NCBI GenBank assembly: GCA_017453245.1
Contig: JAFTKM010000001.1
Coordinates: 1 to 39,899, forward strand
Reading direction: 5' to 3'
Length of the DNA: 39,899 nucleotides
DNA from: Clostridia bacterium
Lineage (GTDB): Bacteria > Bacillota > Clostridia > Oscillospirales > CAG-272
The first letter of the stretch is position 1. Each line of letters opens with the position of its first letter. This document shows, one piece after another, positions 1-39,899 of this stretch. A program made the position numbers and the translations under genes. The notes below the pieces were generated by a model. It did not search any database, was not told the origin of the DNA, and saw nothing but the letters and a program-made list of their open reading frames with translations.

Positions 1-3000
1 AAGCCGATGCTTGTTACGCTATCGGGTATTGTCACGCTTGTAAGGCTTGTGCAACCCGAGAACGCATAAGAGCCGATGCTTGTGACTCCTTCCGGAATAA
101 CAAGCTCTGTTACAAGCTCACCGTTAAGATAGAGATTGTTTGCATAATATAACGGGTTTGCAGAGTAATCATCGAACGAAATTGAACACCATTTGGCTAT
201 ATCTGTAATATACACGCTCGTAAGACCTGTGCAACCACGGAACGCATAAAAGCCGATGCTTGTGACGCTATCGGGAATTACGATGCTCGTAAGGCTTGTG
301 CAATAATAGAACGCATAAGAGCCGATGCTTGTTACGCTATCGGGTATAGTCATGCTCGTAAGGCTTGTGCAACCCGAGAACGCAAAAGAGCCGATCCTTG
401 TGACGCTATCGGGAATTACGATGCTCGTAAGGCTTGTGCAATTATAAAACGCTTCACCACCGATGCTTGTGACGCTATCACCGATTGTCACGCTCGTAAG
501 GCTTGTGCAACCATCGAACGCATAAGAGCCGATGCTTGTGACGTTCCTATCATTATATATTCCTATTACAATGTTCTTTTCAGTACAGGAGCCAATTCCT
601 GTTACCGTATAGCTCGTGCCATCAGAGTTCAATTTATATGTCAGTCCCGGTGTGCTTTCAGGAAGACCACATATAGCACAATATCCGTTTTCTGTGGAAT
701 GTAACCCGCCTGTTATGGGCAACTCAACGTAGCTTGTGTAATTGCAACGAGAACAGGTATTATATTCATTCCATCCAATCTCACCACAGTTAGGTTCTTT
801 AGCTTCGTGCGTAATATAATCGTGACCGAGGGCAGGAATTTCCTCATAAGTGGTATAATCACATCTGCCACAGGTATGGTACGCATCCCAACCGATTTCA
901 AGGCAGGTGGCAACCTGCGCTTCATTGTCGATATAGTCGTGACCGAGAGCTATAATTTCCGCATAGGTAGTATAATCGCATCTACTACAGGTTTGATACG
1001 CATCCCAGCCGATTTCGGTACAGGTTTCCTCGCGCGCCTCATGGTTGACATAGTTGTGACCAAGTGCAGGAATTTCTACGTAAGTGGTATAATCACATCT
1101 ACCACAAGTATGGTATGCATCCCAACCGATTTCAAGACAAGTAGCCTCCTGCGCTTCGTAATCAATATAATCATGACCAAGTGCTGGGATTTCTACATAT
1201 GTGTTGTAATCACATCTTCCACAGGTCTGATATGCATACCAACCGATTTCAAGGCAGGTTACTTCCTGTGCCTCGTGATCGATATAATCGTGACCGAGAG
1301 AGGTTATCTCTTCGTAGGTTGTGTAATCACATCTACCACAAGTATGGTATGCATCCCAACCGATTTCAAGGCAGGTGACAGCCTGTGCTTCGTGGTCGAT
1401 ATAATCGTGGTCGAGTGCATCAATTACAATATGCTCTCTTTCAAGCTCATCTTCGCATCTTCCACAATAGATAACGCTATCGTAAGAGCCGTCGGTAATA
1501 CAATCGGGAGCGACGTAGTTTTCAACTACTGCGTCGAGATGGTCGTGTCCTTTTGCAGGAATAACGATAGTTTTTCTGAGAATTTCGCACTCGCAGACCG
1601 AACAATCGCGCACGTTCTGATAAGAGCCGTCATTCAAGCAATCCGAGTCAACGTAGTTTTCTACCCATATATCTGTTGGCGTCGCCATATAACACTCGCA
1701 CTTATAGCCGTAGAAATAGTTGTCGATATAAACTTCGCCAATCTCCTGCGCTTCCCACCAAGGAGAATTATTGAAGATTCCGTAAGTTATATACTCAATG
1801 CTATCAGGAAGAGCTACTATAACAAGATAAGGAAGTCTGTTGTTTTCCTTGAAAGCATCAATGGTAATGGCGCCGTCCTCTGCGCCGATTCCGGCGATTC
1901 TCGGGTAGTTATCTTCGTCCTCAACGGGTGCGAAGAGGTTTTCAGGGATAACGGCATTTATACCGAGGATAAGAGCAAGACCTTCTTCGGTATCTGCTCC
2001 AACATTATAGAAGATGTAGTTGTTTTCGGTGATTTCCGAGTTAGTGCGTGATGCTATATAGATATACTCTATGTTCGTGCATTCGTAGAAGGTAGAGTCA
2101 CCCCAGTTTGTAATATCACCAAGAATAATAAGCGCCTCTATACCCTCGCAATAAGAGAATGCGGAGTTGCCAAGCTCTTTAATATTTTCGGGGAGAGTAA
2201 GCACCTCAATGCTGATACAGTACTGGAATGCCGCATTTCCGATCTGCACGAGATTCTTCGAGAATGTAATTTCGCTAAGAGCGTCGTTGTGACGGAACGC
2301 CATATTACCAAGCGTAGTTACCGTGTCGGGCATTTCAATCTTGGTAAGAGCGGTACAGTAGTCAAACGCTTTATCCGCTATCGTAACAAGGCTTGTGCCA
2401 AGGTCTATTTCGGTGAGCGCTGAGCAATACTCAAAGGCGCTCTGCGAGATAGTCTTCACGGAGTTGGAAAGCACAACAGATTCAAGTGCCGTACAGTAGG
2501 AGAATGCGTGGTCGCCTACTGTTTCGAGAACACTCGCATATTCGGAAATATCAAAGGTGGTGAGCGCCGTACAGTTCGAAAAGGCATAGCTACCTATAGT
2601 CGCGAGCTTTGCGCCTGTGGCCTTGATGCTTATGGTAGTTAAAGCGGAACAATTTGCGAATGCATACTCACCGATAGAGGTGAGATTCTTGTTTAAGAGA
2701 ACCGATTCAAGCGCGGTACAATACGCGAATGTGTATGCATTTATTTCCTTTACGCTATCGGGAATTATGATGGATTTAAGCGCGGTACAACCTTCAAAAG
2801 CATGCGCGTCTATCGTCTGTATGGAGTTAGGCAGCGATATGCTCTCAATCATAGTGTTACCCTTGAATGCACCTTCTGCAATTCTGATAACACGAAGACC
2901 GTCATGCATATTGGGAATTTCGATATGCGTTTCATATCCCTCGTATCCACTTACATAGTAGAACGAGCTATCCTCGGTAAGTTCAAACTTAATTTCGCCT

Positions 3001-5189
3001 GCATTGACAGTCAATGTGCAGGTCGCAGAAACTCCGTTAGGCGCAGTAGCGGTAATTACAGTCGTACCTGCGGATTTTGCATTTATAACACCATTTACAT
3101 TGACTGTTGCGACAGTCTCGTTTGAGGAAGTCCAAGTAAGAGTCTTTCCGTCAGCATTTTCAGGCAGAATGATAGCGTTAAGTGCAAAAGGTTGACCAAC
3201 ATATATTTCTGCTTCCGTTTTATCAAGTTCAACGCTGTCTACAGGAATGACTACCTTGACGTAACATACAGCAAACAGATAATCTTCTGTTCCTATGCAA
3301 ATTATTGTTTCTCCCTGACCGAGAGCTGTCAGCACGCCATTTTCTACCTTGACGATTGTTTCGTCACCTGACTCCCAGAAGAGTGGTTCGGTAGCATTAG
3401 ATGGGAGGACTGTAGCTATGAGTGTTTCGGTAGAGCCGAGATTCAGGATAATCTCAGTTTTGTTAAGAGTTACGCTCTCAACAGGTATGGCAAGCACGTC
3501 ACCATAGGTAAATGTTTCCCCGCCCTTTGCTCCACAAATACAGGATTTATAATAGATTGCGGGAGACACGGTAGTTGCGTCCGACTTCTTGAATTGCTCG
3601 TCAACAACCTCACGGTCGTAGGCATGATCTATCTTTTCAAGCACTACACTGTCCGTCAGTATTTCACCACAATAGCCACAATATACAAGATCGGTGTAGC
3701 CTTCTTCCGTGCAAGTGGGGGCAATCGCTTCGTCAACAACCTCAGTGTGACCGAGTGCGTCAACGGTAGACTGTGCTACAAGCACTTCGTTACATACTGA
3801 GCAGTGCTTACCTTCGGTAAGACCGGTGTTTGTGCAATCGGGAGCTACTGCTTCGTCAACGACTTCGGTGTGGCCGAGAGCTGAAACAGTGTTCTGCGCA
3901 ACAAGTATCTCGCCACAACCGGAACACTTTTTGCCTTCGGTAAGACCGTTTTCAGTACAAGTGGAAGCTACTGCATTCAGTGTTATAGTATCCCATCTAC
4001 TATGTTCATGTGAAAGAGCGGCTACAATATCCGTTTCAAATGCTTCACAGTTTACACAATCGCGGCGCTTCATTCCCATTTCGGATTCCGTAGGCTGATT
4101 GGTTACGTACCAATCGCCGTAACTGTGACCGCTTGCAGGTACGACAGTCTGTGCAACGAGTACTTCATTACATACGGAACAGTGCTTGCCTTCGGTGAGA
4201 CCCGTGTTGGTGCAATCGGGAGCGACTGCGACATCTATAACCTCAGTATGACCGAGTGCGTCAACAACAGTCTGTGCTACAAGAACTTCGTTACATACAG
4301 AACAGTGCTTGCCTTCGGTGAAACCCGTGTTGGTGCAATTGGGAGCGACTGCGACATCAATAACTTCGGTATGTCCAAGAGCATCAACTACAGTCTGATC
4401 TACGAGAACCTCGTTACATACAGAACAATGCTTACCTTCAGTAAGACCGGTATTGGTGCAATCGGGGGCTACTGCTTCATCTATAACCTCAGTATGATCG
4501 AGTGCGTCAACGACAGTCTGTACTACAAGAACTTCGTTACATACAGAACAGTGCTTGCCTTCGGTAAGACCGGTTTCGGTACAGGTGGGAGCAACTGCGG
4601 CATCTATAACTACAGTGTGACCGAGTGCGTCAACAGGAGTATCAATATAACTATCTCCGCATCGACAAGTGTGTGTAGTATATCCATCCGCAGTGCAAGT
4701 AGGCGCGGTTACAAAGGAAGCATACGAGTGACCTGTAGCATTTTTCTCGGTGTATGTGGTATAGTTGCAATCTTCGCGCTTGCAAGTCACGTAAGCATCC
4801 CAACCGATTTCGGTACAAGTGGGAGCCTGCGCGTTATGATTTTCAATATCATGATTTAAAGCATCTATTGTTGTTTGAACTATTAAAGTCTCATTACAAA
4901 CTGAGCAGTACTTCCCTTCTGTAAGGCCCGACTCGGTACAAGTAGGAGAGAAAGCTTCGTCAATTACCTCCGTATGACCGAGTGCGTCAACGGTAGACTG
5001 TGCTACAAGCACTTCGTTACATACTGAACAGTGCTTGCCTTCGGTAAGACCTGTTGCGGTACAAGTGGGAGTAACCGCAGGATCAATGACCTCGGTATGA
5101 ACGTGCTTCTTCTTACAAGAGGTAAACATAAACACACTCGCAAGCAAAATTATACATACGAGTAATGCAACTTTAACTGTCCTTTTCAT
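1..5189 (-). CDS. Giant repeat surface lipoprotein (CxxC modules, BIG2, BspA-type LRRs), 3'-partial
   Basis: The reading frame is open from ATG at 5189 to the window edge, 1729 codons, so the C-terminus is missing. An AAGG ribosome binding site lies about 7 nt upstream. The N-terminus is a lipoprotein signal (MKRTVKV, hydrophobic [14 protein letters not shown], lipobox FTSC). Residues about 30-530 hold roughly a dozen CxxC modules of the type [15 protein letters not shown]. About 560-730 are two Ig-like BIG2 domains ([16 protein letters not shown] and [16 protein letters not shown] starts). About 730-1150 are BspA-type leucine-rich repeats (AFxxCTALxxIxIPxSV). About 1160-1500 are further CxxC modules ([18 protein letters not shown]). 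From about 1505 to the edge are near-identical LRRs ([19 protein letters not shown]). LRR and BIG2 proteins usually mediate surface binding or adhesion. No catalytic domain is visible. The role of the CxxC modules is not known to me; metal binding is an inference. Confidence 0.9.
700..1440 (-). repeat. Coding tandem repeat, EIGWDAY...CGRCDY modules
   Basis: At least six units of about 120 bp lie in tandem inside the lipoprotein gene. Each encodes a variant of [20 protein letters not shown] followed by [15 protein letters not shown]. Neighbouring units are very similar at DNA level, so copy number could change by recombination or slippage. Confidence 0.8.
3590..5100 (-). repeat. Coding tandem repeat, [11 protein letters not shown] modules
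   Basis: About a dozen units of about 110-140 bp encode [22 protein letters not shown] followed by [17 protein letters not shown]. One stretch ([28 protein letters not shown]) matches, in the same order, a stretch of the lipoprotein at 20346-23741. Confidence 0.8.
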
Positions 5190-5256
5190 AACCTTCACTT
5201 TCGCGTTTAAGCCCGTCGGCGTTTTATGTTTTTACAGCACACAGATTGGAGAATAA

Positions 5257-5288
5257 AGCAAAAAGTGCGCCCGCAAAGCGAGCGCACT
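5257..5288 (-). terminator. Rho-independent terminator of the upstream ncRNA
   Basis: Stem AGTGCGC-x-CGC (5264-5274) pairs with GCG-x-GCGCACT (5278-5288) around an AAA loop. On the minus strand it is followed by TTTTT. It lies about 70 nt upstream of the lipoprotein start, so it either ends a separate small RNA or attenuates the lipoprotein transcript. Confidence 0.7.
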
Positions 5289-5411
5289 CCATTATGTACC
5301 CAACCTTGCCGCGACGCAATTTCCATAATACACTTGAATCAAGAATATGAAAAGGTGGGAGTACTAAATGGCATAGTACACCCTTGAAACAAATGTATTA
5401 AATTACGTCGC
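5259..5411 (-). ncRNA. Candidate structured small RNA (6S-like long hairpin, or leader RNA)
   Basis: Between a good promoter and a terminator lies a sequence of about 150 nt that folds into one long interrupted hairpin. GCGACGTAATTT pairs with AAATTGCGTCGC (12 bp, one G-U). After a 4-nt ATGG bulge, AATACATTTG pairs with CAAGTGTATT, then TCAAG with CTTGA. The tip holds a GTACT/AGTAC hairpin flanked by GGG and CCC. No ORF fits. Length and overall shape resemble 6S RNA, but I recognise no diagnostic 6S sequence, and a separate terminator follows. It could also be a riboswitch-like leader of the lipoprotein gene. Confidence 0.5.
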
Positions 5412-5417
5412 AAGCCT

Positions 5418-5446
5418 ATTGTAGCATAAATATTATAAAAAATCAA
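5418..5446 (-). promoter_or_regulatory. Sigma-A type promoter for the structured RNA
   Basis: Minus-strand -35 TTGATT (5441-5446), 17-bp spacer, -10 TACAAT (5418-5423). Transcription would start near 5411, at the foot of the long hairpin. Confidence 0.7.
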
Positions 5447-5489
5447 GTATGATGATAAAATAATATCCGTATGTAATTGGGTGTTGTAA

Positions 5490-5704
5490 AAACCTCATCC
5501 GTCACTCGCCAAGGCTCGCGCCACCTTCCCCAAAAGGGAAGGTTGGGGACCTCACGTCTCGCTGAAGCTCGGGCACGGATGAAATCTGCCAGAGGCAAAT
5601 GAAATCCCCTATGGGAGACAATCCCTCACCGCTATCGCGGAGCTCCCTTTGCACAAAGGAGCCGCCCTCTCACCGCTTCGCGGAGCTCTCCCAAGGGGAG
5701 AGCC
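5490..5704. repeat. Dispersed palindromic repeats (CATCCGTCACTC / CTCACCGCTTCGCGGAG types)
   Basis: A series of palindromic modules: CCTTCCCC-AAAAGGGAAGG, TGCC-aga-GGCA, TCCC-ctat-GGGA, CTCACCGCTATCGCGGAG, CTCCCTTTG-CACAAAGGAG and CTCTCCC-AAGGGGAGAG. Close relatives occur at 20141-20270 and 34706-34832. No coding potential is visible. They resemble REP-like dispersed elements of gut clostridial genomes. Confidence 0.65.
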
Positions 5705-5726
5705 TAAGGAAAAAGCCACAGATTTA

Positions 5727-5957
5727 GCGTAGTGCCCTTAAGGACACTACGCAGCGATATAAATCCCTGACGGGATTTTCGATATGTTGCTGACGCAACT
5801 CGATATGCTATGCTCGATATGTTTGCTTCGCAAACGAGGGATTTATATCATATCGAAACCGACCGCAAGGCGGTTATATCGAATTTGCCGTAAGGCAAAT
5901 ATATCGAGCCGAGCAGAGCGAGGCATATCGACAAATAGCATCTGTGGACACAGATGC
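5727..5957. repeat. Short-hairpin array with ATATCGA/TCGATAT linker
   Basis: Unrelated small palindromes follow one another: GCGTAGTG..CACTACGC, AATCCC-tgac-GGGATT, GTTGC-tgac-GCAAC, GC-tat-GC, GTTTGC-ttc-GCAAAC, ACCG..CGGT, TTTGCC-gtaa-GGCAAA and CATCTGTG..CAGATG. They are joined by TCGATAT in the left half and by its reverse complement ATATCGA in the right half. A perfect 13-bp inverted repeat (5756-5768 and 5837-5849) brackets part of it. No ribosome binding site or plausible protein is present. Confidence 0.7.
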
Positions 5958-5976
5958 AGTGCTTGTCAAGAAAATA

Positions 5977-6010
5977 GGACAGAGAAAACGAATGCAATCT
6001 CTGTCCTTTT
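5977..6010 (+). terminator. Terminator-like hairpin in the intergenic region
   Basis: GGACAGAGA (5977-5985) pairs perfectly with TCTCTGTCC (5998-6006), followed by TTTTCC on the plus strand. No plus-strand gene ends here, so it may belong to the repeat cluster instead. Confidence 0.35.
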
Positions 6011-6092
6011 CCTGTCGGTAGGTAACGTATTCTATTTCATTTATAAAACTGTCCTTAAGAGTACGCTCCCTTCTCTGCGGCTTTTGTGATAT

Positions 6093-6171
6093 TCCCTGCG
6101 GGAGATATATTTTTGCTTAGCAAAAGTTATATTCCTTGCTGTGCAAGGAGATATATGTCCGCTATGCGGAC
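6093..6171. repeat. Short-hairpin array with GATATAT/GTTATAT linker
   Basis: Four palindromes, TCCC-tgc-GGGA, TTTTGC-tta-GCAAAA, TCCTTGC-tgt-GCAAGGA and GTCCGC-tat-GCGGAC, are separated by GATATAT or GTTATAT. This is the same architecture as 5727-5957 and 24685-24880 with a different linker. The remaining stretch to 6287 holds only further palindromic repeat (CTTCTCT-caca-AGAGAAG at the end). Confidence 0.6.
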
Positions 6172-6287
6172 GTTTGACTAAACGGAGTCTACTACTCATC
6201 CACCGCCATCACGCGAACCCATAAACTCGACTACGCTCGTTTTGGAGAACCCCGTGGCGGTCCCCCTTCTCTCACAAGAGAAGGCCG

Positions 6288-7199
6288 TTAGAAATTCTCG
6301 GGGTAAACGCCCTGGGCTTTGAGCTGCTTGAAGGCTTCGACAACTACGGGCTTATCCTCTTTGTAGGTTACGCCGTACCACTTATCCTCGTTGTCGAGAA
6401 CGAGTGCATCTGCCTTACCCTCTTCGATCAGGTCGGAAACGAGAACGGGGAGAAGGTACTCGCACTTCTCGGGGTTCTTCTGAAGGTTAGCGTCGAGGAA
6501 CTCGGGGAAGCGAGCCTTAGCTTCTCTAAGGTAAGCGGGGGTGAAGCCCCAGAGGTTCATGGATACGATGGTATCGGGATCAAGAGGCTGCTTGTCGCCC
6601 TCGTCGAGGAAGTAGATGGATCCGTCTGCCTCTACACCGATCTGGGTACGCTCAACGATCTTGGTAAGGAGGCCGTTCTCGAAGGAGCATACGCCTCTTG
6701 CAACGGTACCCTTCTCTGTTACGGTGTTCTTAAGAAGGTAGCCGACCATAGCGAAGTGATACTTCTCGTCGTCCTGGGTATTCTTAAGGAACTCATAGAT
6801 CTTCTTGAAAGCGTTTGCGCCGTAGTAGTCATCTGCGTTGATAACTGCGAAGGGGCCCTCTACGGTGTCAAGGCAGCACATAAGAGCGTGTGCGGTGCCC
6901 CAGGGCTTTCTTCTGCCCTCGGGGATAGAATAACCCTCGGGAAGCTTGTAGAGCTCCTGGAAAACGTACTTAACGTTGATGTCCTTGCCCTCGAGGTGCT
7001 TATCCATTACCTCGCGAAAGTCCTTCTCGATCTCCTTCTTGATAATGAAGGTAACGTCACGGAAGCCGGCTCTGATCGCATCGTAGATGGAATAGTCGAT
7101 GATGATGTGGCCCTGCTCGTCGACTGAGTCGATCTGCTTGAGTCCGCCGTATCTGCTGCCCATACCTGCAGCCATTATAACAAGCTCGGGATTTTTCAT
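6288..7199 (-). CDS. Nucleotidyltransferase, sugar-phosphate NTP transferase family
   Basis: A 303-residue protein of the NTP_transferase fold, which joins NTP to a sugar- or amino-alcohol-phosphate. The N-terminus carries the nucleotide-binding motif VIMAAGMGSRYGGLKQI (GxGxR...K), and the metal-binding acidic motif is seen as FAVINADDYYG. I chose ATG 7199 rather than a longer frame starting at 7280. AGGAGA lies 8 nt upstream of 7199, and the longer start would overlap the -35 box. The gene has its own promoter at 7239-7267 and is transcribed divergently from upp. The substrate cannot be told from sequence; related proteins are often encoded beside choline-kinase-like genes, but none is visible here. 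Cytosolic, no signal peptide. Confidence 0.88.
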   Translation of the reverse strand: MKNPELVIMAAGMGSRYGGLKQIDSVDEQGHIIIDYSIYDAIRAGFRDVTFIIKKEIEKDFREVMDKHLEGKDINVKYVFQELYKLPEGYSIPEGRRKPWGTAHALMCCLDTVEGPFAVINADDYYGANAFKKIYEFLKNTQDDEKYHFAMVGYLLKNTVTEKGTVARGVCSFENGLLTKIVERTQIGVEADGSIYFLDEGDKQPLDPDTIVSMNLWGFTPAYLREAKARFPEFLDANLQKNPEKCEYLLPVLVSDLIEEGKADALVLDNEDKWYGVTYKEDKPVVVEAFKQLKAQGVYPENF

Positions 7200-7218
7200 T
7201 GGTTTGTCTCCTATGTAA

Positions 7219-8055
<837 letters not shown>

Positions 8056-9030
8056 ATGCGCGAGATAAAGATCGCAAAGAACGACGCGGGACAGCGCCTT
8101 GACAAGTTTCTCACAAAGGCACTTGACCTGCCCATAGGACTCCTATACAAGTCGATACGCATGAAAAAGATAAAGGTCAACCGAAAGCGCGCGGAGAATA
8201 ACACTCTGCTCCAAGAGGGTGACACGATACAGTGCTTTCTTGCCGAGGAATTCTTCGGTAAGCTCGACAACACAGACGAGGTATCGCTGTCCTTTGACAA
8301 GATACAGCCGAAGCTTGATATAGTCTATGAGGACGAGAACATTCTCCTCTTGAACAAGCGGCCGGGTGTGTCGGTGCACGAGGACGAGGACTCGAAGGTC
8401 AACACTCTGATAGCGCACGTGCAGGCGTATCTCTACCAGAAGGGCGAGTATAACCCGAAGGACGAGCAGAGCTTTGCCCCCGCGCTGTGCAACAGAATTG
8501 ACAGAAACACGGGCGGAATTGTTATAGCGGCAAAGACCGCCGAGGCTCTGCGCGTGATGAACGAGAAGATTCGCCTAAGGGAGATAGACAAGCTCTATCT
8601 CGCGGCGGTGCACGGAATACCCGAGAGGAAAGAGGCGACTCTTACCGGCTATCTCATCAAGGACGAGAAGTTGAACAAGGTGCGCGTCTATGAGAAGAAT
8701 CCGCCGAGGGGCGCGAAGAACATTATCACGAAGTACAAGGTTATTGCAACAAGGGGCTCGGATGCGCTTATAGAGGTCGAGCTTCTTACCGGAAGAACGC
8801 ACCAGATAAGGGCGCATATGGCTTACATCGGCCATCCGCTTATCGGTGACGGAAAGTACGGAGTGAACAAGGGTGACAGAGCCGAGGGATATAAATACCA
8901 AGCGCTGTATTCCTACAAGCTTCGCTTCGCATTCAAGGGCGAGGAGACAGCGCTCGAGTACCTGAACGGAAAGGAATTCTCTATTCCAAAGAGGGATATT
9001 TACTTCACGGGTGAATTCTTTGATAAGTAA
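8056..9030 (+). CDS. RluA-family 23S rRNA pseudouridine synthase
   Basis: Isomerises uridine to pseudouridine in RNA, most likely 23S rRNA. The 324-residue protein has an N-terminal S4 RNA-binding domain (about 11-70, AGQRLDKFLTKAL and KIKVNRKRAENN). A RluA catalytic domain follows, with the motif NRIDRNTGG (146-154); Asp149 is the expected nucleophile. The usual HRLDxxTSG motif is altered to NRID..TGG, a conservative change. RTHQIRAHMAYIGHPLIGD is the conserved C-terminal block. The ATG immediately follows the upp stop, with no separate ribosome binding site beyond the end of upp. RluC/RluD/YlyB-type assignment is not possible from sequence alone. Confidence 0.92.
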   Translation: MREIKIAKNDAGQRLDKFLTKALDLPIGLLYKSIRMKKIKVNRKRAENNTLLQEGDTIQCFLAEEFFGKLDNTDEVSLSFDKIQPKLDIVYEDENILLLNKRPGVSVHEDEDSKVNTLIAHVQAYLYQKGEYNPKDEQSFAPALCNRIDRNTGGIVIAAKTAEALRVMNEKIRLREIDKLYLAAVHGIPERKEATLTGYLIKDEKLNKVRVYEKNPPRGAKNIITKYKVIATRGSDALIEVELLTGRTHQIRAHMAYIGHPLIGDGKYGVNKGDRAEGYKYQALYSYKLRFAFKGEETALEYLNGKEFSIPKRDIYFTGEFFDK

Positions 9031-9040
9031 TATGGATATG

Positions 9041-9071
9041 AAAAAAGGACGAGATTTTCTCGTCCTTTTTT
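9041..9071 (+). terminator. Terminator of upp-rluA
   Basis: AAAAAAGGACGAGA-ttt-TCTCGTCCTTTTTT: a GC-rich stem with a T run, 10 nt after the stop codon. The A run on the other side could also let it act on the minus strand. Confidence 0.9.
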
Positions 9072-9193
9072 GTTTTATTTGACAATTTTTGTTGTCATTT
9101 TATAAGTTTTTCCGCCGTTGTCGCATAGTTTCCGACCATCGTCTTCGCAAGTCTACGGCTCCGTCGGCTCCTTGCTTTGGACGGTTTCGCTGC

Positions 9194-9222
9194 GTAAAAA
9201 ACAACACTCAGTTGTTTTTTAC
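9194..9222 (-). terminator. Terminator of the uvrB-uvrA-nrdG-dut operon, overlapping the dut stop
   Basis: GTAAAAAACAAC (9194-9205) and GTTGTTTTTTAC (9211-9222) form a perfect 12-bp stem around a 5-nt loop. Read on the minus strand, the dut stop codon TAA lies in the 5' arm. The stretch 9072-9193 between the two convergent terminators holds no gene; a small TGACAA/TTGTCA hairpin is visible at about 9080-9098. Confidence 0.75.
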
Positions 9223-9656
9223 TTGGTGCCGGTTGAACCAAATCCGCCTGCCCCGCGTACTGTATCGGAGAGCTCGTCCGCGAGCTCAAACTCTGCCTTG
9301 AGGAAAGGCACGATGGCAAGCTGTGCGACTCTCTCACCGCACTCGACGGAAGCGGGGATATCCGAGTGATTATGGAGCGCTACCCTGACCTCTCCGCGGT
9401 AGTCTGCGTCGATAACGCCGACCTTGTTTGCGGGAGCGAGACCGCGCTTGGTGCCAAGGCTGCTTCTGGCAAAGATAAGGCCGCAATAGCCCTCGGGTAT
9501 CTCGACTGCAATACCGGTATGTAAGAGAACGGTGGTGTGGGGCGCTATCTCGGTGGTGCCGTCGGTAAGCGCGTAGAGGTCCGCGCCTGCGGAATATTCT
9601 GTGCCGTATGTGGGAAGGATCGCTCTTTCATCAAGCTTCTGTATTCTGACTTTCAT
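9219..9656 (-). CDS. dut: Deoxyuridine 5'-triphosphate nucleotidohydrolase (dUTPase)
   Basis: Hydrolyses dUTP to dUMP and pyrophosphate, which keeps uracil out of DNA and supplies dUMP for thymidylate synthesis. All five trimeric dUTPase motifs are visible in 145 residues: SAGADLYA, ARSSLG, GVIDADYRGE, GERVAQL and RGAGGFGSTG. The ATG overlaps the stop of nrdG (TAATG), which indicates translational coupling. It is the last gene of the uvrB-uvrA-nrdG-dut transcript, and its stop lies inside the terminator stem. Grouping dUTPase with RNR activation and excision repair fits a nucleotide-pool and DNA-repair theme. Confidence 0.96.
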   Translation of the reverse strand: MKVRIQKLDERAILPTYGTEYSAGADLYALTDGTTEIAPHTTVLLHTGIAVEIPEGYCGLIFARSSLGTKRGLAPANKVGVIDADYRGEVRVALHNHSDIPASVECGERVAQLAIVPFLKAEFELADELSDTVRGAGGFGSTGTK

Positions 9657-10222
9657 TAGTTTGTCTCCTCGTTGTTGTAGGATTTATCGAGCTTACATCC
9701 GTCCCAGATAACTATCTCGCCGGAGGCTCTTGTTTTATTCATATCTATAATTCTTTGATTTGACGAGCCGCGGAAGCGGAGTCCGAGGCGCTTCTTCTCC
9801 TCCTCGAATCTGCCATCGACCAGAATGTCAACAAGCGAGAGTATCTCAGAGGTGACCTCGATACACTTTGGATGCTCGCCAAGAGCTCCCGTCAGTTCCT
9901 CGTAAAGATTGCCCGTAAAGAGCCAGAGTGTCTTATGGGGATATCTTTTTTTGAACTCACGAAGAAACGGAAGGAGCGCTCTTTGGTTAGAGGGCTCCAT
10001 CGGCTCACCGCCGAGAATCGTAAGACCGCGGACAGAGGAATTCTCAAAGGTTGAGAGGATATCCTCAGCAACCTCATCTGTGAAGGGCGCGCCGTAGTCA
10101 AACGCCCAGGTCTCGGGCTGGAAGCAATTCTTGCATCTGTTCGTGCAACCGCTGACGAAGAGAGTTGTTCTGATACCCTCTCCGTTAGCTACGTCAAATT
10201 TCTTTACTGTTCCGTAATGCAT
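9656..10222 (-). CDS. nrdG: Anaerobic ribonucleotide reductase activating protein
   Basis: A radical-SAM enzyme that installs the glycyl radical on the class III ribonucleotide reductase NrdD. The 188-residue protein carries the cluster-binding motif CxxxCxxC at Cys26, Cys30 and Cys33 (GCTNRCKNCF). LTILGGEPM is the SAM-binding GGE motif, and WLFTGN and DILVDGRF are further NrdG-typical blocks. An AAGG sequence precedes the start. It lies 13 nt downstream of uvrA and overlaps dut by one base. No nrdD is in the window, so its partner must be elsewhere. An orphan activase for another glycyl-radical enzyme is a less likely alternative. Confidence 0.9.
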   Translation of the reverse strand: MHYGTVKKFDVANGEGIRTTLFVSGCTNRCKNCFQPETWAFDYGAPFTDEVAEDILSTFENSSVRGLTILGGEPMEPSNQRALLPFLREFKKRYPHKTLWLFTGNLYEELTGALGEHPKCIEVTSEILSLVDILVDGRFEEEKKRLGLRFRGSSNQRIIDMNKTRASGEIVIWDGCKLDKSYNNEETN

Positions 10223-10235
10223 TGTAAACTTTACC

Positions 10236-13067
10236 TTACATATTTTGAGTTAATTTATCTTTTAAGAACTTTCCCGTGTATGAGCCCTCACACTCGGCAA
10301 CCTCCTCGGGAGTGCCCGTAGCAACAATTGTGCCGCCACCGTCTCCGCCCTCGGGACCGAGGTCAATGATGTGATCCGCGCACTTGATGAGATCGAGATT
10401 ATGCTCTATTGTGACGACGGTATTACCCGCGTCAGCGAGTCTGTCGAGTATGGAGATAAGCTTGGAAACGTCCTCGGTATGAAGGCCGGTGGTAGGCTCG
10501 TCGAGGATATAAATAGTCTTGCCCGTAGAGCGCTTGGAGAGCTCGGTCGCAAGCTTGACTCTCTGCGCCTCACCGCCTGAAAGCGTGGTGGAGGACTGAC
10601 CTATCTTGATATATCCGAGTCCGACGTCATAGAGTGTGCGGAGCTTTCTCTCAAGCTGAGGGAGTCCCTCAAAGAAGTACATTCCCTCCTCTACCGACAT
10701 CTCAAGCACGTCGTAGATATTTTTGCCCTTGTATTTTACCTCAAGGGTATCGCGGTTATATCTCTTTCCGCCGCAGACGTCGCACTTGACGTAAACGTCG
10801 GGGAGGAAGTTCATCTCTATGCATTTGACACCGTCACCCTCGCACGCCTCGCAACGACCGCCGCGGATATTGAAGGAGAAGCGTCCCGCATCGTAGCCCT
10901 TAGCCTTAGCGTCCTTGGTCTTGGCAAAGAGATTACGAATATCGGTAAAGAGTCCCGTATAGGTCGCGGGGTTGGATCTCGGAGTTCTGCCTATGGGGCT
11001 CTGGTCGATTGCGATTACCTTGTCAAGATGCTCAAGGCCGGTTATTTTCTCGACCTTGCCGGGATAGGTTATGGCGCGGTTGAGGTCTCTTTGAAGCGTT
11101 CTTAAAAGCACAGCATTGATAAGCGAGGATTTACCGCTACCGGAAACTCCGGTTACTGCGATAAACTTTCCGAGGGGTATGTCGACGTTAACCTTTTTGA
11201 GGTTATTCTCCTCTGCCCCTTCGATATGGAGGAGCTCGCCGTTACCCTCCCTGCGCTGCTTCGGGACGGGGATTATCTTTCTGCCCGAGAGATAAGCGCC
11301 TGTGATGGATTCCTTGCACTCGGCTACCTCGTCGGGTGTGCCTACCGCAACGACCTCTCCGCCGTGGATACCCGCTCCGGGGCCTATGTCTACGATGAAG
11401 TCTGCCTCGCGCATAGTCTCCTCGTCGTGCTCGACTACGATGACCGAGTTACCGAGCTCACGAAGGTGCTTGAGAGTGGCTATAAGCTTGCCGTTATCTC
11501 TCTGATGAAGGCCGATGCTCGGCTCGTCGAGGATATAAAGCACGCCCGTCAAGGCTGAGCCTATCTGCGTGGCAAGACGAATTCTCTGAGCTTCGCCGCC
11601 CGAAAGCGTGCCTGCTGTTCTTGCGAGATTGAGGTAATCGAGTCCGACGCTGACGAGGAAGTTGAGTCTCGCCTTTATCTCCTTGAGAACCTCTTTTGCT
11701 ATTATGGTTTTTGACTCGTCGAAGGTCAATTCCTCGACGAATTTAAGCATCTTATCAACCGAGAGTCTGGTTATCTCATCTATGTTGAGTCCGCCGACTG
11801 TAACGCCGAGTACGGTATCCGAAAGCCTTCTGCCCTTGCATCTCGGACACGCGACCTCCTCAACGAATTCCTGATAATAATCACCGCCCTGCATACGCAT
11901 ACGCTTTTCAATGATGCGGACGATGCCGTCGAAGGTGGTGGTCTGCTCTCTGCCCTCGCCGCCGAAGTAACGCATAACCGTGTACTTCCTCGTGCCCGAG
12001 CCGTACATCAGTATATCCATCTGCTCCTCGGTGAAGTCGCAAAGAGGAGTATCAAGCGTGAAGCCGTATATCTCGCCGACCGCCGCGATAAGCGGACCTG
12101 TCCAGGAGTCCTCGGTCATGGTCTTGAAGCCGTTTACCGCAATGCCTCCGTCACGGAGGGTAAGCTCCTTGTGAGGTATAAGCTTCTTGACCGATATTCT
12201 CTGCATATTTCCGATACCCGAGCACTCGGGACAAGCGCCTATCGGGTTGTTGAAGGAGAACATTCTCGGCTCAAGCTCGGGGAAGCTGATGCCGTGCTCC
12301 TCGCAGGCATACTTCTGCGAGAATTCAAGCTCCTCGCCCTCCCCCTCGCGAGGCACGGTGACGATAGTTACCCTGCCGTCGGAGGTGCGCAGAGCACTCT
12401 CCACAGAGTCGGAAAGACGTGAGCGGATATCATCCTTGATAACCAATCTGTCAACTACGATATCTATCGTGTGACGAAGGTTTTTATCAAGCTCGATATT
12501 CTCGGTAAGGTCGTAAAGATTGCCGTCAACGCGGACTCTGGCAAAGCCTGATTTTCTCGCATCGGCAAAGACCTTCTCGTGCATACCCTTCTGCGCTCTT
12601 ACGACCGGTGAGAGCACCATAAAGCGAGTGCCCTCGGGAAGCGAGAGTATCCTCGCTACTATCTGGTCGAGTGACTGCTGCTCGATAACCTTGCCGCATA
12701 CGGGACAGTGAGGTGTTCCCACTCTCGCGTATAAAAGACGCAGATAGTCGTATATTTCGGTAACCGTGCCCACCGTCGATCGGGGGTTTTTAGAGGTCGT
12801 TTTCTGGTCAATGGATATGGAGGGAGAAAGACCTTCTATGAGGTCGACCTCGGGCTTGTCCATCTGACCGATAAACATTCTTGCATACGACGAAAGGCTC
12901 TCGACAAAGCGTCTGTGTCCCTCGGCGTACAGAGTATCAAAGGCGAGCGAGGACTTACCGCTACCCGAAAGGCCTGTCAAAACAACAAGCTTGTCGCGCG
13001 GTATTGTCACGTCGATGTTCTTCAAATTATTAACTTTTGCGCCTTTAATGACAATATTTCTTGACAT
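10236..13067 (-). CDS. uvrA: Excinuclease ABC subunit A
   Basis: The damage-recognition ATPase of nucleotide excision repair; it loads UvrB on DNA. At 943 residues it has the normal length and contains two ABC ATPase modules. The first P-loop is GLSGSGKSS near residue 32 and the second is GVSGSGKSS in the C-terminal half. Two LSGGEAQR signatures are visible. Zinc-binding cysteine pairs are seen in CPVCGK, CPECSG and the large finger [23 protein letters not shown] lies upstream of the start, and the gene follows uvrB by 35 nt. No missing motif was noticed. Confidence 0.98.
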
Positions 13068-13102
13068 TTTTACACCTATTTCCGTTTTTAAGCCGAGTGT
13101 AA

Positions 13103-15058
13103 TTATTTTCTCAGCTCTTTGATTCTATCTCTTATATATGCCGCCTGCTCAAACTCAAGACGCTTTGCGGCATCGCGCATCTCCGCAGTGAGCTTCTCGA
13201 TAAGCTTCTCTCTTTCAAGCCTTGAGAGCTTCTTCTCGCTCTCGGGCTTGACCTTCTTGCCTATCTCGATAACGTCGGCAACCTTCTTCTTTATCGATGC
13301 GGGAGTGATGCCGTTTTCCTCATTATACCTCATCTGTATCTCACGGCGGCGGTTGGTCTCGTCTATCGCACCTCGCATAGAGCGAGTGACCGAGTCGGCG
13401 TACATAATAACGTGGCCGTTGATATTTCTCGCGGCACGTCCGACTGTCTGTATAAGAGAGGTCTCCGAGCGGAGAAAGCCCTCCTTGTCGGCATCGAGTA
13501 TGGCAACCAGTGACACCTCGGGAATATCAAGACCTTCCCTGAGCAGGTTGATACCTACGAGGACGTCAAAGAGTCCAAGACGGAGGTCTCTGATTATCTG
13601 CATACGCTCTATGGTTTCTACTCTGTGGTGGATATATTTTACCTTAACTCCATTGGTAGCCAGATATTCCGTGAGATCCTCTGCCATCTTAGTGGTGAGA
13701 GTGGTAACGAGAGTCTTCTCTCCCCTATCGGTGGTCGCTTTGATCTCGCCGAGAAGGTCGTCAACCTGCCCTTCGACCGGTCTTACCTCAACGAGAGGAT
13801 CGATAAGTCCCGTAGGTCTGATAAGCTGCTCGACAACCGACGAGCTCTCGCCCTTTTCGTACTCTCCGGGGGTTGCGCTGACGAAGACAACCTGTCTGAT
13901 TCTCTCCTCAAATTCATTAAAGAATAGCGGACGGTTATCGTAGGCGGAGGGGAGACGGAAGCCGTATTCTACAAGGTTATGCTTTCTGGCAAAGTCACCG
14001 CCCGACATACCGCGCACCTGCGGAAGCGTCACGTGCGACTCGTCGACGAACATAATGAAATCGTCGGGGAAATAGTCAAGGAGAGTATACGGCGTTGATC
14101 CCTCGGGTCTGCCCGAAAGCACGCGTGAATAGTTCTCTACTCCTGAGCAGAAGCCTACCTCACGGAGCATCTCTATATCGTATTTGGTTCTCTCCTCTAT
14201 TCTCTGCGCCTCGATGAGCTTGTTTTCGGAGCGGAAGAACTTTACTCTCTCTCGCATTTCCTCCTCAATCTCGGCAAGAGCCGCCTCGCGTCTATCGTCG
14301 GATACTGCGTAATGCGTCGCGGGGAAAATGGCGGTATATGAAAGGCGCTCGATAACGTCGCCCGTCACAATATTTATTTTTGATACTCTGTCTATCTCGT
14401 CACCGAAGAACTCTACCCTGATGGCGTAGTCACGGGCGGAGGCGGGATATATCTCGACAACGTCGCCTCTGACACGGAACTTGTTACGGATAAAGTTCAT
14501 ATCGTTTCTCTCATAGCTGATGGAAACAAGGGCGCGGATAAGGTCGTCGCGCGACATTTCCTGCCCCGGTCTTAAGGAAACGAGAAGTCCCTGATACTCA
14601 AGGGGATCACCGAGCGAGTAGATGCATGATACCGATGCCACGATGATGACGTCACGCCTCTCAAAGAGGGCTGAGGTCGCGCTGTGGCGAAGCATATCTA
14701 TCTCATCGTTTATCATCGCGTCCTTCTCGATATACATATCCTTACCGGGGATGTAAGCCTCGGGCTGATAGTAATCGTAGTAGGAAACAAAGTACTCGAC
14801 CGCATTATCCGGGAAGAACTCGCGGAACTCGGTGCAAAGCTGAGCGGCGAGAGTCTTGTTGTGCGCGAGGACAAGAGTCGGACGGTTGAGGTTGGCTATG
14901 ACGTTTGCCATAGTAAAGGTCTTACCCGAGCCGGTGACACCGACGAGTGTCTGTGCTCTCTCGCCCGCGAGAATACCCTCGGTGAGGGCGGCTATTGCGG
15001 CAGGCTGATCGCCCGTCGGCTTGTATTCACTTTTAAGCTTGAATTTTTCGTCTGCCAT
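13103..15058 (-). CDS. uvrB: Excinuclease ABC subunit B
   Basis: The helicase-like subunit that verifies damage and forms the pre-incision complex with UvrA and UvrC. The 651-residue protein has Walker [10 protein letters not shown], the damage-probing beta-hairpin ([15 protein letters not shown]), the DExH box DESHVT and helicase motif VGRAARN. A C-terminal UVR domain ([18 protein letters not shown]) binds UvrC. ATG 15058 is chosen over the longer start at 15100 because GGGAGGG lies immediately upstream and MADEKFKL matches usual UvrB starts. It heads the repair operon and has its own promoter. No LexA-like box was recognised near that promoter. Confidence 0.97.
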
Positions 15059-15115
15059 TATACCCTCCCACAAGATTCGCCGCTTGGCTTTTTGTTGCAT
15101 ATTTTCGCACTATAT

Positions 15116-15144
15116 ATTTTAGCACAAAAAATTATTAAAGTAAA
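15116..15144 (-). promoter_or_regulatory. Promoter of the uvrB operon
   Basis: -35 TTTACT (15139-15144), 17-bp spacer, -10 TAAAAT (15116-15121) on the minus strand, just downstream of the terminator of the preceding gene. Confidence 0.6.
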
Positions 15145-15146
15145 TA

Positions 15147-15183
15147 GAAAAAGCAAGATTAGTTTCTGAATTCTAATCCTGCT
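15147..15183 (-). terminator. Terminator of the DUF4434 gene
   Basis: AGCAGGATTAG pairs with CTAATCTTGCT (one mismatch), followed by TTTTTC on the minus strand, 15 nt after the stop codon. Confidence 0.8.
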
Positions 15184-15197
15184 TTATCCGTTTTCGG

Positions 15198-16085
15198 TTA
15201 TTTTTTATAATAGGAGCGGTATAGTCTGTTAAGATTGCGTGCCGAGGGATATATCGACTGGGGGCTCAGGAAGTGAGAAAACTCAAAGGTGATTATCTTC
15301 TCGGCGTATTCCCTATGTATATCGAGCTTCTGCTTCAAGAGGTTGAATGGAATCGGGTAGTACATACGTCTGACGTCTCTTTCAAAGGTCTCGGTATTTA
15401 CCCAATGCGCCATACCGAATTCGTCACAAAGCCTCTTAGTCTCGATGAAATACTCGCGCATAGTCTCTATGGGTGCGGAGCCGTCCTGAAATGCGCAGGC
15501 GTCTATCTGTCCTGCGCATCCTGAGAAGATGCCGTGCCACTCCTCGGCGTGCTGAGAAACAGTAAAGTCTCCGCCCGTGACGTGAGTGTTGAAATAGGGG
15601 CTGATAAGCACGGGCATTGCAGAGTCCTTCTCCTTACAAAGATAGGAAAGCCCCTTCATAACCTCGGGAATGTTCAGCTCATTTTTGCTTGCCTCCTGGG
15701 GTATATACCATCCCGAGAAGGACGGAATACCGTTGTATCTTTCATATACCTCGTCGATGAAGTGGCGGTTGCGCTCTATCTCGCCCTTCGCGTCTCCGCC
15801 TCCCCAATCTATATCGGAGATATGGAGTCCCATATAGACCTTCATTCTGCGCTTTGCCGCTTCCTCGAGGATGAAGCCCGCGAAGTCCTCGGTATTTTCG
15901 GTATGGAAATAGGTCGAGGGGTAAATAGTCTTGCCGTAAAAGCCTCCGCGGATGAAGATAAGGGTGTCAATCCCTACCTTCCTCATATTATCAAGATCCC
16001 TTTTCCACTGACGCTTTGTCCAGTTGGATGAGGGAATGTCGTAGGTTATCTCGTCTATAAACGTGCCGGTAATGGGTCCAATCAT
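15198..16085 (-). CDS. DUF4434 family protein (glycoside-hydrolase-like TIM barrel)
   Basis: The 295-residue protein opens with GPITGTFIDEITYDIPSSNW and continues with a beta/alpha pattern (GIDTLIFIRGG, KVYMGLHISDIDW, FSGWYIPQE, MPVLISPYFN, DACAFQDG). This fits the DUF4434 family, which is related to glycoside hydrolases with TIM-barrel folds. The conserved acidic residues in IPQE and in AFQD are candidate catalytic or binding groups, by analogy only. There is no signal peptide, so it should be cytosolic and would act on imported sugars. GGAAAGGAA precedes the ATG. It is monocistronic, with its own promoter and terminator. The substrate is unknown. Confidence 0.8.
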   Translation of the reverse strand: MIGPITGTFIDEITYDIPSSNWTKRQWKRDLDNMRKVGIDTLIFIRGGFYGKTIYPSTYFHTENTEDFAGFILEEAAKRRMKVYMGLHISDIDWGGGDAKGEIERNRHFIDEVYERYNGIPSFSGWYIPQEASKNELNIPEVMKGLSYLCKEKDSAMPVLISPYFNTHVTGGDFTVSQHAEEWHGIFSGCAGQIDACAFQDGSAPIETMREYFIETKRLCDEFGMAHWVNTETFERDVRRMYYPIPFNLLKQKLDIHREYAEKIITFEFSHFLSPQSIYPSARNLNRLYRSYYKK

Positions 16086-16163
16086 AGTTATTCCTTTCCG
16101 AGATTGCGTCTCTATAGATAATTATTGTAATGTATTTTTTTACTTTCTGCATTATATAAGATA

Positions 16164-16192
16164 AGTATATCTCAGAAAACGAAAAAAGTCAA
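16164..16192 (-). promoter_or_regulatory. Promoter of the DUF4434 gene
   Basis: -35 TTGACT (16187-16192), 17-bp spacer, -10 TATACT (16164-16169). A second -10-like TACAAT occurs nearer the gene without a good -35. Confidence 0.65.
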
Positions 16193-16255
16193 GGAATGTA
16201 AAATAATATTGTGTGTTTTAGAGGAATACGTAGGCGATGTCCATAAATCAATTCA

Positions 16256-16620
16256 TAATGCATGATTAATTAGAATGAAATCCGCAGAGCGGATGAAGTC
16301 CACTTGCGGTGGATGAAATCGCTTTCGCGATGAAGTACAATCAAGATAGACGTTTTGTCGATATGTCGATAAATCGACTCGATATGCCTGACGGCTCGAT
16401 AAAAAAGAGCCATATTCTGTGCTTAGTCAATTGCACTCAATACAGCTCATTTTTATGAATTGATGCTGACGCATCATGAATTGAAGCCAAACGGCTTCAT
16501 GATTTCTCGTGCTCAGCACTCCATGAATTGAATTGCAACTTTTAATGCGCTTTTGCGCAATTCATGCGATTTCGCGCAATTCATGAGCATTCATGCTCAA
16601 ATCATGCAACTTGTTGCAAT
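16256..16620. repeat. Short-hairpin arrays with ATGAA and ATGAATT/AATTCAT linkers, 3' of yebC
   Basis: Two adjoining arrays. In the first, ATCCGC-aga-GCGGAT, TCCAC-ttgc-GGTGGA and ATCGC-tttc-GCGAT are separated by GAA(G) within an ATGAA frame. A short CGATA-linked stretch (GCC-tgac-GGC) follows. In the second, GATGC-tgac-GCATC, AAGCC-aaac-GGCTT, TGCGC-tttt-GCGCA, GCG-attt-CGC, GAGCAT-tc-ATGCTC and TTGCAA-cttg-TTGCAA are joined by ATGAATT on the left and its reverse complement AATTCAT on the right. There is no coding capacity. It lies directly after the yebC stop, so it would form the 3' UTR of that operon. Confidence 0.7.
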
Positions 16621-16650
16621 TCATTGCGTGTGCCCCGAAGGGAGCAACGC

Positions 16651-17376
16651 TTAAGCATTCCAGTTATGATATACTGCGTTTACGTCGTCGTCCTCGTTGA
16701 ACTTGTCGAGCATCTTTTCCATATTCTCGACGTCATCCTCGTTATCAAGGTCAACGTAGGTCGAGGGTACCTTTGCAAGGTCGGCGGTAGCGAGGGTGTA
16801 GCCAAGAGCGATAACAGCCTCACGTACGTCTGCGAAATCGTCAACAGAGGTGTAGATGGTGTACTCACCGTCGTCACACTTGATATCCTCTGCGCCGCAC
16901 TCGAGAGCATCCTCCATTACCTTATCCTCGTCGAGCTCGTCATCCTCGTCAACGATGGTGATAACGCCCTTCTCCTCAAAGAGGAAGCCTACGCAACCGT
17001 TCTGACCGAGGTTTCCGCCGTACTTATTGAAGGCTGCGCGAACGTTACCTGCGGTACGGTTACGGTTATCGGTAGAGGTCTCAACGATAATAGCAACGCC
17101 CGAGGGACCGTAGCCCTCGTAGGTGATCTCCTCGTAGTTGATGTCGTTAGAGTCGGTGAACTTCTTGATAGTTCTCTGAATGTTCTCGTTAGGCACGTTG
17201 TTTGCCTTTGCCTTGGAAATAAGGTCACGAAGACGGGAGTTGTTGTTCGGATCGGGACCGCCCTCCTTGATAGCTACTGCCATTTCCTTACCGATCTTGG
17301 TAAAGATCTTGGCCTTAGCGGCATCGGTCTTCTCCTTCTTGTGCTTAATGTTGTTCCATTTTGAATGTCCTGACAT
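16651..17376 (-). CDS. YebC/PmpR-family protein
   Basis: The 241-residue protein starts MSGHSKWNNIKHKK, the hallmark of the YebC (TACO1/PmpR) family. The full-length family signature continues (AKIFTKIGKEMAVAIKEGG, NNSRLRDLISKAKANNVP, YEGYGPSGVAIIVETSTDN). Members have been described as DNA-binding regulators and, more recently, as factors that help ribosomes translate difficult sequences such as proline stretches. GGAGATATAA precedes the ATG. It lies 18 nt downstream of argS and is the last gene of the kinase-argS-yebC operon. Beyond the family role I infer no target. Confidence 0.94.
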   Translation of the reverse strand: MSGHSKWNNIKHKKEKTDAAKAKIFTKIGKEMAVAIKEGGPDPNNNSRLRDLISKAKANNVPNENIQRTIKKFTDSNDINYEEITYEGYGPSGVAIIVETSTDNRNRTAGNVRAAFNKYGGNLGQNGCVGFLFEEKGVITIVDEDDELDEDKVMEDALECGAEDIKCDDGEYTIYTSVDDFADVREAVIALGYTLATADLAKVPSTYVDLDNEDDVENMEKMLDKFNEDDDVNAVYHNWNA

Positions 17377-17394
17377 ATTTATATCTCCTAAAAT

Positions 17395-19146
17395 TTATAT
17401 CTTCTCGGGACTCTGCATACAGATAAGATGCAGGGCGGTACGGAGTACCTGATTTGCCGCTCTTGTAAGAGCGATACGGCTGGAGCGGAGCTTCTCGTCC
17501 TCACAGCCAACGATCTTGCACTCGTGGTAGAAGCGGTTGAACGCCGCGGCGAGATCAAGGATGTATCTGGTTACGATGCTGGGCTCGTAATCGGCAAGAG
17601 CCGCGTTGATACGCTCGGGGAATACGGAAAGGCACTTAGCAAGCTCAAACTCAACGTCGGAAAGCTCCGCGTCGGTCATCTCGCCCTTGACGTCAGCCTT
17701 CTCAAGCACCGAGCAGGTACGCGCGTAGGTGTACTGAACGTAGGGACCGGTGTTTCCGTCGAAGGAAAGCGCATCCTCCATCATAAAGTTGATGTCACGC
17801 ATACGGTTGTTGGAAAGGTAGTAGAACACTACCGCGCCAACGCCGACCTTCTCTGCTATCTCAAGGCACTCCTTGGGATCGGGGTGCTTCTCCTTGGTGA
17901 TCTCGGCAACACGCTCGATAGCCTCGGCAAAGAGGTCCTTAAGAAGAACTACGTTACCGGTTCTTGTCGCAAGCTTCATACCGTTTACACTTACTGTGCC
18001 GTAGGGAACGTGGACGAGCTCGTCGTGCCACTCGTAGCCCATAAGCTCAACGACCTTGAACCACTGAGCAAAGTGGAGAGACTGCTGAGCGGAGGTTACG
18101 TAAATTGCCTTATCGAACTTATATTCGTTCTTGCGGTATACAGCCGCCGCAATGTCACGGGTAGGATAAAGGGTTGAACCGTCGCGCTTAAGGATAAGGC
18201 AGACGGGCATATTCCACTTATCGAGGTTTACGATGGACGCGCCGTCATCGATCTCAAGAAGTCCCATATCGCGAAGCTTCTGAACCTGGGCGGGCATCTT
18301 ATCGGTGTAGAAGCTCTCTCCCTTGTAGGAGTCGAACTCGATACCGAGCTGCTTATAGGTCTTCTGATATTCCTCAAGGCTGACGGAAACGAACCAGCGC
18401 CAGAGCTCGAGATTCTTCTCATCACCGTGCTCAAGAGCGGTGAACTCACGTCTGGATTCATCTGCAAGGGGCGAGGACTTCTTGCCGTCGGGATCCTTAA
18501 GAAGGCTCTCCTCCTCTTCCCTCTTTATCTCGTTGTTGATTCTTACGTAGAGCTTAACAAGCTCGTCAACTCCGCCCTTTTCGATGGTTTCCTTATCGCC
18601 CCAGAGCTTGTATGCGACGATGAGCTTACCGAACTGGGTACCCCAGTCGCCGAGGTAGTTGATGCCGAAGCAATCGTAGCCCGCGAACTCGTGAAGGAGC
18701 TTCAGAGAGTGGCCGATAACGGTGGTACCGAGGTGGCCGATGTGGAAGGGCTTTGCAACATTGGGCGAGGAGTAGTCGAGGACAACCTTTTTGCCGACAC
18801 CGTTCATGGGTGAGCCGTACTTGTCACCGAGTCTCTCTACGTCACCGACAACTCTCGACGCAAAGGCGGTGTGGTTAACCTTGAAGTTAAGGTAGCCGTT
18901 AAGCGCGGAAACCGAGGAGAACTCGTCGCAGGAAACGTTCTCTGCAAGGATCTCGGCAATCTGCACGGGAGAGCGGCGGAGAGTTCTCGAGAGGCGGAAG
19001 CAAGGCAAAGCGATGTCGCCCATCGAGGTATCCGGAGGATACTCAAGCATAGTGAATATTTCGTCGGACGAGAGAAGTCCCTCTCCGAACTTTTCCTTTA
19101 TACACTCCGCAAGAAGCGAAGCGGTCTTTTTCTTAAGAATAAGCAT
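17395..19146 (-). CDS. argS: Arginyl-tRNA synthetase
   Basis: Class I aminoacyl-tRNA synthetase that charges tRNA-Arg. The 583-residue protein has the N-terminal Add-1 tRNA-binding region (SMGDIALPCF). The HIGH motif is at residues 135-138 (SSPNVAKPFHIGHLG), and MKLATRTGNVV stands at the KMSKS-equivalent position. A C-terminal DALR anticodon-binding domain follows (YVQYTYARTCSVLEKA, and a helical end with LTRAANQVLRTAL). AAGAGGTAG precedes the ATG. It follows the kinase gene by 9 nt and precedes yebC by 18 nt, so the three form one operon. Confidence 0.97.
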   Translation of the reverse strand: MLILKKKTASLLAECIKEKFGEGLLSSDEIFTMLEYPPDTSMGDIALPCFRLSRTLRRSPVQIAEILAENVSCDEFSSVSALNGYLNFKVNHTAFASRVVGDVERLGDKYGSPMNGVGKKVVLDYSSPNVAKPFHIGHLGTTVIGHSLKLLHEFAGYDCFGINYLGDWGTQFGKLIVAYKLWGDKETIEKGGVDELVKLYVRINNEIKREEEESLLKDPDGKKSSPLADESRREFTALEHGDEKNLELWRWFVSVSLEEYQKTYKQLGIEFDSYKGESFYTDKMPAQVQKLRDMGLLEIDDGASIVNLDKWNMPVCLILKRDGSTLYPTRDIAAAVYRKNEYKFDKAIYVTSAQQSLHFAQWFKVVELMGYEWHDELVHVPYGTVSVNGMKLATRTGNVVLLKDLFAEAIERVAEITKEKHPDPKECLEIAEKVGVGAVVFYYLSNNRMRDINFMMEDALSFDGNTGPYVQYTYARTCSVLEKADVKGEMTDAELSDVEFELAKCLSVFPERINAALADYEPSIVTRYILDLAAAFNRFYHECKIVGCEDEKLRSSRIALTRAANQVLRTALHLICMQSPEKI

Positions 19147-19155
19147 ATCTACCTC

Positions 19156-19974
19156 TTAAAGTGAATTCTTCATTCTGACGTATTTTCTGTCCCCTGCACT
19201 GCTCTTTACGAGTCTTGCGGGAACGTATGTATAGAGATTGAAGGCGTAGGCAAGAGCCGACTCTGTGCCGCCGTCGATATAGAACTCGCCGTCACGCTCA
19301 AAAACTGTGACCTCGGGGATATCCTCGCCAAGCTCAAGCTTTCTAGAAAGCTCGCTGAGAAGCTCTCCGTCGTGCTCGTCGTCGATATAGTTGAGTCTCT
19401 CGGGTGCAAGATAACAGAAGGCAAGGTCTCTCTGCTCTCTCCATCTCTCGTAGCAGGAGATGATAACTCCCGCAACCTCCTCGGGGGTGGCAGATGTGGT
19501 ATCTACTACAAGCGAGTAGTTGGAAAGGTCGGTTATGTCAACTCCGTACTGCTCGGAATATCTCTTCTTCTCACTCTCACGGCGCGCCTTGGTTGAGGCT
19601 ACGGTCTCCTCGAGGGTTTCCGCGTGCTCGCCCGAGCGGTTGGCTCCCATAATGCGGAGCGATGCGGTCTCGACGTCGGTGGAAAGGTAGACCTTGAAGG
19701 TGCCCTTCGTAAAGTGCCACGCCATACGAGAGTCAATGATAAGTAAGCGGGGATCGTCCGAAAGCGAGGCGAGTCCGTCGTCGATCTCGGTATCGATCTC
19801 GGGGTGGGTCTCCATATAGACGTTAAGCTCGCCGATGGTCATACCCATTCTCTCGGCTATTTGTCTTACAAGACTGCCCGTAGAGTAATACTCTGCACCG
19901 AGAGCTTCGATAAGAATTTTAGCAACCGTGCTCTTTCCGCTGCCGAGATCTCCGGCTAAGGATATCTTGTCCAT
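19156..19974 (-). CDS. Cytidylate kinase-like P-loop protein with a ParB/sulfiredoxin-like C-terminal region
   Basis: The first about 180 residues form a P-loop kinase of the cytidylate-kinase-like family: GDLGSGKST near residue 10, YYSTGSLVRQIAERMG for substrate binding, IIDSRMAWHF, and a lid region (STKARRESEKKRYSEQYGVD). It probably phosphorylates CMP/dCMP or a similar small substrate, by family. The last about 85 residues look different. The pattern (P)ERLNYI..LSRKLELGEDIPEVTVF followed by GEFYIDGGTESALAYA resembles the ParB/sulfiredoxin N-terminal fold, with the usual DGHHR degenerate to DGGTES. ATG 19974 is preferred to TTG 19995, and GGAAGGATGGG lies upstream of it. It heads the argS-yebC operon. 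Confidence 0.75.
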   Translation of the reverse strand: MDKISLAGDLGSGKSTVAKILIEALGAEYYSTGSLVRQIAERMGMTIGELNVYMETHPEIDTEIDDGLASLSDDPRLLIIDSRMAWHFTKGTFKVYLSTDVETASLRIMGANRSGEHAETLEETVASTKARRESEKKRYSEQYGVDITDLSNYSLVVDTTSATPEEVAGVIISCYERWREQRDLAFCYLAPERLNYIDDEHDGELLSELSRKLELGEDIPEVTVFERDGEFYIDGGTESALAYAFNLYTYVPARLVKSSAGDRKYVRMKNSL

Positions 19975-20013
19975 TTTGCGCCCATCCTTCCTCAAAGTGA
20001 ATTTAACTTAAAT

Positions 20014-20042
20014 ATTATATACTATATTTTAGTTGTTGTCAA
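20014..20042 (-). promoter_or_regulatory. Promoter of the kinase-argS-yebC operon
   Basis: Perfect -35 TTGACA (20037-20042), 17-bp spacer, perfect -10 TATAAT (20014-20019). No T-box leader is present, so argS is not controlled that way here. Confidence 0.85.
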
Positions 20043-20059
20043 GTACGAAAAGAGAAAAA

Positions 20060-20270
20060 TGCGAAACTTCGGCGCGATGCGCCAATGCAAAACTTCGGCG
20101 CGATGCGCCAATGCAAAATGCAGAATGCAAAATGTAAAAATAACTCCTTCCGTCACGGCTATGCCGTGCCACCTATCTCGTTGAGGCTCGGTCACCACTC
20201 GGGTCTAACAGTCCACCGGACTGTTATTCGATACCTCGTGGCCGCTTCGCTACCTCAATGAGGGAGGCTA
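20060..20270. repeat. Dispersed repeats between two minus-strand genes
   Basis: A 26-28 bp unit containing CTTCGGCGCGATGCGCCAAT is present twice in tandem (about 20064-20115) and runs into ATGCAAA heptamer-like repeats. Next comes a palindromic element CGTCACGGC-tat-GCCGTG with CAGTCCACCGGACTG and GAGGTAGCG-type arms. Relatives occur at 34620-34832 and 39216-39268. No gene is visible. Confidence 0.65.
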
Positions 20271-20298
20271 AAAAAAGCGGAGAGCCGAAGCTCTCCGC
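20270..20298 (-). terminator. Terminator of the beta-helix lipoprotein gene
   Basis: GCGGAGAGC (20277-20285) and GCTCTCCGC (20290-20298) form a perfect 9-bp stem with a TTCG-type tetraloop, followed by seven Ts on the minus strand. Confidence 0.9.
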
Positions 20299-20345
20299 CA
20301 AAAATTGATACGTTTATGCTGAATAATTGATGAATATCTCTATAT

Positions 20346-23300
20346 TCAGGAGCGTTTGCCGAAGGAGCAGCCGAAGGCTACGTCGTCGAGCATAAGGCCG
20401 CTGCCCTCTGACTGAGTATATCCGGAAACGTAGATACCGCTGATGCAATTGCCGAGGGTGGTAAGCGTTCTCGACTTAGTGCCGACGTAGCTGCCGTCGA
20501 TATAGTAGTGGACGGTAACGGTATCCTCGGACGCGGAGAGCTCGATAACCATCTTGACGTCTATCCAGCCGGTGAAGCTGTCGTCGCCTACCTCTACGGT
20601 CTTGAGAGTAAGGCCGTCCCAACCGGAAACTGTCACCTTAGTTGTCTTGGTGATCCAGCCGCTGGTTACGGGTGCGGAAACCGTGAAGAAGTTATCAACT
20701 ATGACGCCGCCCTCCTTCCAACGGTTTTCATTCACGTTGGAATTGATGTCAACAAACTTCATCGAAAGGCCGCTCTCTGCAAAGGCATTGATCTTGAAGG
20801 AGAGGTAGCCTACCGCGTTATTAGCGGAGGAGAGCTCGTTGAGACCGTTGCTCTTGGAGGGGAGCCAGAGCTCAAGCTGAGTTGAAGCGTCGGAATTGGT
20901 CTTAAGGAGCTTATATACTCCGTCCTCGATGAGGGGATTATCCGAGCTGCCCGTGGTATAGCCACGGCTTGCGTTTGCCCCACCGCCCTGAAGGACGCTG
21001 TAATCCGAGCCGTCTGCGGCGCAATTTACGTCAGGAACGTAGCTTGCGTTACAGGTAGGACAGGTATAGGTGATCGCGCCGTTTGTAATTGTGTGGGTGA
21101 GCGAGGAGTGAGGCTGGGTCGAGAGGATAACACCGTCTGTGGTTGCGCCGCAAGAGGAATCGGTGCAGGTGTATCTGATGACGCCCGCCTTACAGTTTGT
21201 CGTGGATGCGGGGGTGATAACCGTGCCGCTATCCCAGGTGTGCTCGTGCATCTCAAAATCTACGTTTGTAAACAAACCGCTTGTAGAGGATAAGGTGACA
21301 CCGACCTCTCCGCCGTTAGGTCTCTTAAGTCCGTCGATCTTTATGTAAGTCGGGAGAAGAAGCGGGTTTGTCGCATCGGTCAAGGATGCGGAGGTTGCGT
21401 CGAGGATATTGTACAGACAAATACTGGTGCGCGGAGTGGTAAGTCCGTTAATTATGAGCGAGTTGGTCATATGGTTGGGAAGACCGCAATTGAAGCTCTG
21501 CCACTTGCCCTCAACGATACAGGAGAGCTCGGAAGACATTTTACAGTTAACGATCTCGACGTCACCGTTAAAATAGCTGCTATAGTCCATACGGAGATGG
21601 ATAAATGCCGATCCGCTTACACGGGTCACATCCTCGATATAAAGCTTACCACCGCCGATCACGAGTATACCAAAGCCGAAGGTGGAATTCTTAAGAGTAG
21701 CGTTATAAAGTCCCTGATGCGCGTCGAAGCGGTCGAGATAGCATCCGTCAAGGACCATATTACGGCACCAGTTGGTACCCATAATGCCGTGGTACATAAA
21801 TCTGTTGGTGATCACCTCTCCGGTCGCCTCGTTCTCGTACTGTCTTACTCTTATGAAGTTGAGGTTTACGCATCTATTTGCCGTAATATCGTAGTTACCT
21901 ACCTCGTTACGAGTTGACACGCCGTTAAGATCCTGCCAGAAGCTGTACGCTTGGTGTCCCTCAACAACGCAGTCCTGCATCGTAACGTTATACGCGTTGT
22001 TGAAAGCATAGAATCCGTTATACGTAACGCCGTAAGATTTATCAGCGCCCCATTTATCAATGACTCCATCACCGCTTCTGTCGGTTTCAATAGTCATCAT
22101 CTCGTTTTCTACGATATGCTCAACGTCGTAAACCGTAGTATTGGAGCGCTCAATACACAGGCCACGGTTAAAGAAGCTCGTGTTGTTGTTTTCGAAATTG
22201 GGATCCTGCTCCTTGGGATTGGGAGCTATGGTAGTGAAGGTAGCGTTTCCAACTCTTATAGCCTTTTCGTTTATGGAGTATACGATGATCGTGGTTATAG
22301 AGGAATAATCATACTGAATAGGTGTGGAGGGATCAACGTTGCCGTTCTTGTCAACGAGAATCATCTCATTTTTATAAGCACCGTTGGTAGCGTTTACACC
22401 GTTGCGTATGTAGATCCTTTCTTTAGAGTTCTCGATCTTGATCATACAAGGCTCGGAGAACGTCATACCAATATTAGTCTGCCCCTTGGAAAGACCGTTT
22501 CTTGCTAAGGCGGAGGGAACGCTCACGCTCCTGCCAGCGGTGTCGGGGGCTATGGTAAATACATGTATATTTCTGAGCTTTGTATCATCCCAACGGATAT
22601 TACGGTCATCAAAAATAAAACTCGCACCGTTCCAGTTTGTATCGGTTTTGATAACTATTGTTTGCGAAATAGCGCCAATATAATATGTAGCGCCCGCCTT
22701 GCCCTCTACGGGAAGCCCCATAGAGTTAGCGTAATTATGCGCCTTGCGGATAGCCTCGGAGTCGTCGGTAACGCCGTCGCCCTTAGCACCGTAATCCTCG
22801 TAGGTTACCGCCTCAACTATATGGCCGCATCTCGTGCAGGTATTGGCGTAAGTGCCTTCTTCTCCGGGAACCTCGGAATACGAGTAGTTATGTCCGAGCG
22901 CCGGAATTACCGTCTGAGATACAAAGGTTCCATTACACGTCGTACAATACTCGCCCTCGGTAAGTCCGGAGGAGGTACAGGTAGCCTCAACAGCGGGCTT
23001 TGTCGCTCTGGTATGTCCCTTGGCAGGAATGGTATTCTGAGCTACAAGAGTCTCGCCGCATCCCGAGCACTTCTTACCCTCTGTCAAGCCGGTAGCCGTA
23101 CAAGTAGGAGCAACCGCAGAAAGAGTAACGGTATCGAAGTCGCTATGATCGTGAGCGGTAGAAGCAATAACCTCGGTCTCATACTCATCGCACGCAGAGC
23201 ATTCGCGGCGCTTGAGTCCCGTCTCGGTATCTGTCGGCTCCTTGGTTACTTCCCAATCGCCGAAGCTGTGACCGCTTGCGGGGATCACCGTCTGTGTGAC

Positions 23301-23741
23301 GAATACCTCGCTGCAGACCGAGCAATACTTGCCCTCGGTAAGTCCTGACGTTGTGCAGGTAGCCGCAACAGCGCGGCTTACTGTCTCTACGTGGCCAAAT
23401 GCCTCCTGGACCTTGCCCGCTACGGTAACCTCGCCGCAGACGGAGCAATGCTTGCCCTTGGTATGGCCGTCCTCAGTACACGTGGGAGCGACTGCCTCGT
23501 CCTCGACCTCGGTGTGGCCCTTAGCCTTTACAGCTTCCTGCTTTACGAGTATCTCGTCGCAGGTGGAGCAATGCTTACCCTGAGTCAGTCCCGCCTCGGT
23601 ACACGTAGCGGGGACAGCGGGATCGATCACAACGGTGTGGGAGTGCTTCCCTGCACCCATATCACCGCAGGATGTGAGCGCAAGCGCGCACACGAGAGAA
23701 ACAAGGCTTAAAAGCAATACTAGTCTTAAAGTCTTTTTCAT
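20346..23741 (-). CDS. Surface lipoprotein: CxxC modules plus right-handed beta-helix (pectate-lyase superfamily)
   Basis: A 1131-residue exported lipoprotein (signal [20 protein letters not shown], lipobox LTSC). Residues about 30-310 hold five full modules of the type [15 protein letters not shown] and two variant CxxC modules. These match the lipoprotein at 1-5189, including the composite [31 protein letters not shown]. From about 312 the start [18 protein letters not shown] is typical of pectate-lyase-superfamily right-handed beta-helix domains. A long helix with many G/N-rich turns follows (to about 830). Another CxxC pair region (about 840-905) and a C-terminal beta-sandwich-like domain (about 910-1131) complete it. 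It probably binds or cleaves a polysaccharide at the cell surface; the active site cannot be identified. It has its own promoter and terminator. Confidence 0.87.
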
Positions 23742-23793
23742 TTAAAATGTCGTCCTTTCTCTTTCAGCTCATCGGCTTATTTTTTTTGCACGT

Positions 23794-23822
23794 ATTATAA
23801 CATATATTTTAGGCAATGTCAA
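23794..23822 (-). promoter_or_regulatory. Consensus promoter of the beta-helix lipoprotein gene
   Basis: -35 TTGACA (23817-23822), 17-bp spacer, -10 TATAAT (23794-23799) on the minus strand: full consensus, suggesting strong basal transcription. Confidence 0.88.
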
Positions 23823-23916
23823 CGCACAAAGTGTGTATAAAAGGTGAAAAATTGTTAAAATGGTACACATTAAAACAATCTGTACCGTTATCTTCGCTGA
23901 TAAATTATCCTTCTTT

Positions 23917-23945
23917 TTGAAATAGATTGAAATTGAGTGAATAAT
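23917..23945 (+). promoter_or_regulatory. Possible promoter of the SpoIIQ-like gene
   Basis: TTGAAA (23917-23922), 17-bp spacer, AATAAT (23940-23945). This is a weak match. If the gene is a true spoIIQ, a sigma-F promoter would be expected, and I could not identify one with confidence. Confidence 0.3.
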
Positions 23946-23999
23946 CCGTCATCTTCGGGAAGAAAATAGTGACAGCATATTTTTGGAAAGGATGATCTA

Positions 24000-24677
24000 T
24001 TGACAATGGAAAAAAGAATTAAATTCAGCGACAAGTCGGTAACCTCAAAAATCGTATATGCCGTGGTTATCGCTATCTTGTGCATTACCGCTATCGTTGT
24101 GGGTATAGTAAGCGCGGCGTCGAAGAAAAACGATACTCCCGACGTGGAAAATCCGCCCGTAGAGGACGGAGGAAATCAGGGTAACGAGAATGAGACTCCC
24201 GCACCCGATGATACCCCGAAGGATGAGACAAAGCTCTCCTTTATCGCTCCGACGGCAGGCACTGTCACCAAGGAGCACAGCCTTGAGATGCCCGTATTCT
24301 CGGTAACTCTCGGTGAGTGGAGAGTACACACCGGTATTGATATCTCCTGCGACGAGGGCGCAAGCGTATACGCCTCCGAGGCGGGTGTGGTCTCGGGTAT
24401 TTATTCCGACCCTATGCTTGGATATACCGTAGAGATCACGCACAAGGGTGATATCAAGACAAGATATTCCAACCTCTCAAGTGACGCCCTGGAGCTCAAG
24501 GTCGGTGACGAGGTATCTCTTGGCGACAAGATCGGCGTGGTGGGTGACACTTCCCTCTCCGAGCTTGCGGAGGAGCCTCACCTCCACTTCGAGGTGCTCT
24601 TAAAGGACGTAAAGGTTAATCCCATGGATTATATCAACGAGGAATCCAAGAAGGCGTCGCTTGGTATCGAGCCCTAA
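24000..24677 (+). CDS. Membrane-anchored LytM/M23-domain protein, SpoIIQ-like
   Basis: The 225-residue protein has a short cytosolic N-terminus, one membrane segment (about 18-40), an acidic Pro/Glu/Asp-rich linker (about 42-76) and a C-terminal M23 (LytM) domain. Zinc-ligand motifs HTGID (His110, Asp114) and HLHF (His194, His196) are present. The position that is His in the usual YAHL motif is Asn here (RYSNL, near residue 158), so peptidase activity may be lost or altered. Size, topology and the W-x-V-H-T-G-x-D block resemble SpoIIQ, the forespore channel protein of endospore formers. A general cell-wall M23 factor is the alternative. The TTG at 24000 is 7 nt after AAAGGA; ATG 24006 is also possible. 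Confidence 0.8.
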   Translation: MTMEKRIKFSDKSVTSKIVYAVVIAILCITAIVVGIVSAASKKNDTPDVENPPVEDGGNQGNENETPAPDDTPKDETKLSFIAPTAGTVTKEHSLEMPVFSVTLGEWRVHTGIDISCDEGASVYASEAGVVSGIYSDPMLGYTVEITHKGDIKTRYSNLSSDALELKVGDEVSLGDKIGVVGDTSLSELAEEPHLHFEVLLKDVKVNPMDYINEESKKASLGIEP

Positions 24678-24684
24678 GGGCGGT

Positions 24685-24880
24685 GATGTTCGCCTTGAGG
24701 CGAGTTGTATTCTTTGCTGTGCAAAGAGTTATATTTGCCCAAGGGCAAGTTATATTTCCCATATGGGAAGTTATATTCTCTGCTGCGCAAAGAGTTATAT
24801 TTGCCCAAGGGCAAGTTATATTTGCCTTATGGCAAGTTATATTCTCTGCTGCGCAAAGAGTTATATTTGCTTCGCAAGTT
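24685..24880 (+). repeat. Short-hairpin array with AGTTATATT linker in the 3' UTR of the SpoIIQ-like gene
   Basis: Nine small palindromes in a row: TCGCC-ttga-GGCGA, CTTTGC-tgt-GCAAAG, TGCCC-aag-GGGCA, TCCC-atat-GGGA, TTTGC-type with CTCTGCTGCGCAAAGAG, TGCCC-aag-GGGCA again, TGCC-ttat-GGCA, CTCTGCTGCGCAAAGAG again and GC-ttc-GC. They are joined by AGTTATATT, always in the same orientation. The array begins a few bases after the stop codon and ends 15-20 nt before the terminator, so it would be transcribed as a string of hairpins. Confidence 0.8.
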
Positions 24881-24894
24881 TTGAACCTGTGAGG

Positions 24895-24921
24895 AAAGAG
24901 GGCTTTCGGGCTCTCTTTTTT
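24895..24921 (+). terminator. Terminator after the hairpin array
   Basis: AAAGAGGGC-tttcgg-GCTCTCTTT (one G-U pair) followed by a T run. It ends the transcript of the SpoIIQ-like gene, including the hairpin array. Confidence 0.85.
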
Positions 24922-24931
24922 CATATTGTGC

Positions 24932-24960
24932 TTGAAATTTAGAGATACGTGTGGTATAAT
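24932..24960 (+). promoter_or_regulatory. Promoter of hom
   Basis: -35 TTGAAA (24932-24937), 17-bp spacer, -10 TATAAT (24955-24960). The start codon lies about 25 nt beyond the expected transcription start, so there is no leader RNA. Confidence 0.8.
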
Positions 24961-24991
24961 GTCGGTATCAGTAAATTCCGGAGGAAAAATA

Positions 24992-26200
24992 ATGAAAAAG
25001 CATGGAGTTGCAATACTCGGATTTGGTGTTGTCGGCGGCGGTGTTGCCGACCTGCTCACTAATAACCGGGAGGAAATAAAGAATTACCTTGGATGCGAGG
25101 TAGAGATAAGAAAAATACTTGACTTAAGAGACTTCCCCGCCTCTCCCTTTGCTTCCCTTGTGACGCACGACTTTGCCGACGTGCTCGCGGACGAGGGCGT
25201 TGACACGGTGATGGAGATGATGGGCGGCTCTCACCCCGCGTACGAGTATACGGTTGCGGCACTTAAGGCGGGAAAGAACGTTATTACCTCTAACAAGGAG
25301 GTCGTAGCGAATTTCGGCGACGAGTTTGTCGCGATTGCAAATCAGATGGGTGTGTCCTACCGCTTTGAGGCGGCGGTTGGCGGCGGTATTCCCGTAATCA
25401 ATCCCCTCATTGGCTGTGTAAGGCAGAATAAGGTCCGTGAGGTGCGCGGCATACTCAACGGAACGACCAACTATATACTTACCAAGATGTTCACCTACGG
25501 TGACAGCTTCGAGAATGCGCTCGCGGACGCTCAGGCTAAGGGCTACGCCGAGGCAAATCCCGCGGCTGACGTTATGGGTACTGACGCTTGCAGAAAGATC
25601 ACTATACTCACCGCTCTCGCGGCGGACAAGCTCTTTGACGTAAACACCGTACACACAGAGGGCATCACCGGTATCAGAAAGGCTGACGTGCTCGCGGCAG
25701 AAAAGCTCGGTCACAGGATCAAGCTCCTCGGCAGATGTATACTTGGAGACGAGGGCGAGGTCGTTATGGTATCCCCCTTCCTTCTTCCCTCGGACAGTCC
25801 GCTCTCTACGGTAAGCGGAGTATACAATGCGGTTGAGGTAGTAGCGGAGCCGCTTGGCAACGTGATGTTCTACGGTCAGGGCGCGGGCGCAGGCGCTACC
25901 GCATCTGCAGTAGTAGGCGACCTTCTCCCCATTATTGCTTACGGCAGTAAGAATCCCATTGTTCCCGGCTTCAACAGAGTAGACTATCCCGCATCGGATT
26001 CCTTCGCGGGCTTCAAGTCGAAGAAGTATATTGCCCTCCCCTCGGGTAACGAGGAGAAGGTGCGCGAGGTATTCGGTGACGTAGCCTTCATCGAATCCGA
26101 CGAGTGCGCATTTATCACAAGCTGCGAAAGTGAAAAGGAAACCGACGAGGCTCTCGCCGCTATCGGCGTCCCCGTCCTCTCCAAGATCCGTTTCCTTTGA
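24992..26200 (+). CDS. hom: Homoserine dehydrogenase
   Basis: Reduces aspartate semialdehyde to homoserine, the branch point to threonine, methionine and isoleucine. The 402-residue protein starts with the NAD(P)-binding Rossmann motif VAILGFGVVGGGV. It has VITSNKEV (catalytic region), the long conserved block VREVRGILNGTTNYILTKM, AKGYAEANPAADVMGTDACRK and RADxLAAEKLG-type sequence. The C-terminal ACT-like region is short (about 360-402). GGAGG (24980-24984) places the start at 24992. The gene is monocistronic and convergent with the AGCS symporter, whose 3' end overlaps hom by 41 bp. Confidence 0.95.
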   Translation: MKKHGVAILGFGVVGGGVADLLTNNREEIKNYLGCEVEIRKILDLRDFPASPFASLVTHDFADVLADEGVDTVMEMMGGSHPAYEYTVAALKAGKNVITSNKEVVANFGDEFVAIANQMGVSYRFEAAVGGGIPVINPLIGCVRQNKVREVRGILNGTTNYILTKMFTYGDSFENALADAQAKGYAEANPAADVMGTDACRKITILTALAADKLFDVNTVHTEGITGIRKADVLAAEKLGHRIKLLGRCILGDEGEVVMVSPFLLPSDSPLSTVSGVYNAVEVVAEPLGNVMFYGQGAGAGATASAVVGDLLPIIAYGSKNPIVPGFNRVDYPASDSFAGFKSKKYIALPSGNEEKVREVFGDVAFIESDECAFITSCESEKETDEALAAIGVPVLSKIRFL

Positions 26201-27497
26201 TTTTGTAGATCCTTATATCGGAGTCAATGACTCCTCCACTCTCCGACAGGTGTACTATCCTGTCGGAGTTTTTTATCAGGGCGGAAAGAGTGAGCAATGT
26301 TGCAAGCGCCATTAAGGCGTCGGTGACGGTGACAAGCAGATATGAGTCGGCAAAGCAACCGATGGAAACAAAGATAAGAAAGAGCGGGAGAAAGACCGCT
26401 CTTTTGCTTTTGCCAAAGAGCTGAGAGAAGGACTCCGAGCCGTAGTAATACCAGCAGATGACGGTGGCAAAGGCAAAGGCGAAAACGCAGAAAAGAACGG
26501 CGTACTTTCCGGGTGCGCCAAACTGATTTCCGACGGCGTACATAACGAGCTCCATACCGCCCGAGAGAACGGATATATCGGGCACTGAAAGAAGGATAGA
26601 AAAGCCGGTAAGCATACAGATAAGTCCGGTATCAAACCAGACCTCGAATATACCGAGAAGACCTGCGGTCGCGGGACTGAGAACACCGCTTCTCGAATGG
26701 GCGATGGCGGAGGTGCCCGCGCCCGCCTCGTTGGAAAGAATACCTCTTGCAAAGCCCTCGCGAATGGGGGCAAGTGTGAGGAAGGATACTCCTCCGCCGA
26801 GAATGCTCTCAAGGCTGAAAGCAGATCTGATGATATTATGTAGCACAGCACCAAAACCGTTAATATTCAGTATAATGACGCCAAATGTAATAAATATGTA
26901 AATTATAGTAGTCATAGGAATGATTATCGAGGTTATCTTTTCAATTTTCTGTGTTCCGCCTATTATAGCGACAAGCGTTATCAGAACAAGAATAAGTGAG
27001 AGGCTCTCGCGAGGGACGTCTGCTACCACGAGGAGCGACTCTCTTATTGCTCCGGTCTGAAGAGAGGCTCCCATAACTAGTGAAAGACCGAGTGTGGCAA
27101 GGGCGTATAGGCGGGACATACGTCCTCCCATTTTTTCAAATGACACCTTGATAACGTAGAAAAAACCGCCGTGGGTGTCGGTGTCGTGAAAGAGATTATC
27201 ACTTGAGATAACGACCTCTGCAAACTTAATAACCATAGCAAAAAGCATAGAAATAAAGAGCCAGAAAAGGCTTCCCGCGCCGCCGATAATCAAGCCCATA
27301 GCAACGCCGAAAACGTTACCTACTCCGAGCGTTCCGGCAAGAGCGAGCGAGAAGGACCTGAGCGCTCTTTTATCCCTTATCGCGCGCAGTCCGCGCCTTG
27401 CCGTCCTTATCGGGTGAAGTATAAAGAAAAAGCGCAGCTTTATCAAAAAGTAGCTTCCGACAGCCGCGAGGATTATTGGCAAAAATATAAATTTCAT
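26160..27497 (-). CDS. Alanine/glycine:cation symporter (AGCS) family transporter
   Basis: A 445-residue integral membrane protein with about 10-11 hydrophobic segments. The AGCS signatures are GTLGVGNVFGVAMGL near residue 55 and NEAGAGTSAIAHSRS near the middle. These carriers import alanine, glycine or serine with Na+ or H+. The gene lies downstream of sdaA and its operon partners, so serine or alanine is the likely substrate (inference). GGAGG lies 9 nt before the ATG, but inside a hairpin (27498-27533). The last about 45 residues are polar, and the coding strand there is antisense to the hom terminator; the gene overlaps hom by 41 bp tail to tail. Confidence 0.93.
   Translation of the reverse strand: MKFIFLPIILAAVGSYFLIKLRFFFILHPIRTARRGLRAIRDKRALRSFSLALAGTLGVGNVFGVAMGLIIGGAGSLFWLFISMLFAMVIKFAEVVISSDNLFHDTDTHGGFFYVIKVSFEKMGGRMSRLYALATLGLSLVMGASLQTGAIRESLLVVADVPRESLSLILVLITLVAIIGGTQKIEKITSIIIPMTTIIYIFITFGVIILNINGFGAVLHNIIRSAFSLESILGGGVSFLTLAPIREGFARGILSNEAGAGTSAIAHSRSGVLSPATAGLLGIFEVWFDTGLICMLTGFSILLSVPDISVLSGGMELVMYAVGNQFGAPGKYAVLFCVFAFAFATVICWYYYGSESFSQLFGKSKRAVFLPLFLIFVSIGCFADSYLLVTVTDALMALATLLTLSALIKNSDRIVHLSESGGVIDSDIRIYKIKGNGSWRGRGRR
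26241..26274 (+). terminator. hom terminator lying inside the opposite-strand symporter gene
   Basis: CTCCGACAGG (26241-26250) and CCTGTCGGAG (26259-26268) form a perfect 10-bp stem followed by TTTTTT. On the minus strand the same bases encode part of the symporter C-terminus (NSDRIVHLSES). Confidence 0.88.
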
Positions 27498-27533
27498 AAA
27501 AAATGTCCTCCGCTAAAAATCTATGCGGAGGAC
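27498..27533 (-). terminator. Terminator/attenuator hairpin that contains the symporter Shine-Dalgarno
   Basis: On the minus strand GTCCTCCGC (27533-27525) pairs perfectly with GCGGAGGAC (27513-27505), followed by A and TTTTTT, then the ATG of the symporter. The GGAGG in the 3' arm is the only good ribosome binding site. The element can therefore act as a terminator for the sdaA operon and also hide the ribosome binding site when transcribed. Confidence 0.7.
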
Positions 27534-27584
27534 GGTTGTCTATATGTTGTTTATTTACAGCTTGAGTCGGAATACAGATCCCAT

Positions 27585-28079
27585 TTACTTAATAAGCAGG
27601 TCCACGAGCTTCCAGATAATAAATCCGACAGCGCCAATACCTACGCCGATCCACAGCCAATTCATTACCTTGTCAAACTTAGCGTTTGAGGCCGCTTCCT
27701 TCTCGTCAAGGAGTCTGTCCTCCTCGGTCTCCTGAAGCTCCTCGGGAATCTCATCCATACCCTCGTTTGCTCTTTCCTCATCGAGCGAGAAGTCATAGCT
27801 TCCCTCTTTTATTTTCTGTGCGCGCTCGGCACACTCGGAAAGCATCTCGGTAACTGTGGCGACGGTAAAGCGGTCGTCTACGTTTGCGGCGCTCATTCTC
27901 GCGGTAAGACTGTCCATAGCGGCAACAACGGTGTCATACTCCTTGCCATAGCTCATGGTTTCGACGAGCGAAGCGCATTCGTCACAAAGAAGCTTGGGAT
28001 TTCCGTAGGCGCCCATAGTTAGGACGGGGGCATCCTCGTTTTCAATTCTTGCAAGGCAAGTACAGCATATCTTTCTCAT
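27585..28079 (-). CDS. Zinc-ribbon protein with C-terminal membrane anchor, function unknown
   Basis: A 164-residue protein that I do not recognise as a named family. The N-terminus has two Cys pairs (ICCTC near residue 4-8 and LCDEC near 32-36), consistent with a zinc ribbon. A helical, acidic middle follows (about 45-130, DFSLDEERANEGMDE and EELQETEEDRLLDEKE), probably a coiled coil. A single C-terminal membrane segment (about 138-162, WIGVGIGAVGFIIWKLV) ends the protein, so it is probably tail-anchored with the ribbon in the cytosol. ATG 28079 is chosen because GAGG lies just upstream and the longer version would overlap ynzC. It is the third gene of the sdaA-ynzC operon. Confidence 0.75.
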   Translation of the reverse strand: MRKICCTCLARIENEDAPVLTMGAYGNPKLLCDECASLVETMSYGKEYDTVVAAMDSLTARMSAANVDDRFTVATVTEMLSECAERAQKIKEGSYDFSLDEERANEGMDEIPEELQETEEDRLLDEKEAASNAKFDKVMNWLWIGVGIGAVGFIIWKLVDLLIK

Positions 28080-28086
28080 CCTGACC

Positions 28087-28239
28087 TCACTTTTCCTCGT
28101 CACCGCGAAGGGTACGTCTGAATTCGGCAATATACTCGGCTCTGAGAGCTTCCCTCTCAGTCTTTTCCTCCTCGGTAAGATCACGCTCCTTTGCGAGTCT
28201 GCCGAGCTCGTTGATTCTTTCTATCTTTTGCTTTTCCAT
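28087..28239 (-). CDS. DUF896 / YnzC-family small protein
   Basis: A 50-residue ORF: MEKQKIERINELGRLAKERD, then LTEEEKTEREALRAEYIAEF and a short RRTLRGDEEK tail. This is the compact helical-hairpin DUF896 (UPF0291, YnzC) family of Firmicutes. Its biochemical role is not established. The ATG overlaps the stop of sdaA (TGATG), indicating translational coupling, and the next gene starts 7 nt after its stop. In other genomes relatives often sit in various operons, so the link to serine metabolism may be only positional. Confidence 0.9.
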   Translation of the reverse strand: MEKQKIERINELGRLAKERDLTEEEKTEREALRAEYIAEFRRTLRGDEEK

Positions 28240-29456
28240 CACTTTTCATCCTTCTTTTTGTAAAGCTTTGCAAGTCCGCCCGCGCTCGTCTCACGGTAGA
28301 GATGAGAGAGGTCCTTGCCCGTTTCGTACATTGTCTCGATAACCATATCGAGTGAGATCTTTCTCGAGCCCGAGAGGAAGTTTGCGAGGTTGACCGCGTT
28401 TATCGCTCTCATAGCCGCAACAGCGTTACGCTCTATGCAGGGGATCTGCACGAGGCCGCAGATAGGGTCACAGGTGAGACCGAGGTGGTGCTCAAAGGCG
28501 ATCTCAGCCGCATACTCTATCTGGTCAAGGCCCATCTCAAAGAGCTCGCCAAGAGCGGCAGACGCCATCGAGCAGGCAGTACCGATCTCCGCCTGACATC
28601 CGCACTCCGCGCCGCTGACCGAGGCGTTGGTCTTAACTATCGTGCCGATAAGTCCGGCAACCGCAAGAGCGTCAAGTATATTCTTGTCGCTGAAGTTATG
28701 CTTTTTCTGCATATAGAGAAGCACGGACGGAAGAACCGCGCAGGCACCGCAGGTGGGAGCGGTAACGATAGTGCCGTTATCCGCATTCTGCTCGCTGACG
28801 GCATAGGCGTAAGCACAGACTATTCTGTTCTCGCGCGTTACCTCTCTTTCATCAATGTGTCTCTTATTGTAAAGCTGCTGAGCCTTTCTCTCAACTCCGA
28901 GGCCGCCGGGTAGGATGCCCGAGGTAGTAAGTCCCTCGTGAACGGCATTCTGCATAACGCCCCATACCTCGTAGAGAAAATCGTATATCTCCTTACCCTC
29001 GCGCATAACGACGTATTCGGAGAGGCGGATACCCTGTTCCATACAGTATTTCGAGATCTCGGCAAAGGTGGACTCTGGATAAACGTCGGGAGCGGATGCT
29101 CCGAGGTCACGGCCTTCTATCTCTATATCACCGCCGCCAATGCTCATAACTCGCATAGGCTTCTCATCGATCTTGCCGCCGCGGATAGCATAGATGTCCA
29201 TAGTGTTCTCGTGAGGGAGATCGCGGTCGGTCGTATTAAAGATGATCTCGCAGGGCTTATCTCCCGCCACCATTTTTATTGCGTTGTCGGTGCCGTGTCC
29301 TTCTCCCGTATCGGCAAGCGAGCCGAAGAGGATAACGCGATAAGCGTCGGCATCGGAATTTTCGCTGACGAATATCTCCATCGCGCGGGCGGGCCCCATC
29401 GTATGACTGCTTGACGGACCTTTACCTATTTTATACACGTCCTTGATTGATTTCAT
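28239..29456 (-). CDS. L-serine ammonia-lyase (iron-sulfur L-serine dehydratase, single chain)
   Basis: Deaminates L-serine to pyruvate and ammonia with a [4Fe-4S] cluster. The 405-residue protein fuses the beta-like part (N-terminus, GPSSSHTMGPARA, FGSLADTGEGHGTDNA) to the alpha-like part, as in one-polypeptide SdaA/SdaB enzymes. Cluster cysteines are expected in TAPTCGACAVLPS, CDPICGLVQIPC and nearby. ATG 29456 is chosen over 29495 because GGAGG lies 4 nt upstream and the family starts at MKSIKDVYKIG. It heads an operon with ynzC, a zinc-ribbon membrane protein and probably the AGCS transporter. Confidence 0.95.
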   Translation of the reverse strand: MKSIKDVYKIGKGPSSSHTMGPARAMEIFVSENSDADAYRVILFGSLADTGEGHGTDNAIKMVAGDKPCEIIFNTTDRDLPHENTMDIYAIRGGKIDEKPMRVMSIGGGDIEIEGRDLGASAPDVYPESTFAEISKYCMEQGIRLSEYVVMREGKEIYDFLYEVWGVMQNAVHEGLTTSGILPGGLGVERKAQQLYNKRHIDEREVTRENRIVCAYAYAVSEQNADNGTIVTAPTCGACAVLPSVLLYMQKKHNFSDKNILDALAVAGLIGTIVKTNASVSGAECGCQAEIGTACSMASAALGELFEMGLDQIEYAAEIAFEHHLGLTCDPICGLVQIPCIERNAVAAMRAINAVNLANFLSGSRKISLDMVIETMYETGKDLSHLYRETSAGGLAKLYKKKDEK

Positions 29457-29485
29457 ACATCCTCCGTAAAGAGTCGTTTTTATAT

Positions 29486-29514
29486 ATTTTATCATCTTTT
29501 ATTTTATATGTCAA
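29486..29514 (-). promoter_or_regulatory. Promoter of the serine dehydratase operon
   Basis: -35 TTGACA (29509-29514), 17-bp spacer, -10 TAAAAT (29486-29491) on the minus strand, back to back with the plus-strand promoter at 29534. Confidence 0.8.
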
Positions 29515-29533
29515 TGGTTTTTATGCTTGTGTC

Positions 29534-29562
29534 TTGACATTATTGTCAAAGTCTAGTAAAAT
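29534..29562 (+). promoter_or_regulatory. Promoter of the unknown membrane protein gene
   Basis: -35 TTGACA (29534-29539), 17-bp spacer, -10 TAAAAT (29557-29562). The palindrome TTGACA..TGTCAA spans the -35 and the spacer and could be an operator. Confidence 0.8.
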
Positions 29563-29593
29563 TAAAGTGTAAGCTAATAACAAGGAGGCATAT

Positions 29594-31264
29594 ATGAAAG
29601 GCTTTGATAAATCCAAGCTGATACTCTCCGCTATTCTAGGCATTCCTACGGCGGCTATCGGCTACTACTTCTTCCTGCCTGCACTCAACCTGAGGTCCTA
29701 CGGCTTCTGGTTCTATCTTACGGCGGTTATAGCGGCTTTTGCCGTTCCGTGGCTTAATATCAGCATCAAGGATATTGTAGCAAACGTAAATAAGTCAAAG
29801 ATCTCAAAGAAGGCACGTAAGCAGTTTAATGTAACCTATACGTTTACAAAATCGGCAATTATCGCGCTTGTTGCGGTGGCTGTGCCTCTTGCGGTAGTTC
29901 TCTTTGGCTTCATATTCTCAAGCCAGGTCTTCCAGGCGAGAAGCTATGCTAAGGTAATCACCGTGACCGAGGCTGAGTTCGACGAGGATATGCCCGAGAC
30001 GACCGAGATCAACCATATCGCGCTTATGGATACTGCATCGGCGCAGGTGCTCGGTGACAAGACGCTCGGCGCTCTGTCCGAGGTTATATCTCAGTATGAC
30101 GTAAGTGAGTACTATACCCAGATCAACTTCAAGGGGACTCCCAAGAAGGTCTCCAACCTCGAGTACGACGACTTCTTCAAATGGATTGCAAACAATACAA
30201 AGGGCGTGCCCGGTATGGTTATGGTCGATCCCGTAAAGAGTGATGCGGAGTACATTGAGCTCGAGACCCCGATGATTTACGTAAATAGCGCGTTCTTCGG
30301 TCAGGACCTTATGAGAAAGCTGAGATTTGAGTATCCCACCAAGATATTCGACTCAGTCTCCTTCGAGATCGACGATAATAAAAATCCCTACTATATCGTT
30401 TCCTGCGTTAAGCCGAGAGTCGGTCTCTTCGGCGCTAAGGATATAAACGAGGTAATCATCTTCAATCCCTGCGACGGCTCGAGCACTCTTTACAAGCTTG
30501 AGGACGTACCCTCTTGGGTGGATATTGTCTTTACGGGTGATCTCGCGTGCAAGAAGTTTGACTGGCAGGGCTTATATTCCGGAGGCTTCCTTAATAGTAT
30601 TATAGGAAACGTCGGCTGCAGACAGACTACCGACGACTACGGCTACGTAGCGCTTGAGGATGACGTATGGTACTTCACCGGTGTTACCTCGGTTACTGCG
30701 GATAAGTCCAACGTAGGATTTATGCTCTCCAATGCAAGAACGGGTAAGTACAAGTTCTACCCCGTTATCGGAGCTGAGGAGCACTCGGCAATGTCCGCGG
30801 CGGAGGGCCAGGTGCAGGAGAAGGGCTACGTTGCCTCCTTCCCCTCCCTTGTTAACGTTTCAGGTCAGGCTACCTATATTCTTGTGCTCAAGGACGATAC
30901 GGGCATCGTTAAGCTCTATGCGCTTGTAAACGTGGAGAATTACAGCATCGTTGCTACGGGTACGACTCAGGCGGCGGTTATGAGCGCTTACAAGAAGCTG
31001 CTCCAGCAGAATAACATCGGCATCGGTGACAGCAACGACACCGCCGAGATAACCGTCGAGAACGTGCGTATCGCTATGGTATCCGACGTGTCGACAGTCT
31101 ATATCACCGCCACCGACGGTAAGGTCTACAAGGGTTATCTTGAGGCTGACGAAAGCCTTATTCTCGTACGCGTGGGAGATAAATTGAACGTCAATTTCTT
31201 CGAGGGTGATACCAAAAACGTGTACGTGATCTCGTCGTGGAGCTTTGCTGACGACAATCCTTAA
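29594..31264 (+). CDS. Membrane-anchored protein of unknown function, 556 aa
   Basis: I do not recognise a named family. The N-terminus has two hydrophobic segments at about 10-28 and 36-54, a basic loop (NVNKSKISKKARKQF) and a third segment at about 88-110. The rest (about 115-556) has a beta-rich, exported-type composition. Blocks that look conserved are DYGYVALEDDVWYFTGVTS and GYVASFPSLVNVSG. The C-terminal about 80 residues (AEITVENVRIAMVSDVSTVY, DGKVYKGYLEADE) could be a small OB- or SH3-like domain. GGAGG lies 7 nt before the ATG. The gene is monocistronic by promoter position; no terminator was found before the next promoter. Confidence 0.8.
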   Translation: MKGFDKSKLILSAILGIPTAAIGYYFFLPALNLRSYGFWFYLTAVIAAFAVPWLNISIKDIVANVNKSKISKKARKQFNVTYTFTKSAIIALVAVAVPLAVVLFGFIFSSQVFQARSYAKVITVTEAEFDEDMPETTEINHIALMDTASAQVLGDKTLGALSEVISQYDVSEYYTQINFKGTPKKVSNLEYDDFFKWIANNTKGVPGMVMVDPVKSDAEYIELETPMIYVNSAFFGQDLMRKLRFEYPTKIFDSVSFEIDDNKNPYYIVSCVKPRVGLFGAKDINEVIIFNPCDGSSTLYKLEDVPSWVDIVFTGDLACKKFDWQGLYSGGFLNSIIGNVGCRQTTDDYGYVALEDDVWYFTGVTSVTADKSNVGFMLSNARTGKYKFYPVIGAEEHSAMSAAEGQVQEKGYVASFPSLVNVSGQATYILVLKDDTGIVKLYALVNVENYSIVATGTTQAAVMSAYKKLLQQNNIGIGDSNDTAEITVENVRIAMVSDVSTVYITATDGKVYKGYLEADESLILVRVGDKLNVNFFEGDTKNVYVISSWSFADDNP

Positions 31265-31293
31265 AATTAATTCAAAAATTTGTCAAATACGTA

Positions 31294-31322
31294 TTGACAT
31301 TGTCGGTCTGTTGTGCTATAAT
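31294..31322 (+). promoter_or_regulatory. Consensus promoter of the lysine importer operon
   Basis: -35 TTGACA (31294-31299), 17-bp spacer, -10 TATAAT (31317-31322), about 20 bp upstream of the riboswitch P1 stem. Confidence 0.9.
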
Positions 31323-31342
31323 GCCAATATGAAAATTGAATA

Positions 31343-31532
31343 GTCGAATCAAAGAATGTTAGAGGCGCGGATAATAAGAGTAGCCGTACACCGACCGCTC
31401 AAACGGTCAACGGGGCACGTGCGAAAGGGTTGTCTGCCGAAATGGGAGTCATTTGAGAGGCTCTTGTTGGGCGATGGGATAATATCTCACCGACTGTCAC
31501 AAGTTTCTTGTGGAGTGCTGCTTTCGATTGAG
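31343..31532 (+). promoter_or_regulatory. Lysine riboswitch (L box) aptamer
   Basis: The conserved core sequences are all present and in order: AGAGGCGCGG (31361), AAGAGTAG (31375), GAAAGGG (31423), TGCCGAAAT (31435), a GTTGGGC block, and CTGTCAC..GTGGAGTGCT (31494-31518). The flanks CGAATCAAAG and CTTTCGATTG can close P1. The riboswitch binds L-lysine and, with the terminator downstream, should turn off the ABC importer when lysine is abundant. The length of about 190 nt is typical. Confidence 0.93.
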
Positions 31533-31553
31533 TTCTTAATTGCTATATTTATG

Positions 31554-31590
31554 AACAGTCGGAGCGCCTTGTGCTTCGACTGTTTCATTT
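31554..31590 (+). terminator. Riboswitch expression-platform terminator
   Basis: AACAGTCGGAGC (31554-31565) pairs with GCTTCGACTGTT (31573-31584) with one G-U, followed by TCATTTTTC. It lies between the aptamer and the first gene, as expected for transcription attenuation. Confidence 0.85.
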
Positions 31591-31623
31591 TTCAAATAAT
31601 ATTTTTAAAGGATGGTTTTTACC

Positions 31624-32493
31624 ATGAAAAGAATCTTCGCGCTTATCCTCGCAGTAGCTCTTATGCTCTGCACCTTCACCTCCTGCGGCGGCAGAGACCA
31701 GTTTGATATGTCTGAAGTTAATTCTCTGTCCGACCTTGACGGCGCCGTTATCGCGGCACAGACCGGCACCTTCCACCTTGATGCTCTCACTGCTCAGACC
31801 GAGGGCGTAGATGTTAAGGAATATCCCGACTTCACCCAGCTTCTCACCGCTCTTAACTCCGGCGCTATTGACGGCTACGTTGCAGAAGAGCCCACCGCAT
31901 ACGCGGTTATCGCGCAGAACCCCGGCCTTAGCTACGTTGCACTTAAGAACAATGACACCGGCTTTACCGCTACCGATGCGGATACAGGTATCGCAGTTGC
32001 TTTCAAGACAGGCAGCGCATACGTTGCAACAGTAAATGAGATCCTTGCAGGCATCAGCACAGAAACTCGCGAGAAGCTCATGCAGCAGGCAGTAACAATG
32101 AATGCTAACCCCGATGAGGCTCTTACAGAAGCGCTTGCACTTGTTTCATCGAACACAAACACCTCTAACGGCACTCTCAAGATCGCTATGGAGTGCGCAT
32201 ATGCTCCCTTCAACTGGTCTCAGACAACCGATGCAAACGGCGCAGTCAAGATCCAGGGCAGCGACCTCTATGCTAACGGATACGACGTACAGATCGCCAA
32301 GTATATCGCCGCTGAGATGGGTATGTCTCTCGAGATCTACTCCGCAAAGTGGGAGGCTCTTATCACAGGTGTACAGGCAGGAACCTACGACGGAATCATC
32401 GCAGGTATGTCCCCCACAGAGGAAAGAGAAGCTGAGGTTGACTTCACCGACTGCTACTACAATTCCAACCTTGTAATTATCTACAAAAAGTAA
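31624..32493 (+). CDS. Lysine ABC importer substrate-binding lipoprotein with circularly permuted domain order
   Basis: A 289-residue lipoprotein (signal MKRIFALILAVALMLCTFTS, Cys21) of the family 3 solute-binding fold. The order of its parts is swapped. Residues 34-165 are what is normally the second half (SLSDLDGAVIAAQTGTFH, LNSGAIDGYVAEEPTAY, TGIAVAFKTG). After a linker (166-183), residues 184-289 are the normal first half (TLKIAMECAYAPFNW, YANGYDVQIAK, DGIIAGMSPTEERE, VDFTDCYYNSNLVIIYKK). The protein stops exactly at the hinge strand. The ligand contacts known for the family (acidic residue and Tyr in MECAYAPF, Arg in TEERE) are retained. The riboswitch argues for lysine. ATG 31624 follows AAAGGATGG by about 10 nt. 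Confidence 0.9.
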   Translation: MKRIFALILAVALMLCTFTSCGGRDQFDMSEVNSLSDLDGAVIAAQTGTFHLDALTAQTEGVDVKEYPDFTQLLTALNSGAIDGYVAEEPTAYAVIAQNPGLSYVALKNNDTGFTATDADTGIAVAFKTGSAYVATVNEILAGISTETREKLMQQAVTMNANPDEALTEALALVSSNTNTSNGTLKIAMECAYAPFNWSQTTDANGAVKIQGSDLYANGYDVQIAKYIAAEMGMSLEIYSAKWEALITGVQAGTYDGIIAGMSPTEEREAEVDFTDCYYNSNLVIIYKK

Positions 32494-32518
32494 TCAATTA
32501 TTTGCATAAAGGGTTATA

Positions 32519-33283
32519 ATGAATTTCTTTAACAACATTTCCAACATTTTAGATAAGTATACCGGTTTGCTCTTAAAGGGCCTCGGATATACTATGCTTA
32601 TCGCACTTGTAGGTACGGTAATAGGACTTATTATAGGTCTTTGTACGGGTATAATCAGAACGATTCCGACATCAAAAAACAAGGCCGTATCCATCATACA
32701 AAGGTGTGTGAACGCGCTTATCAGCGTATACGTTGAGGTATTCCGCGGAACGCCTATGATGGTACAGGCGATGGTTATTTACTGGGGCTTTGCCTTTGCA
32801 AACGGCGGTAATACCCTCCCCCTTATCCCTGCGGGTATATTTATTGTATCTATAAACACCGGTGCGTATATGACGGAGATCGTCAGAGGCGGTATCATCT
32901 CAATCGACAAGGGACAGTTTGAGGCTGCGTATTCCTGCGGTATGAACCACTTCCAGGTTATGCTCTACGTCATCATCCCTCAGGTTATGAAGAACATCCT
33001 CCCCTCGGTTTCCAACGAGTTTGTTATCAATATCAAGGACACTTCAGTGCTTAACGTTATCGGCGTTATGGAGCTGTTCTATCAGGCTACAAAGATCCAG
33101 ACAATGACCTACCAGATCTTCGAGACATATCTCGTTGTCTGTGTTATATACTTCATTATGACCTTCTCTATCACAAGACTGTTAAGGCTTGTTGAAAAGA
33201 AGCTCTCCGGCTCTAACTCCTATACAATCTGCGGCTCGCAGTCGGATCCCAATGCTGAAATACGCGTAAAGGAGGGTCAGTAA
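32519..33283 (+). CDS. Amino-acid ABC transporter permease (HisM/GlnP type), probably for lysine
   Basis: A 254-residue inner-membrane permease with about five hydrophobic segments. The cytosolic EAA loop that docks the ATPase is seen as [21 protein letters not shown] (about residues 140-160). [12 protein letters not shown] is a typical conserved block of polar-amino-acid permeases. AAAGGG lies 6 nt before the ATG. Only one permease gene is present, so it probably works as a homodimer. It is the second gene of the riboswitch-controlled operon; the ATPase gene starts one base after its stop. Confidence 0.95.
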
Positions 33284-33284
33284 T

Positions 33285-34022
33285 ATGTCTGAAAATGCAG
33301 TTATTAAGCTCTCCCACCTTGAGAAATCCTTCGGAGAAAACGAGGTCCTCAAGGACATAAACCTCGAAGTATCCAAGGGCGAGGTTATCTCGGTCATCGG
33401 CTCATCGGGCTCTGGCAAAAGTACTATGCTCCGCTGTATCAATCTGCTTGAGATCCCCTCGGGCGGTGAGATACTCTACGAGGGCAAGAATATCCAGGAC
33501 AAATCGGTAAAGCTCACAGAATACCGCGCAAAGGTTGCGATGGTGTTCCAGCAGTTCAACCTCTTCAACAATATGACTGCTCTTGACAACTGCGTCAAGC
33601 CGCAGATGATCGTGCTTAAGCGCACCAAGGAGGAGGCTACAAAAATCGCTCTTGAGTTTATCGAGAAGGTCGGAATGAGCGCTTACGTAAACGCTAAGCC
33701 CTCTCAGCTCTCGGGCGGTCAGAAGCAGCGTATCGCTATCGCGAGAGCGCTGTCGATGAATCCCGAGGTAATACTCTTTGACGAGCCTACCTCCGCTCTC
33801 GACCCTGAGATGGTCGGTGAGGTGCTTGAGGTTATGCAGGATCTCGCAAGATCGGGCTACACGATGATCGTTGTTACCCACGAGATGGGATTTGCAAGAG
33901 AGGTCTCGAGCAGAGTTATCTTCATGGACGGCGGTTATATCGTCGAGGAAGGCACTCCCGAGGAGATCTTCAAGAATACCAAGCAGGAAAGAACAAAGCA
34001 GTTCTTATCTAAGGTTTTGTAA
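33285..34022 (+). CDS. Amino-acid ABC transporter ATP-binding protein, probably for lysine
   Basis: A 245-residue ATPase that powers import. Walker A is GSSGSGKS (residues 39-46), the Q-loop is FQQFNLF, the signature is [15 protein letters not shown], Walker B is [13 protein letters not shown], and the switch His is in VVTHEMGFA. Length and motifs match the GlnQ/HisP group. It is the last gene of the operon and is followed by a strong terminator. Substrate assignment rests on the lysine riboswitch; the sequence alone would say only polar amino acid. Confidence 0.96.
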
Positions 34023-34031
34023 AATAATATA

Positions 34032-34061
34032 CCGCCCGATGCTGAGTCGGGCGGTTTTTTT
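34032..34061 (+). terminator. Terminator of the lysine importer operon
   Basis: CCGCCCGA (34032-34039) and TCGGGCGG (34047-34054), followed by seven Ts. Confidence 0.93.
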
Positions 34062-34072
34062 GCGGTAGTAAG

Positions 34073-34100
34073 AAAAAAGGAAGCTCCAAGCGGAGCTTCC
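34073..34100 (-). terminator. Terminator of the small lipoprotein gene
   Basis: GGAAGCTCC (34079-34087) and GGAGCTTCC (34092-34100) around a 4-nt loop, with a run of Ts on the minus strand. Confidence 0.88.
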
Positions 34101-34113
34101 CTTTTATATAAAA

Positions 34114-34467
34114 TTAGTCAGCCTTGGTGTACTTAACAATGCCGATCTTGATGTACTCAACGCCATCTTCCTCGCCGGAGGAGAAGGATTCGGTCTGAGT
34201 CTTCTCTTCGCCATCTTCTTCCCAAGTAAAGGTGATCTTAAGGTCGCCTTCATCATTCTCTGCGATCTTGTACTTACCTTCGGTAACAGTGTCAGCACCG
34301 ATGATGTTATCTACGGTGAGAGTGTACTTGGAGCCCTTGAACTCGTAGGAAGTTACAGCAAGAGCGTCGGTGTACTTACCGCTGAGAGTCTTGCCGCAAG
34401 AAGCAAGAGTCATAACGCATCCAAGAAGGAGTACGCAAACGAGAATTGTGGAAATGATTCTTTTCAT
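34114..34467 (-). CDS. Small lipoprotein of unknown function
   Basis: A 117-residue lipoprotein with signal MKRIISTILVCVLLLGCVMT and lipobox LASC. The mature part (about 90 residues) is beta-rich, with alternating polar and hydrophobic strands (SGKYTDALAVTSYEFKG, YTLTVDN, GKYKIAENDEGDLKITF, ESFSSGEEDGVEYIKIG). This resembles small lipocalin- or DUF5640-like stress lipoproteins, but I cannot assign it. AAGGAG precedes the ATG. It has its own promoter and terminator. Confidence 0.83.
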   Translation of the reverse strand: MKRIISTILVCVLLLGCVMTLASCGKTLSGKYTDALAVTSYEFKGSKYTLTVDNIIGADTVTEGKYKIAENDEGDLKITFTWEEDGEEKTQTESFSSGEEDGVEYIKIGIVKYTKAD

Positions 34468-34516
34468 AGTCTTTTTCTCCTTTTCAAATTGCCGATTGTC
34501 GGCTGGTTATGATAAA

Positions 34517-34545
34517 ATTATAGCACAGTTTTTTTGAATTGTCTA
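34517..34545 (-). promoter_or_regulatory. Promoter of the small lipoprotein gene
   Basis: -35 TAGACA (34540-34545), 17-bp spacer, -10 TATAAT (34517-34522) on the minus strand. Confidence 0.75.
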
Positions 34546-34590
34546 TACTTTTTTTAATTTTATTTTAATTTTAATTATTTTTAATACTTG

Positions 34591-34619
34591 TTGACAAAGC
34601 TATATAAAAATGGTAGAAT
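34591..34619 (+). promoter_or_regulatory. Promoter presumably driving tRNA-Arg
   Basis: -35 TTGACA (34591-34596), 17-bp spacer, -10 TAGAAT (34614-34619). The only downstream gene on this strand is the tRNA, 228 bp away, with repeats in between. Confidence 0.65.
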
Positions 34620-34832
34620 AGAATGCGGCAAAGCCGCAAATGCGAAGCGCGAAGCTTCGGCGCAATGCGCCAATGAAAAATGCGGAATGCGGAATGCAGA
34701 ATCGACTCCTCCACCGCTTCGCGGAGCCCCCTCATGGAGGGAGCCTACTACGAAGTGCGAAATGCGGAATGATGCGAGCGGCAAACTCCACCCTCTCAGT
34801 CACCTTTGGTGACAGCTCTCCCAAAGGGCGAG
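34620..34832. repeat. Hairpin and REP-like repeats between promoter and tRNA-Arg
   Basis: Small palindromes (GCGGC-aaa-GCCGC, GAAGC-type GCGAAGCTTCGG, GCGC-aat-GCGC) joined by AATG run into GCGGAATGCGGAATGC. Two larger palindromic modules follow: CTCCACCGCTTCGCGGAG with CCCTCATGGAGGG, and CAGTCACC-ttt-GGTGACAG with CTCCCAAAGGGCGAG. The same modules are found at 5625-5704 and 20060-20270. No protein is encoded. Confidence 0.65.
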
Positions 34833-34846
34833 CCTTAATTTAATAT

Positions 34847-34923
34847 CTGCTCGTAGCATAGCTGGATAATGCACAGGACTCCGACTCCTGAGACCGTAGG
34901 TTCAAATCCTATCGAGCAGGCCA
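34847..34923 (+). tRNA. tRNA-Arg (anticodon CCG)
   Basis: Full cloverleaf: acceptor CTGCTCG/CGAGCAG, D stem GCAT/ATGC, anticodon stem CAGGA/TCCTG with loop CTCCGAC (anticodon CCG, codon CGG), T stem GTAGG/CCTAT with TTCAAAT loop, discriminator G and an encoded CCA. The length is 77 nt. Confidence 0.95.
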
Positions 34924-34956
34924 TAACTCCCCTTTTATGGGTAGTTTTCTAGTTTA

Positions 34957-34993
34957 AAAGGCAAAGATGCTGAATTTGCATCTTTGCCTTTTT
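34957..34993 (+). terminator. Terminator of tRNA-Arg, bidirectional with the heparinase-like operon
   Basis: GGCAAAGATGC (34960-34970) and GCATCTTTGCC (34978-34988), followed by TTTTT. AAAA precedes it, so it can also serve the minus-strand operon that ends at 35026. Confidence 0.9.
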
Positions 34994-35025
34994 CTGTTAT
35001 TAACGCTTAACTTGCTTAATTTCCA

Positions 35026-36954
35026 TCACACTCTCTTAAGCGAGCAGCTGAACGTCCAAAGGAAGGAGACGGTCTCGCTACCCTTCTTATAGGAAATAAG
35101 GACTCCGTCCTTAACTCTCTCGATCTTAGGCTCGGTGATATCGTCACGCTTGGTAAAGACGGTGAGATACTGCCTTGAGGTCGGGGACTTGTCGGTAAGA
35201 ATGAGTCTTGCCGAGGGGACGGTGACGTCGGTGTGCAATGACTTCAAGGATGGGGAGACCTCGGCGCTCACTCCCTCGGGAAGAAGGACGCGGATGCGCT
35301 CAGAGGATGCTACTCTGCCCTCTACCTTGACTGTGGAATCATCCATATGGAAGTAGATGCGCACGTCGCTCTCGGTAAGATTGAGGACATCGTCCGCGAC
35401 AAGGAATACGTCGTCACCGACAAGTGCGCAAAGGCGCTTGTGATAATCGGGATCATAGCAATGATGCGAGGCATCAACGGCAAAGACGTCAGGGAGTCTG
35501 TAAGACTTGCGTATACCTCCCTCGCGCTGAGGTCCGTATCTCCATCTGTCAATATACTCGAAGGGGGGCTTATCGCCGAGGGTAAGAGTCGAGTGATACT
35601 CGGGCGACTTAAAGAGCTTACGTTCCTCGCACTGTCTGTACGTGAAGTAGGAGGGATCGACGACCACGGGATCGCCCTTAAGATAAAGGACAAAGGACAT
35701 CGGGTCCTGATGGGCGTGACCGTTGAATATCGGGCTGTGACAGATGAAGCCGAAGTGGGAGTCATCCGTCTTCCATCCCGTGCGGGCGAAGTACTGATTT
35801 ATATCAGGCTGAGGGTTATCCTCAGCGGGCGCTGTAAGGGCGTACTTGCGCGCCTCAGCCTGAACGTGGGGAGGAACCGCATCTGCGCTGATATCGTCGT
35901 GGATAGCGAATATCTTGGCTACCGGACCGAGCTCACCGAAGGCGGAATAGTAATCGCGGGATATCTGCTCTCCTACCGATCTGTAAGGAGAGTCACCGAT
36001 GGGAGAAAGGATCTTGTCAGGACCTATACAGATAAGCGTGTAATCGGCCGCCTTCTTGCAATAGTCGAGTATCTCGGCGGGGACATCAACGTCAAAGCTC
36101 CCCGCTACCTCGAGGAAGGAGAAGAACATATTGAGACATATCTGGTGATAGTGAGGGCTTCCCTCTATATGTCCGCCGTCTTTAGTAAACTGTGCTCTTG
36201 CGCACCTGGTGAGCTCGTGGATAGCAAACTCGCGCCAGGAATCGGACATAGCGAAATCCGGGAAGAGGCATGCAACTATAAGGAGGCCGAGCATCTCGTG
36301 GATATAGTGGTTGTGATTAGCATCCGGCCAATAACGAGGCGACATCTCGCGCAGAACGACAGCGTGCTCATACAAGGAGAATGCGATCTTGGAGTGGAGC
36401 TCAGGAGTCATTAACTCGCTGAAAAGTAAATAATCGTAGGCAAAATTCCAGGAATCAAAGGTTCTGATGCCAACCTCGAGAGAACGCCAAGGTGTGAGAC
36501 CGGAGAAAAATTTGCGTATCTCTTGCATCTGCTCGGGAGTGGTATTCTCATCCGGGAGAGGTCCTAAGGGGCAGGTGTCGATCCAGTTCTCCATATCCAA
36601 GAGTACCTTCTCGGCATACTTACTTTCTCCCGTTAAGTGGTAGAGTCTTGAGAGAGGCTTAAACCATCCCATACGGTTAAGATGCCACAAATACTCCTCG
36701 TCCGAGGTGCGGCACTCGTTCCACGCAGGAGGTGTGCCTACGTCAAAGAGCTTGCCCTCGGTGCCGGGGAGAACAAAGAGATTCTTCATCGAGTTCTCGG
36801 AATCCTTGACGCACTTCTCTACGTAACCGGGCTTTGCTTTATCCTTCTCAAGCCTCTGAATGAGCTTCTCAAAGCGCGCCTTATGAAGCTCGCGCTGACG
36901 CGCAAGGTACTCGGCATCGGTATATTTTCCTATCAAAACATTCTCAAGTTTCAT
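35026..36954 (-). CDS. Heparinase II/III-family protein (paralogue 1)
   Basis: A 642-residue protein with an alpha/alpha-toroid first half (YHLTGESKYAEKVLLDMENW, PWRSLEVGIRTFDSWNFAYDYLL) and a beta-sandwich second half, as in heparinase II/III-like polysaccharide lyases. Probable active-site blocks are NHNHYIHEMLG (near residue 210), EGSPHYH (near 265) and NGHAHQDPMSFVLYLKG (near 418). They correspond to the Asn, Tyr and His catalytic residues known in heparinase III. There is no signal peptide, so it should act in the cytosol on imported uronic-acid oligosaccharides. GAGGAAAC precedes the ATG. It lies 78 bp downstream of an equally long paralogue and shares its operon. Confidence 0.87.
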   Translation of the reverse strand: MKLENVLIGKYTDAEYLARQRELHKARFEKLIQRLEKDKAKPGYVEKCVKDSENSMKNLFVLPGTEGKLFDVGTPPAWNECRTSDEEYLWHLNRMGWFKPLSRLYHLTGESKYAEKVLLDMENWIDTCPLGPLPDENTTPEQMQEIRKFFSGLTPWRSLEVGIRTFDSWNFAYDYLLFSELMTPELHSKIAFSLYEHAVVLREMSPRYWPDANHNHYIHEMLGLLIVACLFPDFAMSDSWREFAIHELTRCARAQFTKDGGHIEGSPHYHQICLNMFFSFLEVAGSFDVDVPAEILDYCKKAADYTLICIGPDKILSPIGDSPYRSVGEQISRDYYSAFGELGPVAKIFAIHDDISADAVPPHVQAEARKYALTAPAEDNPQPDINQYFARTGWKTDDSHFGFICHSPIFNGHAHQDPMSFVLYLKGDPVVVDPSYFTYRQCEERKLFKSPEYHSTLTLGDKPPFEYIDRWRYGPQREGGIRKSYRLPDVFAVDASHHCYDPDYHKRLCALVGDDVFLVADDVLNLTESDVRIYFHMDDSTVKVEGRVASSERIRVLLPEGVSAEVSPSLKSLHTDVTVPSARLILTDKSPTSRQYLTVFTKRDDITEPKIERVKDGVLISYKKGSETVSFLWTFSCSLKRV

Positions 36955-36978
36955 ATCTGTTTCCTCGGTTTAATCTAT

Positions 36979-37011
36979 GCGCCGAAGCGTGCTTTCAGGT
37001 AGCTTCGGCGC
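36979..37011 (-). other. Intercistronic hairpin between the two heparinase-like genes
   Basis: GCGCCGAAGC (36979-36988) and GCTTCGGCGC (37002-37011) form a perfect 10-bp stem with a 13-nt loop. No T run follows on either strand, so it is more likely an RNA-stability, processing or repeat element than a terminator. Confidence 0.6.
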
Positions 37012-37032
37012 TGTTATAATGAGTGTTTTATA

Positions 37033-38961
37033 TCAGAGTCTTTGTAGTGAGCAGGTGAACGACCAGAGGAATGCTACCTCCTCGCCGCCCTGCTTGTAGG
37101 AGATGCGGATACCGCCCTCAACTCTCTCGACCTCAGGCTCTGTGATATCATCGCGCTTGGTAAAGACGGTGAGATACTGTCTTGACTTATGCGCGGTATC
37201 GGTGAGAATAATGCGCGAGGTGGGAATAAGGCTGTCGGTGTTAAGCGACTTATTTGCGGGTACACATTCCGCGCTCATTCCCTCGGGGAGAAGGACGTTG
37301 ATGCGGTCGGACTTAGCAGCTCTGCCCTCTACCTTGACTGTGGGATCATCCATATGGAAGTAGATACGCACGTCGGTGCCGCTTACGTTGGCAACGTCGT
37401 CACAGACAAGGAATACGTCATCACCGACAAGGGCGCAAAGGCGCTTGTGATAATCGGGATCGTAGCCGTGGTGCGATGCGTCCGCCGCAAAGACACCGGG
37501 GAGTCTGTATGACTTACGGATCTTACCCTCACGCTGAGGGGTGAAGGACCATCTGGTTACATACTCGTATGGGTGCTTATTATCAAAGGTAAGGCAGGAG
37601 TGATACTCGGGCGACTTGAAGAGCTTACGCTCCTCGCACTCGCGGTAGGTGTAGTAGGAAGGATCGACAACGATGGGATCACCCTTGAGATAAAGAATGA
37701 AGGTCATAGGGTCGATCTGAGAGTGACCGTTGTTTACCGGTGAGTGGCACATAAAGCTGAACTGCGAGGACTCGCGAGTCCATCCGGTGCGCGCGAAATA
37801 CTGATCGATCTGACGCTGAAGGTGATCCTCCGCGGGAGCGCCTTGGGCATACTCGCGAGCCTTTGCCTGCTCTTGCTCGGGGATGACGTCGGGATCGTGA
37901 TGTGGGTGAATGTCGAAGAGCTTTGCCGTGGGGCCAAGCTCGCCAAAGCAACCGTAATAACGGCGGATAAGATTTGGGCCGATGGTGATGTATCCCGTAT
38001 CGCCAAAGGGCGCTATGATACCGTCGGGGCCTATCGTAGCGATGGCGTAATCGGTCGCCTTACGGCAAACGTCAAGTATATTGTCGGGGAGTGTGAGGTC
38101 GAACTTCTTTGCAACCTCGGCAAGTGAGAAGAACATACCGAGACAGCCGTTATGGTATCCGGGGCTTCCCTCTACCTGACCGCCGTCCTCTGTAAACTGT
38201 GCCTTTGCGCATCTGCCAAGCTCGCGGATAGCGAACTCGCGCCAGGAGTCGGACATATCAAAATCCGGGAAGATGCAGCAGATCAGAAGGAGTCCGAGCA
38301 TCTCGTGGATATAATGATTGTGGTCGGCCTTAGGCCAATATCTCGGGGACATCTCGCGGAGAACCAAGGCGTGCTCGTAGAAGGAGACTGCGACCTTGGA
38401 GTGAAGCGCGGGAGTCATAAAGTCGGTGTGAAGTAAATAATCGTAGGCAAAATTCCAGGAATCGAACATTCTGATGCCTACCTCAAGCGAGCGCCAAGGG
38501 TTGAGTCCTGAGAACACTCTGCGTATCGTGTTGATCTCATCGGGGGTAGAATTCTCGGTGGGGAGAGGCGGCAAGGGACAGGTGTCTATCCAGTTCTCAA
38601 GATCGGACATTACCTTCTCTGCGTACTCATTTTTGCCCGTCAGGTGATAAAGCTCGGAGAGAAGGCCAAACCAATGGGTTCTGTTAAGCACCCAGAGACC
38701 TTCCTCGTCGTCGGTGTGCATCACGCTCCATTTGGGTGGAGTGCCTACATACGTTCTGACACCGCGTGAGCCGGGGATCATAAAGAGGTTCTGCATAGCG
38801 TATGCCGCCTCTTTCTCTTTTCTGTCTATAAGCTCTGTGTTGTTAATATCCTTCTTGACCCAGGCTATTGCCTTGTCGCAGCGAGTCTTATGAAGCTCGC
38901 GCTGATGGGTGAGATATTCCTCATCGGTGAAATTACTCTTCAAAATGCTCTGTAATTGCAT
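37033..38961 (-). CDS. Heparinase II/III-family protein (paralogue 2)
   Basis: A 642-residue paralogue of the downstream gene, collinear along its whole length, with long identical stretches (PWRSLEVGIR, FDSWNFAYDYLL, YEHALVLREMSPRYWP, EYHS, RITLTD-like blocks). Active-site-like blocks are retained as DHNHYIHEMLG, EGSPGYHNG and NGHSQIDPMTFILYLKG. The third block reads GHSQID where the paralogue has GHAHQD, so the two may differ in substrate. ATG 38961 is chosen because GGAGG lies 8 nt upstream; the longer frame from 39087 overlaps the -35 box. No signal peptide. It is the first gene of the two-gene operon. Confidence 0.87.
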   Translation of the reverse strand: MQLQSILKSNFTDEEYLTHQRELHKTRCDKAIAWVKKDINNTELIDRKEKEAAYAMQNLFMIPGSRGVRTYVGTPPKWSVMHTDDEEGLWVLNRTHWFGLLSELYHLTGKNEYAEKVMSDLENWIDTCPLPPLPTENSTPDEINTIRRVFSGLNPWRSLEVGIRMFDSWNFAYDYLLHTDFMTPALHSKVAVSFYEHALVLREMSPRYWPKADHNHYIHEMLGLLLICCIFPDFDMSDSWREFAIRELGRCAKAQFTEDGGQVEGSPGYHNGCLGMFFSLAEVAKKFDLTLPDNILDVCRKATDYAIATIGPDGIIAPFGDTGYITIGPNLIRRYYGCFGELGPTAKLFDIHPHHDPDVIPEQEQAKAREYAQGAPAEDHLQRQIDQYFARTGWTRESSQFSFMCHSPVNNGHSQIDPMTFILYLKGDPIVVDPSYYTYRECEERKLFKSPEYHSCLTFDNKHPYEYVTRWSFTPQREGKIRKSYRLPGVFAADASHHGYDPDYHKRLCALVGDDVFLVCDDVANVSGTDVRIYFHMDDPTVKVEGRAAKSDRINVLLPEGMSAECVPANKSLNTDSLIPTSRIILTDTAHKSRQYLTVFTKRDDITEPEVERVEGGIRISYKQGGEEVAFLWSFTCSLQRL

Positions 38962-39058
38962 ATCATTTTCCTCCGTTTTATGCAACCGTCGTGGCTCTCG
39001 CCAATTAAAAAACCTTACGGGAAGCGGGACGAAAAACGCGCTGTTCCCTTCACCGCTA

Positions 39059-39087
39059 AGTATAGCACACGGGGGTGTTTTTTTCAA
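39059..39087 (-). promoter_or_regulatory. Promoter of the heparinase-like operon
   Basis: -35 TTGAAA (39082-39087), 17-bp spacer, -10 TATACT (39059-39064). The leader is about 90 nt; no known riboswitch or operator was recognised in it. Confidence 0.75.
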
Positions 39088-39112
39088 CCGAGTTTTGTCT
39101 TTTTTGGATGGT

Positions 39113-39141
39113 TTGACATAAATATTTATGTATTATATACA
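39113..39141 (+). promoter_or_regulatory. Orphan plus-strand promoter facing the repeats
   Basis: TTGACA (39113-39118), 17-bp spacer, TATACA (39136-39141). No gene follows before the window edge. It may drive a gene beyond 39899 or be fortuitous in AT-rich sequence. Confidence 0.4.
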
Positions 39142-39164
39142 AATGCGTGGCGCAGGGCTGCGCT

Positions 39165-39270
39165 GCGTCAGTTGAAAATTGAAAATGGAAAGTTGAAAAT
39201 TTGGGACGGGGAACGTGACGCGATGCGCCAATGCAAAATGCAAAATGCAAAATGCAAAATGCAAAATCAG
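39165..39270. repeat. GAAAATTG-type and ATGCAAA heptamer repeats
   Basis: GTTGAAAATTGAAAATGGAAAGTTGAAAAT is a degenerate short repeat. It is followed by GCGATGCGCCAATGC and five tandem ATGCAAA units (period 7). The GCGATGCGCCAATGC module also occurs at 20060-20115 and, slightly altered, at 34655-34675. Confidence 0.7.
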
Positions 39271-39582
39271 GGACGAAGAACAGACCGTAGGGGACGGCGC
39301 CTCGACGTCCCGCATGTGCAGAATAAAGGTGACCGTAGGGCGGGGGGCTTGCTCCCGCCGGATAATGCGGAGTTGGTTAGAGTGTCATCCTGAGCGGAGT
39401 GCGTAAGCACGGAGTCAGATAATCAAGCGTAAGCGAGTCTGTGCTTGCACAAGCGAGACACGCGCAGATTGCTACGTGTCGGATCACCATTAGGCGATCA
39501 GGTACAAAGTACCAAGGACACGAAGTGGACAACGACACGTGGTAGTAACCCGTAGGGCGACACAGAGTGTCGGGATCTACTT
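39271..39582. repeat. Dispersed GC-rich repeats and irregular hairpins, no gene
   Basis: This stretch contains GACCGTAGGGGACGGCG-type and GTAGGGCGGGGGGCTTGC-type sequences, TCATCCTGAGCGGAG, and several small palindromes (GTGC-gtaa-GCAC, GTACaaaGTAC, GACACGAAGTG). ORFs across it have no credible protein. It looks like a cluster of genomic repeats. Confidence 0.5.
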
Positions 39583-39615
39583 TGGCTAACACGATAACTA
39601 TCTGAGAAAACAGTA

Positions 39616-39891
39616 TAGCCAATGTCAACCTAAATGGAATACGTTTTAAGTGACGAATTTTCCGTAATAATGCATCAAAAATCCTCGTAATATGGCATAT
39701 GACATCGAATTTTTAGATTTTTCTTCCGGGAAAATTCGTCTACTTAAAATCTAGCGACCTAAAGCCGACAGAAATTCAATGCATTTTTTGAAATGCGAAC
39801 GAAGTCAAGTAGCACTTTACGAGCGAGAATTTTGAAAAAGGCGTGGATTTATGTGGCTTTAGGCGTGTTCAATTTAGGTTGGCATTGGCTA
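39616..39891. mobile_element. MITE-like element with nested inverted repeats
   Basis: A 28-bp inverted repeat with a few mismatches lies at 39616-39643 and 39864-39891 (outer end TAGCCAATGYCAACCTAAAT). Inside it a second inverted repeat (around GACGAATTTTCC at 39652-39664 and its complement at 39727-39740, with flanking matches) and a third (CCTAAAGCC near 39758 with GGCTTTAGG near 39855) are nested. No transposase is encoded. A further TTGGCTA copy occurs at 39584. Target-site duplications were not evident. Confidence 0.55.
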
Positions 39892-39899
39892 AGGAAGCT

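Follow-up and report, generated by a model that had tools for sequence, protein, structure and literature searches.

A probable natural circular permutant among the family 3 amino acid-binding lipoproteins of the Clostridia, with relatives in three cyclic orders

The window, i.e. the whole stretch of 39,899 nucleotides from a Clostridia bacterium that was analysed, contains a single open frame at 31624-32493 (+) that encodes a family 3 solute-binding protein of 289 residues. On the evidence of its sequence this protein is probably a true natural circular permutant of what is taken to be the family 3 (type II) fold, a reading to which we assign a probability of about 0.88. The gene and its parts can be laid out as follows.

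31624..32493, forward strand: predicted circularly permuted family 3 solute-binding lipoprotein of 289 residues (profile, Pfam and PDB matches)
31624..31686, forward strand: signal peptide, ending in the lipobox-like motif FTSC with Cys21 (from the translation; Cys21 is nearly invariant among the aligned relatives)
31708..32100, forward strand: residues 29-159, which hold lobe 2 and the C-terminal third of lobe 1; normally the second part, in this protein the first (profile columns 112-237)
32101..32151, forward strand: residues 160-176, linker that leads from the former C-terminus to the former N-terminus (unmatched, between both matches)
32152..32490, forward strand: residues 177-289, which hold the N-terminal part of lobe 1; normally the first part, in this protein the last (profile columns 5-108; Pfam)

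The order of the parts was established with a normal-order profile of 240 columns, built from 77 proteins with one continuous normal-order match each. Columns 112-237 match residues 29-159 (86.8 bits) and columns 5-108 match residues 177-289 (138.5 bits), so that both parts are complete, rotated and present in one chain. The initial annotation had proposed, from the letters alone, that the halves are exchanged and that a linker joins the former ends, and in both respects the profile agrees with it. Residues 34-165 do come first, as it had stated, but they are not lobe 2 only, since they also hold the C-terminal third of lobe 1. Its placement of the usual N-terminal half at the end is supported by Pfam SBP_bac_3 (PF00497), of which positions 1-92 fall on residues 185-289 with 76 bits against a cut-off of 26.4; the collinear succession of the Pfam domain, with the N-terminal part before the C-terminal part, was not found in the protein. 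Relatives in the PDB likewise gave two-piece matches in swapped order (e.g. AncQR, 4zv1: chain residues 9-104 correspond to window residues 182-289 and chain residues 108-212 to residues 31-139), and a single collinear match was thus obtained neither with the PDB nor with the profile. The protein might also have been one half of a longer tandem protein cut by a frameshift, a possibility that the initial annotation had itself raised; the stop-to-stop frames of at least 30 codons in the window contain no second frame that matches the profile, and no further piece of the domain.

Chance can be excluded as the source of the first-piece match: the corresponding regions of the 81 frames with the window's order (near copies included) all score at least 60.8 bits, the maximum for 1620 shuffled regions is 9.3 bits, and the region that precedes the domain in 83 normal-order frames, used as a control, does not exceed 2.3 bits. 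A search with doubled sequences returned one continuous full match only for the truncated L053 (266 bits); this test is weak by design, as the signal peptide sits between the copies, and the two-piece matches were used instead. The C-terminal end of the window protein would lie where the first crossover strand would otherwise continue. The protein also reaches 29 bits, where the cut-off is 30, with PF10613, the ligand-binding domain of ionotropic glutamate receptors, and stops at position 113 of the 115 of that model, near which the receptor chain presumably leaves for the pore. The receptor domain is homologous, but its chain is split by an insertion and not rotated.

The gene lies in an operon together with the genes for a permease and an ATPase, so that the parts of an importer are found together at the window locus.

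31352..31528, forward strand: lysine riboswitch aptamer (RF00168) in the operon leader (cmscan 85.2 bits, E 4.4e-21)
32519..33283, forward strand: amino acid ABC permease (BPD_transp_1; Pfam E 2.8e-25)
33285..34022, forward strand: amino acid ABC transporter ATPase of the GlnQ type (ABC_tran E 5.7e-37)

The ATPase scores 297.1 bits with PRK09493, below the cut-off of 379 of that model. A permease gene follows the binding-protein gene in all 37 frames of the window's permuted group, and an ATPase gene accompanies it in 34 of the 37 (copies included in both counts). The signal peptide with Cys21, the pocket residues and both operon partners are therefore in place, as the initial annotation had claimed. 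Directly upstream of the riboswitch, at 29594-31264, a protein of 556 residues is encoded, which by eye has hydrophobic stretches near its start and has no Pfam family above cut-off. Downstream of the operon lies a tRNA-Arg gene (anticodon ccg; 34847-34923), and a tRNA gene was also seen at other loci of the group (L032, L037, L038, L041, L046 and L049).

Lysine riboswitches normally control the uptake or the synthesis of lysine. Such a riboswitch was found at all 30 distinct loci of the permuted group that were scanned, the window included; the scan left out L053 and L058, which lack upstream sequence, L007, and the apparent copies of scanned loci L003, L004, L006, L061 and L062. Among related proteins with normal order it was found at nine of the 14 loci scanned (five gave no match), and among other rotated proteins at none of the 27 scanned. 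At ten positions of the pocket region (H51, Y85, E88, G113, F114, E190, Y193, W198, Y220 and W243) the window protein and its closest normal-order relatives carry the same residue, where other subfamilies mostly have a different one; R268 is found in nearly all. Eight of the ten (H51, Y85, E88, G113, E190, W198, Y220 and W243) are conserved in the permuted group and also found in the majority of the 12 closest proteins with normal order. A second normal-order set (n=16) has E190, W198, Y220 and W243 but not H51, Y85, E88 and G113; in this set position 51 is W, position 85 mostly V and position 88 D. L011 and L084 belong to this set, yet carry the riboswitch, so that riboswitch and pocket are not strictly coupled. 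We take E88 and R268 to be the positions at which the lysine/arginine/ornithine protein of Salmonella binds the amino and carboxyl groups.

The window protein is thus very probably a working, lipid-anchored lysine receptor, in which the assignment of lysine as the ligand is backed by the riboswitch at the locus. Arginine, ornithine or some other cationic amino acid could instead be the ligand of the intact permutant, with lysine acting only as the regulator; this reading coincides with the preferred one in everything except the ligand. The receptor family is broad and the ligand cannot be read from the pocket residues alone, but with a lysine riboswitch at 30 out of 30 scanned loci we regard it as doubtful. 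The NCBIfam model for the lysine/arginine/ornithine-binding protein (TIGR01096, cut-off 256.35) is reached neither by the window protein (106.9 bits) nor by its normal-order sister L063 (111.3 bits).

The initial annotation had described one case, but the feature recurs: judged by profile matches, the same domain exists in all three cyclic orders. The frames of 208 loci were scanned with the normal-order profile, which gave 83 frames in normal order, 81 opened at the first crossover (near columns 108/111, the window's type), 40 opened at the second (near columns 180/182), seven tandem arrays and three others; these counts are not frequencies, since most loci were fetched with rotated queries and copies are included. 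After thinning to below 85% identity, 69 normal-order, 56 first-cut and 32 second-cut proteins are left. From what is known of the family, both cut sites would correspond to crossovers between the lobes. The median length of the linker is about 15 residues.

L030:1213-2079, L031:1222-2082, L127-L158 and L160-L162: second-cut permutation, starting with the C-terminal third of lobe 1 and ending in lobe 2

The N-terminal region of the 40 second-cut frames scores 25.7-61.5 bits, against a maximum of 6.1 for 800 shuffles, and in seven further second-cut proteins (L209-L214 and L224) the small piece scores 16-35 bits. In L158 (585-2367, reverse strand) two binding-protein genes are adjacent, a second-cut gene followed by a first-cut gene.

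How common the rotated orders are was estimated from samples that are blind to order, searched with the normal-order profile at E 1e-15, with doubtful matches classed individually. In 25 genomes of the window's class, 54 matches came from 52 proteins, six of which are rotated (window counted): 44 proteins have one continuous match, three are first-cut (window included), three second-cut and two ambiguous, where the 44 include four in frames of 503-1004 residues judged by the match alone and one at a contig edge. In the sample of 24 genomes from the family, 44 proteins accounted for 49 matches; 12 of these proteins are rotated (window counted), namely six first-cut (window included) and six second-cut, next to 32 with a single normal-order match. 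In a search of the phylum at E 1e-50, three of 299 genomes matched the first-cut profile, two of them outside the window's class, and one of 299, inside the class, matched the second-cut profile. Since there are so few matches in the phylum, the spread seems to be centred on the window's class, in samples and at thresholds that differ from those used for the class.

The rotated orders appear to have arisen repeatedly. On a mixture-model tree of 69 proteins (thinned at 62%), the three orders require 12 changes where two would be the least possible, and the well-supported branches alone force at least five changes for the first cut and at least three for the second, numbers that depend on a limited sample of normal-order proteins and on deep branches with weak to moderate support. 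With constrained groups defined by the order of the parts and not by the tree, one clade of all first-cut proteins (AU test, p 2.9e-43), one clade of all second-cut proteins (p 2.3e-4) and a single origin of all rotated proteins (p 2.3e-4) were each rejected. It is quite probable, then, that in the window's class (Clostridia, many from the animal gut) the domain behaves as an evolutionary ring of three parts (start of lobe 1, lobe 2, end of lobe 1), with three cyclic orders, an opening at one or the other lobe crossover, repeated independent changes between the orders, once between adjacent genes, and a position of the chain ends that is itself evolvable.

Some of the rotated domains form part of longer chains. 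In L101 and L104 a rotated domain is fused to one permease in a single chain, and three larger frames were found.

L095:1333-4770, reverse strand: two binding domains in rotated frame, a permease and an ATPase in one chain of 1146 residues
L096:3583-6984, forward strand: two binding domains in rotated frame, a permease and an ATPase in one chain of 1134 residues
L025:214-3216, forward strand: four binding domains in rotated frame in a frame of 1001 residues, with no permease match

All seven tandem arrays have the second part of the domain at the start and the first part at the end. In GlnP (6h30), the best PDB match of all three permuted profiles, the two fused domains present the window's order across their junction; GlnP differs in that it has two complete normal-order domains in a fusion of binding protein and permease. 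Among the best 60 of the 94, 244 and 83 PDB matches of these profiles, only that to the tandem 6h30 had its best stretch running through both parts in rotated order. The rotated-frame arrays in the class and the normal tandem domains of GlnP together suggest a likely route, in which a tandem duplication would have been followed by fusion and by loss of the outer parts.

The single-domain fusions bear also on the question of how the two parts find each other. If the rotated order forced domain swapping, the second part of each chain would pair with the first part of a partner chain, and a dimer would be the working form. The linkers, with their median of about 15 residues, could permit such swapping, and swapped elements occur in permuted constructs of a type I binding protein, according to the available text of two reports (PMC10601554, PMC9815098). 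One rotated domain with one permease, as in L101 and L104, fits pairing within the chain better, though it is no proof, and we consider the swapped dimer improbable. In the preferred reading, a closed domain within one chain, the rotated fold would be expected to close around the amino acid as usual, since the pocket residues are kept and only the ends have moved. With the ends moved, the lipid anchor would lead into lobe 2 and the chain would end at the hinge.

The ancestry of the window's own group was followed in several trees. In a FastTree of the 157 proteins that remained of 203 after thinning at 85% identity, the permuted group is one clade (0.99) inside a clade of normal-order lysine proteins (1.0), with the normal-order L063 and L064 as its sisters (0.926). 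In the mixture-model tree, where three rows of the permuted group were left, the group has a support of 100/96 and its union with L063 one of 100/94. An earlier tree of 139 proteins gave the group a bootstrap of only 37% and placed it beside, not inside, its normal-order relatives (67%). The normal-order L063, L064, L059 and L060 resemble the window in riboswitch, adjoining permease and pocket residues, with identities to the window protein of 50-62% for the N half and of 43-47% for the remaining half; they differ in having the usual order of the parts. The direction from normal to rotated follows from the nesting in the normal-order clade, for which counts of changes alone would be insufficient.

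Trees of the separate halves are informative about a chimera, i.e. an origin of the window protein's two parts from two different paralogues, a possibility that the authors of the work on Tp0684 of Treponema pallidum raise for that protein (available text of PMC4990184). In each half alone L063 and L064 are nearest to the window protein, and the permuted group stays one clade (0.926 and 0.94); its union with L063/L064 has a support of 0.949 in one half, but just 0.51 in the second. Compared with L063, the window protein is 62% identical in one half and 46% in the other. Both parts thus have normal-order homologues of the same ancestry, and a chimeric origin appears very unlikely. That each half points to the same normal-order relatives, with which the pocket residues are shared, argues for one gene that was rotated. 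A normal-order ancestor would have been rotated once, in the common ancestor of the window's protein group; the linker, some 17 residues long, would have bridged the old ends, and new ends would have arisen where the first strand passes from one lobe to the other.

The exchanged order is conserved. In the genome_contigs collection, with one genome per species, 29 related loci were found, of which 26 have the window's order, the remainder being one fragment and two normal-order loci. Looking for the same order in related genomes had been the advice of the initial annotation, and its reservation about a misassembled contig was not borne out. The hosts of the 29 loci are mostly labelled Clostridia, Oscillospiraceae or Ruminococcaceae, with one Erysipelotrichaceae (L056). 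A total of 98 genomes was searched as relatives, 60 of them of the window's genus (its own included, many incomplete), and the permuted protein is present in nine of these 60. Purifying selection acts on both halves: dN/dS is 0.06-0.18 on each in the eight of ten comparisons that were computable. In many of the pairs the synonymous sites approach saturation; the linker changes more rapidly than the two halves. With its one open frame, conserved operon and purifying selection the gene is to be regarded as functional rather than broken, as had been supposed. An assembly error, frameshift or pseudogene has next to no chance, even in a fragmentary genome of 27 contigs and 64% completeness, given the recurrence of the order in 26 other loci, the intact frame and operon, the selection and the absence of stray pieces in the window.

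Natural circular permutants are generally regarded as uncommon and mostly as single old events. Among the betaine-binding proteins ProX/OpuAC, which constitute a substrate-binding family other than that of the window protein, the order of the domains presumably differs between relatives. A firmer precedent is Tp0684 (TpMglB-2) of T. pallidum, a crystallised natural permutant with a type I sugar-binding fold, the relatives of which, according to the available text of its report, occur in Gram-positive bacteria, many of them from the gut (PMC4990184). Like Tp0684, which according to that text binds its ligand, the window protein would be a natural circularly permuted binding lipoprotein of an ABC system. 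Tp0684 has a type I sugar fold with an added fourth crossover and, in the text available, one described cut site, whereas the window's family belongs to the type II amino acid family 3, with two cut sites, several apparent origins and normal-order sister genes. Judged by sequence only, the window protein does not have the type I sugar-binding fold of the Tp0684-like 'Cluster Bc', its matches being to family 3 proteins. Membrane anchoring is proposed by the authors of that work as a possible reason for the permutation (available text of PMC4990184). In the proteins studied here lipobox-like motifs were counted in 77 of the 82 frames with normal order, in 76 of the 81 with the first cut and in 31 of the 40 with the second cut; the presence of an anchor alone does not support lipid anchoring as the cause of rotation. 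No natural permutant of family 3 was found in a literature search that covered titles and the starts of abstracts and scarcely reached subscription journals. Binding proteins that are permuted in nature are known, and within the reach of this search their occurrence in family 3, with two cut sites and at such a frequency, is apparently new.

One of the commonest receptor families would thus display several independent rotations, with both cut sites at lobe crossovers. Independent rotations and normal-order sisters at about 50% identity would make a direct comparison of cause and effect possible, which could ask what ends placed away from the first lobe do to affinity, closing motion, permease docking and the reach of the anchor. 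The rotated proteins may also serve as natural templates for biosensors, for which binding proteins are permuted by hand. Finally, models of Pfam and NCBIfam match those rotated proteins that were scanned in two pieces or as a partial domain, and such proteins can therefore look like fragments in annotation.
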